Assembly (NCBI RefSeq): GCF_015244745.1
Contig: NZ_JABCQI010000003.1
Location: 1-64,000, forward strand
Direction of reading: 5' to 3'
DNA from: Gluconobacter cadivus
GTDB lineage: Bacteria; Pseudomonadota; Alphaproteobacteria; Acetobacterales; Acetobacteraceae
Length of the DNA stretch: 64,000 nucleotides
Shown here: positions 1-64,000 of the stretch, piece by piece
Numbering within the stretch: position 1 is the stretch's first letter
Layout: every line of letters starts with the position of its first letter
Made by a program: the position numbers and the translations under genes
The notes under the pieces: model-generated
Told to the model about the DNA's origin: nothing
The model's input: the letters and a program-made list of their open reading frames with translations, nothing else
Database searches by the model: none

Positions 1-114
1 CTCAAGACCCTCAGTGGCCTTACCCCTTACGAATACGTCTGCAAAATCTGGACTTCAGAGCTAGAAAGATTCATCATCAATCCAACCCATCAAATCCCGG
101 GACTAAACACCTAG
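1..114 (+). pseudogene. IS481-family transposase, C-terminal end (cut by window edge)
   Basis: The first 37 codons read in frame 1 to a TAG at 112-114 and end with an IPGLNT tail. That tail, preceded by an LTPYEYVCKIW stretch, is the typical carboxyl end of IS481-family (DDE, integrase-core) transposases. Only the tail lies in the window, so it cannot be said whether the element is intact upstream. The IS right end should lie within the next few dozen bases, but no inverted repeat can be assigned without the left end. Confidence 0.75.
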
Positions 115-419
115 AATATGATTATGAATTCTATTCACTAATCGTCAGAGACGGTTTTGCATCAAGAGTTTTATCCGTTGCGTATCGGTATTATTGGTGC
201 GGGCCGAAACGCTCTTTGGGGCACACATGACGACGCTGCCGACAACTGGCTTACGAGGCCTCTATGAAGCCAGATTGAATCTATCAATTCAGTCGAGGGA
301 GCGGCGTGGGCGAGAGACTCTCGGGGAGAAGCCCGATATGGGGATGCAGTTGCTACACCTCGACGGAAACTGAAGTTATCCCTAAACAATATGATCATGC
401 TCATGAAAAAGGCTCATAT
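115..419. other. Intergenic region upstream of LysR gene
   Basis: This stretch holds the unassigned right end of the IS481 copy, an interrupted dyad centred on base 131, and no convincing coding sequence. An in-frame upstream extension of the LysR gene to 306 is open but has no recognisable protein similarity and no ribosome site, so it is treated as leader. Confidence 0.5.
122..140. promoter_or_regulatory. Dyad operator copy A (LysR T-N11-A type)
   Basis: The site reads ATGAAT-TCT-ATTCAC around base 131. It matches two other dyads in the window (3144-3162 and 5097-5115), which share the ATGAAT half-site and a TTCAT mirror half. This copy has one mismatch in the right arm. It lies about 280 bases before the LysR start, so an autoregulatory role is possible but distant. 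Confidence 0.45.
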
Positions 420-1331
420 ATGTCTCGCGAGAATTTTAATGATCTGATCGCGTTTCTGGCCGTAGCGCGCGAAAAAAGCTTTACGCGCGCTGCTGCTAAG
501 CTGGGTGTTTCGCAGTCCGCGTTGAGCCACACGATCCGGCTATTGGAAGAGCGCCTTGGTTTGCGACTGCTGACACGGACCACGCGAAGTGTGACGCCTA
601 CGAACGCGGGTGATTATCTTATCCGCAACATTGGCCCGCATTTCGATCAGATTGAAAGCCAGATTGCCTCTTTGGCCGAATTGCGTGACGCGCCAAGCGG
701 TATGATCCGTGTCACCGCGACTGACGATGTCATTGCCTATCTCCTCAGACCAAAAATGGAGCAGTTTCTTAAAAAATATCCTGACATAAAAATCGAGATC
801 CATGCAGATCTGAAGCTTGTGGATATTGTCGCCGAGCGCTTCGACGCCGGAATTAGACTGGGCGAGCAGGTGACCAAGGAGATGACTTCGGTGCCTCTCA
901 CGCCGGATATTCGTTTTGTTGTTGTCGGAACGAAATCCTATTTCAAGAAAAATCCCAAACCGAAGGTTCCACATGATCTTCTGAAACATCGATGCATCAC
1001 GATGCGTCTGCCAACACATGGCGGGATCTATGCATGGGAGTTTGAAAAGGGCGGTCGGGACGTCAGGGTCCGCGTTGATGGTCCTCTGATATTTAACAGC
1101 ATCTTTCCTGTGCGGGATGCCTGTCTGGACGGGCTGGGTCTGGCGCATATGCCGGAAATGGTTGCGGAGAAATATATTGCCGATGGGCGTCTGGTAAAAG
1201 TGCTTCAGGATTGGTGTCCACACTGGACCGGATATCATCTCTGCTTTCCCCACCATCATCAAAATTCCATGCCATTTTCGCTCTTTGTCGAGGAAATGCG
1301 TTATGAGGCAGGCACCCCTTCGGTTTCATGA
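420..1331 (+). CDS. LysR-family transcriptional regulator
   Basis: The protein has 303 residues, the usual LysR length. An N-terminal winged helix-turn-helix (about residues 5-65, with FTRAAAKLGVSQSALSHTI as the recognition core) is followed by a periplasmic-binding-like effector domain. The ATG at 420 is chosen because an AAAAAGG stretch sits about 10 bases upstream and the helix-turn-helix begins immediately. An open extension to 306 lacks family similarity. The gene precedes, in the same direction, a secreted methyltransferase-like gene, an SDR and an MFS pump. The three similar T-N11-A dyads in the region are the natural candidate targets. The effector is unknown. Confidence 0.9.
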   Translation: MSRENFNDLIAFLAVAREKSFTRAAAKLGVSQSALSHTIRLLEERLGLRLLTRTTRSVTPTNAGDYLIRNIGPHFDQIESQIASLAELRDAPSGMIRVTATDDVIAYLLRPKMEQFLKKYPDIKIEIHADLKLVDIVAERFDAGIRLGEQVTKEMTSVPLTPDIRFVVVGTKSYFKKNPKPKVPHDLLKHRCITMRLPTHGGIYAWEFEKGGRDVRVRVDGPLIFNSIFPVRDACLDGLGLAHMPEMVAEKYIADGRLVKVLQDWCPHWTGYHLCFPHHHQNSMPFSLFVEEMRYEAGTPSVS

Positions 1332-1440
1332 GTAAAATCGAAGATCGTATGCAGATATGAAGGGCTAATCGTGCCGGTAAAGAGCCCTTACATTAGGAAT
1401 GTGCGGCCACATGTGTGTCAAATATGAACGGGAAAATATC

Positions 1441-2223
1441 ATGAAAGCGATTTATCCTCTCGTATGTGCTATTGCCATGACCGCGGCAGGTCAGGCAGTG
1501 GCAGCACCGACGCTTGAACAGGCAATCCATTCTCCCACACGCGATGCCCGGTTTGTGGCGCGTGATCCCATTCGGCATCCTCTGGAGGAATTACAGTTTT
1601 TCGGTTTGCGTCCGAATGCCAGCGTTGTCGAAATATGGCCGGGCGGAGGGTACTGGACGCAGATCCTGGGGCCATATCTGCATGGTCAAGGCGTCTATAC
1701 GCTGGCTCTTGGTCCGGAAGATGGAAAAAGTTCCGCCTTCAGCAAGATGGTGGCCGCTCACCCTGAACTCAAGGAAACATTCAGGGCAACGCAGTTTGAC
1801 AGCGGCCATCTCGATTTTGTCCCGCCAGACAGTGTCGATTTTGTCCTGACTTTTCGCAATCTGCACAACTGGATGGAAGCCGGTAATGCGCCGCAAATGC
1901 TTGCAGCTATTTATCGGGCTTTGAAGCCGGGTGGTATATTTGGTGTCGAAGACCATCGCGGCCATACAAATGCGCCGCAGGATCCGCGTGCGGAAGATGG
2001 ATATGTCCGTCAGTCTTATGCGATCGCGTTAATTGAAAAAGCGGGTTTCAGGCTGGTGGGATCGTCGGAGATCAACGCCAATCCGCGTGATACCGCCAAC
2101 TGGCCGAAGGGCGTGTGGACATTACCGCCGACCTTCGCGTTAGGGGACAAGGATCACGCCAAATATGCCGCCATCGGGGAGGGGGATAACTTCGTCCTGA
2201 AATTTCAGAAAATCGACCGTTAA
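1441..2223 (+). CDS. Secreted class I methyltransferase-like protein (COG4798 type)
   Basis: The 260-residue protein begins with a Sec signal peptide (hydrophobic stretch ending near AVAAPT, about residue 21). A Rossmann methyltransferase fold follows, with a [15 protein letters not shown] motif at the SAM-binding position and a later NLHNW segment typical of this family of predicted methyltransferases. ATG 1441 starts the signal peptide; an upstream extension to 1399 would bury it. The predicted export is odd for an enzyme needing SAM, which is cytoplasmic, so the true role may not be methylation. It lies 17 bases before the SDR gene and is probably co-transcribed with it. Confidence 0.75.
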
Positions 2224-2240
2224 AAATCCGGAGACTATTC

Positions 2241-2987
2241 ATGAACAATAATGTTGCAAACAAGATCGTTGTCATTACGGGGGCCAGCAGTGGTCTCGGA
2301 GCAGAAGCCGCCCGGCATCTTGCGGCATTGGGGGCGACTGTCGTTCTGGGAGCACGGCGCGAAAGCCGGATCAAAGTCCTTGCAGACGATATTGTGGCCA
2401 AAGGCGGCAAAGCTTTGGCGATCGAAACGGATGTGACGGATCGAGCTTCGGTTCAGAACCTGATTGATACGGCTGTCAAGACTTACGGTCGGATCGACGT
2501 GCTGCTCAATAATGCAGGTGTTATGCCTTTATCCCCGCTCGAAAAACTGCGCGTTGACGAGTGGGATCTGATGATTGATGTCAACATCAAAGGCGTTCTC
2601 TATGGTATTGCAGGCGCGCTTCCACACATGAAAGCGCAGAAAAGCGGCCATATCATTAATGTATCTTCAGTTGCAGGCCATCGCGTTCTGGAAAACAGTG
2701 CAGTTTACTCGGCCACGAAATTCGCGGTTCGTGCGCTTTCTGAAGGACTGCGGGCTGAAGTGAAACCCTACAACCTGCGTACGACGGTCATTTCGCCGGG
2801 AGCGGTTCAGTCTGAGTTGCTCAATGGCGTTCATGATGAGGTGACTGCGGAGCAGCTCAGGAATTTTGTTCCTGGTATTGCGATCAGTGCAGACTCATTT
2901 GCCCGGTGTGTCGCTTTTGCGATCAGCCAGCCGGAAGATGTGGATATCAACGAAATTCTTTTCCGTCCCACAAAGCAGCAGATATAA
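2241..2987 (+). CDS. Short-chain dehydrogenase/reductase (classical SDR)
   Basis: This 248-residue classical SDR carries the TGxxxGxG cofactor motif (TGASSGLG, residues 13-20), NNAG at about 90-93, and the catalytic Ser142/143, Tyr156 and Lys160 (YSATK). It would reduce a carbonyl or oxidise an alcohol with NAD(P); the substrate cannot be read from sequence. A GGAG site precedes the ATG. It follows the secreted methyltransferase-like gene closely and is followed by a good hairpin terminator at 3022-3051, so these two genes probably form a transcription unit. Acetic acid bacteria carry many such reductases. Confidence 0.9.
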
Positions 2988-3021
2988 CATAGCGCTGACA
3001 GCGCGGATCACAATTCAGATG

Positions 3022-3051
3022 GGCCGTGTCCTGAAAAGGGCACGGCCTTTT
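3022..3051 (+). terminator. Rho-independent terminator after SDR gene
   Basis: A ten-base stem (GGCCGTGTCC and GGGCACGGCC, one mismatch) with a TGAAAA loop is followed by TTTT. It lies 34 bases after the SDR stop codon. Confidence 0.7.
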
Positions 3052-3143
3052 ACATGCATTCAAGAAAAACCAATAAAACAGTCCTTTAGTAGGGACGGGG
3101 CTGACCCCTATGCGCTTTTGATCGGCCGATACGCAACGGTCAT

Positions 3144-3162
3144 TCATGAATATTATTCATGA
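3144..3162. promoter_or_regulatory. Perfect dyad operator copy B, upstream of MFS gene
   Basis: TCATGAAT-ATT-ATTCATGA is a perfect inverted repeat centred on 3153 and contains the LysR-type T-N11-A pattern. It lies about 190 bases before the MFS start. Similar dyads occur at 122-140 and 5097-5115. Confidence 0.6.
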
Positions 3163-3352
3163 CTATGCTCGTTTTATAGTGTCTAGTCTGAATGTTCTCT
3201 ATTGCCTAAATTCCCTTATCAACTCTGCCGGTCACCATGAGCAACGTTCGTGGACGCACGAGAATCATGTTTCAGGCGGCGGTGGTTTGCGGATTTTGCG
3301 CGTTATTTTTCAAAATAACCGTGCTGGTGGATCGTCTTGGTCTTGAGGTCTA

Positions 3353-4555
3353 ATGGATACTCTCTCTCAAACATTTTCTGAAACGAGCCAAGCTTCTGAC
3401 GCCCCCTCAGGATCCTGGGGGGCTGTGCTCGCCATGTCTCTTGGCGCTTTCGCGCTGGTCGCATCGGAGTTTATGCCTGTCAGTCTTCTGACACCGATTG
3501 CAGCTTATCTACATATCAGCGAAGGGCAGGCGGGTCAGGCCATTTCGGTCTCCGGCGCATTTGCTGTCCTGACCAGCCTTTTCATTTCCGCATTGGCAAA
3601 GGGGATCAATCGCAAAACACTTTTGTTGACCCTGATTGGGATGATGATTGTTTCAGGAATAGTTGTTTCTCTGGCGCCGAATTACGTCATCTTCATGCTC
3701 GGACGGGCGATGATCGGCGTGGTGATAGGGGGCTTCTGGTCAATGTCCGCCGCAACGGCGATGCGCCTTGTCTCAGATCAGCATGTTCCTCGCGCGCTTG
3801 CCATCCTGAATGGCGGAAACGCTCTTGCTACAGTTATTGCGGCACCTGCGGGCAGCTTTCTCGGTGGTCTGATTGGCTGGCGTGGCGCTTTTTTCTGCGT
3901 CGTGCCTGTGGCTGTCGTGGTTTTCGTCTGGCAGCTTCTCAGCCTTCCGTCGATGCCCAGTGAACGCCATCACCAATCTGCAAGTGTATTCGCTCTATTG
4001 ACGCGCCCGGTTGTAAGAATGGGGATGATTGCCGTCAGCCTCTTCTTCATGGGGCAGTTCACGCTCTTCACCTATGTCCGGCCGTTCCTTGAAGATGTGG
4101 CTCATGTCGATGTGTCCACGCTGTCCCTAATCCTTTTGCTGATGGGAATTTCCGGCTTTATTGGCACCGTGCTGATCGGAAGCGTGCTGAAGAAGAGTGT
4201 CTACCCTGTTCTGATTGTTACTCCTCTTCTCATGGCGCTTCTGGCGCTCGGGCTTCTTGTTTTGGGACAATGGATTGTTGTCTCTGCCGTAATACTGGCG
4301 ATATGGGGCCTGTTTGCGACATCCGCCCCTGTGGGATGGTGGACCTGGCTTGCCCGGACGCTCCCGCAGGATGCGGAAGCAGGAGGCGGCTTGATGGTCG
4401 CTGTCGTCCAGCTGGCCATAACGCTGGGAGCAACCTGTGGAGGGGTCCTGTTCGACGGGATTGGATATCAGGCGACCTTTGCAGTCAGTGCGTGTGTGCT
4501 TGTGCTCGCATCCCTGCTGGCTTTGTTGACGATGAGGCTGTGCCGCCAACCATAA
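3353..4555 (+). CDS. MFS transporter, DHA1-like (AraJ/sugar-efflux type)
   Basis: The 400-residue protein has about twelve hydrophobic segments and an N-terminal region with [15 protein letters not shown], which resembles bacterial arabinose/sugar and drug exporters of the AraJ/YdhP group. It should sit in the inner membrane and probably exports a small molecule by proton antiport. The transported compound cannot be inferred. It has its own upstream region with the perfect dyad centred on 3153 and is followed after 70 bases by the cupin gene, so both probably share the transcript. Confidence 0.85.
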
Positions 4556-4625
4556 TTTTGCGGGCATTCAGGCCGGGAAACTGACCAAGCCCAACATTTT
4601 CGAACGACATACAGGAACAGTGACC

Positions 4626-5039
4626 ATGGATATCAAGCGCATTGGATCGCAACCCTCTGTGAAGGGCCCCGCCGACTGGTTTACCGGGACGGTTCGCATC
4701 GATCCCCTGTTCAATCCACCCGAGCCTGCACAGGTGACGACAGCACTTGTAACGTTCGAGCCTGGTGCTCGAACCGCATGGCACACCCACCCGCTCGGGC
4801 AGACCCTGATCGTTACGACTGGATGTGGTTGGGTGCAGCGCGAAGGCGGTCCTGTCGAGGAAGTCCATCCCGGCGATACGATCTGGTTTGCGCCGGGCGA
4901 GAAGCACTGGCATGGCGCGGCAGCGACTACGGCGATGAGCCATATTGCCATTCAGGAAAAGCAGAACGGTTCTCCCGTCGACTGGCTCGAACATGTTTCT
5001 GACAACGAATATAACAACGGGGCCTTGTCGGACTCCTGA
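4626..5039 (+). CDS. Manganese cupin, (R)-hydroxynitrile-lyase type
   Basis: This 137-residue single-domain cupin carries the metal ligands His53, His55, Gln59 and His94. It also has His106 and Gln110, with Ala40 and Val42 in the pocket. From memory these are the same positions as the metal ligands and active-site residues of the cupin hydroxynitrile lyase of Granulicella tundricola (GtHNL), which splits or forms (R)-mandelonitrile. The ATG at 4626 has AGGA nine bases upstream and restores that numbering; a GTG two codons earlier is possible. Its physiological substrate is unknown even in characterised members. Neighbours are an MFS exporter upstream and an aldehyde-oxidase-like triad downstream, which would fit aldehyde or cyanohydrin metabolism (inference). 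Confidence 0.8.
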
Positions 5040-5096
5040 CGTATTCTGACGTGCAGGTTTGAAGGCCGGGATGTTTCGACGGTGTATGACGCCGAT

Positions 5097-5115
5097 CCAT
5101 GAATGATTTTCATGA
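5097..5115. promoter_or_regulatory. Dyad operator copy C, upstream of iorA-like gene
   Basis: CCATGAAT-GAT-TTTCATGA is centred on 5106. It shares both half-sites with the dyad at 3144-3162, lies about 190 bases before the iorA-like start and preserves the T-N11-A spacing. The similar distance to the start codon in both cases supports a real operator. Confidence 0.55.
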
Positions 5116-5302
5116 CCATAAGATGTTTTTTCGGGATTATTCTCTGAGTGGGAAGGATCTATCCTGAGAACCGTCCATAGGGTTTTTTTTATTGACTCAA
5201 GAATTCCGGCTGATGCCTGCCAGGGGAAGACAAAGCGAGTGTCGGCTTCATTGCGTCCTGAAAACAGAAATCTGATTAACTGTGCCTGATAATGAGGGGC
5301 TG

Positions 5303-5773
5303 ATGGAACTGACGATCAATGGTGTGCAGCACCACATCGATGTCGAGCCGGATACCCCTTTGCTCTGGGTACTGCGTGACGACCTGAAAATGACGGGTAC
5401 CAAATACGGGTGCGGCCTCGCGCAATGCGGTGCCTGCACGGTTCTCATTAACGGGAATGCCGCCCGATCCTGCGTCACTCCGGTCGGTGAGTTGGGTTCT
5501 GCGGCAATCACGACCATTGAAGCGATCGAGCAGGACGAGATCGGCCAGCGGGTTGTTGCCGCATGGATCAGGCATCAGGTGCCTCAATGCGGTTATTGCC
5601 AATCCGGACAGGTCATGGCGGCGACATCGCTGCTCAAACAGACCCCGCATCCTACGGACGACGATATCAGGGCGGTCATGGTCAATCTCTGTCGCTGTGG
5701 AACCTATAATGCCATCAGTGCCGCGATCCATGACCTGGCAGGAGACGTAGGGCAGGAAGGAGCGAAGAAGTGA
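5303..5773 (+). CDS. 2Fe-2S subunit of xanthine-oxidase-family oxidoreductase (IorA/AldG-like)
   Basis: The 156-residue iron-sulphur subunit has the plant-type cluster ligands (CGLAQCGACTVL, closing cysteine near residue 65). The second family cluster is seen in CGYCQSGQ and CRCG. It passes electrons from the molybdenum subunit to cytochrome c. ATG 5303 is chosen because GAGGGG lies just upstream; a GTG at 5282 has no ribosome site. The downstream large-subunit GTG overlaps its stop codon. The same order of small, large and cytochrome subunits occurs in isoquinoline 1-oxidoreductase relatives and in the molybdopterin-type aldehyde dehydrogenases of acetic acid bacteria. Confidence 0.9.
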   Translation: MELTINGVQHHIDVEPDTPLLWVLRDDLKMTGTKYGCGLAQCGACTVLINGNAARSCVTPVGELGSAAITTIEAIEQDEIGQRVVAAWIRHQVPQCGYCQSGQVMAATSLLKQTPHPTDDDIRAVMVNLCRCGTYNAISAAIHDLAGDVGQEGAKK

Positions 5774-8007
5774 GGAACGCTTCATTCGATGCGATGGCAA
5801 TGAGTGACGTTCCGGTCAATCTCTCCCGGCGCCGCTTTATGCTGTCTTCGGCGGGTATCGCGGCAGGAGCCTTTGTTCTCGGGCTGGGCGTGCCCCAGCG
5901 GAGTGCGCGTGCCGAGGCAACGAAACTGCGTGGTACCAAGGTTCCGGCGTTTCTGGAAATACGGCCTGACAGTATGGTGCGGCTTCAGAGCCCCTTTGTT
6001 GAAGGGGGGCAGGGTACATTCACGGCCATGGCCCAGATCGTCGGTGAGGAACTGGATGCCGATCCCGCCACCTTTGTCGTCGAGAATGCTCCTCCGGGTG
6101 ACGCGTATGTTGTCATGGACAACGGCATGCGCATCACCGGTGGCAGCATGTCCATTCGGAACGGTTATTCCGCGATGCGCCGGCTCGGGGCATTGGCTCG
6201 CGAGATGCTGCTACAGGCAGCCGCGCGGCAGTTTAACGTACCTGTAGAGGAACTGACGACGCAGCCTGGCCGGGTGGTTCATGCGGCGTCCGGGCGCTCA
6301 GTTGCCTACGGGGATCTGGCTCATGAGGCAATGAGTCTGCCGGTACCGAATCCGGCCAATGTCAAACTGAAGGAACCAGAAGAATTCCGCTGGATCGGTG
6401 CGCCCGTTCCGCGTGTAGATGTTCATGACAAGTCAACGGGCAAGGTGGTCTATACGGTTGATGTCAGCGTGGAGGGCATGCTTCATGCGGCCGTGCAGCA
6501 CGCTCCACGGCTTGGCATGACCATCCAGGGCGTGCGTAACGAAGACCAAGTCCGGGCGATGAAGGGGGTGCATTCCACGCATCGGCTTCCGGGCGCATTT
6601 GCGGTGGTGGCCGAACGCTGGTGGGACGCAAAGCGAGCGGCCGAGGCTGCTCTGATCGACTGGCAGGAGCCTGGACCGGATACGACAATGCGGGTCATGC
6701 CCGCTGACTTTTCGACGGAAGCCTTCCGGAAGGAACTGGCTGATGCACATGGCCCCGGTGAGGATGCGGAAACCAGAGGCGATGTGGTCCGGGGGCTGAA
6801 AAATGCCCATACGGTCGTGGAAGCGACCTATGCAAGCCAGTATGTGAATCATGCACAGCTCGAACCGCCGTCCGCGTTAGCCCGTTTCAATCCTGATGGC
6901 GCGCTGGAGGTCTGGGTGCCCAATCAGGCGCCGGACATGTTCCGTGCGGACATTGCCAAACGCACGGGCCTGCCCGTCGAAAAAATTATCATTCATTCCC
7001 AGATGCTGGGCGGATTTTTTGGTCGTCATTTCCTTTACGAGACAGCCAGTCCCTATCCACAGGCGATTACGCTGGCAAAGGAAACCGGCCGTCCTGTTAA
7101 GCTGATCTGGAGCCGTGAGGAAGAATTTCTGCGCGATACGCTGCGACCGATGGCGGCAGTACGGTTTCGCGGTGGACTGGATAGGAACGGCATTCCCGTA
7201 GCTCTTGAGGCCGTCAGTGCGACTGAAGGTCCAACAGAAGGCCTCAACAACAAGCGCGGCGACAGGCTGGATGACAGTGCTCTCGAAGGGCTGACCGGAA
7301 AGTCGTACGACATCCCTGACCGACGGATTGCTCAGCATTTCGTCAAAAGCCCTGTGATGCTCGGTTACTGGCGTTCCGTCGGGAACTCCATGAATGATTT
7401 TCTCTATGAAACATTTCTGGACGAGCTTGCGGACAAGGGGCATCAGGACCCCTACGAGCTTCGGTTACACCTGCTGCGGGACAACAGGCGTCTGACGACT
7501 TTGCTCAAGTCGGTTGCAGACCTGTCCGGCGGCTGGAAGCGTGGCCCGTTTACGGCAGCGGATGGTTCACGCCGCGCGCGCGGGATTGGCATGGCGTCCC
7601 CTTTCGGGTCTGAAGCTGCGGCGATTGCGGAAGTATCGCTCGAAAACGGGCGTGTCAGGGTGCACGAGGTCTGGGAGGCAATCGATCCTGGAAAGGTCGT
7701 GAACCCCGCGATTGTGGAAGCGCAGGTCAATGGAGCCATAGCTCTTGGACTGTCTCAGGTGCTTCTTGAAGAGACTGTTTACGAGAACGGTATGCCGCGC
7801 GCGCGGAACTATGATGGCTACCCAATTCTCGCTTTGAATCAGATGCCTCGCGTGCATGTGAAGATTATCGAGAGTGGCGAGAAGATGGGTGGCGTCGGGG
7901 AGCCACCGCTGCCTGCCATTCCGCCCGCGGTGGTTAACGCGGTTTCGACCCTGACCGGGCGGCGTATCCGAAGCATGCCGCTGTCACGTCATGACTTTGC
8001 AAGCTGA
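5770..8007 (+). CDS. Molybdopterin-binding large subunit (IorB/AldH-like), Tat-exported
   Basis: The 745-residue protein has a twin-arginine leader (SRRRFM followed by a hydrophobic stretch) and the paired molybdopterin-binding regions of the xanthine oxidase family, in the IorB arrangement. The catalytic glutamate is in GVGEPP, about residue 711. It starts at GTG 5770, overlapping the previous stop, with a strong AGGAAGGAG ribosome site. It would oxidise an aldehyde or N-heterocycle in the periplasm. Without biochemical data the substrate is open, but the cupin lyase homologue next door makes an aldehyde plausible. Export as a complex with the iron-sulphur partner, which has no leader of its own, is the usual hitch-hiker arrangement. 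Confidence 0.9.
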   Translation: MRNASFDAMAMSDVPVNLSRRRFMLSSAGIAAGAFVLGLGVPQRSARAEATKLRGTKVPAFLEIRPDSMVRLQSPFVEGGQGTFTAMAQIVGEELDADPATFVVENAPPGDAYVVMDNGMRITGGSMSIRNGYSAMRRLGALAREMLLQAAARQFNVPVEELTTQPGRVVHAASGRSVAYGDLAHEAMSLPVPNPANVKLKEPEEFRWIGAPVPRVDVHDKSTGKVVYTVDVSVEGMLHAAVQHAPRLGMTIQGVRNEDQVRAMKGVHSTHRLPGAFAVVAERWWDAKRAAEAALIDWQEPGPDTTMRVMPADFSTEAFRKELADAHGPGEDAETRGDVVRGLKNAHTVVEATYASQYVNHAQLEPPSALARFNPDGALEVWVPNQAPDMFRADIAKRTGLPVEKIIIHSQMLGGFFGRHFLYETASPYPQAITLAKETGRPVKLIWSREEEFLRDTLRPMAAVRFRGGLDRNGIPVALEAVSATEGPTEGLNNKRGDRLDDSALEGLTGKSYDIPDRRIAQHFVKSPVMLGYWRSVGNSMNDFLYETFLDELADKGHQDPYELRLHLLRDNRRLTTLLKSVADLSGGWKRGPFTAADGSRRARGIGMASPFGSEAAAIAEVSLENGRVRVHEVWEAIDPGKVVNPAIVEAQVNGAIALGLSQVLLEETVYENGMPRARNYDGYPILALNQMPRVHVKIIESGEKMGGVGEPPLPAIPPAVVNAVSTLTGRRIRSMPLSRHDFAS

Positions 8008-8064
8008 GACGTTGATCGTCGTCTGGCACGTCTCGCGTGCAGCAGAAAGAGTGCGGAACTGAAG

Positions 8065-9426
8065 ATGACTAACCGCCTGAAGAAAATTTTCGCAGTCGTG
8101 ATCCCTGCATCGACTGTTTTGGCTGGGGGAACGGCATGGTTCGTGACCCGTCTCCCTGCGTCGTCCTTTGAGAATACCGGTTCTCAGGGGGAGCCGTCGG
8201 CGCAACTCATGGCGCGAGGGGAGTATGTCTCCCGTCTGACGGATTGTGTGGCCTGTCACAGTGTGCCGGGTGGGGCAGCCTATACCGGGGGCCTGAAGAT
8301 GGTGACGCCGATGGGCGCAATCTTCGCCACGAACATCACGCCTGATCGAGAGACGGGGATCGGTGCCTATACGCTGGCGGATTTCGACAGGGCGCTTCGT
8401 TCCGGTGTGGCAAAGGATGGGCACCGTCTTTATCCGGCCATGCCCTATCCGTCCTATGCCAAGCTTTCTGACGATGATGTCAAAGCGCTTTATGCCTATT
8501 TCATGAAGGGCGTCCCGGCCGTTCATCTGGAAAACCGGAAAAGCACGATCCCCTGGCCGCTGAACATGCGCTGGCCTCTGGCTTTCTGGAATGTGGTTTT
8601 TGCCCCGTCAGACGTTTATCGCCCGGACACGTCTAAAGATGCCCAATGGAACCGGGGCGCCTATCTTGTCGAAGGGGCAGGGCACTGCGGGGCCTGTCAT
8701 ACGCCGCGAGGTCTGGCCTTCAACGAAAAGGGGACAGACAGGCATAGTGCGGCCTTTGTCTCCGGCGCTCTGATCGATGGCTGGTTTGCGCCCAGCCTGC
8801 GCAACGATGCAAACACGGGTCTGGGCCGGTGGAGCGAGGACGATGTCTTCCGTTTTCTCAAGACCGGCCGAAACGACCATGCCGTCGTGTTCGGCTCCAT
8901 GACAGAGGCTTTCAACAACTCGACGCAGTTTTTCTCGGATGATGATCTACGGGCTGTGGCACACTATCTCAAGTCTCTGCCTGGCAACGCGCAACGTGAC
9001 GGAACGCCGTGGCAGTATGAGCCGACACAGGCCAAGGCACTCCAACCCGCTGGACGACAGGGCATCCCCGGTGCGCAGACCTACATGGCGAAATGCAGCT
9101 TCTGTCATGGGGCGGATGGACGCGGGCAGTGGGAGTGGGTTCCGCCGCTGGCAGGAGCTGCTTCGTCTCTGGTGCCGGACAGTTCCTCCTCCATCAACGT
9201 TACGCTCAACGGGTCTGGTCGTGTCGTCGCGGCCGGAGTGCCGGATTCCTACCGAATGCCGTCGTATCGTGAACAGCTTTCCGACAGGGACATTGCGGAT
9301 GTGCTGACCTTTGTCCGTTCGTCGTGGGGGAATCGTGGTGCTTCTGTCACTGCAGCAGAGGTCAAGACGCTACGGAAGAAAACACGTCCAGCAGACAGTG
9401 GTGTTGTTGTCCTCAAAATAAATTGA
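8065..9426 (+). CDS. Triheme cytochrome c subunit of the IorAB-like complex
   Basis: The 453-residue protein has an N-terminal signal/anchor segment and three CXXCH haem sites at residues 61-65, 208-212 and 344-348. This is the layout of the cytochrome subunits of membrane dehydrogenases in acetic acid bacteria (AdhB, AldF, SldC, GndH types). It would take electrons from the molybdenum/iron-sulphur pair and reduce ubiquinone in the inner membrane. It follows the large subunit by 57 bases and completes the operon. Confidence 0.92.
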   Translation: MTNRLKKIFAVVIPASTVLAGGTAWFVTRLPASSFENTGSQGEPSAQLMARGEYVSRLTDCVACHSVPGGAAYTGGLKMVTPMGAIFATNITPDRETGIGAYTLADFDRALRSGVAKDGHRLYPAMPYPSYAKLSDDDVKALYAYFMKGVPAVHLENRKSTIPWPLNMRWPLAFWNVVFAPSDVYRPDTSKDAQWNRGAYLVEGAGHCGACHTPRGLAFNEKGTDRHSAAFVSGALIDGWFAPSLRNDANTGLGRWSEDDVFRFLKTGRNDHAVVFGSMTEAFNNSTQFFSDDDLRAVAHYLKSLPGNAQRDGTPWQYEPTQAKALQPAGRQGIPGAQTYMAKCSFCHGADGRGQWEWVPPLAGAASSLVPDSSSSINVTLNGSGRVVAAGVPDSYRMPSYREQLSDRDIADVLTFVRSSWGNRGASVTAAEVKTLRKKTRPADSGVVVLKIN

Positions 9427-9601
9427 ACCTGTCCTGACCGGTTTTAGATCGTGCAATCAGGTAACGTGCCTGTATTGAGACAAAGCTGTGTGGAAAGAGC
9501 CGATTTCCGTTCCGCACGACGTCCGCATCGGAGGTACTTTCGGGAGTAAGTGGAATGCAGGTTAGATCATCACTCCCATAAAACCAGATAAGAGAGACGT
9601 T

Positions 9602-10072
9602 ATGACAAAAATAATACCGGTTTTATTCATTTCTATTTTGGAGACGTCTTCTTTTTTCGTTCCCGCATCTGCGGTCGAACAGCGTCCGGCTCTTGAGGAT
9701 AAAGACATATTGAAAATGGCTTCAGCTGCGCGAGACGCTCTTGCACGACAGCATATTGAAGGTTGCATCGTGATTGCCGATCCTGACGGCATGCCCCTCT
9801 ATGTCCAGCGTCAGGTCGATGCGACCCCGAACTGCCTTGCATCCGCTTTGGCAAAAGCAAAATCAGCAGCTTTTTTCAAAACGGACACAAATACTGCTTA
9901 CCAGAGCCTTCTGAAAGGTGAAGTGCATAATCTGGCAGTTCCCGATTTATCCTCCAACCCTGGTGGTCTTCCGCTTTATGTCGGCAAGACGATTGTTGGT
10001 TCTATCGCAATCAGTACCCCTGATGGCGAGAAAGATATTGCTGTAGCGCATGCTGCTGCCAGTGCATTGTGA
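9602..10072 (+). CDS. GlcG/HbpS-family haem-binding-like secreted protein
   Basis: The 156-residue protein has an N-terminal signal peptide and a GlcG/HbpS (PF03928-type) domain: alpha/beta core with ALARQHIEGCIVIADPDG early, and the glycine-rich GGLPLYVGKTIVGSIAIS near the end. Family members bind haem or cobalamin or are stress-associated, and their functions vary. Its place between two triheme-cytochrome operons suggests a periplasmic accessory role, perhaps in haem handling, but this is inference. Confidence 0.8.
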   Translation: MTKIIPVLFISILETSSFFVPASAVEQRPALEDKDILKMASAARDALARQHIEGCIVIADPDGMPLYVQRQVDATPNCLASALAKAKSAAFFKTDTNTAYQSLLKGEVHNLAVPDLSSNPGGLPLYVGKTIVGSIAISTPDGEKDIAVAHAAASAL

Positions 10073-10195
10073 CGATATTCAGGATTTGTCAGGCAGGCAG
10101 GAGCATGGCCTTCAAAGCACATTCACTGATGCTTGATCCTGTCGAACCATTATTTTCTGTCATATGGCGGGTTGTTACCTGAGGAGGGAAACATC

Positions 10196-10738
10196 GTGCG
10201 TTCCACACAAAACGGCCTCTCTCGTCGCCAGCTTTTGGCAGCCTCCCTTGCACTTCCCGTCATAGGAAGTCTTCCGGGTATCGCGCGTGCCGCAGGGCTT
10301 CTGACGTCTACTGATTTCCATCAGCTTTGCGTGGTTCTGACGGGAAAGGACAATTTCAATCCTGAATTTTCCAGGCGGATACTGAAAGCCTTTACCCAAA
10401 AAGACAGTAACTTCCCTGTTAGAGCGAACGATTTGAGAGAGTCCCTGAAAGCCGCCGACCTCACGGATATGTCGAATTTCGCCAGTTATGCCCAACAGAA
10501 TAAAGACCTCGCCTCCGTGGCGCTGAGCATTATTTCCGCCTGTTATCTTGGTTACACCGGTACGCCGGCAATGGACGCAACTCCGGCCGTCGGTCATCCC
10601 GTAGATGATGCAACATTCATTACCTATGTCGGTGCGTTGATGTATGCGCCTACAAAAGATACGACCGTTATTCCAAGCTATGCCAGAGGACGCACAAATT
10701 ATTGGGTGAACCCTCCGTCTGCCCAGAATGCCGGCTAA
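10196..10738 (+). CDS. Small subunit of FAD sorbitol/fructose-type dehydrogenase (SldS/FdhS-like)
   Basis: The 180-residue protein begins with a Tat leader (LSRRQLLAASLALPVIG). It has the DUF/PF12318-type small-subunit fold seen in membrane D-sorbitol and D-fructose dehydrogenases, including a CYLGYTG segment and a C-terminal NYWVNPPS. The GTG at 10196 is chosen because GAGGAGGG lies seven bases upstream; the open extension to 10133 lacks a site. The small subunit carries the folded flavoprotein through the Tat system. The gene order here (small, large, cytochrome) is that of sldSLC rather than fdhSCL. Confidence 0.88.
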   Translation: MRSTQNGLSRRQLLAASLALPVIGSLPGIARAAGLLTSTDFHQLCVVLTGKDNFNPEFSRRILKAFTQKDSNFPVRANDLRESLKAADLTDMSNFASYAQQNKDLASVALSIISACYLGYTGTPAMDATPAVGHPVDDATFITYVGALMYAPTKDTTVIPSYARGRTNYWVNPPSAQNAG

Positions 10739-10762
10739 CTTCTGTTTCAGGTAAATGTAAAA

Positions 10763-12355
10763 ATGACCATTCAGTATGATGCAGATGTTATTGTCGTTGG
10801 TTCAGGGGCGCTTGGAAGCAATGCTGCCTATGAACTTCTGAAGCATGGCAAATCGGTTATTGTTCTGGAATCCGGGCAATCAATACCGCGCTGGAAAATC
10901 GTCGAAAATTTCCGCTCCTCTCCCCGTAAGGGCAATCATAACGACCCGTATCCCAATCAGCCCTGGGCTCCGACCTCTTTTTCCCCGGGCTATATCGAGA
11001 ACACTGGAAACTTTAAATTTCTTCCAGGAATGTTGCGTTTGGTTGGAGGAACCACCTGGCATTGGGCCGGAGCAACATGGCGGTTCCTGCCCAACGATAT
11101 GAAACTCAAAACCCTTTACGGTGTGGGGCGCGACTGGCCGATCTCCTATGAAGACCTCGAACCTTACTATGGACGTGCCGAGTTCAACCTTGGTGTTGCA
11201 GGCAGCGATACTCAGGATCAGTCCGGTCAGGGCAGTAACCACCAGTTTCCGGCACGATCAACGCCTTATCCCGTTTCGCCGGAAGCCGAAACCTATTATT
11301 TTCAGCGGCTCAAGGCTCGTCTGGCGCCTGAGGGTTTCAATTTCATCCATGAACCCAACGCCCGGACCAACCAGCCATGGGACGGGCGCCCTGGATGTTC
11401 AGGAAACAACAACTGCATGCCTGTCTGCCCCATTGGCGCCATGTACTCTGGAGATGTGCATGCCAGACATGTTCAGGCGCTCGGGGGAAAAATTATTGAA
11501 AATGCAACGGTCTTCAAACTTGAGAAGGGGCCTGACGGTAAGATCGTGGCGGCTCACTACAGAACGTCCGAACACAAGGATGTCCGTCTGACAGCGCGCT
11601 ACTTCATCATTGCCAGTAATGGACTTGAAACACCCAAGCTCCTACTCATGTCCGACGTTGCCAACGCTTCCGATCAGGTAGGCCGCAACCTTATGGACCA
11701 CACAGGGATGGGGCTACAGTTTCTGGCAGATGAACCCCTATGGCCAGGACGTGGCCAGGTGCAGCAAGGGGGAATTTTCAACTGGCGTGATGGTGATTTC
11801 CGACGTGAACACTCAGCCATCAAGCATGCGTTGACAAACACAGTGCCTAATCGGGCTATTACGCAGCACTTGTTGTCCCAGGGCATCGTTGGGCCCGAAC
11901 TGGATGAAAAAATCAAGGACTGGGCTGCACGATGGGTCGATATTTCAACGGTCTTCGAACTCCTGCCGAGCCCATCCAACCGGATTCAGCCATCCACGAC
12001 CCGCAGGGATGCCCTCGGTATTCCCACCATGACCATTCACTACGACACAGACGACTATATTGAGAAAGGCGCTGCTGTCGCCAAGGCAGACTACGCGAAA
12101 TTCGTTGCGGGCATGGGAGGTACTGTTATCAACGACAATACCGGCTGGCAGAACCGGGACCACATCATGGGTACTGTCCTGATGGGGGACGATGCGAAAA
12201 CATCTGTCGTAAACGGCGAATGCCGGAGTTGGGACCACAGCAATCTGTTTATGGCAACCACCGGCGTGATTCCGGCCTGCGGCGTTGTGAACCCCACACT
12301 GGCTGGTGTCGCTCTGGCCATCAGGTCAGCAGACATTATCGCAAAGGAAGTCTGA
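10763..12355 (+). CDS. GMC flavoprotein large subunit (SldL/FdhL-like)
   Basis: The 530-residue protein of the glucose-methanol-choline family has the FAD-binding GSGALG at residues 13-18 and GGTTWHWAG near 95-103. It also has a cysteine cluster, Cys212, Cys218 and Cys222 (CSGNNNCMPVCP), which in fructose and related dehydrogenases holds a 3Fe-4S centre. It oxidises a polyol or sugar on the periplasmic face of the inner membrane. The length fits sorbitol/fructose dehydrogenases better than the longer gluconate 2-dehydrogenase large subunits. The exact sugar (sorbitol, fructose, glycerol or other polyol) cannot be settled from sequence alone. Confidence 0.9.
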   Translation: MTIQYDADVIVVGSGALGSNAAYELLKHGKSVIVLESGQSIPRWKIVENFRSSPRKGNHNDPYPNQPWAPTSFSPGYIENTGNFKFLPGMLRLVGGTTWHWAGATWRFLPNDMKLKTLYGVGRDWPISYEDLEPYYGRAEFNLGVAGSDTQDQSGQGSNHQFPARSTPYPVSPEAETYYFQRLKARLAPEGFNFIHEPNARTNQPWDGRPGCSGNNNCMPVCPIGAMYSGDVHARHVQALGGKIIENATVFKLEKGPDGKIVAAHYRTSEHKDVRLTARYFIIASNGLETPKLLLMSDVANASDQVGRNLMDHTGMGLQFLADEPLWPGRGQVQQGGIFNWRDGDFRREHSAIKHALTNTVPNRAITQHLLSQGIVGPELDEKIKDWAARWVDISTVFELLPSPSNRIQPSTTRRDALGIPTMTIHYDTDDYIEKGAAVAKADYAKFVAGMGGTVINDNTGWQNRDHIMGTVLMGDDAKTSVVNGECRSWDHSNLFMATTGVIPACGVVNPTLAGVALAIRSADIIAKEV

Positions 12356-12358
12356 GCC

Positions 12359-13774
12359 ATGCCTCGCTATCTTGCACCTGGTCTCGGTCTTGTCATCCTT
12401 ACAGCGATTCCCCGTCTGGCTATGGCGCAGGCCAGTACGGAAGATCTCGTCAGGCAGGGGGCGTATATCGCCCGCGCTGCGGATTGTATGGCCTGTCATA
12501 CCAATCCTGGCGGCAAATCCTATGGCGGTGGTTATGTCATCTCCTCTCCGCTCGGGGACATCATCGCGACCAATATTTCGCCGTCCCGGCAGTACGGGAT
12601 CGGAAACTGGACGGAAACCCAGTTCTCCAGGGCTGTGCGCGAAGGTATCGCGCCTGAAGGTCATCTTTATCCGGCCATGCCCTATACGGCATATTCGGGG
12701 ATCAGCGATGCTGATATTCATGCCCTGTATCTCTATTTCACGAAGGGCACCAAGCCTGTTGATTTACCTCCGGAAAGGCACACTGCTTTGCCATTTCCCT
12801 TCAATCAACGTTGGTTGATGGCCGGGTGGAATCTTCTGTACTCAACCGGTAAACCTATGTCAGCCGCTACAACAGCAGCAGGCGGCACACAGCGGGGAGA
12901 GTATTTGGTTAAGGTACTGGCCCATTGTTCAACCTGCCATACACCGCGAAACATCGGCATGTCGGAAGATCAGAGCCGTTTTCTCGCTGGCGCTGATCTT
13001 GGTGGCTGGCATGCGCCCAACCTCACATCCGACGCCATAAGTGGCCTTGGCGGCTGGAGCGACGACGAACTCAAGTCTTATCTTCGAGACGGCGCTGCTC
13101 ACGGTAAAAGCCAAGCGGCCGGGGGAATGGCCGAAGCGGTTGAACACAGCCTACGGCATCTTACCGATGCGGATCTTGATGCGATTGTCCGGTATCTTCG
13201 GACCGTCAAGCCTGTAAGAAACCCGAACCAGAGCCGTCCCGGCTTCAGCGTTACAACTGGGAAACCTGTCGATCTGGCTGTTCTTGATGCTCCTATAAAC
13301 CGTAGTCCCGATGCCCTGACGAACGCTTCCAGCATCAATGGCGCGGAGCTTTACACGGGAGCCTGTGCTTCATGTCATCAACTTAACGGCCAAGGGACAC
13401 ATGACCAGTTCTACCCGTCATTGACCTCAAATACTGCAGTGGGTGGCCCAACGGCCCAAAATCTGGTGATGGCAATCCTCAAGGGCGTGAACCGTGCGAC
13501 GAATAACGGTACCGTCACGATGCCTGCGTTTGAAAAACAGCTCAACGACGCGCAGGTGGCATCCGTAGCGAATTATGTTCTTCAGCGCTTTGGAAATGAC
13601 GCGATCCACGTCAATGCAGCGGACGTCACGCTTCTTAAGGAGGGGGGAGCCAAGTCTTTCCTTGTTCGATATGCCCAGATTGCTGCCATAGGCGGTGTAA
13701 GCATCATGGCCGTTTTGGTTTTTGTGAGCCTAATTGTTATTCTGTACAAAAATCGTAATTCCAGTAAAGAATAA
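12359..13774 (+). CDS. Triheme cytochrome c subunit (SldC/FdhC-like)
   Basis: The 471-residue protein has a Sec signal peptide and three CXXCH motifs at residues 43-47, 190-194 and 336-340. A single C-terminal membrane helix lies at about 440-465. It anchors the flavoprotein/small-subunit complex and reduces ubiquinone. It starts three bases after the GMC stop. It is clearly similar in layout to the cytochrome at 8065-9426, but that one carries its hydrophobic segment at the N-terminus. Confidence 0.92.
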   Translation: MPRYLAPGLGLVILTAIPRLAMAQASTEDLVRQGAYIARAADCMACHTNPGGKSYGGGYVISSPLGDIIATNISPSRQYGIGNWTETQFSRAVREGIAPEGHLYPAMPYTAYSGISDADIHALYLYFTKGTKPVDLPPERHTALPFPFNQRWLMAGWNLLYSTGKPMSAATTAAGGTQRGEYLVKVLAHCSTCHTPRNIGMSEDQSRFLAGADLGGWHAPNLTSDAISGLGGWSDDELKSYLRDGAAHGKSQAAGGMAEAVEHSLRHLTDADLDAIVRYLRTVKPVRNPNQSRPGFSVTTGKPVDLAVLDAPINRSPDALTNASSINGAELYTGACASCHQLNGQGTHDQFYPSLTSNTAVGGPTAQNLVMAILKGVNRATNNGTVTMPAFEKQLNDAQVASVANYVLQRFGNDAIHVNAADVTLLKEGGAKSFLVRYAQIAAIGGVSIMAVLVFVSLIVILYKNRNSSKE

Positions 13775-14151
13775 CCGTGTCTGGAGAATTATGTATCCAT
13801 AATCGTCTGGTCCAGAGTGACATACAACATGTTCGGAAAATATTACTTTCGATACAAAAAGTTGATGCCCTCTGGTTAAGACAACATCGGACAATGCGCT
13901 AAGGCACGACGTCTCTTGAGTTTCTCATATGACTCTCAATGCGAGTGTGGTGTTTGTATATCGGCCTATTGTACCTGACAGGCTTCCCGCAAAATCTCCG
14001 TCCCGACAGGTAGAATTCTATATCTTTCTCTTCCAGAGTATCTGAAGCCGAGTGTTATGATACCGTTCACATTTTCATCAAAAGTGGATTTTCTATTTAA
14101 ATTGTATATTATAGTATCCTAGTGCATGGATTTAGCATATTTAGGTGTTTT
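13775..14151. other. AT-rich intergenic region before glycosyltransferase
   Basis: No coding sequence or convincing hairpin terminator was seen. Base composition shifts to AT-rich over the last 150 bases, and TATTAT/TATAGT hexamers just before 14125 could serve as a -10 box. This is the left edge of the AT-rich island. Confidence 0.4.
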
Positions 14152-15165
14152 ATGGGCAAAATCGATTGTGTTGTTTCAGTCATTATCCCAGCATATAATG
14201 CTGAAGATTTTATCGAGCAAGCTGTTCATTCTGTTCTGAAGCAGACGATGAGTAATTTTGAGATAATTATTGTTAACGATGCATCCCGTGATAAAACTAG
14301 AGAAAAATCATTAAAGCTTTGTGAGCTTGATGAGCGTATCACATATTTTGAGAACGATAAAAATCTCGGGGTTTCAGAGTCAAGAAATTTCGGAATCAGA
14401 AAATCTAAAGCAAAATATATAGCAATACTCGATTCAGATGATTTTTGGAGAGAGGACAGACTATCAATAATGATAGAGCATATGGAAAAAAATAATCTTG
14501 ATATGCTTGCGGATCAGCTTGTTGTTTTAACCGAAAATTCGCGAGAGAATGCATTTTCTCCAGAATGGATGAAATACAATAAATATATAAATATATTTCG
14601 TTATATGTCTATGGATTGGCCAGGTTTACAGAAAACTATGCCTTTATGTTATATGAAGCCCGTTTTCCGTAAGGAATTTATTTTAAAAAAGAATATTTTT
14701 TACGATAAAGAATTGAGCATTGGCGAAGACTCTCTGTTTTATTCATGTATGGTTGTAGCTGGAGCAAAATTCATGGTTATTCCAGATGCGCTTTATTTTT
14801 ATACAGTTAGAGATGGATCTCTCTCAAAGATAAATCTGCCCGCACTACAGTTGATGAAAATACCAAAAAAAATAATAGAATTCTTTATATTGAAAAATAT
14901 AGAAATTGATAGAAAAATTCAATTTGCTATAAATGCAAAATATCAATCATATCTTTTGAAACATTCAATTGACCTAATGAAAAATGGTTTTTATAAAAAA
15001 TCTATACTAAATTTAATGAAAATCCAGATTGGTACGTATGTAAGGTGGGCGATTTATTTCATAAAGCTTGTTTGTAGGAAATTTTTTCTTTCATCAGGGT
15101 TTAAATTTGGAACAGAAAAAGAAATTGCCCCGCCATTTATATCGACTTTAAGACGCATGTCGTAG
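14152..15165 (+). CDS. Family 2 glycosyltransferase
   Basis: The 337-residue protein has a GT2/GT-A fold. It opens with VSVIIPAYNAEDFIEQAV, has NDASRDKT for the nucleotide site and ILDSDDFW for the metal-binding DxD region, and the GEDSLF segment supplies the catalytic acid region. It should transfer a sugar to a surface polysaccharide or lipid carrier. ATG 14152 has an AGG ten bases upstream; an ATG at 14122 is possible. The gene is much more AT-rich than its neighbours and uses AAA/ATA-type codons heavily, which points to horizontal transfer. Confidence 0.9.
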   Translation: MGKIDCVVSVIIPAYNAEDFIEQAVHSVLKQTMSNFEIIIVNDASRDKTREKSLKLCELDERITYFENDKNLGVSESRNFGIRKSKAKYIAILDSDDFWREDRLSIMIEHMEKNNLDMLADQLVVLTENSRENAFSPEWMKYNKYINIFRYMSMDWPGLQKTMPLCYMKPVFRKEFILKKNIFYDKELSIGEDSLFYSCMVVAGAKFMVIPDALYFYTVRDGSLSKINLPALQLMKIPKKIIEFFILKNIEIDRKIQFAINAKYQSYLLKHSIDLMKNGFYKKSILNLMKIQIGTYVRWAIYFIKLVCRKFFLSSGFKFGTEKEIAPPFISTLRRMS

Positions 15166-15656
15166 GTTTGCGCTTCATAACCAAAGCATGAGAGTGGACT
15201 GGGGAATAGAGGGCTGAACATCTGTCGTAGCAGGTTGCTGCCGTCGTCAGTTCTTTATACCCCCGAACATAATTCCGACCGGTTGCGTCGTTGATATTTA
15301 TCTCTTGTTGTATTTTATGAATTCTCGACGTTGCTTCCTGTAGTTGTGTATTGTCTAGTTACACCCGCGCTGACCATTACGGTTCAAAAAATAGTCTCGC
15401 CCAACACTTAGTCGTCATCAAGCTGAGAGTGGCCATGATTCTCGGGAAAGAGTGCGCGCAGACTCTCCATCCACCAATCAGTTGCCAAGAGTGATTGCTT
15501 ATCTCCAACCGCTTTATTGATTCTGAAGTGGTTTCCGTAAATAAATCAACGAAATGTTTGCGGGTACGGGTGCGCCATTTTAACCGTCATCTCAATGATT
15601 TTACACCATTCTCGATACTGGTTTGGGCGCAAAATACTCAATATAGCGAACGCTAG
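15166..15656. other. Intergenic region left of the IS element
   Basis: This region of about 490 bases, ending in the CTAG target copy at 15653-15656, contains no ORF or repeat that could be supported. It is less AT-rich than the glycosyltransferase gene. It may include decayed sequence. Confidence 0.4.
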
Positions 15657-15662
15657 GGCCTG

Positions 15663-16459
15663 TTATGGCTTAATCCAGTCTGCTGCGGCAGCGATGTGGA
15701 TGACGGCGAGGAACGATATTGCTGTTTTTTCGTATCTGGTTGCGACAGCGCGCCACTCCTTGAGGCGAGCTCAGAGATTCTCAACGAGATGCCGGCACCG
15801 ATAGACCCATTTTGGGCAGGCGACCGCCCCATCGCGTCGTTTCGCAGGAATGGCGGGCCTGGCTCCCATGTCCCATATCCGTTCATGAAAGGCGTTCGAC
15901 GCGTAGCCCTTGTCCGCCACGACCCACAGGGGGGTGGCGGGAAGACTGTCGAGCATGGCTGGTACCAGGGGCAGTTCATGAGCCTGTCCGGGGGCCAGCG
16001 CAAAACCAAAGGCTTTTCCATGTCCATCAGCGATCACGCAGACTTTCGTACCATAACCGCCGCGAGAGCGGCCAAGTGCTTCACGATGGTCTCGCTCTTC
16101 GAAAGAGGCCCCTTTTTTTGGACTCCCGCCGCTTTGTGGTGAGCCCTGATGTTCGTGCCATCCAGAAAAGTCATTCCGAACGCCACTCCGTGTTGTTCCT
16201 GAACCCGTTCGAGCAGGCGTTCCCATACGCCGAGTTTCGCCCAGCGGATGAAAAGCTGTGCTGCCCGCCACCACGGACCCAGTTCAGCGGGGATACTCCG
16301 CCATTTCGCGCCATTCTCATGGCGCCAGAAAATCGCTGCTATCGTGCGCCGCAGATCATGGGGCGGCGTCTTGCCTCGTGGGCGAACCGCCTCAATCAGA
16401 GGTTCCCAGATCGCCCATGTCTCGTCCGTAAAAGTGCCTGTTCCGTATCCTTCTTCCAT
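15663..16459 (-). pseudogene. IS5-family transposase, two frames plus nonsense mutation
   Basis: The first frame starts at 16459 (MEEGYGTGTFTDETW) and carries the first catalytic region (FLDGTNIRAHH). It shifts to a second frame that reads through VVADKGYAS to CRHLVENL and meets TGA at 15771-15773. The same frame then continues ARLKEWRAVATRYEKTA to a TAA inside the left terminal repeat at 15663-15665. Relatives have VENLWARLKEW here, so a TGG to TGA change removed a tryptophan and truncates the catalytic C-terminus. The between-frame shift is normal for this group; the nonsense codon is not. Confidence 0.85.
16113..16119 (-). promoter_or_regulatory. Slippery run for transposase frameshift
   Basis: On the transposase strand this is a run of seven A followed by GGGG. 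It lies where the first frame (QKKGPLS) and second frame (PKKGASF) overlap. It is the expected programmed-frameshift site of IS427-type elements. Confidence 0.65.
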
Positions 16460-16671
16460 CCCTACAATATGGGAAGAATTTCAAGATCTAACAGACCCTA
16501 GAAATATCGACATTTCGACGGCATGACTCATTTCCAATTGTGGGAAAAGAAACGCTTAGCTATTGAGAAAATTCGCCATATATGCTATGTTTGATATGCT
16601 GGTGTTTATGTATAAGTACAAACCAGCCGAGCGCAAGCTATAAAATCAAAAAACAAAATTGGATATTTATT

Positions 16672-18828
16672 GTGAGCAATCGCATATTTAAGCACGCTTT
16701 CATAATTATATTTTTATCGAGTGTCCCTTTGGGGGTAACAAAAGCCAATGCTGCTACAAGTGATAATATTATTGAAAATTATAAAGATTCCAATGGGAAA
16801 ATACGTCCCATAACCATGGAAGCAAAATTGGATTCATCCAATGTGCCCGTTGTGGAGAATTACAAAGACAATAATGGAAAATGGAAAGAAGTATTAATTA
16901 CTCAGCAAATTTGTGGTCTAGATGAAAATTCTCATCCAATAGCTTGTGGGTCTGATGGGGTTGATAGTTCTGGTAATATAAATTCTCCAATATACTCACC
17001 TATGGTGAATAGTACGGTCGCAAACCTTACAAGCACGGGAGTAAATACCCCAATTCTTTCAATTGGTGGCAAACAATCTTCTTACGCTTTGCCGGGACAA
17101 AATTCTGATCCTTACGTTCCTCCTCACGCACTTTGGCTGGGATCTCAACGAGCTGGAGCGAGTACATCGTCTGTTGCAACAGACAATCTTGGTACGGGCT
17201 CATCTATTGTTCTGCGTGGGCGTCCTGATGGGTTTATGGACCTTGGTTGCCTGACGTGTACGGTTACTACTAATAAAAGCGTATTTGATACTCGCGCAGG
17301 TTTATCTACAAACCTCACAAGTGCATCAAACATTGCGAATGATCCATCTTTCGATACGGTCGTTCATTATGATCAAACGGGAAATGACGAGCCTGTAATC
17401 GTGGTAAAGGGTGTAACCTATGACGCGACGCATATCTTTTTACCATCGGGATCGCCGCTAGATACTCAGCAGATTGCCCGAATTCACCCCAATATGTACA
17501 TAACCACCAATTCCATTTCAAATGATGTTTCACAACAAAACAACACAACTACAGATAGCGGTTTACAAAATCCTTCTGTCGGTAGTTCTATAAATAATCA
17601 TAATTATTTTGTTTCGACTGTTTCGTCAGTTTCTCCTGATGGAAAATCGATTACAGTCAATGGCTGGGGAATCATGAATGGTAATAATACCGGCCATCCT
17701 TGGAAAACTAATGATATTCCAACATCGAATTATGACACTGTACGGAATAATTTTGGCCAAGCGGTTGCTATGATCGGATCCCCGACACAGACTGGCGGCA
17801 GAAATCTTTACATGACTTTTGATCCTGTTGCTAATCCTGATAGTCTTATAGACTATCTCAACGGCGACGAACTGGATCTTCACTACAACGGCGATAAGTC
17901 TAATGAAGCGACGATGCGTGGTATCGTTATAGCTTTTGACTGTGAAGGCTCCGCTGCGCCGAGTTCTGGAGTGTGTTATCATCCTACTTACGATAGCGTA
18001 GGGTTGGAAATTAACGGAAATAATCTGCCTAACGGCATCAAAAATACAGTTTCCGGGTGGGCCAACGAGTACAAAGGATATAATTTCTACATTCCAGGGT
18101 CTGAAGCGCCGTCTCTTGGAAAAAATAATTCCCATACTTCTTTCGAAACGAGAACACCCACATCGATCGGCACAAATGTGCTCGTAACCCGTTCTTGGGT
18201 AACACAGAATGATGCTGCTACGTCTCCAATATGGTCAGATTACCAAGTTAATTTGGGTCTGGTAATCGATGGAAAGCAATGGGATAGCAGTGCAAATACT
18301 GGCACAAATATGGGTATGCTTTCATTTAACTTCAATAGTGCCAATCTTGGAGGCGTTTGCCTGATTGGTAATAATACAGCTAGTGGAGACTCCAATGCGC
18401 CCGGCTTGTGTGTGCGTGGTAATGGAGATGTCTGGAGCGCAGGGGCATTCCGTCTCGCCAACAATAGTCCGTTGATGGGGGCCAGTTCTTCTGGAAATAA
18501 TGGCATTGGCGCAACCCTGGCTCCCGACGATTCAGGAAATTGGAACGTTGGAACCCAGGTTTCGGGCGGGGGAAATATTAAGGGTGTTAATACGTATTTT
18601 GGTACCGTTCTTCAGGTTCCGTATATTGAAGGTGTATCGCTAATACGGACGGGCACTAATCAGTCCTTAGACGATATTAAAAATTCCTCACATGAGGTAA
18701 GTGATCGTGTTTGGTGCAATGATTGCCTTAATGTTGACCAAGCGGCCGGTGGTGGGAGTGGTCGATGGATTTTCATGGATAATAAAAATACTTGGCGCAG
18801 TGATGATGGCGCTGTTGCTGCACACTAG
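16672..18828 (+). CDS. Large secreted protein of unknown function
   Basis: The 718-residue protein is not recognised. It has a signal peptide (hydrophobic stretch then ANAAT, about residue 28) and two ENYKDxNGK repeats about 38 residues apart at the N-terminus. A long Ser/Thr/Asn-rich middle with few cysteines is consistent with beta-rich surface structure. The C-terminal module of roughly 40 residues has a CNDC pair, a GGGSG turn and WRSDDGAVAA, resembling C-terminal modules I recall from phage tail-fibre-like proteins. GTG 16672 starts the signal peptide but has a poor ribosome site; an ATG at 16582 is an alternative. It is AT-rich and flanked by an IS element and a glycosyltransferase. Confidence 0.7.
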   Translation: MSNRIFKHAFIIIFLSSVPLGVTKANAATSDNIIENYKDSNGKIRPITMEAKLDSSNVPVVENYKDNNGKWKEVLITQQICGLDENSHPIACGSDGVDSSGNINSPIYSPMVNSTVANLTSTGVNTPILSIGGKQSSYALPGQNSDPYVPPHALWLGSQRAGASTSSVATDNLGTGSSIVLRGRPDGFMDLGCLTCTVTTNKSVFDTRAGLSTNLTSASNIANDPSFDTVVHYDQTGNDEPVIVVKGVTYDATHIFLPSGSPLDTQQIARIHPNMYITTNSISNDVSQQNNTTTDSGLQNPSVGSSINNHNYFVSTVSSVSPDGKSITVNGWGIMNGNNTGHPWKTNDIPTSNYDTVRNNFGQAVAMIGSPTQTGGRNLYMTFDPVANPDSLIDYLNGDELDLHYNGDKSNEATMRGIVIAFDCEGSAAPSSGVCYHPTYDSVGLEINGNNLPNGIKNTVSGWANEYKGYNFYIPGSEAPSLGKNNSHTSFETRTPTSIGTNVLVTRSWVTQNDAATSPIWSDYQVNLGLVIDGKQWDSSANTGTNMGMLSFNFNSANLGGVCLIGNNTASGDSNAPGLCVRGNGDVWSAGAFRLANNSPLMGASSSGNNGIGATLAPDDSGNWNVGTQVSGGGNIKGVNTYFGTVLQVPYIEGVSLIRTGTNQSLDDIKNSSHEVSDRVWCNDCLNVDQAAGGGSGRWIFMDNKNTWRSDDGAVAAH

Positions 18829-19078
18829 GCGTTATTGACAAAAATTCTATTTAGATGAGCTTTCGTATGGTTCCAAACTTCTCTTAATGAGGAGTAGTGA
18901 ATACGTTTTGATCAGGCGGTGGAAGGGTGGTCAATCTATCGGCACCCCTCTGTCGTTTGTTTTTATTTGCCCACGGCCGATGATGAAGAGCTTTTTGATC
19001 CATCAGATACTGCTTCGTGTTGGTGGATCAAAAAGGAGGACGTCGAAAACCGTTAGAGTATGACAGGCAAAAAATCCG

Positions 19079-19978
19079 TTATGCGAACTTCGGCAGGAAC
19101 TGCAAGGCAAGCCGACAGGCTGCGAGATCCCATGCGGCACAACCGACGCTTTTGAAGAAGATTGGCTGGTTTAGCGGCGCCTTTCCCCGCAGACTCTCGG
19201 CAAGAGGAACAACGTCTGACCATTTTTTTTCAGCCTGAATAATATCCCCTGCTTCATGGGGCGCTCCAACAGGATCATCGACGACGCAGAGACTGTTCAG
19301 GACAACATTAGGGCCAATCTCGATCATGTCCGGTCGATACGCGCCCACACCGATAACAAGTGTCTCCGGCGAAGCCTGCCCATCGAACAGGATTTTCTGG
19401 CTGCTGGTGACGGAAATAACAGCATCATACTGATTTTCAGTGTCGCGTTCGGCCTGAATTCGAAGGGCGGGATATGGGCCTTCTATCAACGACATGATGC
19501 GCTGCGCGTTTCTTCCCCGTATTGAGACTGAAAGGCCCGGGTAAAATTCATTCAGCGCTTCAAGATGAACCCGTGCCTGTGCCCCGGTTCCGATAAGTAA
19601 AATGTCTTCGAGGCGTTTTGGACGAAAACAGGACAGGCCGAGCATTGAAATTGCGGCTGTACGTCGTTCAGTCGCACTAATGCCATCCAGGGCGAACAGA
19701 AAATGTCCGTCCTTGGCATCCAAGCACGTTACCTGCCCCTGAAGGGTTGGCAGATCTGTATTCTCCGGGAAAATGGTCAACAGCTTGTGGGCGATTAGAT
19801 CAGGGCCACAGGCCACCATCGACAGCACGCTTCCGCGTTGATCGGCTGTTGGAACGACGAGGCGTTCCGGGCAGATGATTGTCCCGTCCCGGTATTCTGT
19901 GATGGCTGTCCTGAGCGCTGTGATCAGCGGTTGAAAGGGGAGAGCCTGTCGTGTTTCATCGGCTGAAAGAATGCGCAT
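19079..19978 (-). CDS. Ornithine cyclodeaminase / mu-crystallin family protein
   Basis: The 299-residue protein belongs to the OCD/mu-crystallin NAD(P) family. It has the substrate-side motif ending in HKLLTIFPEN, a Rossmann GTGAQARVH near residue 130, and a late DDPVGAPHEAGDI. Members are ornithine cyclodeaminase, alanine dehydrogenase, or reductases of cyclic imino acids such as pyrroline-2-carboxylate and ketimines. Its place in a run with RidA and D-amino-acid transaminase favours an imine/ketimine reductase role, but the reaction cannot be fixed from sequence. Confidence 0.85.
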   Translation of the reverse strand: MRILSADETRQALPFQPLITALRTAITEYRDGTIICPERLVVPTADQRGSVLSMVACGPDLIAHKLLTIFPENTDLPTLQGQVTCLDAKDGHFLFALDGISATERRTAAISMLGLSCFRPKRLEDILLIGTGAQARVHLEALNEFYPGLSVSIRGRNAQRIMSLIEGPYPALRIQAERDTENQYDAVISVTSSQKILFDGQASPETLVIGVGAYRPDMIEIGPNVVLNSLCVVDDPVGAPHEAGDIIQAEKKWSDVVPLAESLRGKAPLNQPIFFKSVGCAAWDLAACRLALQFLPKFA

Positions 19979-20017
19979 GGAAGCTCCGGAACGGTGTCAG
20001 GAAATCAGAATTCTCTT

Positions 20018-20371
20018 TCAGGATCCGAGGCGTGCGACCAGTGTCATTTCAACTTTCCAGGCCGGGTCCGCCAGACGTGCCTCTACCGTGGCACGGGCAG
20101 GCTTGGCACCCTGATCGAGCCATGCGTCCCATGCCCTGTTCATCGCGCCAATCTCGGAAATATCCGTCAGGAAGATCTGTACGGAGACGATGTCGCTTTT
20201 CCGGCTGCCGGCCTGTGCCAGAAGACTATCAATCTGATGGAGGACGTTGGCAGTCTGCCCTTCCGTGTCCAGGGTTTCGTCCGTCGTCACCTGACCCGCG
20301 AAATGGATCATGCCATTGCAGATGACGGCGCCGCTGAGGCGCTCGTGAGGATCCAGACGTGTGATCGACAT
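20018..20371 (-). CDS. RidA/YjgF-family imine deaminase
   Basis: The 117-residue protein is a typical RidA-family monomer, with GQVTTDETLDTEGQTANVLHQIDSLL and the conserved PARATVEARL near the end, containing the arginine that binds the carboxylate of 2-imino acids. It would hydrolyse reactive imines released by PLP or flavin enzymes. It lies between the D-amino-acid transaminase (upstream) and the OCD-family gene (downstream) in the same orientation, with gaps of about 35-40 bases. Confidence 0.9.
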   Translation of the reverse strand: MSITRLDPHERLSGAVICNGMIHFAGQVTTDETLDTEGQTANVLHQIDSLLAQAGSRKSDIVSVQIFLTDISEIGAMNRAWDAWLDQGAKPARATVEARLADPAWKVEMTLVARLGS

Positions 20372-20406
20372 TGCTGATAATCCTTATATTCGGGGAAAAG
20401 GGCTTT

Positions 20407-21282
20407 TTAGAAAATGATTGCTGGTAACGTCATGACGTCCTGCAAATAGGCGTCATAGAGACTGCGAAAGACTGGTCCGGGAATCCCACCGCCAACGCTC
20501 ACGCCATCCATTTCGATAACGGGAACGGCGATCGTCGAGGCACTTGTGTAAAAGACTTCCGTCGCGCCCAGAACGTCAGTCTTTGAAAACGGCCGCTCCG
20601 CGATTGTCAGACCATGACGTTTGGCAATTTCAATGATTGTCCGGCGCGTAATGCCCGGCAGGATATCCTGGGAAAGATTGCGCGTAATCAGTTCGTTGCT
20701 CGCACTGACGATGAATGCGGTCGAGGAAGCGCCTTCGGTGATCTCGTCGCCATCCAGCATCCAGGCTTCGTTGACCCTAGCCTGCTTCACGGCGTGTTTG
20801 GCCATGACCTGCGCCAGAAGCGATGTGGATTTGATGTCCCGCCGCGCCCAGCGCAGATCGGGCACGGTAATGATCCGCCCACCGGTTTCGATGACCGGAT
20901 TGGACTGAACCCGTGAGAATTGTGGAAACATCACAACGGTCGGTTCAAGGCCCTCGGCATATTGGAAAGCTCGCTCCGCCACGCCGCGACTGACCTGAAT
21001 ATAGATCAGCCCGTTGCGCAGTTCATTGCGCCGCATCAGTTCGGTTTCAATCCCGGTCCATGCTTCAATGCTGAACGGATTGGCAATTCCGATCTCTGCC
21101 AAAGAACGCTCGAGACGCTGGAGATGGTGGTCGTTATCCACAAGACGCCCCTCGATGACAGCCGTCACTTCATAGACGCCATCACCGAAAAGAAACCCGC
21201 GATCCATGACAGGAATGACGGCATCCCGAAGAGGAACGAATTCCCCCCGTACGAACCCGATACGGTTGTCGACAGTCGACAC
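20407..21282 (-). CDS. D-amino-acid transaminase (class IV aminotransferase)
   Basis: The 291-residue fold-type IV PLP enzyme opens with a DRGFLFGDGVYEV motif. The PLP lysine is Lys151 in RRDIKSTSLL, and ITEGASSTAFIV is the cofactor-phosphate loop. The DIKS sequence and EG-SS loop favour D-amino-acid transaminase over branched-chain enzymes. GTG 21282 is chosen because AAGGGAGGG precedes it directly; the open extension to 21345 has no such site. It would transfer amino groups from D-amino acids released by the neighbouring N-carbamoyl-D-amino-acid hydrolase. It is divergent from the cyclic amidohydrolase at 21483. Confidence 0.88.
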   Translation of the reverse strand: MSTVDNRIGFVRGEFVPLRDAVIPVMDRGFLFGDGVYEVTAVIEGRLVDNDHHLQRLERSLAEIGIANPFSIEAWTGIETELMRRNELRNGLIYIQVSRGVAERAFQYAEGLEPTVVMFPQFSRVQSNPVIETGGRIITVPDLRWARRDIKSTSLLAQVMAKHAVKQARVNEAWMLDGDEITEGASSTAFIVSASNELITRNLSQDILPGITRRTIIEIAKRHGLTIAERPFSKTDVLGATEVFYTSASTIAVPVIEMDGVSVGGGIPGPVFRSLYDAYLQDVMTLPAIIF

Positions 21283-21482
21283 GATCCCTCCCTTGCAAGC
21301 CGGTCTGTTGAGATCCTGTATAAAAGAAGTTTCCTGCACTGGCATATCGGATATCCGGACCTGCTATTCACCGGCGTGATACTGTCCGGCAACTGCCGAT
21401 AGAGCAGACACTGGACGCACCAGCGCATGCCATGGAGTATTTTTCGACCCGATATCACTCGTAGAACAGGCAGGCGACCCTC

Positions 21483-22799
21483 ATGGAGCATTTTGATCTC
21501 ATTCTGAAAAACGGGACTGTCGTTACTTCCTCGCAGGAACGTGCCGATATCGGCTGTCGAAACGGCAGGATCGTTGCCATCGGAAATCTCGGCCGCGCAG
21601 AGGCAACCGAAGTCATCGATTGTACCGGCCTGCACGTATTGCCGGGTGTCATTGACCCCCATGTCCATCTGCGCGAGCCGGGAGATGCCAGTGTCGAAAC
21701 CATCCATGATGGCACGAAAGGTGCCATTCTTGGCGGCGTCACGGCGGTTTTCGACATGCCCAATACGGCTGAGTCGGTCATTTCCAAAGAAGTTCTGGAT
21801 CGCAAACGCGCCATGATCCCGGGCAAAAGCTGGTGCGACATCGGGCTTTATGTTGGCGCGACAAAGAAGAATATCGAGACACTGGATACGCTTGAAGTTC
21901 AGGATAATGTCTGTGCCATCAAGGTTTTCGCCGGGTCGTCGACGGGCGATCTTCTTGTGGAAGACGATGCCAGCCTCGAAGCCCTGATGCGGAACGGAAC
22001 CCGCCGCGTCTGCTATCACTCGGAGGACGAAACGCGTCTTCAGGAACGCAAAAAACTCTTTTCCGTCGGCCAGCCCTATCGCATGCACATGGAATGGCGG
22101 GATGTCGAATGTGCGTTTCTTGGCACCCGCCGCCTGATGTCGCTGGCGCGGAAAACGGGGCGCAAGACGCATATCCTGCATGTCTCCACCGCGGAAGAAC
22201 TCGCCTATATGCGCGATTTCAAGGATATCGGAACGGTCGAGGTTCTGGTCAATCACCTTACGCAGGTTGGGCCTGATGTTTACGATCGCCTTGGGGGTTA
22301 CGCGATCATGAACCCGCCCATTCGTGAGCAGCGCCACTACGATGCGTCCTGGGCAGCCGTTAATGCAGGTGATGTGGACTGCATCGGCTCCGATCACGCC
22401 CCCCATTCCCGTGAAGCCAAGGAACGTCCCTGGCCGCTGACTTCTGCGGGTCTGACGGGTGTGCAGACGCTTGTCCCCATCATGCTGGATCACGTAAATG
22501 CCGGCCGTCTGCCACTTGAGCGGATGGTGTCGCTGATGTCTGCTGGTCCCGCGCGCGTGTATGGGGCGGTCGGGAAGGGGCATATTGCTCCGGGCTATGA
22601 CGCGGACTTCACGATTGTCGATCTCGCGCATCGCCGGACGATTGAGGAGAGCTGGATTACGTCGCCCTGTGGCTGGACCCCGTTTGCAGGGACGTCTTGC
22701 ACCGGCTGGCCTGTCATGACGGTCATTCGCGGTCAGGCGGTCATGCGCGAGGACGAAATCATCGGATCGCCCCGCGGTGCGGTCGTGTCCTTTTTCTGA
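21483..22799 (+). CDS. Dihydroorotase-family cyclic amidohydrolase
   Basis: The 438-residue amidohydrolase has the DPHVHLREPG zinc motif (His60, His62), a probable carboxylated Lys147 in AIKVFAGSSTG, CYHSEDE, ILHVSTAEE and catalytic Asp in GSDHAPH. By sequence it is a class I dihydroorotase relative, not a classical D-hydantoinase. The neighbourhood (N-carbamoyl-D-amino-acid hydrolase, hydantoin-type racemase, D-amino-acid transaminase) implies it opens a hydantoin-like ring rather than serving pyrimidine biosynthesis. A housekeeping PyrC elsewhere in the genome is expected but not visible here. An AGGCGACC region precedes the ATG. Confidence 0.85.
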   Translation: MEHFDLILKNGTVVTSSQERADIGCRNGRIVAIGNLGRAEATEVIDCTGLHVLPGVIDPHVHLREPGDASVETIHDGTKGAILGGVTAVFDMPNTAESVISKEVLDRKRAMIPGKSWCDIGLYVGATKKNIETLDTLEVQDNVCAIKVFAGSSTGDLLVEDDASLEALMRNGTRRVCYHSEDETRLQERKKLFSVGQPYRMHMEWRDVECAFLGTRRLMSLARKTGRKTHILHVSTAEELAYMRDFKDIGTVEVLVNHLTQVGPDVYDRLGGYAIMNPPIREQRHYDASWAAVNAGDVDCIGSDHAPHSREAKERPWPLTSAGLTGVQTLVPIMLDHVNAGRLPLERMVSLMSAGPARVYGAVGKGHIAPGYDADFTIVDLAHRRTIEESWITSPCGWTPFAGTSCTGWPVMTVIRGQAVMREDEIIGSPRGAVVSFF

Positions 22800-22802
22800 C
22801 GC

Positions 22803-23696
22803 TCAGGGCTCTTTGGGAAGATCGGTCACAACCTCGCGGACGCGCTCCAGAAAAAAGCGTCCAAGCCGCGAAAGCGAACGGTTCTCGGACCATATCGCAT
22901 ACGCGGCGACAGGAATGGCCGGTGCAAAGGGGCGGCTGACGAGCTTGAAGCGCCCTGATGAGGCCGTCAGCGGGTCCACGATTGCGACCCCCGCATTGGC
23001 TTCCGCAAGCGTACAGGCTGTGTTGGCGTAGCGGACTTCGGCAGAGAAGGTGAAACCCTCGTCTTCCTGATCGAAGGCCGCGCGCGTGGCTTCCCCGAGC
23101 TTGGTGCCGGATTCAAGCGCGATGAAGTGATAGTCCCGTAGATCCCACGGCCGGATCTGCCGCTTTTCGGTGAGTGGGTGGCCCGGCGGCATGACACAAA
23201 CCATTTCTCCGCGATACAGCACTTCCGACGCCAGTCCCGGCTTGCCACTGAAGCCAAGCGCAAATCCCAGTTCCGCCTTGTGGCTTTCCACACTGTTGAC
23301 GACGCCTTCATAGCGCCGGACATCGAAATACGTCCGGATTTTCGGCCGAAGGGACTGCGTGCGCTGGATCGCCGTTGCGAGCATGCCGTAGCCGATCGGC
23401 GGCGTGGCCACGAGCCGGAGCTGCCCCGCGCGGCTGTCCCGAAGATCCTGAATCCGGCCTTCGAGCCGTTCATGCAGATCGAAGATTGCCTCCGCGTCAT
23501 CCACGATGATCGTGGCTTCAGGTGTGGGGTAAATCCGGTTGTTGACCCTCTGGAACAGGGCAAACCCGACCTGATCCTCCATCGTCCGGATCGCATTGCT
23601 GATCGCAGGCTGCGACAACCCGAGAACGCGCGCAGCTGCAACGGTCGTATTATGGCGAATGATTGCCCGGAGAATCTCGATCTGGCGCAGGTTCAT
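22803..23696 (-). CDS. LysR-family regulator of the cyclic-amide cluster
   Basis: The 297-residue LysR protein has an N-terminal helix-turn-helix (RQIEILRAIIRHNTTVAAAR then LSQPAISNAIRTME). The effector domain is similar to regulators of catabolic operons. It is convergent with the cyclic amidohydrolase (3-base gap) and divergent from the N-carbamoyl hydrolase operon. The 144-base divergent region is the likely operator, though no clean T-N11-A dyad was found in it by eye. Confidence 0.9.
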   Translation of the reverse strand: MNLRQIEILRAIIRHNTTVAAARVLGLSQPAISNAIRTMEDQVGFALFQRVNNRIYPTPEATIIVDDAEAIFDLHERLEGRIQDLRDSRAGQLRLVATPPIGYGMLATAIQRTQSLRPKIRTYFDVRRYEGVVNSVESHKAELGFALGFSGKPGLASEVLYRGEMVCVMPPGHPLTEKRQIRPWDLRDYHFIALESGTKLGEATRAAFDQEDEGFTFSAEVRYANTACTLAEANAGVAIVDPLTASSGRFKLVSRPFAPAIPVAAYAIWSENRSLSRLGRFFLERVREVVTDLPKEP

Positions 23697-23840
23697 CTAT
23701 AAGTTTTTTGAATATGAGGGAGGGATATCTGATTAGCCGGATTATTGAGCGAACCGAAACAAAATGGCAATGAATTTGTGACCGGCAAATGTGCGAAGAA
23801 GTTCGCCATCGTGCCATAAATGAGACCCGGACGAGGGAAA

Positions 23841-24800
23841 ATGACTATGGGACGGATCATTCGGATTGCCGCAGCCCAAATGGGGCCGACACAGAAAGCC
23901 GATACGCGAGACCAAACGGTCCAGCGCATGATCGCCCTGCTGGAAGAGGCTGTCTCAAAAGGCGCCACACTCGTTGTCTATCCCGAACTCGCGTTTACGA
24001 CATTCTTCCCGCGGTGGCTGCTCGAAGGAGCGGAGCTTCTGAAGGAATATGAACGTTCCATGCCTAATCCTGAGGTCCAGCCTCTGTTCGATCGGGCGAA
24101 AGAGCTTGGTATTGGCTTCTATGTTGGTTATGCGGAACTGACTCCGGAAGGGGAACGTTTCAATACCAGTATTATTGTTGCCTGTGATGGCACGGTTCTT
24201 GGTAAGTATCGCAAGGTCCACCTGCCGGGTTCGGTCGAACCTCGGGCTGGCGCGAAATTCCAGCAGCTTGAAAAACGCTATTTCGAATATGGTGACCTCG
24301 GTTTTCCGGTTTATCGGGCTGGAGCGGAATGGTCCGATGCCCTTATCGGCATGCTGATCTGTAATGACCGCCGCTGGCCGGAAGCCTGGCGCACGTTGGC
24401 CCTGCAAGGGATGGAACTGCTTTGTGTCGGCTATAACTCCGCCGCTTACGATCCAAACGGTGGCGATACCGAAAGTGCGGATCTGCGGACATTCCATGCG
24501 CAGCTCGTCGCGCAGGCGAATGCGTATATGAATGCCTGCTGGGCCGTGGCTGTGGCAAAGGCGGGCGACGAGGACGGGTCCTGCCTGATCGGTGGAAGCT
24601 GCATCGTTGATCCCAACGGCCAGATCGTGGCCCAGACCACGACCCTTGCCGACGAAGTGATTGTCGCGGACTGTGATCTTGATCTCTGCCAGCAGGGCAA
24701 GACCAAGATGTTCAACTTCGAGGCACACCGGCGGCCGCAATGGTATACCCGCATCACAAGCCAGACGGGCGTCGTCTACCCGGAGGACGAAATCGGCTGA
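23841..24800 (+). CDS. N-carbamoyl-D-amino-acid hydrolase (nitrilase superfamily)
   Basis: The 319-residue protein has the Glu49-Lys125-Cys174 triad of the carbon-nitrogen hydrolase superfamily (VVYPEL, YRKVHLPG, ICNDRRWPE). Segments such as LTTFFPRW-like TTFFPRW, HLPG, LEKRYFE and DRRWPEAWR match my recollection of Agrobacterium D-carbamoylase, which turns N-carbamoyl-D-amino acids into D-amino acids, CO2 and ammonia. ATG 23841 has GAGGG close upstream; 23847 is an alternative. The stop codon overlaps the ABC binding-protein start (TGATG), opening a tightly packed eight-gene operon. Confidence 0.9.
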   Translation: MTMGRIIRIAAAQMGPTQKADTRDQTVQRMIALLEEAVSKGATLVVYPELAFTTFFPRWLLEGAELLKEYERSMPNPEVQPLFDRAKELGIGFYVGYAELTPEGERFNTSIIVACDGTVLGKYRKVHLPGSVEPRAGAKFQQLEKRYFEYGDLGFPVYRAGAEWSDALIGMLICNDRRWPEAWRTLALQGMELLCVGYNSAAYDPNGGDTESADLRTFHAQLVAQANAYMNACWAVAVAKAGDEDGSCLIGGSCIVDPNGQIVAQTTTLADEVIVADCDLDLCQQGKTKMFNFEAHRRPQWYTRITSQTGVVYPEDEIG

Positions 24801-25612
24801 TGACGTCGACATTCCGGACACTCCTGTCTCTGACGGCCTGTCTCCTCTGGGGGCATGTGGAGGGCGCACAGGCGTCTTCCGGAGTGCTCCGGATTGCGGT
24901 TAATCCGATTTATCCACCGCTTGAATTCCGCGATCCGGTCACGGACCGCCTGACCGGTTTTGATATCGATTTCGGAAATGCTCTAGCGGCCCGCATGGGC
25001 GTGAAGGCCGAATGGGTCGAGACGGCCTTCCCGCAAATGATCCCCTCGGTCCAGAGCGGTCGAACCGACATGATCCTCAGCGGATTTTCCGACCGCCCTG
25101 AACGCCGCGCCTTTCTGGATTTTCTGGACTATCTCAAATCCGGCGCACAGGTCCTCGTCCTTTCAGAGGGCGAAGTCCAGAGCCCCGAGATGCTGTGCGG
25201 ACGAAAGGTCGCCGCCAGCCGCGCCACGTCCTTTCCGTCCATGATCCGGCAGTGGAGTCACGACCACTGCGAGGCGCAGGGACGTTCCGCGATGGTGTTC
25301 TACCCGTCCGAAAGCGGGGCCGACGCCCGGATACAGCTCCTTCAGGGGCGCGTCGCCGCTATGGTGCAGGGGGGCGAGACGGTCGGATATTTCATCGACA
25401 TCACCCGTCACGCCTTTCGCAGGCTCGGAAAGCCCCTGTCGAACATGCTGCTGTCGATGGCCTTTCCCAAAGGACACGCTGAACTTAAGGCGCAGGTCTC
25501 TCACGCTTTTGCCGATCTCAGAGCAGACGGAACCTATGCGCGCCTTCTCCAGCGCTGGTCCCTTGAAGATGCCGCTCTCCCCGCTACAGACTCAGACGGA
25601 TCCATACCATGA
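24800..25612 (+). CDS. ABC transporter substrate-binding protein (polar amino-acid type), copy 1
   Basis: The 270-residue family 3 solute-binding protein has a signal peptide (about 26 residues ending ASS). It then has the typical LRIAVNPIYPPLEFRDPVT-like opening and FDIDFGNALAARMGVK. It would bind an amino acid or an N-carbamoyl/hydantoin derivative in the periplasm and deliver it to the permease encoded next. The ATG overlaps the previous stop, and its own stop overlaps the permease start. A paralogue lies at 29584-30435. Confidence 0.9.
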   Translation: MTSTFRTLLSLTACLLWGHVEGAQASSGVLRIAVNPIYPPLEFRDPVTDRLTGFDIDFGNALAARMGVKAEWVETAFPQMIPSVQSGRTDMILSGFSDRPERRAFLDFLDYLKSGAQVLVLSEGEVQSPEMLCGRKVAASRATSFPSMIRQWSHDHCEAQGRSAMVFYPSESGADARIQLLQGRVAAMVQGGETVGYFIDITRHAFRRLGKPLSNMLLSMAFPKGHAELKAQVSHAFADLRADGTYARLLQRWSLEDAALPATDSDGSIP

Positions 25613-26445
25613 CCAGAACGACAGAGGCTTCCCGGCTTCTTGCCCTGCCGCGCGGAGGGCGTATCGCATGGACGCAGATCGCCTCGGGCGTCGTGCTGCT
25701 CGCCCTCTGCGCCTGGATCATTCATGCGTTCGCCGTCGGGCAGATCGAATGGCGCTATGTCGGTCAGTTCCTGTTCGTGCCGTCCATCCTGCGCGGTGTT
25801 GGCGCCACGCTGCTGATGGCGATATGCGCCATGGCGCTGGGGATGGTGGTGGGGATTGTCCTCGCGTTGGGGCGGCTGTCCACAGCGTGGCTGCCCCGCA
25901 TCGTCTCGGGACTATATGTCTGGCTGTTCCGGGGCGTGCCGGTCATCCTGCAACTGCTGATCTGGTTCAACCTCGCGCTGATCTTCCCGCATGTCACCCT
26001 GCCGGGCGTCGGCTCGTACCGGACGGTCGATCTCATGACGCCGTTCCTCTCGGCCCTGTTCGGGCTGGGGCTCAATCAGGCCGCCTATATTGCCGAAATC
26101 TTCCGCGCCGGTTTCCAGAGCGTGGATCGCGGACAGTATGAAGCCGCCTCCGCCATCGGTATGACGCGCCTGATGGCCATGCGCCGCATCATCTTCCCGC
26201 AGGCTTTCCGGACAGTCATCCCGCCGCTTGGCAACGAATTCATCAACATGATCAAGCTGACCTCACTCGCCAGCCTCATCCAGTATCCCGAAGTCCTGCA
26301 CAATGCGGAGACGATCTATTACGCCAACACGCGGGTGATCGAACTGCTGATCGTCGCAGGTTTCTGGTACCTCACGGCCGTGACTGTTCTCTCGCCGTTG
26401 CAGCATCTGCTTGAACGCCGCTTTGCACGAGGAAAATCCTCATGA
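25609..26445 (+). CDS. ABC transporter permease (polar amino-acid type)
   Basis: The 278-residue HisM/GlnP-type permease has about five to six membrane segments. The cytoplasmic coupling loop contains [24 protein letters not shown], the EAA motif. It starts with an ATGA overlap and ends with an ATGA overlap to the ATPase. Only one permease gene is present, so it would form a homodimer. No second permease was seen in the operon. Confidence 0.92.
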
Positions 26446-27224
26446 CCGAACCTGCGATCTGGATCAGGAACCTGCACAAATCCTTCGGCGCGAACCCCGT
26501 TCTGCGCGGTGTGTCGCTCGATATTCCTCCGGGACAAGTCGTCTGTGTCCTTGGCGGTTCCGGGTCGGGCAAGACCACAATGCTGCGCTGCATCGCCCAG
26601 CTTGAGACAGCGGAAGACGGACTGATCGTCATGAGCGGGGAGTTGCTCGGTCTCCGGGAACGCAACGGACGACTGGTCCCTCGAAGCGCGCATGACATTG
26701 CCCGTCAGCGGCGTCTGGCCGGTATGGTTTTCCAGCGCTTCAATCTGTTCCCGCATATGACGGCGCTTGAAAACGTCATGGAAGGGCCAGTGCGCGTGCA
26801 GAAGCGCCCGGCTGCGGAAGTCCGGTCCGAAGCGCTGGAGCTTCTGCGCAGCGTCGGGCTGGAGCATCGTGCGGATCATTATCCCGCGCAGTTGTCCGGC
26901 GGCCAGCAGCAGCGCGTCGCGATCGCCCGCGCGCTGGCGCTGAAGCCTGCCGTCATGCTGTTCGACGAGCCGACCAGCGCGCTCGACCCGGAATCCGTAG
27001 GCGATGTGCTGGCCGTCATGAAAAGCGTCGCGGCCAGCGGCGTGACGATGTTGGTCGTCACCCATGAACTCTCCTTCGCCCGGGAGGTCGCCGATCGCAT
27101 CCTGTTCATGGATGGTGGCGTCATTCTGGAAGACGCCCCGACCGCCGACTTTTTCGGAACCCCACGCGAAGACCGCACACGCGCGTTCCTCGCGGCGGTT
27201 CTCGGCCAGAAATCAACAGCCTGA
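26442..27224 (+). CDS. ABC transporter ATP-binding protein (polar amino-acid type)
   Basis: The 260-residue ATPase has Walker A (GGSGSGKTT), Q-loop region ([13 protein letters not shown]), signature [15 protein letters not shown], Walker B ([12 protein letters not shown]) and switch histidine (VVTHE). It belongs to the GlnQ/HisP group and powers import with the permease at 25609. It lies inside the catabolic operon, so transport and hydrolysis of the substrate appear co-regulated. Confidence 0.94.
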
Positions 27225-27248
27225 TACTTTCCAAGCGGAGATACTCCC

Positions 27249-28133
27249 ATGATTCGCAGCTACGATGATGTTCCGATCCGCCCCTCGAACCTCGCAGGTC
27301 CAGCGCCGGAATTCCCATGGCCGCACGGGATACGGGCCGCGATGATGCTGTCTTTCGACATCGACGCCGAAAGCGCCATCACCAGCAAGGACCCGTCCCA
27401 CGCGGACAAACTCGTTTCGATGTCCTATGGCGGTTATGAAGCCCGCGTCGGACTGCCCAAGGTCCTCGAACTGCTGCGCGAACTGGACCTCAAGGCCACG
27501 TTCTTCACGACCGGCTGGGCAGCGGATGCCTATCCGTCGATGGTGGAAAGCGTCCTGCGCGACGGCCATGAAGTCGGCCATCACGGCTATCATCACCTGC
27601 TGCCCGATCCCGGATCGGCACATATCGAGGACGAACTGGCACGCGGTTTCGAGGCACTGGCCAAGCAGGGTGTCCGCCCTGTGGGCTACAGGGCACCCTA
27701 TGGCGAAAGTTGCGATGAACTCCGCACGGCGCTCAAGCGCGAAGGCATGCTTTATTCCAGTTCGTGGCGCGACGATGTGCGCCCCTACCGTCAGGTCCTG
27801 CCGGATCTTTCGCCGGGCGTCGTCGAACTCCCGCCGTCCTCCTGTTTCGATGACTGGATGCACGGTCTCAGCACCCGCTTTGGTGCGCGCTCGATCTTCC
27901 CGAAAGAACATGTCCTGTCCATGTGGAAGGACGAGCTGGACGAAACCCGCGCCTGGGGCGCCATGGTCGGCACCGTCTTGCACCCGCTGGTCAGCGGCCG
28001 TCCGATGCGCCTACGTTTGCTGCGCAATTTCCTGCTCTACACGATCGAATGTCGTGACGTCTGGATCGCGACCGGAGAGCAGATCGCCCGTCACTTCGAG
28101 GCGTGTGAAGCGGCCGGGTCGACCGCACCATGA
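27249..28133 (+). CDS. Polysaccharide-deacetylase-fold hydrolase (PuuE / cyclic imidase-like)
   Basis: The 294-residue NodB-type domain has the metal motif (SFDID and HHGYHH), a YRAPYGES segment and a long C-terminal part rich in aromatic residues. It has no signal peptide, so it is cytoplasmic and unlikely to act on cell-wall glycan. Cytoplasmic members of this group include allantoinase PuuE and, as I recall, a Pseudomonas cyclic imide hydrolase. In this operon a ring-opening role on an imide or ureide is the reasonable inference. Its stop overlaps the next start (ATGA). Confidence 0.8.
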   Translation: MIRSYDDVPIRPSNLAGPAPEFPWPHGIRAAMMLSFDIDAESAITSKDPSHADKLVSMSYGGYEARVGLPKVLELLRELDLKATFFTTGWAADAYPSMVESVLRDGHEVGHHGYHHLLPDPGSAHIEDELARGFEALAKQGVRPVGYRAPYGESCDELRTALKREGMLYSSSWRDDVRPYRQVLPDLSPGVVELPPSSCFDDWMHGLSTRFGARSIFPKEHVLSMWKDELDETRAWGAMVGTVLHPLVSGRPMRLRLLRNFLLYTIECRDVWIATGEQIARHFEACEAAGSTAP

Positions 28134-29587
28134 CCGCCCGTCCGATCCGCATTTCCGGCCTGCGACAGGCCGTTCTGTGGGACGAGCGTAGTGCGGGGCA
28201 TGTCTATGCGCCCGACACCGACCTCGTGATCGAGAACGGCAGGATCGTTTTCGCCGGCCCGGCATCGGAAATGCCGGATGTGTACGCGACCCTTCCAGTC
28301 GATGTGGACGGGCGCGATCTCATGGCTATGCCCGGTCTGGTGGACGTCCATTCCCACCCCGCGACGGAACCCATGAGCCGGGGCATGTTCGACGAACTCG
28401 GTTCTCCCGGCCTGTTCTATTCGTCCCTGTACGAATACATGCCGGTCTTCCGCGCCGATGCCGCCAGCAAGCCGGACTGCGCACGCGTGGCCTATAGCGA
28501 AATGCTGCTTTCGGGCGTGACTACGGTCGTGGATCTCTCCACCCCATGGGCCGGCTGGCTCGATGCGGCGACGGAAAGTGGATTGCGCGTCTGTCTGGGG
28601 CCGATGTTCCGTTCGGCGGCATGGAAAACCACGAACGGCTATACCGTCGATTACAGCTGGAGCGAGGATAGAGGCCAGCGCTCGATGGACGAAGCGCTGG
28701 AAACCGTGGACGCAGCCGAGGCCCACGCATCGGGTCGTCTGTCCGGCATGATCGTCCCGGCCCAGATCGACACCTGCTCGCCCGAAATTCTGAAAGCCTC
28801 GTTCGTTGCCGCAGAAAAGCGCGATCTGCCGTGGCAAACCCATGCGGCGCAGTCGATCGTCGAGTTTCAGGAAATCACCCGCCGCCACGGTATGACGCCC
28901 GTTCAGTGGCTCGACAGTCTGGGCGTGCTCTCCCGCCGCAGCATTGTCGGACATGCGATCTTTCTGGATGACCATCCCTCCACGCCCTGGCACACGAAAC
29001 GCGACCTCGACATCCTCGTCAGCCGGGAGGCCGCCGTTGCGCATTGCGCCACGGTTTTCGCCCGTCGCGGTTACGTCCTGAAGGATTTCGGACGCTACAA
29101 ACGCGCCGGAATCCGCATCGGACTGGGCACTGATACTTATCCGCACACCATGCTCGACGATCTGCGTCTGACGGCCTATCTGGGTCGCATACAGGAACAG
29201 AGCCCCGAAGCCGTCTCCACACGAGACGTGTTCGATGCCGCGACCTGCGTCGGCGCCTCGCTGCTCGGACGGGATGATATCGGCCGCCTGAAAACCGGTG
29301 GTCCGGCCGATCTGGTGTTGGTCGATCTGTCGCATCCGATGATGCGCCCCTCGATCGACCCGGTACGCTCGCTCATTTTCTCCGCCGATGACCGCGCCAT
29401 CCACTCCGTCTATGTGGCAGGCCGCAAGGTCGTGGAGAAGGGGAGGGTGCTCACCATGGATTATGAAGGTGCGACCTCCCGTCTGGTCGAGGAGCAGGCC
29501 CGGATCGTGGATTCCGTTGCCCAGCGTGACCGGCTGGGCCGTTCGGTGAACACGCTCGTGCCGCCGACCTTCCCGACCCGTCGATGA
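28130..29587 (+). CDS. Amidohydrolase of the ATZ/TRZ (deaminase/chlorohydrolase) family
   Basis: The 485-residue metal-dependent hydrolase has the VDVHSH zinc motif early, TCSPE/HAAQS in the barrel and GLGTDTYPHTM as the catalytic aspartate region. It is closest to the ATZ/TRZ group, which removes amino or chloro groups from ring substrates such as cytosine, guanine, S-adenosylhomocysteine and triazines. The substrate is unknown; its place between an imidase-like gene and a second binding protein suggests a nitrogen heterocycle. The start overlaps the previous stop, and the stop overlaps the next start. Confidence 0.85.
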   Translation: MTARPIRISGLRQAVLWDERSAGHVYAPDTDLVIENGRIVFAGPASEMPDVYATLPVDVDGRDLMAMPGLVDVHSHPATEPMSRGMFDELGSPGLFYSSLYEYMPVFRADAASKPDCARVAYSEMLLSGVTTVVDLSTPWAGWLDAATESGLRVCLGPMFRSAAWKTTNGYTVDYSWSEDRGQRSMDEALETVDAAEAHASGRLSGMIVPAQIDTCSPEILKASFVAAEKRDLPWQTHAAQSIVEFQEITRRHGMTPVQWLDSLGVLSRRSIVGHAIFLDDHPSTPWHTKRDLDILVSREAAVAHCATVFARRGYVLKDFGRYKRAGIRIGLGTDTYPHTMLDDLRLTAYLGRIQEQSPEAVSTRDVFDAATCVGASLLGRDDIGRLKTGGPADLVLVDLSHPMMRPSIDPVRSLIFSADDRAIHSVYVAGRKVVEKGRVLTMDYEGATSRLVEEQARIVDSVAQRDRLGRSVNTLVPPTFPTRR

Positions 29588-30435
29588 TGTGCTGCGCGAT
29601 GCCCCCGGCTGTGGCGCGCTTTCTGCGGCGCGCCTTCGCGGTCACCGCGCTGCTGGGTCTCGGTTCCGCAAGAGCCGAGACCCCTGATCTCCCGCTGGGG
29701 CTGTATCCCAGCTATCCACCGCTCGATATGCGCGACACCACAACGGGCGACCTCGAAGGCTTCGATGTCGATCTCGCAACGGCCCTGAGCCAGCGGATGG
29801 GCATGACACCCCGGATGGTCGAGACGGGCTTCGCACAGCTCATTCCGTCCCTTCTAACGGGCCGGATCAGGATGTTTTTCAATGGCATGGTGGATACGCC
29901 CTTAAGGCGGGAGAGCGTGTCTTTCGTTGATTACCTGCAATCGGGTTTCCAGTTCGTAACGCTCTCCGGCGATGCTCACGCCCCCTCCAGCCTTCCCGAA
30001 CTCTGCGGCCGCCGGGTGGCCGCCAGCCGCGTGACCTCCGTCCCGGCCGAGCTTCTGGCCTGGAGCGACCGCAACTGCGTGGCCAAAAAACGTCCGCCTG
30101 TCCTCCTGTTCGCGACCGAAAATTCGGCGGATGCGCGGCTTCAACTCCGCGAAGGCCGCGTGGTCGCGGCCCTGCAGGACAGCCTGACACTTCCCTGGAC
30201 GGTTGAAATCAGCGGCCACACGCTTCAGGCGCTAGGCGAGCCGTTCCATCTGTCCCCGCTGGGGATCGGGCTGCCCAAAGGAGACGCCGACTTCACCTGC
30301 CGCGTCTCAAAAGCGTTTTCAGCCCTGCAGCAGGACGGCACCTATCTTGCCCTGATCCATAAATGGCACCTGCCCGAAAGTGCGGCCCTTCCCACACAAC
30401 CCGTTCCCAAGGCGTGTACCGATCATGCTCCCTGA
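29584..30435 (+). CDS. ABC transporter substrate-binding protein, copy 2
   Basis: The 283-residue family 3 binding protein is paralogous to the one at 24800. It shares the LGLYPSYPPLDMRD-type opening, FDVDLATALSQRMGM, and the ELCGRRVAASRVTS block that mirrors MLCGRKVAASRATS in copy 1. No second permease or ATPase follows, so both binding proteins probably feed the single transporter with different ligands. The racemase gene starts 11 bases before its stop. Confidence 0.88.
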   Translation: MMCCAMPPAVARFLRRAFAVTALLGLGSARAETPDLPLGLYPSYPPLDMRDTTTGDLEGFDVDLATALSQRMGMTPRMVETGFAQLIPSLLTGRIRMFFNGMVDTPLRRESVSFVDYLQSGFQFVTLSGDAHAPSSLPELCGRRVAASRVTSVPAELLAWSDRNCVAKKRPPVLLFATENSADARLQLREGRVVAALQDSLTLPWTVEISGHTLQALGEPFHLSPLGIGLPKGDADFTCRVSKAFSALQQDGTYLALIHKWHLPESAALPTQPVPKACTDHAP

Positions 30436-31078
30436 CCGTATTCTCGTCATCAATCCCAATTCCTCGTCTCAGGTGACGCGTGCGATTGATGCGGCGCTTG
30501 CCCCGATGCGCAGTCGGACGCCTTTTCGGATCGATGTGATGGATCTTCCCGACGCTCCGCCGGGTGTTGCATTGCAGAGCGATGCGGACGAGGTCGCGCC
30601 ACTGGTGCAGCGCGCCATCCGCGCCAATCCGGCCGAGGCTTACGCTGTTGCCTGTTTCAGCGACCCGGGCGTTGCGGGTGCGCGTGAAAACACGCCGGGC
30701 GCTGCGGTCCGGGGGATCGGGGAAAGCGCGATCCTGCATGCCCTGACCCGCGCAGACCGCTTCGGCATTATCGCCCTGTCCGAAAAATCGGTCTTTCGTC
30801 AGCGTCGTCTGGTGCGCGGGATGGGCGTAAGCGAGCGCTATGCCGGCAGTCTCGGTATCGGCACCACAGCCGCCGGAGCCACGGATCATGCACTACTCGA
30901 CAGGATGGTCGATGCGGCAAAACGTCTCGTCGATCAGGGCGCGGACACGATCCTCATGGGCTGCGCAGGCATGGCGCATTTTCAGCCGCATCTGGAAGAT
31001 ATCTGCCAGCGTCCCGTGATCGAACCCACCCGCGCCGCCGTTGCTCTCCTGATCGGAGACCTCACCCTCAGGCCCTGA
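30425..31078 (+). CDS. Asp/Glu/hydantoin racemase family protein
   Basis: The 217-residue protein opens with RILVINPNSS. It carries the two catalytic cysteines Cys77 (VACFSDPG) and Cys180 (LMGCAGM), positions close to those I recall for hydantoin racemase HyuE. It would interconvert enantiomers of 5-substituted hydantoins, so that a stereoselective pathway can use both. It is the last gene of the operon and runs tail to tail into the MFS gene with an 11-base overlap. Confidence 0.88.
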   Translation: MLPDRILVINPNSSSQVTRAIDAALAPMRSRTPFRIDVMDLPDAPPGVALQSDADEVAPLVQRAIRANPAEAYAVACFSDPGVAGARENTPGAAVRGIGESAILHALTRADRFGIIALSEKSVFRQRRLVRGMGVSERYAGSLGIGTTAAGATDHALLDRMVDAAKRLVDQGADTILMGCAGMAHFQPHLEDICQRPVIEPTRAAVALLIGDLTLRP

Positions 31079-32312
31079 TGGGCGCTCGGACACAGGCCAG
31101 AGCCCCAATTCCTGCCAGTCCCAGAAAGATCAGAAATCCGTCAGCCATCCTCCAGTTTCCCAGGATCGTAACGCTCCAGGACATGGCGAGCGGCACCACG
31201 GCAACGGACAGGTTTCCCAAGAACTGCGTCCACGACGACAGCCGCGCCGTGGATGATCCTCCAAATTCCTGCACGCAGGCCCAGATCGAAATCTGACCCA
31301 GCCCCAGAAAGGCTGCGGCCACAAGTGCGAGCGGAAGCATAGCGGCGCTGCGTGATGTCATCAGGGCTACAGCAAGAAAGGCGGTTCCCCCGCCAAGACC
31401 AGCAATTCCGAGCGGGACACGGGCGCTCCATTGCGAAAGGCCCGCGCGGAGCAGCTGGTCCGAGGCAAAGCCCCCCAGAAGCTTTGAGAGCAGGATGACG
31501 AGGTATGAGGCGGAAACATACCACCCGACATGGCTCATGTTCAGATGGAACATATTCCGCAGATAGAGGGGAAACAGCGCCAGAAAGAATCCTTCGACCC
31601 CCATCAGGCAGAAATAGGCCCCTCCGATTGTATACAGGCGGGACAGAGCGAACGGCTCCACCGGAACTGCCTGCTGTTGTTGTATGGAAGGGTCTTCTGC
31701 TTTCAGGGCATAGGCCAGAAGGATGCCGAAGAGCAGGACCCCGGTTATTCCGTAGATCGCAAAACATAGCTGCCATGACAACGACGTCATGAGAAAAACC
31801 GAAAGAGGTGCGCCGACGACTGCCCCCAAAGAAAGCGCTGCCAGAAGAATCGCAATGACAGAAGAGCGATGAGTGGTGCGAAAACGTTGCTGCACGGTCA
31901 TCAGGGCGGCGGTCCAGTCCGGCGCCTGACCCATGCCGAGAAGGGCGCGGCACAGCACCAACTCCCAGATCGTGCTTGCAAATGCAGTGGCGAGCAGAGC
32001 GAAGGACCAGAACAGGCACGCCAGTGCATAAGTCCGGGCCGCTCCCAGCCTGCCGCATACCCACCCGGCCGGAAGCTGACACAGGGCATAGGTGAAGGAG
32101 TAAGCGGAAATGATGTTGCTGATCTGCCCCAGACTGCAACCAAGGCTACTTTGGATGCGCGGCGCCATGACGACCATCGCCTGTTTATCGATGGCCATCA
32201 GAAATGTTGCCGGGAGCAGCACCAGTCCAAAAACAAGCCAGGGATTATTCCAGTGCCGCCCTGCCTGCACCATACCATGCCGGACGGGCAGGGGAGCCTC
32301 TGAAATGTGCAT
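31068..32312 (-). CDS. MFS transporter (anion:cation symporter-like)
   Basis: The 414-residue, twelve-segment transporter has MAIDKQAMVVMAPRIQ near the N-terminus. This resembles the ACS group, which imports organic anions such as glucarate, phthalate or tartrate. It lies five bases after the TonB-receptor stop on the same strand, so outer- and inner-membrane transport for one compound seem paired. It is convergent with the hydantoin racemase gene. Confidence 0.85.
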   Translation of the reverse strand: MHISEAPLPVRHGMVQAGRHWNNPWLVFGLVLLPATFLMAIDKQAMVVMAPRIQSSLGCSLGQISNIISAYSFTYALCQLPAGWVCGRLGAARTYALACLFWSFALLATAFASTIWELVLCRALLGMGQAPDWTAALMTVQQRFRTTHRSSVIAILLAALSLGAVVGAPLSVFLMTSLSWQLCFAIYGITGVLLFGILLAYALKAEDPSIQQQQAVPVEPFALSRLYTIGGAYFCLMGVEGFFLALFPLYLRNMFHLNMSHVGWYVSASYLVILLSKLLGGFASDQLLRAGLSQWSARVPLGIAGLGGGTAFLAVALMTSRSAAMLPLALVAAAFLGLGQISIWACVQEFGGSSTARLSSWTQFLGNLSVAVVPLAMSWSVTILGNWRMADGFLIFLGLAGIGALACVRAPIRA

Positions 32313-32317
32313 TGTCG

Positions 32318-34711
32318 TTAGAAGTCGGAACTCAGGGAGAATGCGACCGCAAAATCGCCCCCGACGTAATAGGTCGGCGTACCTGCCGCAATCGCCGTCC
32401 CGAAAATACCCTTTGTCGCATGAGCATTTGTGGCAATGCCGTTCACGCCGGACAGATAATGCTCGTCACCGATATTCATCAGGTTAAGCTGGATCTGCGG
32501 ATGCTGGGCCGGGCCGATTTTCTGGAAACGATAGCCAGCCGAAAGATTGGCCGTTTTGAATGCCGGAATGCTCTGGTCATTCATGAAGGTGCTGTATTGT
32601 GAATCCACATAGTTGAATGTGAAGTTCCCGAAGAAACGGGTGTCGTCATAGCTCAGACCGATCGAGCCGGTGAATTTTGGGGCAAGAACCGAAGCTTTCC
32701 CCTTGGTTGGCAGGTAGTCGTTTCCAACCTGAATATTGTTGCCCATTTCGGAATGGAGGTACTGCCCCGAAATATACGGAGAAAAATGATGCCATGCCGG
32801 AAGGCTCAGTTCCGCCTGTACGCCACGGATCGTCTGGCCGCCACCATTGACCGAGAAGGACTGCGGGCTGTTGTTGACGTATGTAATGCTGGAAATCTGG
32901 CGATTGGTCAGATTGTAATTGAACGCTGCCGCCGAGAAATTGACTGCGCCGTAATGGCGGTATCCAATCTCTTCGGAGATTGAGTATTCCGGTTTGAGAT
33001 TGCTCGAATGGCTGCTGGTCTTTTTCCCCGTTGTGGCGCTGTAGATGTCGACATAGGCGCTCAGCGCGGCCGGTTCCTTGAAAGCCGTCGAGGCGCTGAA
33101 ATACACTTGGTCATGCGGCGTAATGCGATAGCTGACCGAAAGCTGCGGCAGCGGTTCGGCATCGTTTTTGTTGACGGCATAAGTCGGCCCAGGCAGCGCA
33201 CTGGTCGCATGGCGGGAGACCATGACTTCCTTGAACCCGGCATTCAGCACGAGGCGATCGTTGAAAAATTTCATCGTATCGTTGATGAAAATGGCGTTTG
33301 TCTGCTGGATGAGATGACCGTTATAGGTCCCGATGACCGTTCCAGAAGACGATTTGATCGGATTGCCGCCATACTCGTTCATCACGTTGCCGTTCGGTTC
33401 GACCGGCGTGTACGAGGTGTTTTCGTTGTGATCAAAGTAATCGTACCAGTAACCGACCTGAAGCGTGTTGAATTTGTGCTTCCAGGTCAGGGTCGCGTTC
33501 TGGCCTCCCGCGGTTTGAGTATAGGCATCGACGTTTTCTACCGTGGCGACATTGTTGACGCTATAGGGGAGTTGTACCGTGCCGACCGACTGGTCTCCGA
33601 CGAACATCGAATTCCCGTTAACGTTCGCGCCGCTGTTGATAAAGCCACGCGTATACATGATGTACGGCGTGATCTTGAATGTCAGGTCCGGCAGGAGTTC
33701 GAACTCCGTCGGTATGGCGGCGATGACGTTCTGCCGCTGGTTGAAGCGCAGCTTGTAGTAATTGGAGGTTCCGTAAGAGTATTTTCCGGCATAATTGTAG
33801 GAAATACCGTACTGCTTCCACTGGCTGAGGGTCGGATTGGTGTAGACGTCCGTGCGCATCCAGTTCCATGCGAAGAACGGGGCGATGCTGTTATGGCCCC
33901 ATTCCTTCAGGAAGTGGCTATCAACATGGTAGCGCTTCGTATTGCCTGACCCGCGCCAGTTGTTCACTTCCGTATGGGAAAAGGATGTGTAGTTCCGGAT
34001 CCCGGTATGTCCGATTTCGCCGCTGTCGAGGCGGATAAACTGCCGGTTGAGAGATTTGTTACCACCACTGAGGTCGATATATCCGCCAGTTTTGCGGGAA
34101 GGCTGCCGCGCCGAAGCCCGGATCTGCCCGCCTACCGAGTTGTAGACAGGTGCATCAATATCAGGAGAGCCCTGAGAAACGTCGAGATGGCTGATGTTTT
34201 CCGTATCGGACCATTCAGTGGCAAAGGGCGTGTAATAAAGGCGGTCGCCTGCGGGCATACCTTCGTAAGTCGTGCCAAGTTCGGTCTGGTTCAGACCACG
34301 AATGGAGACGTTCATCCGGTCACTGAGGCCAAGAGGATCATTTGTTGAAACGACCACACCGGGGCTCATCGCAAGCAGGGTGACGGCGTTGGCTGTTGGG
34401 GACTGCTTGGCAATATAGTCACGCGAGACGCCGCTGACTGATTTCGCGGCCGTCTGGACAGGCATGAGACCTCCGCCTGGTGTCGTGTTCGTAACACCGT
34501 TGGCGCCAACCACCTGTTTATGGACCGAAATATATTCGTCTTTATGAGGAGGTGCAGCTTTCTTGGTTTGGGGGAGAGTGGCTTTGGCTCGCGGAGCATT
34601 GTGTATGAAAGCAGGTTTCCCGCTTTTTGTGTTTGATGCCGCGAGCGACGGCTGAAAGTACAGCGCACAACCCGACAGAAGAAGGATTTTATAACCGTTT
34701 TTCGTCAGCAT
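32318..34711 (-). CDS. TonB-dependent outer-membrane receptor, cyclic-amide cluster
   Basis: The 797-residue receptor has a signal peptide (MLTKNGYKILLLSGCALYF) and a basic, proline-rich linker. The plug domain (about residues 70-200) has VSIRGLNQTELGTTYEG, and a 22-strand barrel ends in Phe. It is paralogous to the receptor at 50993, sharing GGGLMPVQTAAKSV near the plug and the NATKGIFG-type C-terminus. ATG 34711 begins the signal peptide; an extension to 34771 has no leader. It is the first gene of a two-gene unit with the MFS importer. The ligand is unknown. Confidence 0.9.
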   Translation of the reverse strand: MLTKNGYKILLLSGCALYFQPSLAASNTKSGKPAFIHNAPRAKATLPQTKKAAPPHKDEYISVHKQVVGANGVTNTTPGGGLMPVQTAAKSVSGVSRDYIAKQSPTANAVTLLAMSPGVVVSTNDPLGLSDRMNVSIRGLNQTELGTTYEGMPAGDRLYYTPFATEWSDTENISHLDVSQGSPDIDAPVYNSVGGQIRASARQPSRKTGGYIDLSGGNKSLNRQFIRLDSGEIGHTGIRNYTSFSHTEVNNWRGSGNTKRYHVDSHFLKEWGHNSIAPFFAWNWMRTDVYTNPTLSQWKQYGISYNYAGKYSYGTSNYYKLRFNQRQNVIAAIPTEFELLPDLTFKITPYIMYTRGFINSGANVNGNSMFVGDQSVGTVQLPYSVNNVATVENVDAYTQTAGGQNATLTWKHKFNTLQVGYWYDYFDHNENTSYTPVEPNGNVMNEYGGNPIKSSSGTVIGTYNGHLIQQTNAIFINDTMKFFNDRLVLNAGFKEVMVSRHATSALPGPTYAVNKNDAEPLPQLSVSYRITPHDQVYFSASTAFKEPAALSAYVDIYSATTGKKTSSHSSNLKPEYSISEEIGYRHYGAVNFSAAAFNYNLTNRQISSITYVNNSPQSFSVNGGGQTIRGVQAELSLPAWHHFSPYISGQYLHSEMGNNIQVGNDYLPTKGKASVLAPKFTGSIGLSYDDTRFFGNFTFNYVDSQYSTFMNDQSIPAFKTANLSAGYRFQKIGPAQHPQIQLNLMNIGDEHYLSGVNGIATNAHATKGIFGTAIAAGTPTYYVGGDFAVAFSLSSDF

Positions 34712-35044
34712 ATCGGCAGTTCCGTTCCAGCCAGGGAATTTGGTGTGATGCTGAAACGATAAGGGATACAAACAGCAGAATCTCGCTCTAAATCCACTGG
34801 CATAATCAGAATTGGACCTCTCAGTATTTATTCAGCTTATACCCCTTGACCGCCAGTATGAGGTGTTTGAAAAAAGTTTTGATCGAAACGATCAGGCATA
34901 AAGAATCTCTGGAATATGTAGTGGCACGAGCTTGGCAGAATGCAGTTCGGCCGTCCGTATGATCTCTGGTTCTCGGAACAAATATTCGACGGATGTGGTG
35001 AGGACTGAAGGGCGTATGGATCGAAATATGAGTTCAGGACGGGA
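34712..35044. other. Divergent intergenic region, TonB receptor / FAD dehydrogenase
   Basis: This 333-base region between divergent starts must hold both promoters. No strong dyad or recognised operator was found by eye. Confidence 0.4.
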
Positions 35045-36457
35045 ATGATGATGGAAATGGATGACCGCATACAGGCGCTCCATGCGAGATTGCAGGCGAT
35101 TGTCGGGTCAGAGCAGATCTTTACGGGAAACGAAACGGCTCGCTGGGCGAAGGACTGGACAGGACAGTTCGAAGGCAGACCTCTTGCCGTCGTTCGTCCC
35201 GGAACGTGCGAGGAAGTTGCGGCCGTCCTTCGTCTTGCCAATCGATACCGTATTCCTGTCGTTCCGATTGCCGGGAATACGGGCCTCAATGGAGGCGCTT
35301 ACGGGCCGGAGTCCATTCTGGTTTCCGTTGAACGAATGAACAGAATTCGCGAAATCAGGCGCGATGCCCGCGTGGCCGTTGTCGAGGCGGGTGTGATTGT
35401 CGCAGCACTGGATTCGGCTGTCGAACAAGACGGGCTGACCTTCCCTCTCGCATTCGGTGCTGCGGGTTCGGCGATGATGGGAGGGGTGCTCTCCACCAAT
35501 GCGGGAGGAAGCAATGTCCTGCGTTATGGGAATGTGCGCGATCTCTGTCTTGGGCTTGAAGTCGTGCTGCCGGATGGACGCATTCTCGATCTTATGACAG
35601 CCCTGAAAAAGGACAATTCCGGCTTTGATCTGCGTGATCTTATCATCGGAGCGGAAGGGCAACTCGGGATCATCACCGCGGCCATCATGAAGCTTCATCC
35701 TCGTCCGGCCTATCACGCGACCGCACTCGTCGCGCTTGAGGATCTGAGAGTAGCGCCTGCATTGCTGAATGCTTTTCAGGATGCATCGGGAAATGCAGTG
35801 ACGGCTTACGAATTCATGTCTCGCAACTATGTTGCCGGATATGAGAAACTCATGCCGAATACGCGCCGGTTTTTCGATACCGCCTATCCTGCGGTGTTAC
35901 TGGTGGAGCTTGCAAGCGTGCGAAATGAAGCACTGGAAGAACTTCTGGAAACAGTGCTGGCTGACGCCCTGGAGCGGGGGATCCTGGCGGATGCCGTTAT
36001 CGCACAAAGCGATCTGCAACGTCAGGAGATGTGGGCGCTTCGAGAGGCTGCTGCTGAACTCGCTTTTCACAGGCACCCGGTAATTGACACCGATATTGCC
36101 GTACCGCTGGAACGCATCGCGGAATATATGGACCGCATTCCAGAAATAATGAGGGCGATTGATCCCGGATTTAGTGATATTGCTGTCGCGCATTTTGGAG
36201 ACGGAAACATCCATTATACGGTGTGGCCTTCAAAAAACGATCCTATCGTCGAAGCAGCTTTACGCGCTGCTATTGATGCACTCGCAGTTGACATGGGTGG
36301 AACATTTTCGGCGGAGCACGGTATTGGTCTTTGCAAACTGCCTTCCATGGCGCGGCATAAAAACGTTTCAGCTCTGGACATGATGCTGGCCATCAAGACG
36401 GCCTTTGATCCCAAAGGGATTTTGAATCCCGGCAAGACTTTACCCGGAAGGTCATAG
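35045..36457 (+). CDS. FAD-linked 2-hydroxyacid dehydrogenase (GlcD/D-2-hydroxyglutarate type)
   Basis: The 470-residue protein has the PCMH-type FAD domain (PIAGNTGLNGGAYG, SVERMNRIREI, GGVLSTNAGGSNVLRYG). The C-terminal FAD-oxidase domain has HFGDGNIHYTVWP and EHGIGLCKLP, the metal/hydroxyacid site of D-lactate and D-2-hydroxyglutarate dehydrogenases. It would oxidise a D-2-hydroxyacid, feeding electrons to the respiratory chain or an electron carrier. Three ATG codons in a row start it after AGGACGGG, so any may be used. It is divergent from the TonB receptor and has no obvious partner gene. Confidence 0.88.
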   Translation: MMMEMDDRIQALHARLQAIVGSEQIFTGNETARWAKDWTGQFEGRPLAVVRPGTCEEVAAVLRLANRYRIPVVPIAGNTGLNGGAYGPESILVSVERMNRIREIRRDARVAVVEAGVIVAALDSAVEQDGLTFPLAFGAAGSAMMGGVLSTNAGGSNVLRYGNVRDLCLGLEVVLPDGRILDLMTALKKDNSGFDLRDLIIGAEGQLGIITAAIMKLHPRPAYHATALVALEDLRVAPALLNAFQDASGNAVTAYEFMSRNYVAGYEKLMPNTRRFFDTAYPAVLLVELASVRNEALEELLETVLADALERGILADAVIAQSDLQRQEMWALREAAAELAFHRHPVIDTDIAVPLERIAEYMDRIPEIMRAIDPGFSDIAVAHFGDGNIHYTVWPSKNDPIVEAALRAAIDALAVDMGGTFSAEHGIGLCKLPSMARHKNVSALDMMLAIKTAFDPKGILNPGKTLPGRS

Positions 36458-36808
36458 TCTCATGAATGATGTCTGGAAAATTATGGAAATCAGGAACCTA
36501 TTTCACAAAATGGAGGGACTGAAAAACTATTAATCGATGGTGCTTTTGTCGTGGATCTGTTGCAAAATGTAGAGCCTTGGTTCTGGATTGTTACGCGATG
36601 ACGTGAATCCTCTCCAAAAACAGAAAGTGACGCATAGTATAGATGATATCGACCCGCCCGATATAGGCAAGTAACCGGCGTTGAGCAGTATGGCATTGAG
36701 TACCCGAAGAGCCTTCCAATGCCACACTGCGTCAGACGTTCACGAAAGAGCCATGCCGTCCAGCTATTTCAAATATAAAAGTAATATTCTTATTATTTAA
36801 AGATAAAC
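36458..36808. other. Intergenic region, left edge of AT-rich glycan block
   Basis: No supported gene. A short ATCTGTTGCAAAA stretch near 36555 resembles IS6-family ends, but no transposase accompanies it. Possibly an old insertion scar. Confidence 0.35.
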
Positions 36809-37900
36809 TTATATCCAATGATATGATCTATTCAGGTCCATGGTGATATCAACATATTCTTTTGCATAGGTTTCACTGTTGAGAGAATTTTTCATATAAT
36901 CTTGTATATTTTTTACCATCTGCGCACGTTTATCCTGGTTGTCCAAAAGAAATTTTATAGCATTATGTAGCGCTTCTGGATCGTTGGGAGGAACAAAATA
37001 GACCATGTCATCATTAAAGTAGTCTCTAAGCCCCCCAGTATCGGTTACAATACATGGAACACCCATAACTCCAGATTCCTCTACAACCGTCAGGCCGCTT
37101 ACATAGTTATTACGTTCCAATGGAACGATAACTAGAATAGCTTTATCATAGAAAGAAGCCATATCATCATTGGTCTTTAAGCCGGCAATGATCATGTTGG
37201 GGTGCTTGCCCGCAATGGCGATTGCGGAGGCACTTTGTGTAGCGAGGAAAAATTTCTCATCTTTCATATGAGAGGCGCAAACAGCGAGCGTATTCCAGTC
37301 TCGTGAACGATCGTTACCAACAGCTATAATATTTCCCGTATTTTTTTCAGAATACGGAATCATTTCGTCGCAGCGTATTCCGAATTTTGTAAATTCAATT
37401 CTGTTATTCGGGAACATTATTTTTGCAATGTCAGAGTTTACTTTGCTATTAAAAGTCAGAACATCAACATCCCTCAAGAGCCATCGATAAAGCATTTGCC
37501 TAATTTTATTTTTAGGCCACTTATCAATCAGCCATACGCTTTGTCCGATAACTTTAATCTTATTCAGAGAGAATAATTTTTTTAAGAGCATAACTCCAAG
37601 TGTCTGCGATTCATTGTAGGTCCAAACCACATCTGTTCCGTTTGCGATTTCTTTGCGGTTTCTCCAGACCTGTATAAAATCGAAGCCAAGTATTAACCGT
37701 GCAGCATAGCGAACAGATTTTTGAATCGGGTTTTCTTTTACGATATCTTCAGAGTATGTTACTTTAATTTTATCTGAATTGGCTCGGTGGTATCCATAAG
37801 CATAAGGCTCATTGGTGCCGAGAATCTTTCCCTGACGGAATCGGTTATTCCAGTTTCTGGCGCCATATCCATAGCTCATCTGGACAAAAACTCTGATCAT
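36809..37900 (-). CDS. Family 4 glycosyltransferase (GT-B)
   Basis: The 363-residue protein has the C-terminal GT-B motif (EESGVMGVPCIVTDTGGLRDYF) with the donor-binding glutamates and the VVEESG context of GT4 enzymes. The N-terminal half is more divergent. It is distinctly AT-rich. It lies 135 bases downstream of UDP-galactopyranose mutase on the same strand, so a galactofuranose- or other glycan-transferring role is plausible but not shown. Confidence 0.85.
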   Translation of the reverse strand: MIRVFVQMSYGYGARNWNNRFRQGKILGTNEPYAYGYHRANSDKIKVTYSEDIVKENPIQKSVRYAARLILGFDFIQVWRNRKEIANGTDVVWTYNESQTLGVMLLKKLFSLNKIKVIGQSVWLIDKWPKNKIRQMLYRWLLRDVDVLTFNSKVNSDIAKIMFPNNRIEFTKFGIRCDEMIPYSEKNTGNIIAVGNDRSRDWNTLAVCASHMKDEKFFLATQSASAIAIAGKHPNMIIAGLKTNDDMASFYDKAILVIVPLERNNYVSGLTVVEESGVMGVPCIVTDTGGLRDYFNDDMVYFVPPNDPEALHNAIKFLLDNQDKRAQMVKNIQDYMKNSLNSETYAKEYVDITMDLNRSYHWI

Positions 37901-38035
37901 TACTTACCTCTATTTTTGATGGGTTTTGGGCAAAGAGCAGTGGATTCCAAAGTTTTTACTTTCGAGACTTCAGTAAAAACTTTTATTGAAGGAGCTCTGG
38001 CCATGGCTTTGGCAACCAGAAGTTTCGAATATTCC

Positions 38036-39193
38036 TCATCGCGGATCGATAAAGAAAGAAGGGATGTTTGAAGGTGCAGTTTTTAAAGCGCTATCGATTT
38101 GATCGCAAGCCATGAGGGCTTCGTTGATAGTGACATCCATATCAAGATAACGATAAGTTCCTAAACGGCCAAGAAAAGAGATGCCTTTTTGTTGTTGGGC
38201 AAGCTCTATATAACTGTTTAACATGCGTTTCTCATTGACTTGCCGGATCGGATAATAAGGAACGTCTTTTTTTTCAGAAAGTCTGCTATATTCTCTAAAG
38301 CACACCGTCTTTGAAAATTTATTTTGCTCCCATGGTGCAAAATGTTTGTGCTCAGAGATTCGCGTAAAAGGAACCTGCTCGTCACAATAATTGATAACGG
38401 CAGTCCCTTGATAGTCTCCGTCGACAGTAAATCGTTCAAAATCGAGCGTCCTGTACCCAAGACGACCTAATTCAAACTTAAAATAACGATCAATCGGCCC
38501 CGTATAAAAAACGTGGGAAAATTTCTCATCAATTTCTTCAAAAGAACAGGAGGTTCTGATTTCAATACCGTCAACGTTAAGAATATTCTGTATTATTGAG
38601 GTGTATCCCTCTTCCGGCATTCCTTGATACGTGTGATTAAAATAATTATCGTCATAGTTGAAACGCAATGGAAGTCTTTTAAGGATGGATGCTGGCAATT
38701 CCTTGGGGTCTAAGCCCCATTGCTTGCGTGTATATCCATAGAAAAAGGCATGGTAGAGTTCTGGTCCTATCATGCTTAATGCTTGTTCTTCAAAGGATTG
38801 AGGGTCTACAATAGACTTGTCAGCCTTCCCGGCGATAAACTCTCTGGCCTCTTTGGGCCCCATAATGGTTCTGAAAAATTGGTTGATGGTGAGTAGATTG
38901 ACCGGGAGAGAATAGACGCTCCCTTGTGAAATGGCTTTAACGCGATTGATATAGGGATGAAATGTTCCAAATCGTCTCACATAATCCCAAACGCGCTGAT
39001 CGGAAGTATGGAAAATGTGCGGGCCATACCGATGCACCATTATGCCAGTTTCTGCATCGCGTTCTGTATGACAGTTGCCACCGATATGCGAGCGTTCGTC
39101 AACAAGAGTGACTTTATACCCCTGTTCTGCAAGATGGCGAGCTATGACGGCTCCGCTAAAACCTGCTCCGACAACACAGAAAGACAGTGACAA
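38036..39193 (-). CDS. glf: UDP-galactopyranose mutase
   Basis: The 385-residue flavoprotein has the FAD motif CVVGAGFSGAVIARHLAEQG at residues 6-25 and HIGGNCHTERD. It also has RYGPHIFHT and the C-terminal EYSRLSEKKDVPYYPI region typical of Glf. It converts UDP-galactopyranose to UDP-galactofuranose for surface glycan. The gene is more AT-rich than the bulk of the window and precedes the GT4 gene on the same strand. The family assignment is secure. Confidence 0.95.
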   Translation of the reverse strand: MSLSFCVVGAGFSGAVIARHLAEQGYKVTLVDERSHIGGNCHTERDAETGIMVHRYGPHIFHTSDQRVWDYVRRFGTFHPYINRVKAISQGSVYSLPVNLLTINQFFRTIMGPKEAREFIAGKADKSIVDPQSFEEQALSMIGPELYHAFFYGYTRKQWGLDPKELPASILKRLPLRFNYDDNYFNHTYQGMPEEGYTSIIQNILNVDGIEIRTSCSFEEIDEKFSHVFYTGPIDRYFKFELGRLGYRTLDFERFTVDGDYQGTAVINYCDEQVPFTRISEHKHFAPWEQNKFSKTVCFREYSRLSEKKDVPYYPIRQVNEKRMLNSYIELAQQQKGISFLGRLGTYRYLDMDVTINEALMACDQIDSALKTAPSNIPSFFIDPR

Positions 39194-39716
39194 TGTGATT
39201 TTCCTTGGAAAGGATTAATACATAATTATTTTATAATTTAAATTCGTTGAAGATAGGTGTCAATTTATTATCGCGATCGTGGTTACTTTAATAACTATTT
39301 AACGATAATGTTGGTTTTCTATGTGGCGCCTGTAGTGTTATCGGTACGGTCTTGACGTGAGATGTGCTCTCTTTTTTACTGCCGAAAAGAAGAATTTCTC
39401 TTTTTGTGTCTTGAATTCAATGAGATAATAAAGATCTGATCTGCCACTCAATTGTGGGGATGCCTTGTACTCTGTCTCCACGACTCTCAACAGGATTTGG
39501 CGAGGGAGTGCAAGATCACGGTTAACGATATCAGCGACGCTGCAGATGAGACAGTGTCTCCGAGCTTAGTGTGCAGGCTGTCCTTAATGCTGCGGGAAAA
39601 TGTAAAGACATGGACGAATTTTTGGATCGTCGTGCTTCATTTTATTGTGCCAGATTTCATAGAAGCTGAACTTCTCATTAATTTAAAAAACACAGAAAAG
39701 TATTTATCCAAGACAA
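39194..39716. other. AT-rich intergenic region between glf and MocR-type regulator
   Basis: This 523-base stretch has only low-quality ORFs; one of 91 codons at 39452-39727 starts at TTG without a ribosome site and looks random. It should include the glf promoter near 39200-39350. Confidence 0.4.
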
Positions 39717-41132
39717 TCACCGGATGATGCAGTGCCGTTTCAGGAAGTGGAAAAGCTGTGGGGCATGCATCTGGCTGGCATTAAAACGGAGCCATGGAGT
39801 GTGATTCTGATCTGGACTGAATAGGAAACCTGGGGCGAGCATGATGGCCTGTTCTGCAGCTTTCCGGGCAACAAGGACAGGATCCAGCCCTGTGCGAAAG
39901 CGGGCCCACAGGAACATGCCACCGTCGGGGTATGAGAAAATTTCGAGGCCGGCAGTTTCCAGGGACGATATGGCTGCTTTTCGAGCGTTGGTCAGCTTTT
40001 CCCGCAATTTCTCCAAATGCAGCCGGTATCGTCCGTCTGCAAGAATGGTATGGACGATGGCTTCGTTCATGGAGCTGCTTGTCAGACTGCTGGCCATCTT
40101 GAGGCGCAGGATTCGGGCTGAGATTGTCGGAGGACAGGCCAGAAATCCCACTCGCAGTCCCGGCGAAATCGTTTTTGAGAAACTGCTGATGAAGATGACC
40201 CGTTGCAACTGGTCCAGATGCGCCAGAGTGGGGGTATTCTCATCCGCGAGACCGCCGAAAATGTCATCTTCAATAATCATGAAATCATGACGCTCGGCCA
40301 GACTGAGAACGTGATGCGTGACAGAGGGGCTGCAACTCGTACCGGTCGGGTTATGCAGCCGGGTGTTGAGGATAAAGGCTTTCGGCCGCTCCGTTCTGGC
40401 AATGCGTTCCAGTGTCGCCAGGCAGGGGCCATCGTGAAGGCGCGGGATGCCGATCGTCCGGAGGCCAAGGGCTTCAAGAGCTGGGAAGAGGTTGCAGTAA
40501 CCGGGGTCTTCCACCAGAACGGTATCTCCCGGTTGGGTCAGACATCTGATGCTCAACTCCAGAGCCTGACTGGCACCATGTGTGAGGATGAGCGCCGACA
40601 GGTCACATCTGATACCCTGCCGCATCAGGAGCAAGCGGATCAACTCCCGAAGACCGGTATGTCCATAAGGATTACCGTAGCCCGACATCTCCGGATCGGG
40701 ACGACGCCCTAGAGCCGTCAGGGCATGGCGAATTCCCTCACGGAAAAGATAGCTGTCAGGCAACCATCCACATCCCGCCTGCACGATGGAGGCGTTGTTT
40801 TCATAAGCCCGCTGGAGCATCCATGAGGAGTCGATAGATGGAGTGATGTCCGCAAGCGCGACGAGCCCATCAGTCGGTGGATGCTCCTGGCTGAGTACGA
40901 AAAACCCGCTGGCGCGTCGGGCCTCCAGAACACCATCGGCGACAAGGCGGTTATAGGCATTGGAAACGGTAAGGGGACTGATACTGCACTGTCTGGCAAG
41001 GTGACGGATGGAGGGCAGACGAGTGCCGGGTGTCCAGTCGTGGCTGCGGACGAGGGCTTTGACCTGCTGGACGATCTGGGTAACGAGCGGGGTGGGGGAA
41101 TGGGGGTCTGTCTGAATCAGGGGCTGGATCAT
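39717..41132 (-). CDS. MocR/GabR-type regulator (GntR helix-turn-helix fused to aminotransferase)
   Basis: The 471-residue protein has an N-terminal GntR winged helix (LVTQIVQQVKALVRSH, LPSIRHLARQCSISPLTVSNAY). This joins a fold-type I aminotransferase domain with PLP-contact sequence SSFSKTISPGLRVGF. Such MocR proteins use PLP and an amino compound as effectors, and often control adjacent transaminases. ATG 41132 is chosen since an inverted repeat at 41141-41166 would otherwise be inside the gene; ATG 41177 is the alternative. It is divergent from the beta-alanine-type transaminase, its likely target. Confidence 0.88.
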   Translation of the reverse strand: MIQPLIQTDPHSPTPLVTQIVQQVKALVRSHDWTPGTRLPSIRHLARQCSISPLTVSNAYNRLVADGVLEARRASGFFVLSQEHPPTDGLVALADITPSIDSSWMLQRAYENNASIVQAGCGWLPDSYLFREGIRHALTALGRRPDPEMSGYGNPYGHTGLRELIRLLLMRQGIRCDLSALILTHGASQALELSIRCLTQPGDTVLVEDPGYCNLFPALEALGLRTIGIPRLHDGPCLATLERIARTERPKAFILNTRLHNPTGTSCSPSVTHHVLSLAERHDFMIIEDDIFGGLADENTPTLAHLDQLQRVIFISSFSKTISPGLRVGFLACPPTISARILRLKMASSLTSSSMNEAIVHTILADGRYRLHLEKLREKLTNARKAAISSLETAGLEIFSYPDGGMFLWARFRTGLDPVLVARKAAEQAIMLAPGFLFSPDQNHTPWLRFNASQMHAPQLFHFLKRHCIIR

Positions 41133-41140
41133 GGTGCTGA

Positions 41141-41166
41141 CTGTACCGGTCGTTCTGGCAGTACAG
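41141..41166. promoter_or_regulatory. CTGTAC-N14-GTACAG inverted repeat in MocR/transaminase divergent region
   Basis: CTGTAC at 41141-41146 and GTACAG at 41161-41166 form a perfect six-base dyad immediately upstream of the MocR start. A further ACTGTA copy occurs at 41187. It is a candidate operator for autoregulation and for the divergent transaminase gene. Confidence 0.4.
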
Positions 41167-41298
41167 ATTAGGCTCATATTTCCCTGACTGTATATATTCA
41201 GTTCCGTTCCTATTCAGGATAGCCTTTTTCAGATGTGACGGGGCTGCCGCATCAGGGCCGCTCATGGATGCATCCATCATCAGTCTGCGAGGCGTATC

Positions 41299-42648
41299 GT
41301 GTCGAAACTGACCAATGAATTTGACTGTATCGAGACCCTCCGCAAGGGCACGTACTGGATGCCCTTTACGGCCAATCGCCGGGTCCGGACCGATCCGCAG
41401 GCGCGGCTTCTGACGTCTGCGAAGGGGCCTTATTATTATACGCCGGATGGCACGGAGCTTTTTGATACGCTTTCGGGCCTGTGGTGTTCCCCACTGGGGC
41501 ATGCGCATCCCCGGATCGTGGAGGCGCTGAAGACGCAGGCCGAGACGCTGGATTATGCGCCGCCGTTCCAGCTGACGAACCCGCAGACGGTCTATCTGGC
41601 GGAGCGGATCGCAGGCTTGGCGCCGGATGGGATGGATCATGTCTTTTTCGCCAATTCCGGTTCCGAGGCGGTGGATACGGCGCTGAAGATTGCGCTGGGG
41701 TATCATCGGCTGCGTCAGGAGGGGCAACGTTTTCGCATGATCGGGCGTGAGCGCGGCTATCATGGCGTTGGTTTTGGCGGCATGTCCGTGGGCGGAATTG
41801 TCCCGAATCGTAAGATGTTCGCTTCGGGCATGATGCCGGGCGTGGATCATATGCGGCATACCTACAATCCCGAACACATGGCGTTTTCGCGCGGGCAGCC
41901 GGAATGGGGCGCGGATCATGCCGAGGATCTGGAGCGTCTGGTCGGGCTGCATGATGCGTCGACAATTGCCGCGGTGATCGTGGAGCCAGTGCAGGGATCG
42001 ACGGGGGTGATCGTGCCGCCTGTGGGATATCTGCGAAAGCTGCGTGAGATCTGCACGAAACACGGCATCCTGCTGATTTTCGATGAGGTCATTACGGGTT
42101 TTGGCCGTATGGGCGAAAACTTCGCGGCGCAGCGTTTCGACGTGAAGCCGGACATGATCACGTTCGCCAAAGCGGTCACGAACGGCATTATCCCCATGGG
42201 GGGCGTGATTGTGACGGATGAAATCTACAACACGTTCATGACCGGCCCGGAAAATGCCATCGAGTTTGCGCATGGCTATACCTATTCCGGCCATCCGATG
42301 GCGACGGCGGTGGCCCATGCGGTTCTGGACGTCATGGAAGAAGAGTCCCTTTTCGCGCGGGTTCGTGCGCTGGAGCCGGTTCTGGAAGAGGCCGTGCACG
42401 CGTTACGCGATCTGCCTGCCGTCAAGGATATCCGCAATATAGGGCTGACGGCGGGGGTGGATCTGTTCCCTGGCGAGGGTGCGCCCGGTGCGCGGGGTTT
42501 GGCCATTTTCGAGCGCGGGCTGCGCGAAGGGCTGCTTCTGCGCTGTACGGGCGATACGATTTCCTTTGGACCGCCGTTTATTTCGACGCCAGAGCAGCTT
42601 CGCGGAATGATTGATGGTGTTCGCCGTCTGATCCAGTCCGTTTCCTGA
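41299..42648 (+). CDS. Class III omega-amino-acid:pyruvate transaminase (beta-alanine type)
   Basis: The 449-residue fold-type I enzyme has YWMPFTANR (active-site region typical of omega-amino-acid:pyruvate aminotransferase), SGSEAVDTALK, DEVITGFGR and PLP Lys291 (ITFAKAVTNG). Enzymes with this signature move the amino group of beta-alanine to pyruvate, giving malonate semialdehyde and alanine. The adjacent pyrimidine genes, which end in beta-alanine, and the malonate semialdehyde decarboxylase homologue 25 bases downstream make beta-alanine the likely substrate. The divergent MocR gene probably regulates it. Confidence 0.92.
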   Translation: MSKLTNEFDCIETLRKGTYWMPFTANRRVRTDPQARLLTSAKGPYYYTPDGTELFDTLSGLWCSPLGHAHPRIVEALKTQAETLDYAPPFQLTNPQTVYLAERIAGLAPDGMDHVFFANSGSEAVDTALKIALGYHRLRQEGQRFRMIGRERGYHGVGFGGMSVGGIVPNRKMFASGMMPGVDHMRHTYNPEHMAFSRGQPEWGADHAEDLERLVGLHDASTIAAVIVEPVQGSTGVIVPPVGYLRKLREICTKHGILLIFDEVITGFGRMGENFAAQRFDVKPDMITFAKAVTNGIIPMGGVIVTDEIYNTFMTGPENAIEFAHGYTYSGHPMATAVAHAVLDVMEEESLFARVRALEPVLEEAVHALRDLPAVKDIRNIGLTAGVDLFPGEGAPGARGLAIFERGLREGLLLRCTGDTISFGPPFISTPEQLRGMIDGVRRLIQSVS

Positions 42649-42673
42649 ACACCATACCCAGTGAGGACATGAC

Positions 42674-43081
42674 ATGCCACTTCTGCATTTCCATCTTGTC
42701 GAAGGCCGTTCCGACGGTGAAATCAAGACGCTTCTCGATGCGGCCCATGAGGCCATGCTGGAGGCGTTCAAGGTGCCGCGGGGAGACCGCTATCAGATCG
42801 TTTCGGAGCACAAGCCGTCGCGCATGATTGTGGAGGATACGGGACTGGATATTCCGAGGACCGGAAACGTCGTGCTGTTGCAGGTGTTCAGTCGGCCGCG
42901 CGGGGAAGAGGCCAATGCGCTGTTTTATCGGCTGCTGGTGGAGCGGCTGGAGGCAGAGTGTGGAATTGCGCCTTCAGACGTGATGATCTCCGTTGTTGAA
43001 AACGAAGATGCCCACTGGTCTTTCGGTTATGGCCGCGCCCAGTTTCTGACGGGTGAACTGGGCGGAAAGAAGCCTGACTGA
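42674..43081 (+). CDS. Malonate semialdehyde decarboxylase (tautomerase superfamily)
   Basis: The 135-residue protein begins Met-Pro, leaving the catalytic Pro1 after methionine removal. Counting from Pro1 it has Asp37, Arg73, Arg75, Trp114 and Phe116, which as I recall are the catalytic and pocket residues of malonate semialdehyde decarboxylase from Pseudomonas pavonaceae. Stretches such as DRYQIV, EDTGL-IPRT and WSFGYGRAQFLTGEL also match my memory of it. It would convert malonate semialdehyde to acetaldehyde and CO2. It is 25 bases after the beta-alanine-type transaminase, which produces that very substrate. A generic tautomerase is the alternative. Confidence 0.85.
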   Translation: MPLLHFHLVEGRSDGEIKTLLDAAHEAMLEAFKVPRGDRYQIVSEHKPSRMIVEDTGLDIPRTGNVVLLQVFSRPRGEEANALFYRLLVERLEAECGIAPSDVMISVVENEDAHWSFGYGRAQFLTGELGGKKPD

Positions 43082-43102
43082 GCGTCTGAGACTTTGGCGT
43101 TT

Positions 43103-43127
43103 CCGGATCAGGGAAACCCTGATCCGG
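43103..43127. terminator. Perfect hairpin between convergent genes
   Basis: CCGGATCAGGG and CCCTGATCCGG pair perfectly over 11 bases around an AAA loop. The flanking T-runs are short (GTTTG), so it may be a bidirectional terminator or an mRNA-stabilising hairpin between the decarboxylase and dihydropyrimidinase genes. Confidence 0.55.
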
Positions 43128-43135
43128 GTTTGAGA

Positions 43136-44596
<1,461 letters not shown>

Positions 44597-44651
44597 TCAT
44601 CAGGACGCGCCTGGTCTTGTCAGCGGGCGGAAAGGGGAGAACGATGTCGGT

Positions 44652-45308
44652 ATGACAGAGACTCTTTCTCCTCCTCACAGGGCCGGACCGGGCGCGCCGC
44701 GGCAGGCGGCTGAAGCGGCCATTCTCGCAGCGGCTGAGCGTGTGTTTGGCCGACATGGTTTTCGCGGGGCGAGCATGAATGAAATTGCCCGCGAAGCCAG
44801 TGTGCCCAAGCCGAATATCCATTACTATTTCGGGACGAAAGAGGAGCTTTATCGCAGCGTTCTCGAAAACATCATGACGTTCTGGCTGCAGGACGCCGAT
44901 TACTGGCTGGTGCCGGAACGGCAGGCGCAGGAAGGATTTGAGGGATATATCCGGGCCAAGATGGCGTTTTCCCGCGAGCGCCCGGATGCATCGCGGATTT
45001 TTGCCTACGAGCTTTTGCAGGGTGCGGGCAATATCCATCATTATCTGTCTACAACCCTGCGAGAGCATGTGGCGAGACGGGCACGGACATTTGACGTCTG
45101 GCGCACGGAGCGCCAGATGCCAGCCATTGATCCGACCCATCTGATGTTTGCCATCTGGTCAATGACGCAGGCCTATGCGGACATGAGCACGCAGATGACG
45201 GCTTTGACGGGTCATGCAGTGTTGCGTGATGTCGATTTCGAGGCGGGTTTGCAGACCATCCTGCGTCTGGTTCTGGGGTTCTGCAACGATATTGAGGATC
45301 GGGGGTGA
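44652..45308 (+). CDS. RutR-like TetR-family regulator of pyrimidine catabolism
   Basis: The 218-residue TetR protein has a helix-turn-helix (SMNEIAREASVPKPNIHYYFGTKEELYR) and a C-terminal domain of the RutR/YcdC type (FSRERPDASRIFAYELLQGA). RutR in Escherichia coli is released from DNA by uracil. ATG 44652 follows AAGGGGAG; longer upstream reading is antisense to the dihydropyrimidinase start. A near-consensus RutR box lies before preT, 70 bases past this gene, supporting the assignment. Confidence 0.85.
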   Translation: MTETLSPPHRAGPGAPRQAAEAAILAAAERVFGRHGFRGASMNEIAREASVPKPNIHYYFGTKEELYRSVLENIMTFWLQDADYWLVPERQAQEGFEGYIRAKMAFSRERPDASRIFAYELLQGAGNIHHYLSTTLREHVARRARTFDVWRTERQMPAIDPTHLMFAIWSMTQAYADMSTQMTALTGHAVLRDVDFEAGLQTILRLVLGFCNDIEDRG

Positions 45309-45377
45309 TTTCAGCAAAGAAATGTCTCCCTGTTTGGTGGTCGGGGAATGATTATTGCCTGAGGAGAGTGTAATTTC

Positions 45378-45393
45378 CTGACCGTGTGGTCAA
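45378..45393. promoter_or_regulatory. RutR-type operator upstream of preT
   Basis: CTGACCGTGTGGTCAA matches 12 of the 14 fixed bases of the known RutR box (TTGACCA-NN-TGGTCAA). It is 72 bases before the preT start. Repression relieved by uracil or thymine is the expected mode. Confidence 0.7.
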
Positions 45394-45465
45394 GTTTACG
45401 TTGCGGAATCGGTCTGAATTCAGTCATGGTGTGTCACGAAATGCACATGATGGAGAGTTTTCTTC

Positions 45466-46809
45466 GTGGATCAGACTCCGAATATCGCTGCAAACCGCCT
45501 GCCTCCGGACATGCTGGCACGGAATTTCTCGGACGCGCATCCGCCTTTGACGGCGGGACAGGCCACCATCGAATCCGATCGGTGTTACTTCTGTTATGAT
45601 GCGCCCTGTATTGAGGCGTGTCCAACCGGGATTGATATTCCGGGGTTTATCAAAAAGATTTCGACAGGGAATATTCCGGGATCGGCACGGACCATTCTGG
45701 AGTCGAATATTTTCGGTGGAGCCTGTGCGCGGGTGTGTCCGACGGAAATCCTGTGTGAGGGCAAATGTGTCCGTAATACGCAGGAAGACCGGCCCATCCA
45801 GATCGGGGCGCTTCAGCGTCATGCCACGGACTGGCAGATGCGGACGGGCAAGCAGCCGTTCAGTCGGGCACCCCTGACAGGCAAGCGAATTGCTGTTGTG
45901 GGGGCGGGGCCTGCGGGGCTGGCCTGCGCGCATCGGCTGGCGATGCAGGGGCATGACGTTGTGGTGTTCGATGCGCGCGCCAGAGCCGGTGGTCTGAACG
46001 AATATGGTATTGCCGCTTACAAGCTGGCGGATGAATTCGCACAGAAGGAAGTGGCATTCGTTCTGTCCATCGGTGGGATCACGATCGAAACCGGGATGCT
46101 GCTTGGCCGGGATATGACACTAACGTCTCTGAGGGCAGACTATGATGCCGTGTTCCTCGGGATTGGTCATGCGGGGGTCAGGGCGCTGGGGATTGCCGGG
46201 GAGTATTTCCCGGGCGTGCATAATGCCGTGGAGTTTATTGAAGAGCTGCGGACGTCTCCGACGAAATCGGATGTTGCCGTCGGGCGGCGTGTGGTTGTGA
46301 TCGGGGGTGGGAACACCGCCATTGATGCCGCTGTGCAGGCAAAACGTCTGGGCGCGGAGGAGGTTACGCTGGTTTATCGCCGGGCTGCGGAAAACATGTC
46401 TGCGACGACGGTGGAGCAGGAATGGGCGCAGACGAACGACGTTACGATCCGGTACTGGTCGGCTCCTGTGAGGATTGATGGAACCGAGCACGGCGTTGCG
46501 TCCGTCACTTTCGCTCGTGGTCTCGCGAAGGATGGGCGGGCGGTTTACGATCAGGGAAACTATACGCTTGAGGCGGATATGGTTCTCAAGGCCGTAGGGC
46601 AGTTGTTCCTGCCGGACCCTCTGGCAGAGGATGACATTGTGATCGAAGCTGGACGCATCAGGGTGGATGCCGAGGGGCGGACAAGCATGAAAGGTGTCTA
46701 TGCCGGTGGAGACTGCACGGCTGGCGAGGATCTGACTGTGGCGGCTGTTCGCGATGGCCGTAATGCGGCTGAAGCCATCACAGCGGCTCTGATGAAGGCA
46801 GGGAACTGA
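45466..46809 (+). CDS. preT: Dihydropyrimidine dehydrogenase subunit PreT
   Basis: The 447-residue flavoprotein is related to the small subunit of glutamate synthase. N-terminal cysteine clusters (CYFCYDAPCIEACPTGID, CARVCPTEILCEGKCV) hold 4Fe-4S centres. Two Rossmann motifs follow (AVVGAGPAGLACAH for FAD, VVIGGGNTAIDAA for NADH). With PreA it reduces uracil and thymine to the dihydro forms with NADH. GTG 45466 follows a TGGAGAG site. The next gene starts three bases after its stop. The pair fits the bacterial two-subunit enzyme. Confidence 0.94.
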   Translation: MDQTPNIAANRLPPDMLARNFSDAHPPLTAGQATIESDRCYFCYDAPCIEACPTGIDIPGFIKKISTGNIPGSARTILESNIFGGACARVCPTEILCEGKCVRNTQEDRPIQIGALQRHATDWQMRTGKQPFSRAPLTGKRIAVVGAGPAGLACAHRLAMQGHDVVVFDARARAGGLNEYGIAAYKLADEFAQKEVAFVLSIGGITIETGMLLGRDMTLTSLRADYDAVFLGIGHAGVRALGIAGEYFPGVHNAVEFIEELRTSPTKSDVAVGRRVVVIGGGNTAIDAAVQAKRLGAEEVTLVYRRAAENMSATTVEQEWAQTNDVTIRYWSAPVRIDGTEHGVASVTFARGLAKDGRAVYDQGNYTLEADMVLKAVGQLFLPDPLAEDDIVIEAGRIRVDAEGRTSMKGVYAGGDCTAGEDLTVAAVRDGRNAAEAITAALMKAGN

Positions 46810-46812
46810 GCT

Positions 46813-48093
46813 ATGGCCGATCTGAGCATCAATTTCGCTGGTATCCGTTCTCCCAATCCGTTCTGGCTGGCTTCGGCGCCTCCGACTGACAAGGAATATA
46901 ATGTCCGCCGGGCGCTGGAAGCCGGCTGGGGCGGCGTGGTGTGGAAGACGCTGGGCGAGGACCCGCCGGTTGTGAATGTCAGCAGCCGTTACGGGGCCAC
47001 GCGTTATAACGGTCAGCGTATGGCTGGGCTGAACAACATCGAGCTCATCACCGATCGTCCGCTGGCGGTCAATCTGGCGGAAATCAAAGCCGTCAAGAAG
47101 GACTATCCGGACCGAGCCATTATCGTCAGCATCATGGTTCCGTGTGTGGAGGAAAGCTGGAAACGCATCCTTCCGCTGGTCGAGGCAACGGGGGCAGATG
47201 GTATTGAGCTGAACTTCGGCTGTCCGCACGGCATGTCCGAACGGAACATGGGCTCTGCGGTTGGGCAGGTGCCGGAATATGTGGAAATGGTGACGCGGTG
47301 GTGCAAGCAGTACACGCGGATGCCGGTAATTGTGAAACTGACGCCCAATATCACGAATATTCTCAATCCGGCTCGGGCGGCCCTGCGTGGGGGAGCGGAT
47401 GCGGTTTCGCTGATCAACACCATTCAGTCCGTGGTTGGGGTCGATCTGGATGCGATGGCGCCTATGCCCGTTGTGGACGGGCGGGGCACGCATGGCGGCT
47501 ATTGCGGGCCTGCGGTGAAGCCGATCGCTTTGCGGATGCTGGGGGAGATTGCCCGGACGCCCGATACGTCCGTTCTGCCGATTTCAGGGATCGGGGGGAT
47601 TTCGAACTGGCGGGACGTGGCCGAATTTCTGGTGATGGGGGCGACGTCCCTTCAGGTGTGTACGGCTGCGATGCACTACGGATTCCGGATCGTGGAAGAC
47701 ATGATCGATGGTCTGTCCAACTGGATGGACGAGAAGGGCTTTGAGACGATCGCGGATGTGACGGGACGTGCAGTTCCGAATTTCGTCAACTGGAATCAGC
47801 TCAATCTGAAGTTCAGGACGCTTGCGGCGATTGATCAGGAGGCATGCATCAAATGTGGCCTTTGCCATATCGCGTGTGAGGATACGTCCCATCAGGCCAT
47901 TTCCAAGACGCTGCTGAATGGTGAGCGTCATTATGAAGTCATTGATGAGGAGTGTGTGGGGTGTAACCTTTGTGCGCATGTCTGCCCGGTGGATGATTGC
48001 ATCACGATGGTGCCGCAGCCGGTTGAGGGCGTGCAGACATGGAACGAGCATCCCAACAATCCAATGCGCAAGATCCCCGCAAAAGCGGGCTGA
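46813..48093 (+). CDS. preA: Dihydropyrimidine dehydrogenase subunit PreA
   Basis: The 426-residue protein has a dihydroorotate-dehydrogenase-like FMN barrel (FGCPHGMSERNMGSA with the active cysteine, NTIQSVVGVDLDAM, GIGGISNW). C-terminal paired ferredoxin motifs follow (CIKCGLCHIACED and CVGCNLCAHVCPVDDC). It receives electrons from PreT and reduces the pyrimidine ring. Start and spacing show co-translation with preT. Confidence 0.95.
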   Translation: MADLSINFAGIRSPNPFWLASAPPTDKEYNVRRALEAGWGGVVWKTLGEDPPVVNVSSRYGATRYNGQRMAGLNNIELITDRPLAVNLAEIKAVKKDYPDRAIIVSIMVPCVEESWKRILPLVEATGADGIELNFGCPHGMSERNMGSAVGQVPEYVEMVTRWCKQYTRMPVIVKLTPNITNILNPARAALRGGADAVSLINTIQSVVGVDLDAMAPMPVVDGRGTHGGYCGPAVKPIALRMLGEIARTPDTSVLPISGIGGISNWRDVAEFLVMGATSLQVCTAAMHYGFRIVEDMIDGLSNWMDEKGFETIADVTGRAVPNFVNWNQLNLKFRTLAAIDQEACIKCGLCHIACEDTSHQAISKTLLNGERHYEVIDEECVGCNLCAHVCPVDDCITMVPQPVEGVQTWNEHPNNPMRKIPAKAG

Positions 48094-48132
48094 TCGCCAC
48101 GGTCCGCAAAAACCCGAAAACGGAGAACGACA

Positions 48133-49395
48133 ATGAGCACACAGGATGCATCTGGCGCGGTTGGCAATGTTACCGTGAATGGCACGAAGCTCTGGGACGA
48201 TATTCTGGAGACGGCCCGGTTTGGGGGGACGCCGAAGGGTGGGATCAGGCGCCTTGCCTTGACGGAGGAGGATCGTCAGGTCCGGGACTGGTTTGTCCGG
48301 GCCTGTGAGGCGTTGGGATGTACGGTGTCTCATGATTCCATGGGGAACCAGTTTGCGCGGCGTCCGGGAATGGAGAATACGCTGCCGCCCATAACGATGG
48401 GAAGCCATCTCGACACGCAGCCGACGGGTGGAAAATTTGATGGAATCGTTGGTGTTCTCGGTGGTCTGGCGGTGCTGCGCACGTTGCATGAAACGGGGCG
48501 GGAGACCCGTCATCCGATCGAACTGATCAACTGGACGAACGAGGAGGGGTCGCGCTTTGCGCCCGCCATGCTGTCGTCCGGTGTGTTTGCAGGTGTGTTT
48601 ACGGAGCAGGAGGCGCTCGATACGAAGGATCGGGAGGGCGTGCGCTTCAGGAACGCGCTTGAGGGCATCGGGTATCGCGGGGCGGAATCCTGTGGCGCAC
48701 ATCCTGTGGCGGCGTATTTTGAACTGCATATCGAGCAGGGGCCGATCCTTGAGGTCGAGCATAAAACGATCGGGATCGTGACGGGGGTGCAGGGCATGCG
48801 TTGGTATGAGGTCACGCTCAGGGGACAGGACGCTCATGCCGGGAGCACGCCCATGCGATTGCGGGCTGATGCTCTGGTGACGGCCGCGCGCATGATTGAT
48901 GCGGTGCAGACCATTGCGCTGGCGCATGGGCCGGATTCAGTTGGAACGGTCGGACTGATCGAGAACAGGCCGAACAGTCGTAACGTCATTCCAGGAGAAG
49001 TGTTTTTTACGGTCGATTTCCGCGACCCTGACGATTGCATCGTCCAGAAAATGGAAGAGGTATTTTACGCACAGGCGTCGGACCTGGCGGAAAAGGCCGG
49101 GTTGACGGTGGAGATCGAGCGGGTGTGGGATACGCCTGCGGTTCAGTTCGACCCCGAATGTATTGGGTCTGTTGCGCGTGCGGCTGATACGCTGGGCTAT
49201 CCGGCGCGGCGGATTGTTTCGGGGGCGGGACATGATGCGACTTATATGGCGCAGGTTGCCCCGACCGCGATGATCTTTGTACCGTGCGCCGGAGGACTGA
49301 GCCATAACGAAGAGGAAAGCGCTGAGCCTGACGATGTGACGGCGGGGGCAAATGTGCTGCTTCGAGCCGTGCTGGAGACGGATAGTCGTCTCTGA
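48133..49395 (+). CDS. Beta-ureidopropionase-type Zn amidase (hydantoinase/carbamoylase family)
   Basis: The 420-residue M20-type amidase has GSHLDTQPTGGKFDGIVGVL, NEEGSRFAPAMLSSGVF, IEQGPILE and a C-terminal SGAGHDATYMA. These are the dinuclear metal and substrate-binding signatures of N-carbamoyl-beta-alanine and N-carbamoyl-L-amino-acid amidohydrolases. In this operon it should hydrolyse N-carbamoyl-beta-alanine to beta-alanine, CO2 and ammonia. The strict distinction from allantoate amidohydrolase rests on context. Confidence 0.92.
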   Translation: MSTQDASGAVGNVTVNGTKLWDDILETARFGGTPKGGIRRLALTEEDRQVRDWFVRACEALGCTVSHDSMGNQFARRPGMENTLPPITMGSHLDTQPTGGKFDGIVGVLGGLAVLRTLHETGRETRHPIELINWTNEEGSRFAPAMLSSGVFAGVFTEQEALDTKDREGVRFRNALEGIGYRGAESCGAHPVAAYFELHIEQGPILEVEHKTIGIVTGVQGMRWYEVTLRGQDAHAGSTPMRLRADALVTAARMIDAVQTIALAHGPDSVGTVGLIENRPNSRNVIPGEVFFTVDFRDPDDCIVQKMEEVFYAQASDLAEKAGLTVEIERVWDTPAVQFDPECIGSVARAADTLGYPARRIVSGAGHDATYMAQVAPTAMIFVPCAGGLSHNEEESAEPDDVTAGANVLLRAVLETDSRL

Positions 49396-49437
49396 CAGGC
49401 GCGGGGGCGGATTTTTCAGACTGGGAGAGGAGCGTTG

Positions 49438-50832
49438 ATGACGGCGGGTTTTGCAGCAGATCTCTATAATGAGGAACTCGCCCCGGTTGCGCCGGAGAAA
49501 CGGACCTGGTCGTGGCTGAACATGGCCACGGTCTGGATGGGGATGGTCCATAACATCGTGGCCTACGAAGCGGCGGCGGGTCTTATGGCGCTTGGCCTTT
49601 CGGCATGGGAATGTCTGGAGGTCGTGGCCGTTGCCTATGCGATCCTGTTTGTCACGATGTGGTTCAATGCGCGGCCCGGAACACAATACGGGATTCCGTT
49701 CTGTGTTCTGATCCGTTCCGCCTTTGGGCCGAAAGGGGCGCAGATTCCGGTTGTTTTACGGGGGTTCTGCGCGATTTTCTGGTTTTCCGTTCAGGCTTAT
49801 GCCGCGACACAGGCGATGGATGCCATCCTCTCCACGTTAAGTACGACATGGGCGTCTTTCAGCACGCCTGTTCTGGGAATGCCGGAAAAGCGCTGGGCAG
49901 CGATGGCGATTATCTGGGCGCTCCATGCCTGGATTTCGAGCCATGGGGTTCATCGTATCAAGAATTTCGAGCTTGTCGCGGGGCCGCTGGTCATTGTCGT
50001 AGGGCTTGTGGCGACGGTCTGGGGACTACGGGTGGGGCACGGTCTGGGGCCGCTGTTTTCCGTCCCGTCCCGGCTCCACGGGTTGGCCTTTCTGGCGACG
50101 TTTGCGCTGGGCGTAACGGGGATGATCGGGATGTGGGCGACGTTTGCCGTGAATATTCCAGATCTCTCGCGGTTTGTCCGGTCGCAGCGCGATCAGGTTG
50201 TCGGGCAGGCCATCGGGCTGCCTCTGACGGCGCTTGTTTTCACACCGATGGCCATCATCACCACATCGGCGACGGTTTTGCTTTTCGGGCGGCCGATCTG
50301 GAATCCGACGGAGCTTCTTCTTGCGCTCAATCAGCCGCTTGTGACGGTGATTGGCGGGGCGACGCTCATTCTGGCGACATTGTCTGTCAATGTAGTCGCC
50401 AATATTCTTCCCGCGTCTTACGATCTGATCAATCTCTTTCCCCGGTATCTCGATTTCAATCGGGCCAGTCGGCTTGTTCTTGGGTTGGGCGTTTTCTTCA
50501 TGCCCTGGCTCTGGTTCGATCATGCGGACAATATCTACCGGATGCTTGATATTATCGGTGGGACCTTGGGGCCCGTGACGGGCATTATGCTGGCTGATTA
50601 TTATATTGTCCGGCGGCAGGCTTTGGATGTTGGTGCGCTGTACCGACATGGCGATGTTTATGATGGTCTGGCGGGCTGGCATGTGCCGGCACTCATTACG
50701 CTGGCTGTTGGGGGCGCTGTCGCATCTGCAGGGCAGGTGGTCCCGGCCCTGCATGCATTGGGAAATGTGTCCTGGTTTGCAGGGGTTTTGATCGGGTTCG
50801 GGCTGTATCTGGGTCTGAACCGTGTTGTGTGA
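49438..50832 (+). CDS. NCS1-family pyrimidine/nucleobase:cation symporter
   Basis: The 464-residue transporter has about twelve hydrophobic segments and NCS1 signatures. These include GTQYGIPFCVLIRSAFG early, IPDLSRFVRSQRDQ in the middle and GPVTGIMLADYYIVRR near the C-terminus. It imports uracil, thymine, dihydropyrimidine or a hydantoin by cation symport. ATG 49438 has GGGAGAGGAG five bases upstream. It ends the preT-led operon. Confidence 0.92.
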   Translation: MTAGFAADLYNEELAPVAPEKRTWSWLNMATVWMGMVHNIVAYEAAAGLMALGLSAWECLEVVAVAYAILFVTMWFNARPGTQYGIPFCVLIRSAFGPKGAQIPVVLRGFCAIFWFSVQAYAATQAMDAILSTLSTTWASFSTPVLGMPEKRWAAMAIIWALHAWISSHGVHRIKNFELVAGPLVIVVGLVATVWGLRVGHGLGPLFSVPSRLHGLAFLATFALGVTGMIGMWATFAVNIPDLSRFVRSQRDQVVGQAIGLPLTALVFTPMAIITTSATVLLFGRPIWNPTELLLALNQPLVTVIGGATLILATLSVNVVANILPASYDLINLFPRYLDFNRASRLVLGLGVFFMPWLWFDHADNIYRMLDIIGGTLGPVTGIMLADYYIVRRQALDVGALYRHGDVYDGLAGWHVPALITLAVGGAVASAGQVVPALHALGNVSWFAGVLIGFGLYLGLNRVV

Positions 50833-50901
50833 CAATTTGGTGTAAAAATTATCTGTTGCGGACTCGAATCATTGTGTCCTGCCGTCAGGCTTGCTACTAA
50901 T

Positions 50902-50917
50902 TTGACTGTTTAGTCAG
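50902..50917. promoter_or_regulatory. RutR-like dyad upstream of TonB receptor
   Basis: TTGACTGTTTAGTCAG is a dyad matching 10 of the 14 fixed bases of the RutR box, with TGAC and GTCA half-site cores in register with the site before preT. It lies 75 bases before the receptor start. Confidence 0.5.
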
Positions 50918-50992
50918 CTTCGTAATGTTTCAGTTCCGTTCATCCGCAGCAGAACGTTGCAGGATATGTCCTTTGAAGGAAAACGCGTTTCC

Positions 50993-53434
50993 ATGTCGCT
51001 TCCTTTTATCCGAACCTGTTATGTAACGCTTCTGGCGGGTACAGCATTGGCCAGCGTGGCCGCCCATGCGGCGTCTTCAGGCTATAAGTCTCATACGCCG
51101 TCTCGTGCCGCGCCTTCCGGTAGCAGGCCGACATCGGGGGCGGCCAAGGCCGCAACCTCGCCCGCACCAGCCGCGAAAAGCCCTGCACACGACATGACGG
51201 CGTCCGGGCGGGTTGAGGAAATCAGCGTTGCCGGACGCAGCACGCGGACGCGTTCTCCGGGCGGCGGTCTGATGCGGGTCGAGACAGCGGCAAAGGCCGT
51301 TCAGACGGTCACGCGCGATTTTATTGCCAAGCAGATGCCTTCTGCGAATGTTCAGCAGCTGATTGCCATGCTGCCAAGCGTGAATGTCGCACAGCAGGAT
51401 CCGGCGGGACTGTATTCCGGGCAGGTCAATGTCCGGGGGTTTGACCAGAGCGAAGTGGGCTGGATGCTCGATGGCGCGCCCCTGAACGATATTGGCGGCG
51501 GCCAGTTCTATGCGAACGAAGTGCTGGAATCCGAAGATCTGGAAAGTGTTTCGCTCCAGCCGGGTTCGGTTGATCTTAACAGCCCCGTGGTGAATGCGTC
51601 CGCCGGTCTGACCAGTATGGTCATGACAAATCCGACGACGCGTGCGGGAGGACTTCTGGATGTCTCTTTCGGATCGTTCGATACGTTCCGCGAATTTCTA
51701 CGCCTGAATTCCGGCTATATCGGAAACAGCGGTATTCGGGCCATGTTCGCTTTCAGCCATACAAAAGCGAACCAGTATCGCGGAGCAGGGCAGGCGGAGA
51801 AGTTTCATTATGACTTCAAGGCCGTAAAAGATTTCAATAACGGAAGCCATACCGGCCTGACGGTCTCGTATAACGATCAGGTCAATGATTCCTATCTGAA
51901 CCCGAGCCTGCCCAGTTATCTGAATTCCGGTTATAGCAACGATTACGCGGCGTATTATACTGGCGCGAATTCAGGTGCCAATTATTATCGCTTGCATGTC
52001 AATCCTTTCCGCAACGTGGTTGCGGTACTTCCGACCCATATTGTGGTTTCCCCGAAAATCACAATCGAGGATTCTGTCTATTTCTGGCATGGGATCGGAA
52101 ACGGCACCGGCGCAGGGTTGGTGAATGCCTCGACGGGCCTTGGTAATCAGTCTGTGGCACTGGATCTGAATGGTGCCAGTAGCGCTCTGGCCCTGACGCC
52201 GTCCAATCAGGAACAGTTCCGGACGGGTAATACGCTCTCCCTGCACTACAAGCCCGACCATCATCATGATCTTTCCATTGGGTGGTGGTACGAATATTCC
52301 AACGAACTTCAGTTCTCGCCTTATGGCCGCGTGAATCAGTCCACTGGAGAGCCATCCAATATCTGGGGGACGAGCAGTATTCTTCAGACGACGACAGGAC
52401 AGGGTTACAAGGTTCGCAACTTCCTGACCCTGACGCAGGTGAACATGCTGTTCATCGGCGATGAGATGAAATATTTCAACGATCGCCTGAAGATTGATCT
52501 GGGTTTCAAAGAGGCGATGGTCACGCGTCGGACTTATAACTATACCCCCGGCACGCAGTATAACCGGAACCTGCATAGCGCTGAGCCGCTGCCGCAGATC
52601 GGGCTGTCCTGGAACTTTGATCGCAAGAACCAGATTTATGTATCTGGCAGCACCAATTTCAAAATGCCGTCCAATACGTCTCTTGTCGATTATTATGGAA
52701 CCGCAAAAAAGAGGACGCAGGTTGGTGGCCCCAGTAATCCTGAATATACGATCGAGGAGGAATTAGGGTATCGCTATAATGGCGATGTCATTGTCGGGTC
52801 GGTGTCCTTCTTTAACTATAATCTGTCGAACCGCCAGCAGTCCCTCAACTATTACATGAGCGGGGCGTCTTACAGTCAGACCGTCAATGCCGGTGGCCAG
52901 ACGACACGCGGTGTCGATGTCCAGCTCAGCACGCGTCCGATCTGGCATCACTTGCGTCCCTACGTCACATTTGAATATCTGCATTCAACCATCGACAACA
53001 ATATCGCGGCGACCACGATCGGCGGGACCTCGGACTATCTGCCGACCAAGGGTAAGACGGCCATTCGCTCGCCGCATGAGATGGCAGGGATTGGCATTGA
53101 TTATGACGATGGCAGCTTCTGGTTTTCCGGGCAGGTCAAGTATGTGGGCAAGCAGTACGCCACGTTCACGAACGATAGCGCCATTCCGCAATACATCACG
53201 AACAATGTCGGCATGGGATACCGTTTTCATAACGCGGGTTTCCTGAAATCGCCGCAGATCCAGCTCAATATGCAGAACCTGACGGGGGCCAAGTTCCGCA
53301 GTGGCGTCTATGGTTTTACAACGAATGCCAATGCGACGAAGGGTGTTTTCGGCGGCACAATAGCTGGTTCTGCTCCGAGTTATTATCTTCAGGTGCCTTT
53401 CAGTGCGATGGTGACGCTCTCGACGGGTTTCTAA
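50993..53434 (+). CDS. TonB-dependent outer-membrane receptor, pyrimidine cluster
   Basis: The 813-residue receptor has a signal peptide (SLPFIRTCYVTLLAG), an Ala/Pro-rich linker and a plug domain (FIAKQMPSANVQQLI, NVRGFDQSEVGWMLDGAP). The 22-strand barrel ends in Phe. It is paralogous to the receptor at 32318, with matching plug starts and C-termini. Start 50993 begins the leader; 50957 and 50966 are possible. It follows the NCS1 gene by 160 bases with its own RutR-like dyad. The ligand is unknown; a pyrimidine-containing or complexed nucleobase is an inference. Confidence 0.9.
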   Translation: MSLPFIRTCYVTLLAGTALASVAAHAASSGYKSHTPSRAAPSGSRPTSGAAKAATSPAPAAKSPAHDMTASGRVEEISVAGRSTRTRSPGGGLMRVETAAKAVQTVTRDFIAKQMPSANVQQLIAMLPSVNVAQQDPAGLYSGQVNVRGFDQSEVGWMLDGAPLNDIGGGQFYANEVLESEDLESVSLQPGSVDLNSPVVNASAGLTSMVMTNPTTRAGGLLDVSFGSFDTFREFLRLNSGYIGNSGIRAMFAFSHTKANQYRGAGQAEKFHYDFKAVKDFNNGSHTGLTVSYNDQVNDSYLNPSLPSYLNSGYSNDYAAYYTGANSGANYYRLHVNPFRNVVAVLPTHIVVSPKITIEDSVYFWHGIGNGTGAGLVNASTGLGNQSVALDLNGASSALALTPSNQEQFRTGNTLSLHYKPDHHHDLSIGWWYEYSNELQFSPYGRVNQSTGEPSNIWGTSSILQTTTGQGYKVRNFLTLTQVNMLFIGDEMKYFNDRLKIDLGFKEAMVTRRTYNYTPGTQYNRNLHSAEPLPQIGLSWNFDRKNQIYVSGSTNFKMPSNTSLVDYYGTAKKRTQVGGPSNPEYTIEEELGYRYNGDVIVGSVSFFNYNLSNRQQSLNYYMSGASYSQTVNAGGQTTRGVDVQLSTRPIWHHLRPYVTFEYLHSTIDNNIAATTIGGTSDYLPTKGKTAIRSPHEMAGIGIDYDDGSFWFSGQVKYVGKQYATFTNDSAIPQYITNNVGMGYRFHNAGFLKSPQIQLNMQNLTGAKFRSGVYGFTTNANATKGVFGGTIAGSAPSYYLQVPFSAMVTLSTGF

Positions 53435-53901
53435 AACGCGATCCAGTTCTAAGACTTTCATGAGTTCAGAACCTTGGGGAGCAGCGCGATCTGTTTCTCA
53501 AGGTTTTGAGTTTCTCTCGCAGGTTTGGTCAGCTGCTTGAGTTTTTATGGTCGGTCTTGATGACCGTATTCCGGCCGAATTTGACCGCGCAAAAAAAACT
53601 TCACGAACAGACGCGCTCCTGCCATCGCTCTGCGCCTCGCTGGCCTCAATGTCTGATATGCCGCTGAGAAAAGCGTTGAACGGACAAAGGACTTTATCGT
53701 CTTGGTTATAGTCTCATTATAGCATCAAGAACCCAGTAGATTTGGGTGTGAAGAGTGTAAAATCTGTACTTTCATCAGGTCGCAGTAGAGGGGAGTAAAA
53801 TTTTTCGCCTTTACGTTCGAGATATTTTCCGCAAAATAACGATAATTTTTATTACTCAGATATCTTTTGCCTGAAAAGATATTTTTAACGAGGTGCGATT
53901 A
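53435..53901. other. Intergenic region before autotransporter
   Basis: This 467-base gap contains an imperfect hairpin near 53470-53507 that may terminate the receptor transcript, then AT-rich sequence leading to the autotransporter start. No gene is supported. Confidence 0.4.
53470..53507 (+). terminator. Possible terminator after TonB receptor
   Basis: AACCTTG and CAAGGTT can pair around a loop that itself contains short complementary GAGCAG/CTG and CTC runs. The right arm is followed by TT and then GAG. It lies 36 bases after the stop. Confidence 0.35.
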
Positions 53902-56900
53902 ATGCTTTGCCTGCAGGGTCTTCCACATGTTGTCATTCAGAAAAGCCGGGGGCTGAGCTGCCTCCTTTTGGCGACGGTTTCGACCCTGAGTTTTGCTCCT
54001 GGCGGGGCTTTTGCAGCCACTCAGACAATCAGAGGAAGCTTTCAGGGGGCCGCGGCCAGTCAGTCTTATGCTTCTCCGATTATTGCTAGCGGAGCTTTGA
54101 CGATTGGCAATGGAGCGCAGATTTCGGCCCAGAGCATTACCGCGGGAGCGCCTCCGGCCGGGGCTGCTTTGGTAATGGTTTCCGGCTCGGGCTCCTCTTT
54201 GAATGCGGACCAGTCGCTTGTCATCGGTGCGGCACCTGATGCCTATATCGGATCGACCCTCAATATTTCCTCAGATGCTCAGGTTTCTGCTGCTTCTGTC
54301 AGTGCTGGTCTGGGAGATGGCACCTTGGGGACCATCAACCTGACGTCCTATGGCGCGTCAGATAGAAGCCGTCTCGTTACGAATGATCTGACGCTCGGTT
54401 CAGGGGGTGGTAATGCGGCACTGAATGCAACGGGGCAGTCCGGTGGGATCGCTCTTGTACATGTTGATGGCAAACTTACCATCGGCCAGCCGGATGCTGT
54501 TAACGGCCTCGGAGCGAACACCGTCTGGTTGGGGGCCGGGAGTGTTCTGGAAGTCGGGGGTACAAACGGAATTCAGGCGACGGGCACGTCGAAGGACTAC
54601 ACGTTCACGTTGTCTGGCGGCACGTTGCGGGATGTCAATGCTGATCTGAGCAGTTCGGTCAACATCAGCCTCGGCAGTAATAGCGCGTCAACGATTGATA
54701 CGGGGCGTTTCAACACCCGTCTGACTGGCGCCATCACAGGGGCGGGCAATCTCGTCAAGACGGGTAGCGGAACCCTGACGCTGACGGGAGATAATCAGTA
54801 CGCACATGGCGCAGGGCCGGTCGTCAACACGATCATCCAGCAGGGAACCCTTGCCGCTTCTCCGCTGAGCCTGCGGGGTGTTGGGGTGATCCAGAATGAT
54901 GCGACGCTGCGTATCAGTCAGGACAATTATACAGGCCAGAAGACGGCCTGGCCTGAGATGGTCAGCAATATCATCACGGGTACAGGCGATCTGATCAAAG
55001 ATGGCGATAAAACAGTCGCCCTGACAGCGACGAATACTTACACTGGCGCGACAATTGTCAACGAAGGAACACTTGAACTTGGCTATTATGGTGGCACCAG
55101 CGGCTCGATCAATAACAGCTCTCAGATCCAGCTAGTTAATGCGTCCTCAAATCTGACCGTATATCAGGATGATGATGTGACCGTCTCTCAGAATATTAGC
55201 GGATCCGGATCGGTTACGAAAATGGGCGGGAATACTCTTACCCTGTCCGGTGTGAACACCTATGCCGGTGGCACCGATATTCAGGGCGGAACGCTGGTCG
55301 GGAGCGTGTCCAGCTTCGGGACGGGGGCGATCAGCACGGCGCAGGGCACGACGTTGGTCGTGGATCAGGCGACTGACGGCACGTTGGGCAATGCGATGTC
55401 TGGTGCGGGCGCAGTCGTCAAACAGGGGGCGGGGGCGCTGGTTTACACCGGTGACGGTTCAGCACTGACGGGTTCGACGAATGTTGAACAGGGAAGCCTG
55501 TCGGTGATGGGCAATCTTGAGAATTCTGCCGTTACGGTTGCCAGCGGAACGTCCGTGACAGGAACGGGTGTAATCGGGAGCGCGGATATTTTCGGGCTAT
55601 TCCGGCCAGGGCAGACGGCTTCCAGTTCGTTCGGGACGTTGCACGTCAATGGAAACGTTACCATGGAAGACGGCTCGACCTTCGCGGCGAATGTGGGGGC
55701 TGACCAGAATTCCAGTCAGGTCAGTCTTTCCGGCGTGCTGACGATCAAACCGGATGCGACACTGGTGGTGACGGCACTGCCGGGGGCAGACCTCAGAACC
55801 GGCCAGTCCTATACGCTTGTTCAGGCGTCCGGGGGCGTGAGTGGAACATTTGCCCATTATGACCAGAGCGGTCTCGTCCAGACCCATTCTCTGATCCAAC
55901 TTGTCGAGCCGACCTATTCTGCTTCGAATTCAGTGCAGATTGCCTTGCAGCGGAATACGGTCCTGAGTTTCGGTTACGGTGCATCGACCCGTAACCAGAC
56001 GATGGCCGGATACGGGCTGGACGGAATCGCCAATATTGCCCAGGCAGGTGCTCTGACCAATCTGGTCGCGGGGCTTGAGAACCAGCAGCGTTATCGCGCG
56101 CTTGATGCCCTGTCGGGTGAAATTCATGCCAGCGTCCGGACCGCGATGGTCAATGACAGTTTTTATATCCGCAATGCTGCGCTGAACCGGCTGGATTGTG
56201 CGGATGATGATCTGCAGCAGCAGATTTCCGGCACGAAGAGCGCACATACCAACATCTGTGACACCGTACCTGCACGGGGTTTAAGCACCTGGGGCACCGT
56301 TTATGGGGCCATGGGACATAATGCATCATCCGCGGGAACTGTCGGATTGAATGACAATTCTGTTGGCTGGATCATGGGGGCCGATACCAGGGTCGGGGAA
56401 TGGCGTGTGGGTGGATTGCTGGCTTACGGTCGGAGCATGTTCTCCAATGGGGGCGATCGCAGTTCGGGCGGCCATTCCAATAATGTCACACTGGGCGCCT
56501 ATGGGGGGACTGCATGGCGTGTGGGTGGCCTGACGCAGGATGCGCTGATCACGCTGAAGCTGGGAGCCGACTATACCTGGAATGTGCTGAATACCCGTCG
56601 TGATATCCGCATTCCGGGATATGTTTCGCATGTCAGCAGCAATTCTCTGGGCGGGACCGGACAGCTTTATGGAGAGACGGGATATCGTTTTGCCGTTCAG
56701 GCGGCGGGCACGCCGGTAGAGTTCGAGCCTTTCGTACGGATGGCTTATGTCAATTACCAGTCTGAAGACGTGCGAGAGCATGGTGGTGTGGCGGCGCTGC
56801 GGGTCAAAGGGATGGATCAGAGCATTGGCTATTCGGCCTTTGGCATGAAGGTGGCAACGCGTCTGAATGTCGCAGGTGTGACGGTGGCGCCGCATCTGAG

Positions 56901-57150
56901 CGCGGCCTATCGTCGGGCTTTTGGCATGACGGATATGACGGCGAAGGAAAGCTTTCGTCTTGCTCCGCAGGCTCAGGGCTATGGAATGGACGTGACCGGG
57001 GTGCCGCTTTCGATTGACACTGCCGTGGTTCAGACGGGTCTGACCGCGAAACTGGCGGATCGTCTTGATATCTCGGTGGATTATGTCGGGCAGTATGGCG
57101 GCCGTATGACCACGAGCGGTGGCAGCGGAAAGATCACTTACAGCTGGTAA
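53902..57150 (+). CDS. Autotransporter with PATR-repeat passenger
   Basis: The 1082-residue protein has an N-terminal signal segment and a passenger of about 790 residues built from autotransporter-associated strand repeats (LTLTGDNQY, LTATNTYTGAT, LTLSGVNTYAGGT). A C-terminal beta-barrel domain runs from about residue 791 and ends in GKITYSW. It should be displayed on or released from the cell surface. The passenger has no visible enzymatic motif, so adhesion or biofilm is likely but unproven. ATG 53902 follows GAGG at 53890; a GTG at 53893 is an alternative. Confidence 0.92.
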   Translation: MLCLQGLPHVVIQKSRGLSCLLLATVSTLSFAPGGAFAATQTIRGSFQGAAASQSYASPIIASGALTIGNGAQISAQSITAGAPPAGAALVMVSGSGSSLNADQSLVIGAAPDAYIGSTLNISSDAQVSAASVSAGLGDGTLGTINLTSYGASDRSRLVTNDLTLGSGGGNAALNATGQSGGIALVHVDGKLTIGQPDAVNGLGANTVWLGAGSVLEVGGTNGIQATGTSKDYTFTLSGGTLRDVNADLSSSVNISLGSNSASTIDTGRFNTRLTGAITGAGNLVKTGSGTLTLTGDNQYAHGAGPVVNTIIQQGTLAASPLSLRGVGVIQNDATLRISQDNYTGQKTAWPEMVSNIITGTGDLIKDGDKTVALTATNTYTGATIVNEGTLELGYYGGTSGSINNSSQIQLVNASSNLTVYQDDDVTVSQNISGSGSVTKMGGNTLTLSGVNTYAGGTDIQGGTLVGSVSSFGTGAISTAQGTTLVVDQATDGTLGNAMSGAGAVVKQGAGALVYTGDGSALTGSTNVEQGSLSVMGNLENSAVTVASGTSVTGTGVIGSADIFGLFRPGQTASSSFGTLHVNGNVTMEDGSTFAANVGADQNSSQVSLSGVLTIKPDATLVVTALPGADLRTGQSYTLVQASGGVSGTFAHYDQSGLVQTHSLIQLVEPTYSASNSVQIALQRNTVLSFGYGASTRNQTMAGYGLDGIANIAQAGALTNLVAGLENQQRYRALDALSGEIHASVRTAMVNDSFYIRNAALNRLDCADDDLQQQISGTKSAHTNICDTVPARGLSTWGTVYGAMGHNASSAGTVGLNDNSVGWIMGADTRVGEWRVGGLLAYGRSMFSNGGDRSSGGHSNNVTLGAYGGTAWRVGGLTQDALITLKLGADYTWNVLNTRRDIRIPGYVSHVSSNSLGGTGQLYGETGYRFAVQAAGTPVEFEPFVRMAYVNYQSEDVREHGGVAALRVKGMDQSIGYSAFGMKVATRLNVAGVTVAPHLSAAYRRAFGMTDMTAKESFRLAPQAQGYGMDVTGVPLSIDTAVVQTGLTAKLADRLDISVDYVGQYGGRMTTSGGSGKITYSW

Positions 57151-57206
57151 GGGCGGGTGGAGGATCTCGCTCTTCTTTCGTAATTCACACAGGATGAGGA
57201 GTTTCT

Positions 57207-57449
57207 ATGCAATCGCAGGTGTTTGAAATTGGAGATATCGTCTCCTGGAACTCAGAAGCGGGATATGTCAGTGGACGGATCAGAGCCGTCCATTCGGCGC
57301 ATTTTTTGGTCAATGGCTATGAGCATCATGCAACGTCAGAGCAACCTCAATATGAAATAGAGAGTCTTAAAACCGGCCATATCGCTTTTCACAAGGGTAC
57401 AGCGCTCAGCCTTGTCATAAAGCGCGCCGGTGTGGTGCCGCGGTCCTGA
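57207..57449 (+). CDS. DUF2945 (hypervirulence-associated TUDOR-like) small protein
   Basis: The 80-residue protein matches the DUF2945 pattern: GDIVSWNSEAGYVSGRI, HHATSEQPQYEIES and HIAFHKGTAL. Family members are small SH3/TUDOR-like beta-barrel proteins of unclear role. It has a GGAG ribosome site, and follows the autotransporter by 57 bases, but a functional link is unknown. Confidence 0.85.
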   Translation: MQSQVFEIGDIVSWNSEAGYVSGRIRAVHSAHFLVNGYEHHATSEQPQYEIESLKTGHIAFHKGTALSLVIKRAGVVPRS

Positions 57450-57592
57450 ACGGACCATTGGTGGTTTGAAGCAGAGTCCGATTTTATCGGCTGTTTTGCC
57501 GGCCATCTTCCAAAAGGCATGACGGGCGGGATCACAGGCTATGAGATTTCATCATTATCTCCGCTTCGGTAAAAGTCATTCCGGGGGAAGTA

Positions 57593-58279
57593 TTATTTTT
57601 CCGGAAGCGGTGGTGCGCCACTCTTTTTGAATTCTTCGAGCAGAAGCTCTGAAGCAAGACGGAACGCCCGTTTGGCATGCAGATATGGCATCCACTGGCC
57701 CATCATATTCCAGGGCATTCCGTTATTATAGGTCGCGATTGCAATCAAGGTTTCTCCGGTTGCGCCATCGACAGCTATCAGTTCTTCACTGGCTCCGCCG
57801 GGAAACGGGGGTGGAATAGGGGGCAGGCCACCACCAGCCGCACCGGCTGCAAACCCGGCGACAACGGGAATGGCATTGTAATACCATTTGCTGCGACGGA
57901 TATTCGTGATGGCGGCGCGGATATGAACGGCGTCCGCGCAGGTTCCACACTCGGATGCATCAACGACTGTATAGATCTTGCCGATATTCTTTTTGATTTC
58001 GGCTGTGAAGGCATTTGTCATGCGGGCCGCGACTTCCGGTTTGAGATGGGGGGCGTTGGCCACCGGATGCCAGGTCACGGGATCAATGACAGCGGTTTGG
58101 TATTTTGAGGCATCCAGACCGGGTTTAACGTAGATATGGTCGTCAACGTGTCCCTTTTGCGGCGTCATGTCGCCGTAGGTTTTTTCTGGCAGGAAGCCGG
58201 AATGCGTTACGTTCTGCCCGGCGCAACCGGTGAGCGCGAGTAACGCCATCATGGGAGCGCTGTAGGCGGTGATTCGCAT
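57593..58279 (-). CDS. DUF3313-like lipoprotein
   Basis: The 228-residue protein has a lipoprotein signal (hydrophobic segment ending LTGC) at its N-terminus, giving an acylated Cys near residue 18. The body resembles DUF3313-type envelope proteins, with a Gly/Pro-rich loop (AAGGGLPPIPPPFPGG). ATG 58279 begins the lipoprotein leader. A 46-codon open extension to 58417 has no such signal. Function is unknown. The gene lies downstream of the sensor kinase on the same strand, 308 bases away. Confidence 0.75.
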   Translation of the reverse strand: MRITAYSAPMMALLALTGCAGQNVTHSGFLPEKTYGDMTPQKGHVDDHIYVKPGLDASKYQTAVIDPVTWHPVANAPHLKPEVAARMTNAFTAEIKKNIGKIYTVVDASECGTCADAVHIRAAITNIRRSKWYYNAIPVVAGFAAGAAGGGLPPIPPPFPGGASEELIAVDGATGETLIAIATYNNGMPWNMMGQWMPYLHAKRAFRLASELLLEEFKKSGAPPLPEK

Positions 58280-58587
58280 GAGGGGCTTGGGTATGAGCGG
58301 TATTGTGCTTGCAAAGTGTCCGAACCGGGAACGTGAAAACGTTTCTGCAACGCTCAGAATCCGTGAGTGCGCTGCCTGACGAAGCTGGGCGCGATATGGC
58401 GCAGGTAATAATGTCATTTTTAACTCTCCCCACAGCAGAACACTGAGTGTGCAGATCGCTCTGCTGGTAGAAGCGACGCTGCTGGAGGAGGTTTATCTGG
58501 CGAGGATTTCCAGATTATCTCGCTATTATGTCGGGGATGAAATATTATTTCAGAAACGATTTTCCATTCAGGAAAACTGGTGTCGAT
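58280..58587. other. Intergenic region between sensor kinase and lipoprotein
   Basis: No independent gene. It should contain the lipoprotein promoter. An open extension of the lipoprotein frame lacks signal features. Confidence 0.4.
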
Positions 58588-59997
58588 TCAAAATATCGCC
58601 ACGATGCGATCAGGGAAATCTGAGGGTGTTTTCGGTAAAATAACCTGAATTTCGAGGCCGCCTTCCGGGTGATTGGACGCTTTGATTTCGCCGCCATGGG
58701 TCTGGACGATACTGAGGGCGGATGTCAGTCCCAGACCAATGCCGCCCGTTTCCCGATTTCTGGATTTGTCGCCTCTGAAGTAGGGTTCGAAAATTCGCCC
58801 GATCTGATCGTCAGGGATGCCTGGACCATGATCCCTGATCGTGATGACAGACTGCGTTGGCATGCATCTCAGTTCGAGGGAAGGAACCGTGGCATATTTG
58901 ACGGCATTTTCGACCAGATTGGTAAAAACGCGTTTGAGAGCAAAAGGACGGCCCTGAGAGGTTGCTCTTACGGGGCCGGAATATTCGAGAATAATGTTCT
59001 GATCCGCAAAATCATTGACGATGGTTCGTAAAATCCCTGGAAGATCGCAGGTCGTCATCTCTTCGCAGACAGCATCATCCCTGAAAAACGACAGGGCGCC
59101 ATCGACCATGGCCTGCATTTCGTCGACATCCCGGAACAGCCGTGCCTGCTGTTCCATATCGTCGATGAACTCTCCTCGGAGACGCAGTCGCGTCAATGGC
59201 GTTCTGAGATCGTGCGAGATGGCTGCCAGCATGGTGGTGCGTGCCGCGATAAATTTCTGGATCTGATCCCTCATGGCGTTGATCGTCTGGGCAACCAGTT
59301 GAAGTTCGCGCGGACCGGTTGCCGGAATGGGGGCGGAGGATGGGTTCATTCCGGCAAGACGAACATCTTTCGCCAGATTTTCGATAGGTCTGGAAAGCTG
59401 GCGAGAGGCAATGAGAGAGACGGCAATCACCCATGTGGCAATCGTGGCGAATTCCAGCAAAAGGCGTTCGCGCCAGAAAAACCCCCAGTATCGCACCAAA
59501 GCGGCACAGACCAGCCAGCTTCCATCGTCGAGCTGTAGGGCCATAAACGATGCATCAGGATATTTTTTAGGATCAACGGAAATATCAGGAGCCTGTGCGA
59601 CGGGGTTATCGACGGAAAATGCGTCCATGCTTCTTGTCGTTCCGCCGATAAGGGACGCAATGATGTCATGTCCCATCTGGACTTCATACGGATTGTAATG
59701 TGCGGTTTTTAGCATTTCCGCAGTACGGCTGTCTGCGGCAAACCACTTGAACTGAAAACCTTCGGTGGAAGCCGCCTGCGCAATTTTCGGGCGTACAGCT
59801 ACAGGAGCCGCCGTAATGACGCGTGTGATGGCAGCGACTTCCTGAAGAAGACCGGTCTGCTCGATGTTGGGTTGTGCCCAGTGCCCACCAAACAGGAAGA
59901 ATAACTGCAACAACCCAACCGTTGTGGCTGCGGCCAGAGCCACCGTCGTCACCAGACGGCGTGTAATGGTGTCTTCAAACCAGCGAAGACGGGTCAC
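58588..59997 (-). CDS. EnvZ/OmpR-type sensor histidine kinase
   Basis: The 469-residue kinase has two membrane segments around a periplasmic sensor region and a HAMP-like linker. The H-box is AISHDLRTPLTRLRLRGEF (about residue 260), followed by the N-box and G-boxes (RDHGPGIPDD, GGIGLGL). It phosphorylates the response regulator encoded upstream, whose stop codon overlaps this start. The proximity to an envelope lipoprotein suggests but does not prove an envelope stimulus. Confidence 0.93.
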   Translation of the reverse strand: MTRLRWFEDTITRRLVTTVALAAATTVGLLQLFFLFGGHWAQPNIEQTGLLQEVAAITRVITAAPVAVRPKIAQAASTEGFQFKWFAADSRTAEMLKTAHYNPYEVQMGHDIIASLIGGTTRSMDAFSVDNPVAQAPDISVDPKKYPDASFMALQLDDGSWLVCAALVRYWGFFWRERLLLEFATIATWVIAVSLIASRQLSRPIENLAKDVRLAGMNPSSAPIPATGPRELQLVAQTINAMRDQIQKFIAARTTMLAAISHDLRTPLTRLRLRGEFIDDMEQQARLFRDVDEMQAMVDGALSFFRDDAVCEEMTTCDLPGILRTIVNDFADQNIILEYSGPVRATSQGRPFALKRVFTNLVENAVKYATVPSLELRCMPTQSVITIRDHGPGIPDDQIGRIFEPYFRGDKSRNRETGGIGLGLTSALSIVQTHGGEIKASNHPEGGLEIQVILPKTPSDFPDRIVAIF

Positions 59998-60716
59998 AGA
60001 CGTTTGACTTCCGGAGAGAACAGATAGCCACCGTTCCGGACAGTCCGAATCACGATTGGATTTTTGGGGTCTTCCTCCAGCTTCTGGCGCAGACGGCTGA
60101 TCTGAACATCGATGCTGCGGTCATATGCCGTATGATTTCGCCCCCTTGCCAGATCGAGGAGCTGGTCGCGGGTCAGAACCCGCTGGGGATGTTCTGCAAA
60201 AGCCAGAAGAAGCTCAAACTCTCCACCAGACAAAAGAACGAGCGCATTATCTTCCGAGCGGAGCTCCCTGCGTGCGACGTCCAGGCGCCAGCCTCCGAAA
60301 GACAGGATCGGGCGCGCTTCGCTCACAGGAATGCTGTCAGTCCTGTCCGCTGTCCGGCGGAGGACAGCTTTTACTCTGGCCAGCAGTTCCCTTTGATCAA
60401 AGGGTTTGGTGAGATAGTCGTCCGCTCCAATCTCGAGACCGACAACGCGATCCGTGTGCTCGGCCATCGCAGAGAGCATGATGACCGGAATGTTGGAGCT
60501 GGTTCTGAGGCGTCTGCAGAGACTGAAGCCATCCTCGTTGCGCAGCATGACGTCAAGGATGACCAGATCAATTGTTTCTGAACCCAGACGTGAGAACATG
60601 GCAGGACCATCCTCTGCGACCGAGACGGTATAGGAATGTTTGCCGAGAAATCGGGTGAGCAGGGAGAGAATGTCCCTGTCGTCGTCCACGATAAGGAGAT
60701 GAGGCATGACTGTCAT
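59994..60716 (-). CDS. OmpR-family response regulator
   Basis: The 240-residue protein has a receiver domain with phospho-acceptor Asp55 (VILDVML) and acidic residues near the start, then a winged-helix domain (DQLLDLARGRNHTAYDRSIDVQISRLRQKLEEDPKNP). It has a CAGGAGAG site four bases before ATG 60716, and its end overlaps the kinase start. The pair is a standard two-component system. Confidence 0.94.
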   Translation of the reverse strand: MTVMPHLLIVDDDRDILSLLTRFLGKHSYTVSVAEDGPAMFSRLGSETIDLVILDVMLRNEDGFSLCRRLRTSSNIPVIMLSAMAEHTDRVVGLEIGADDYLTKPFDQRELLARVKAVLRRTADRTDSIPVSEARPILSFGGWRLDVARRELRSEDNALVLLSGGEFELLLAFAEHPQRVLTRDQLLDLARGRNHTAYDRSIDVQISRLRQKLEEDPKNPIVIRTVRNGGYLFSPEVKRL

Positions 60717-61444
60717 TCTCTCCTGATATCACACCAGCTTCTACTCATGATGTCTCTTATATGAGCGCTTTATTTCAGCTCAGACACATTCTTCATGCCC
60801 CGCCATTCTATTGATGTCCTCATTTGATTCCGGTGGGGGCTGAGCTGTTCGGAATTGACGGTACGGCCATATTTCAGGGCCGAGATATTTGCGACATACG
60901 TGTGAAAGAATCGCTTCCTAAAAGAACAGGCACTGACCGGCTGATCTGGCTGGAACCTGTTTCTGGAGGTGTGTCGTGAAAGCGCACTGTTTTCATCTGG
61001 CGTTTACTGCGGCTGAGTTGACCGTGTTTTACGTTATGGAGCCCATGGGTTTGTTCGCGCTGGGTTTCGACGTGATGCACGCGTTGGTCAAACGGTGTGC
61101 CGAGACATGAAAAGAGAGATCAAGCGGAGCGGCAGTACAGATTTCGAACATAATTTCGGAAGTCTGCATCCTGCAGGCTGCCTGACATGCACGTCTTGCG
61201 AACAGAAGGATCGTCACAGGCCTTTTCCAGGAAGAATACATGCGGTCATGGAGGCAATTCTTTCCTCCTTGCCGTGGATTTTTCTGATTGTTTATGGCGC
61301 GATCTGTCTCGCTGTTACAATCCTGTGTGGATATTGATTGAGAAAGCGTGAGGTCGCGATTTTCGTTCGTGCAAGCTGATCTTGCTTTTGAGGAATGATA
61401 ACAAATATATGGCCTGAATTTCATTTTTCCCTTAAATCAGGACC
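60717..61444. other. Long intergenic region before GlxA-type regulator
   Basis: This 728-base region contains one weak small reading frame (61095-61337) and no recognised RNA gene. It should hold the promoter of the response regulator operon at its left end. Confidence 0.4.
61095..61337 (+). CDS. Possible small membrane protein, doubtful
   Basis: An 80-codon frame ends in a strongly hydrophobic helix (AILSSLPWIFLIVYGAICLAVTI) and has a CLTCTSC cysteine group. No family is recognised, the start is uncertain and no clear ribosome site was seen. It may be real as a shorter peptide from an internal ATG at 61248, or a chance frame. Confidence 0.3.
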   Translation: MCRDMKREIKRSGSTDFEHNFGSLHPAGCLTCTSCEQKDRHRPFPGRIHAVMEAILSSLPWIFLIVYGAICLAVTILCGY

Positions 61445-62392
61445 ATGCATCACGTCGGATTTTTTATCTGCCCAAACCACCGGATTCTCGATCTCGCAGG
61501 CCCTTTGGGGGCTTTCGAAGAGGCCGACACCCTCATTGAGGGTGGGGCGTATCGGCTGACGGTCATTTCCGAACCCGGCGGCATCGTCGTCGGGAGTTCG
61601 GGTGTTCCCATTGACACACGACCCAGCCGCGACACGGCTTTTGACACGGTTCTGTTCATCGGTGGAGACATCGGGCCTTTCCAAAACTCTGGCACCATCG
61701 CTGCGGCAAAGGACCTTGCGGCACGAACCGTCCGCGTCGCGAGCGTCTGCACAGGTGCCTTCCTGCTGGCGGAAACCGGGCTGCTCGACGGCCGCCGCGC
61801 AACGACGCATTGGCGTCTCGCACCGGAACTGCAACAGCGTTATCCCCAGATCAGGGTTGAGGCCGACCGTATCTTTATCTCGGACCATAATGTATGGACG
61901 TCCGCAGGGATTTCCGCTGGGATCGATCTGGCACTGGCCCTCATTGAAACCGACCACGGCATTGCAATCGCCCGTGACGTCGCCCGTGAGCTTGTCGTCC
62001 CTTATCGGCGCTCTGGTGGGCAGTCACAGTTCTCGGCCATGTCACAGATGGAGCCGGAATCGGACCGTATCCGCATGGCGCTTGCCTTCGCGCGGGAGCA
62101 TCTGGTCGAGCCGCTTCCGATCGAACGTCTGGCGGAAGCAGCACGGTTAAGCGTGCGTCAGTTCGGTCGTGCTTTTCGCAGTCAGACGGGCGAGACACCG
62201 GCCCGAGCGGTCGAGCGTCTGCGCGTGGAGGCAGCCTGTTCCCGCCTGCAAAGCGGGTTGGAACCGATTGAGCAGATCGCAAAATCCGTGGGCTTTTCCG
62301 ATCCGGAGCGCATGCGCCGCGCGTTCGTCAAGCTGCACGGCCATCCGCCGCAGGCGATCCGACGCGCAGGTCGTCAGGACAGTTCAGGCTGA
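61445..62392 (+). CDS. GlxA-family regulator (DJ-1/PfpI + AraC helix-turn-helix)
   Basis: The 315-residue protein joins a DJ-1/PfpI-like domain (HHVGFFICPNHRILDLAGPLGAFEEAD, VASVCTGAFLLAETGLL with the nucleophile-elbow Cys) to a C-terminal AraC domain (PIERLAEAARLSVRQFGRAFRSQTG, IAKSVGFSDPERMRRAF). It is a transcriptional activator of the GlxA/FtrA type. Its target is not obvious in this window. Confidence 0.92.
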   Translation: MHHVGFFICPNHRILDLAGPLGAFEEADTLIEGGAYRLTVISEPGGIVVGSSGVPIDTRPSRDTAFDTVLFIGGDIGPFQNSGTIAAAKDLAARTVRVASVCTGAFLLAETGLLDGRRATTHWRLAPELQQRYPQIRVEADRIFISDHNVWTSAGISAGIDLALALIETDHGIAIARDVARELVVPYRRSGGQSQFSAMSQMEPESDRIRMALAFAREHLVEPLPIERLAEAARLSVRQFGRAFRSQTGETPARAVERLRVEAACSRLQSGLEPIEQIAKSVGFSDPERMRRAFVKLHGHPPQAIRRAGRQDSSG

Positions 62393-62412
62393 GTGATGAC
62401 GAGGGTATGATC

Positions 62413-62988
62413 TTAAAGAGAGAGGACACCCACCAGTGCCTCCAACGGATCATGAATAAACCCGTCGGCCTTCAGCATGACCAGCCCGTGAAGTTGTCCC
62501 CATCTGACATGTGCCGACAAAGGCGATGCCGCCGGGCCTGAGGTCCGGACGCGATCGAGAAGCGGCTGAAAGCTGGCGTTTGCTGCGCGTTTGAGGGCGC
62601 TATCGGGTGCCGCCCCCGGAACCAAACCCGATGCGAACATGAGGCGATAGAGCTCCACATTCCTCTCCCCGAACACGAGATAGGCGACCGCCATCCTGTT
62701 CAGTGCGGTCATGTCGTCTCCGTCCGACGCGGCTTCGAGAAGAGCCTCGGTGAAGCGTTCAAATCCATCCGTCGCAACGGCAGCAAGGAGGTCTTCACGG
62801 TCGCTGAAATGGCGGTACGGCGCCGACTGCGCAACGCCAGCCCTGCGCGCCAGCGATGCCATGGAAAGGCCTTGGGCCCCATGAGCGGCGATTTCCACCA
62901 AAGCGGCATCAAGCAATACCTTCCGCAGATCACCATGATGGTAGGTTTTGCGAGAACCGGAAGGTTTTGCGTCTGTGATGTGCTTCAT
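62413..62988 (-). CDS. TetR-family repressor divergent from carotenoid oxygenase
   Basis: The 191-residue protein has a helix-turn-helix (LSMASLARRAGVAQSAPYRHFSDREDLLAAVA) and a TetR C-terminal domain. It is transcribed away from the carotenoid-oxygenase gene across a 76-base gap containing a perfect ATGTGAT dyad at 63035-63053, its probable operator. Confidence 0.9.
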   Translation of the reverse strand: MKHITDAKPSGSRKTYHHGDLRKVLLDAALVEIAAHGAQGLSMASLARRAGVAQSAPYRHFSDREDLLAAVATDGFERFTEALLEAASDGDDMTALNRMAVAYLVFGERNVELYRLMFASGLVPGAAPDSALKRAANASFQPLLDRVRTSGPAASPLSAHVRWGQLHGLVMLKADGFIHDPLEALVGVLSL

Positions 62989-63034
62989 GTGATGACGTAT
63001 AACATTTAAGTTGACATTGGATCAACGAATGACG

Positions 63035-63053
63035 ATGTGATGAACTATCACAT
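63035..63053. promoter_or_regulatory. ATGTGAT-N5-ATCACAT dyad, probable TetR operator
   Basis: A perfect seven-base inverted repeat around GAACT lies in the divergent region, only 12 bases before the oxygenase start. A further GTTGA-N7-TCAAC dyad is at 63010-63026. Confidence 0.55.
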
Positions 63054-63064
63054 AGGACGTCGTC

Positions 63065-64000
63065 ATGACTCTAATCTCGAAATCCCATGCGCCCACGCAT
63101 TCCGGGGCGCCCTATCTCGCCAATAATTTCAAACCGATCGAGGTTGAAACGACCGCTTTCGATCTGGAAGTGATCGGCCATATTCCTGAAGCCTTGAACG
63201 GCCGCCTGCTGCGTATCGGTCCCAACCCCGCCAGTGTTCCAGACCCTGCGCAATATCACTGGTTTTCAGGGTCAGGCATGGCGCATGGACTGCGTTTGCG
63301 TAAGGGAAGGGCAGAGTGGTATCGCAGCCGCTATGTCAGGGATGCGTCCGTGGTCGCCGCTCTGAAATCGCCTCCGCTCGGAGGGCCTGGCATCGGTCGG
63401 CGCGATGGCAGCGTGAACACGAATTTTACCAGTGTTGGAGGAAAACTCTATGCTGTTGTCGAAGCGGGCAGCCTTCCAGTCGAGTTGAACTATAAGTTGG
63501 AAAGCGTCGCGCGTGCGGATTTCAACAGGACTCTTGAAGCCGGCTTCACCGGCCATCCAAAATTCGATCCCATAACCGGCGAACAGCACGCTCTTGCCTA
63601 TGAACCCGGACAGCCGGTTCGCTATATTTCGCTCGATCAGAACGGATATGCCACGACAAAAGCACGGATCGATCTGCCCCATATTCCACTAATCCATGAT
63701 ATGGCATTTACCGCGTCGTTCATTGTCATCCCCGATCTGCCGGTTACGTTTCAGCCCGAACATGCGAAGGCGAAATTCCCCTGGCTCTGGGATGAGCGAC
63801 GGGATGCGCGGATTGGGTTGCTGCCCCGCAATGAAGACGTCACGAACATTCAGTGGTTCGAAGCCCCACGCTGTTTTGTTTTCCATTTCGTGAATGCCTA
63901 TGACGATGGCGACCTGACCATCATCGATCTCGTCCGCCATCCCCGCATGTTCGACCGAGATCACAATGGCCCGAACGAAGGCGCGCCCATACTCGTTCGC
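63065..64000 (+). CDS. Carotenoid-oxygenase family protein (3'-truncated by window)
   Basis: The visible 312 residues start at ATG 63065 and show the RPE65/carotenoid cleavage dioxygenase N-terminal part: LRIGPNPASVPDP, HWFSGSGMAHGLRL, NTNFTSVGGKLYAVVEAG, HDMAFTASF and a later FHFVNAYDDGD. Iron-binding histidines in this family lie in such HW, HDM and FH contexts. It would oxidatively cleave a carotenoid, stilbene or lignin-type alkene to aldehydes. The C-terminal portion is outside the window. Confidence 0.85.
   Translation, partial: MTLISKSHAPTHSGAPYLANNFKPIEVETTAFDLEVIGHIPEALNGRLLRIGPNPASVPDPAQYHWFSGSGMAHGLRLRKGRAEWYRSRYVRDASVVAALKSPPLGGPGIGRRDGSVNTNFTSVGGKLYAVVEAGSLPVELNYKLESVARADFNRTLEAGFTGHPKFDPITGEQHALAYEPGQPVRYISLDQNGYATTKARIDLPHIPLIHDMAFTASFIVIPDLPVTFQPEHAKAKFPWLWDERRDARIGLLPRNEDVTNIQWFEAPRCFVFHFVNAYDDGDLTIIDLVRHPRMFDRDHNGPNEGAPILVR

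Follow-up and report, generated by a model that had tools for sequence, protein, structure and literature searches.

A gene at 42674..43081 on the forward strand of the window (the whole stretch of Gluconobacter cadivus DNA that was analysed, 64,000 nucleotides) in all likelihood encodes a working malonate semialdehyde decarboxylase (MSAD) of the Pseudomonas pavonaceae type, which would serve as the sink for malonate semialdehyde in a uracil cluster, its relatives serving likewise in inositol catabolism. This explanation is based on homology, active-site residues, predicted fold, gene order, the exclusion observed beside iolB, and the absence from the window's genome of any IolA-type gene over the cut-off. 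MSAD is a model for the evolution of new chemistry in tautomerase-fold enzymes. The pathway described for it is the degradation of a synthetic fumigant, and the gene contexts of MSAD offer a concrete answer to the question of its natural role.

The msad gene and its product

The open reading frame is intact and encodes 135 amino acids, beginning MP, with the proline becoming residue 1 once the methionine is removed. That msad is a real gene is indicated by the presence of relatives in 112 of the 395 genomes of the order (E <= 1e-10). The product falls in the tautomerase superfamily by its match to Pfam Tautomerase_2 (93.7 bits, cut-off 28), and its alignment with 2aag, the P. pavonaceae MSAD, spans the whole length, with 60.0% identity over 130 amino acids (phmmer E 9.7e-48). 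A monomer predicted by AlphaFold from a 34-sequence alignment (pLDDT 92.5, pTM 0.85) has 2aag as its top fold match (TM 0.90/0.94, rmsd 1.1), with FG41 MSAD next. The first six ranks are occupied by 2aag, 2aaj, 3mjz and 3mlc (about 60% identity and TM 0.90-0.94 for 2aag and 2aaj, 40% identity for FG41 MSAD), while the first chain of cis-3-chloroacrylic acid dehalogenase (cis-CaaD) comes in 28th place, its identity in that comparison being 11%, and the protein is not to be counted as a member of that family. Position 114 is Trp in MSAD and, according to PDB titles, Glu in cis-CaaD, the two position numbers belonging to separate, unaligned schemes. With MSADs the best matches in both sequence and fold, the first-pass annotation was right to call the protein an MSAD homologue rather than a member of another tautomerase subgroup. 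Its nearest named relatives come from Gluconobacter and other acetic acid bacteria, the gene of Gluconobacter wancherniae being 90% identical, and the window's genome carries a single MSAD.

Six residues had also been claimed for the protein, and all six are there: Pro1, Asp37, Arg73, Arg75, Trp114 and Phe116 occupy the matching positions when the protein is aligned with the 2aag structure. That annotation took all six, Trp114 and Phe116 included, to be essential in the P. pavonaceae enzyme. Pro1 acts as the general acid, and Asp37, Arg73 and Arg75 are active-site residues, according to PMC11641302. These four are kept in all 100 aligned order-level homologues. In a wider alignment of 166 homologues that takes in FG41 MSAD, Arg73 is the sole residue of the six to vary (157 R, 6 S, 2 K, 1 Q). 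The other five are invariant, W114 and F116 among them, so those two do not discriminate; the same five are also invariant in a 17-row alignment with three relatives at 35-36% identity. The six-residue signature was considered as proof of activity and rejected, five of the six being common to all 166 aligned homologues, and taken alone it is weak evidence, weaker than its appearance would lead one to believe.

The uracil cluster

On the same strand, 25 bases before msad, ends aptA (41299..42648), which encodes a predicted omega-amino acid:pyruvate transaminase that would produce malonate semialdehyde from beta-alanine. The protein scores above the equivalog cut-off of the AptA model NF052567 (635.3 bits, cut-off 500), and its closest solved structures are the beta-alanine:pyruvate transaminase 4b98 and the omega-amino acid:pyruvate transaminases 4uhm and 3a8u; it is classed with the beta-alanine:pyruvate transaminases, its substrate being a prediction. 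The beta-alanine-type transaminase that had been noticed directly before msad is evidently real. The spacer between the aptA stop and the msad ATG (42649..42673) contains, judged by eye, a GAGG motif resembling a ribosome-binding site at about 42663-42666. Divergent from aptA-msad is the gene of a MocR-type regulator (39717..41177, reverse strand) with Pfam domains GntR and Aminotran_1_2, to which the PdxR model gives 240.5 bits, under its cut-off of 320. Further out, at 36809-39193, glycosyltransferase-like and UDP-galactopyranose mutase-like genes, recognized by eye from their translations, lie just outside the pyrimidine cluster.

On its other side, msad converges with a gene for dihydropyrimidinase (43136..44554, reverse strand; TIGR02033, 586 bits, cut-off 393), beyond which the remaining genes all run on the forward strand. 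The TetR regulator at 44652..45308 (Pfam TetR_C_3) is related to RutR but scores 156.8 bits against the TIGR03613 cut-off of 368 and can be called RutR-like only. The next two genes encode the subunits of an NAD-dependent dihydropyrimidine dehydrogenase: a PreT-like protein (45466..46809), directly upstream of preA, with Pfam domains Fer4_20 (dihydropyrimidine dehydrogenase domain II) and Pyr_redox_2 and with no NCBIfam model over cut-off among the 25 listed, and PreA itself (46813..48093; NF006183, 722.8 bits, cut-off 335). A Zn-dependent amidohydrolase (48133..49395) matches the hydantoinase/carbamoylase family TIGR01879 (451 bits, cut-off 204) and also NF006769, named for allantoate amidohydrolase (622.7 bits, cut-off 452); its predicted role as a beta-ureidopropionase, which would make beta-alanine, is drawn from the cluster context. 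Last comes an NCS1-family nucleobase permease (49435..50832; Pfam PF02133, 300.6 bits; TIGR00800, 306.8 bits, under the cut-off of 353), predicted to take up uracil. PreA, dihydropyrimidinase and the carbamoylase-family amidohydrolase, all over curated cut-offs, mark a reductive pyrimidine (Pyd/Pre) cluster, and, as read from its sequence, the cluster encodes all steps of a reductive breakdown that runs from uracil through beta-alanine to malonate semialdehyde. Among the nine cluster genes scanned, MSAD is the only candidate user of malonate semialdehyde.

Neighbourhoods of MSAD homologues

PreA is found in 88 of the 395 genomes of the order, and its co-occurrence with MSAD is far from random (Fisher p ~1e-13, kinship ignored). 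In 13 of the 395, no more than 5 kb separates msad from preA, and the genes stand in five orders: mocR-aptA-msad-dhp-rutR-preT-preA-bup-ncs1; mocR-aptA-msad-preT-preA-bup; preT-preA-bup-msad, without aptA; preT-preA-bup-mocR-aptA-msad; and preT-preA-bup-aptA-msad. The order yielded 104 homologues at 50% identity or more, of which four were left out (three fragments and G024, an inositol case that enters the iolB count below), so that 100 were analysed, the window and 99 fetched loci with flanks of about 9 kb, shorter at contig ends. In 41 of the 100, namely the window and 40 fetched loci, msad has aptA immediately before it on its own strand; the spacing in the 40 is 26-80 bases. Thirteen homologues are near preA, nine of them also among the 41; iolB or iolC is within 8 kb of 17; and 38 have no aptA, preA or iol neighbours. 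Synteny of msad with pyd/pre genes, which had been put forward as a check, is thus recurrent. The broader suggestion, that the breakdown of pyrimidines and beta-alanine is the natural setting of the enzyme, is favored by the repeated linkage to aptA and preA but is too narrow, since msad is also tied to inositol catabolism.

Of the 40 fetched loci of the order in which aptA precedes msad, 29 have a homologue of the MocR-type regulator, and it accompanies aptA-msad in some Methylobacterium as well. GabR senses GABA, and by analogy the MocR-type regulator may sense beta-alanine. Outlying groups were reached with Acetobacteraceae queries only, and by that route 18 of 23 named Methylobacterium-type loci and all 10 named Hyphomicrobium-type loci proved to be without aptA, preA or iol neighbours. 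Of 15 hand-picked plasmid loci, 14 have annotation; three of these are in an iol cluster, one (Kozakia) in a pyd cluster and ten in neither, and the ten include that of Methylobacterium nodulans beside nitronate monooxygenases. In a close relative of the window (locus L031, genome G138), preA shows up as two pieces in different matches, and the gene may be interrupted.

Malonate semialdehyde also arises in inositol breakdown, where it is taken by the dehydrogenase IolA, according to PMC9430895 and PMC12632250. Among the neighbours of other MSAD copies, iolB, iolE and the iolC kinase/aldolase score above their curated cut-offs, as does iolG at a Komagataeibacter locus, with another iolG-like protein just under (535.8 vs 540). 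Across the order, 45 genomes carry iolB, at 46 places in all. When 15 kb around each place is considered, contig ends included, MSAD alone is found at 18, MMSDH alone (the IolA/MmsA-type dehydrogenase, TIGR01722 over cut-off) at 16, both at none and neither at 12 (Fisher 6e-5, the exclusion tests being not fully corrected for descent). Counted by genus, six have MSAD only, nine MMSDH only, one has each in different species, and three have neither (Fisher p 0.02). Of the 12 places without either gene close by, nine belong to genomes that carry TIGR01722 at another site and three to genomes that lack both genes. A TIGR01722 gene is present elsewhere in 11 of the 18 iol-type MSAD genomes and absent from seven, and four of the 13 pyd-type genomes have one; over the 395 genomes, no anticorrelation of MSAD and TIGR01722 was found (p 0.61), and it is confined to the 88 preA+ genomes (p 0.014), with nine of the 88 having neither gene. 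Gene order and mutual exclusion near iolB lead to the proposal that the inositol-linked relatives stand in for IolA, a CoA-acylating dehydrogenase.

In some genomes the two settings are found together. Gluconobacter frateurii (L164, L177), Asaia siamensis (L195, L172) and genome G092 each have two copies, of which one is next to aptA and the other belongs to an iol cluster. Three plasmids, one from Rhizobium jaguaris and two from Agrobacterium strains, carry MSAD immediately after iolB; no IolA/MmsA is annotated in the 42 and 44 kb around MSAD on the first two of these three plasmids, the gene table being incomplete, and the plasmid of Agrobacterium 1D1108 has one aldehyde dehydrogenase family gene about 10 kb from MSAD. 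On the MSAD tree (fasttree, few columns), the iol label requires at least four changes on starred branches. At one locus (L068, genome G021), the iolB match beside MSAD has in-frame stops and iolC is in several pieces; that inositol cluster may be decaying.

Other neighbourhoods are more varied. Four MSADs (L125, L129, L142 and L239) are near a nitronate monooxygenase-like gene. At L125 (9326-10471) the two genes adjoin, with a slight overlap of the reading frames; at L142 and at L239 (4997-6390, Methylobacterium nodulans) they are no more than 40 bases apart on the same strand; at L129 (4567-8850) they are 3.4 kb apart on opposite strands, with nirB between. The L129 enzyme matches the nitronate monooxygenases 4qis and 4q4k (E 6.1e-94 for 4qis), while that of M. 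nodulans is more distantly related, obtains higher scores against FabK-type reductases and is under every NCBIfam cut-off listed. Oxidation of propionate 3-nitronate leads to malonate semialdehyde. Catabolism of the 3-nitropropionate type, giving nitrite and malonate semialdehyde, is therefore a possible further source for MSAD, to be taken as a lead only. In four Komagataeibacter-type loci (L042, L044, L047, L050), MSAD follows a sugar-porter MFS gene accompanied by Gfo/Idh dehydrogenases, with no iolB or iolC match in the fetched flanks; possibly this is an unrecognised sugar pathway that produces malonate semialdehyde. On plasmid pAt1 of Agrobacterium Sta004 (L241), MSAD sits between genes annotated as hpaH hydratase, aldolase/citrate lyase family protein and pyruvate carboxylase, an arrangement that aldol cleavage to pyruvate and malonate semialdehyde would fit. 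Six Acetobacter-type loci (L071, L082, L083, L091, L101, L104) have kept downstream flanks with, by eye, small cysteine-rich and rhodanese-like proteins, and no metabolic partner was seen there.

Two further associations noticed by eye were dropped. In a few Acetobacter loci, MSAD is preceded by a pair of genes resembling urea carboxylase and allophanate hydrolase, but the conserved flanks are on the opposite side of MSAD and what lies upstream differs between loci. Beside Methylobacterium MSADs stands a CitE/HpcH-like gene, an arrangement attributed to common descent of the locus. A single-sequence query confirmed no MSAD in viral contigs. Taken over all these settings, MSAD is probably not primarily an enzyme for xenobiotics but a modular sink for malonate semialdehyde, recruited repeatedly to the catabolism of uracil and beta-alanine, to that of myo-inositol, and possibly to nitronate oxidation.

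Other fates of malonate semialdehyde and the proposed pathway

The window's genome, 99.99% complete by computed estimate, has no MMSDH (TIGR01722) over 448.5 bits, the best of six aldehyde dehydrogenase-like places reaching 312.4, no RutA over the cut-off, and no iolB at E <= 1e-50. It has a single MSAD, which is the only exit for malonate semialdehyde found of those tested. An ExaC-type acetaldehyde dehydrogenase was likewise not found over the cut-off in this genome (best 374 vs 900 bits), so the acetaldehyde step leans on the general biology of acetic acid bacteria. Elsewhere, an aldehyde dehydrogenase gene lies at +251 to +253 bases from MSAD in three loci (L106, L107, L119) and upstream on the opposite strand in four others (L110, L116, L117, L118). 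The seven MSADs concerned form one branch, 57-60% identical to the window's, and the aldehyde dehydrogenase paired with them is a candidate for the acetaldehyde step.

Perhaps MSAD merely cleans up a toxic overflow, the main flow going to 3-hydroxypropionate by a YdfG/RutE-like reductase or to acetyl-CoA by other aldehyde dehydrogenases. The six aldehyde dehydrogenase-like places in the window's genome would allow this, though all are under the MMSDH cut-off, as would the 24 of 88 preA+ genomes that have both MSAD and MMSDH; yet the two enzymes share none of the 46 iolB neighbourhoods, and no other gene of the scanned cluster would use malonate semialdehyde, which makes an overflow role unlikely. 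It is more doubtful still that the true substrate is methylmalonate semialdehyde, derived from thymine via beta-aminoisobutyrate and converted to propionaldehyde. The reductive enzymes are generally known to act on thymine too (a GO term on a PreA says as much), but the inositol route, home of other copies, is generally known to give malonate semialdehyde and not the methyl form, and malonate semialdehyde is the substrate that gives the solved relative its name.

Database names of the relatives, such as "tautomerase family protein", "4-oxalocrotonate tautomerase" and "Tautomerase YrdN", might suggest a tautomerase of another kind (e.g., phenylpyruvate or oxalocrotonate tautomerase), with its neighbours there by chance or for an unrelated task. 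Against the best match being MSAD in both sequence and fold, and against neighbours that supply malonate semialdehyde in several gene orders, this is very improbable. As for a relic or import of chlorinated-acrylate degradation, MSAD is indeed described within the degradation of 1,3-dichloropropene in PMC10606566, but none of the nine scanned genes is a dehalogenase and the recurrent links are to pyrimidine, beta-alanine and inositol instead, so that this origin can hardly be credited at all.

With MSAD taken as the sink for malonate semialdehyde, uracil would enter through the NCS1 permease and be reduced by PreT/PreA, dihydropyrimidinase would open the reduced ring, and cleavage by beta-ureidopropionase would give beta-alanine, CO2 and ammonia. 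AptA would pass the amino group of beta-alanine to pyruvate, leaving malonate semialdehyde, which MSAD would split without a cofactor into acetaldehyde and CO2, Pro1 serving as general acid and Arg73 and Arg75 presumably holding the carboxylate. Probably aptA and msad are on the same transcript. We infer each of these catalytic steps, as well as the co-transcription and the fate of acetaldehyde. Acetic acid bacteria readily oxidise acetaldehyde to acetate, and the pathway would therefore mainly harvest nitrogen. Relatives of the enzyme would act likewise in other routes through malonate semialdehyde, above all in myo-inositol catabolism, replacing IolA.

Comparison with known systems

The window's enzyme belongs to the known MSAD family, and searches of open-access papers turned up no description of the pathway variant. 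The accessible portions of PMC10606566, PMC5818174, PMC11641302, PMC11656851 and PMC9813972 make no link between MSAD and pyrimidine, beta-alanine or inositol catabolism, and no statement placing MSAD in pyrimidine or inositol pathways was found among the open-access literature matches listed. For MSAD itself, PMC11641302 names a hydratase side activity and inhibition by 3-halopropiolates. P. pavonaceae MSAD (2aag, 2aal, 2aaj) resembles the window's protein in whole-length identity (60%), in the six residues and in the predicted fold, and differs in being known from the degradation of 1,3-dichloropropene and 3-chloroacrylate, whereas the window's gene is in a uracil/beta-alanine cluster. FG41 MSAD (3mjz, 3mlc, 4lho, 4lhp) has the same fold, 40% identity, P1, D37, W114, F116 and an aligned Arg at 75, but it has Gln for Arg73 with a one-residue shift nearby, and it sits on a long branch of unsure placement.

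The Rut pathway (RutA-G) also takes uracil to malonate semialdehyde, and the window has a RutR-like regulator; however, the window's genome has no RutA over the cut-off, and ring opening in the window is predicted to be reductive. IolA/MmsA/DddC (TIGR01722) likewise disposes of malonate semialdehyde and is near iolB in other genomes, but it is an unrelated type of enzyme, generally known to make acetyl-CoA, and none is over the cut-off in the window's genome. TIGR01722, DddC and IolA are linked in PMC12632250. A genome that has iol or pyd genes but lacks an IolA-type dehydrogenase may still have a whole pathway, since the step could be filled by a gene carrying no name beyond "tautomerase family protein". 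Another likeness is to Pyd/Pre catabolism with a beta-alanine transaminase, for which the window has genes for the PreT-like protein, PreA, dihydropyrimidinase, amidohydrolase, transaminase and permease. The difference is in the last step, in which malonate semialdehyde is predicted to be decarboxylated to acetaldehyde here, instead of being oxidised to acetyl-CoA or reduced to 3-hydroxypropionate, and with it the predicted product shifts from acetyl-CoA to acetaldehyde or acetate.
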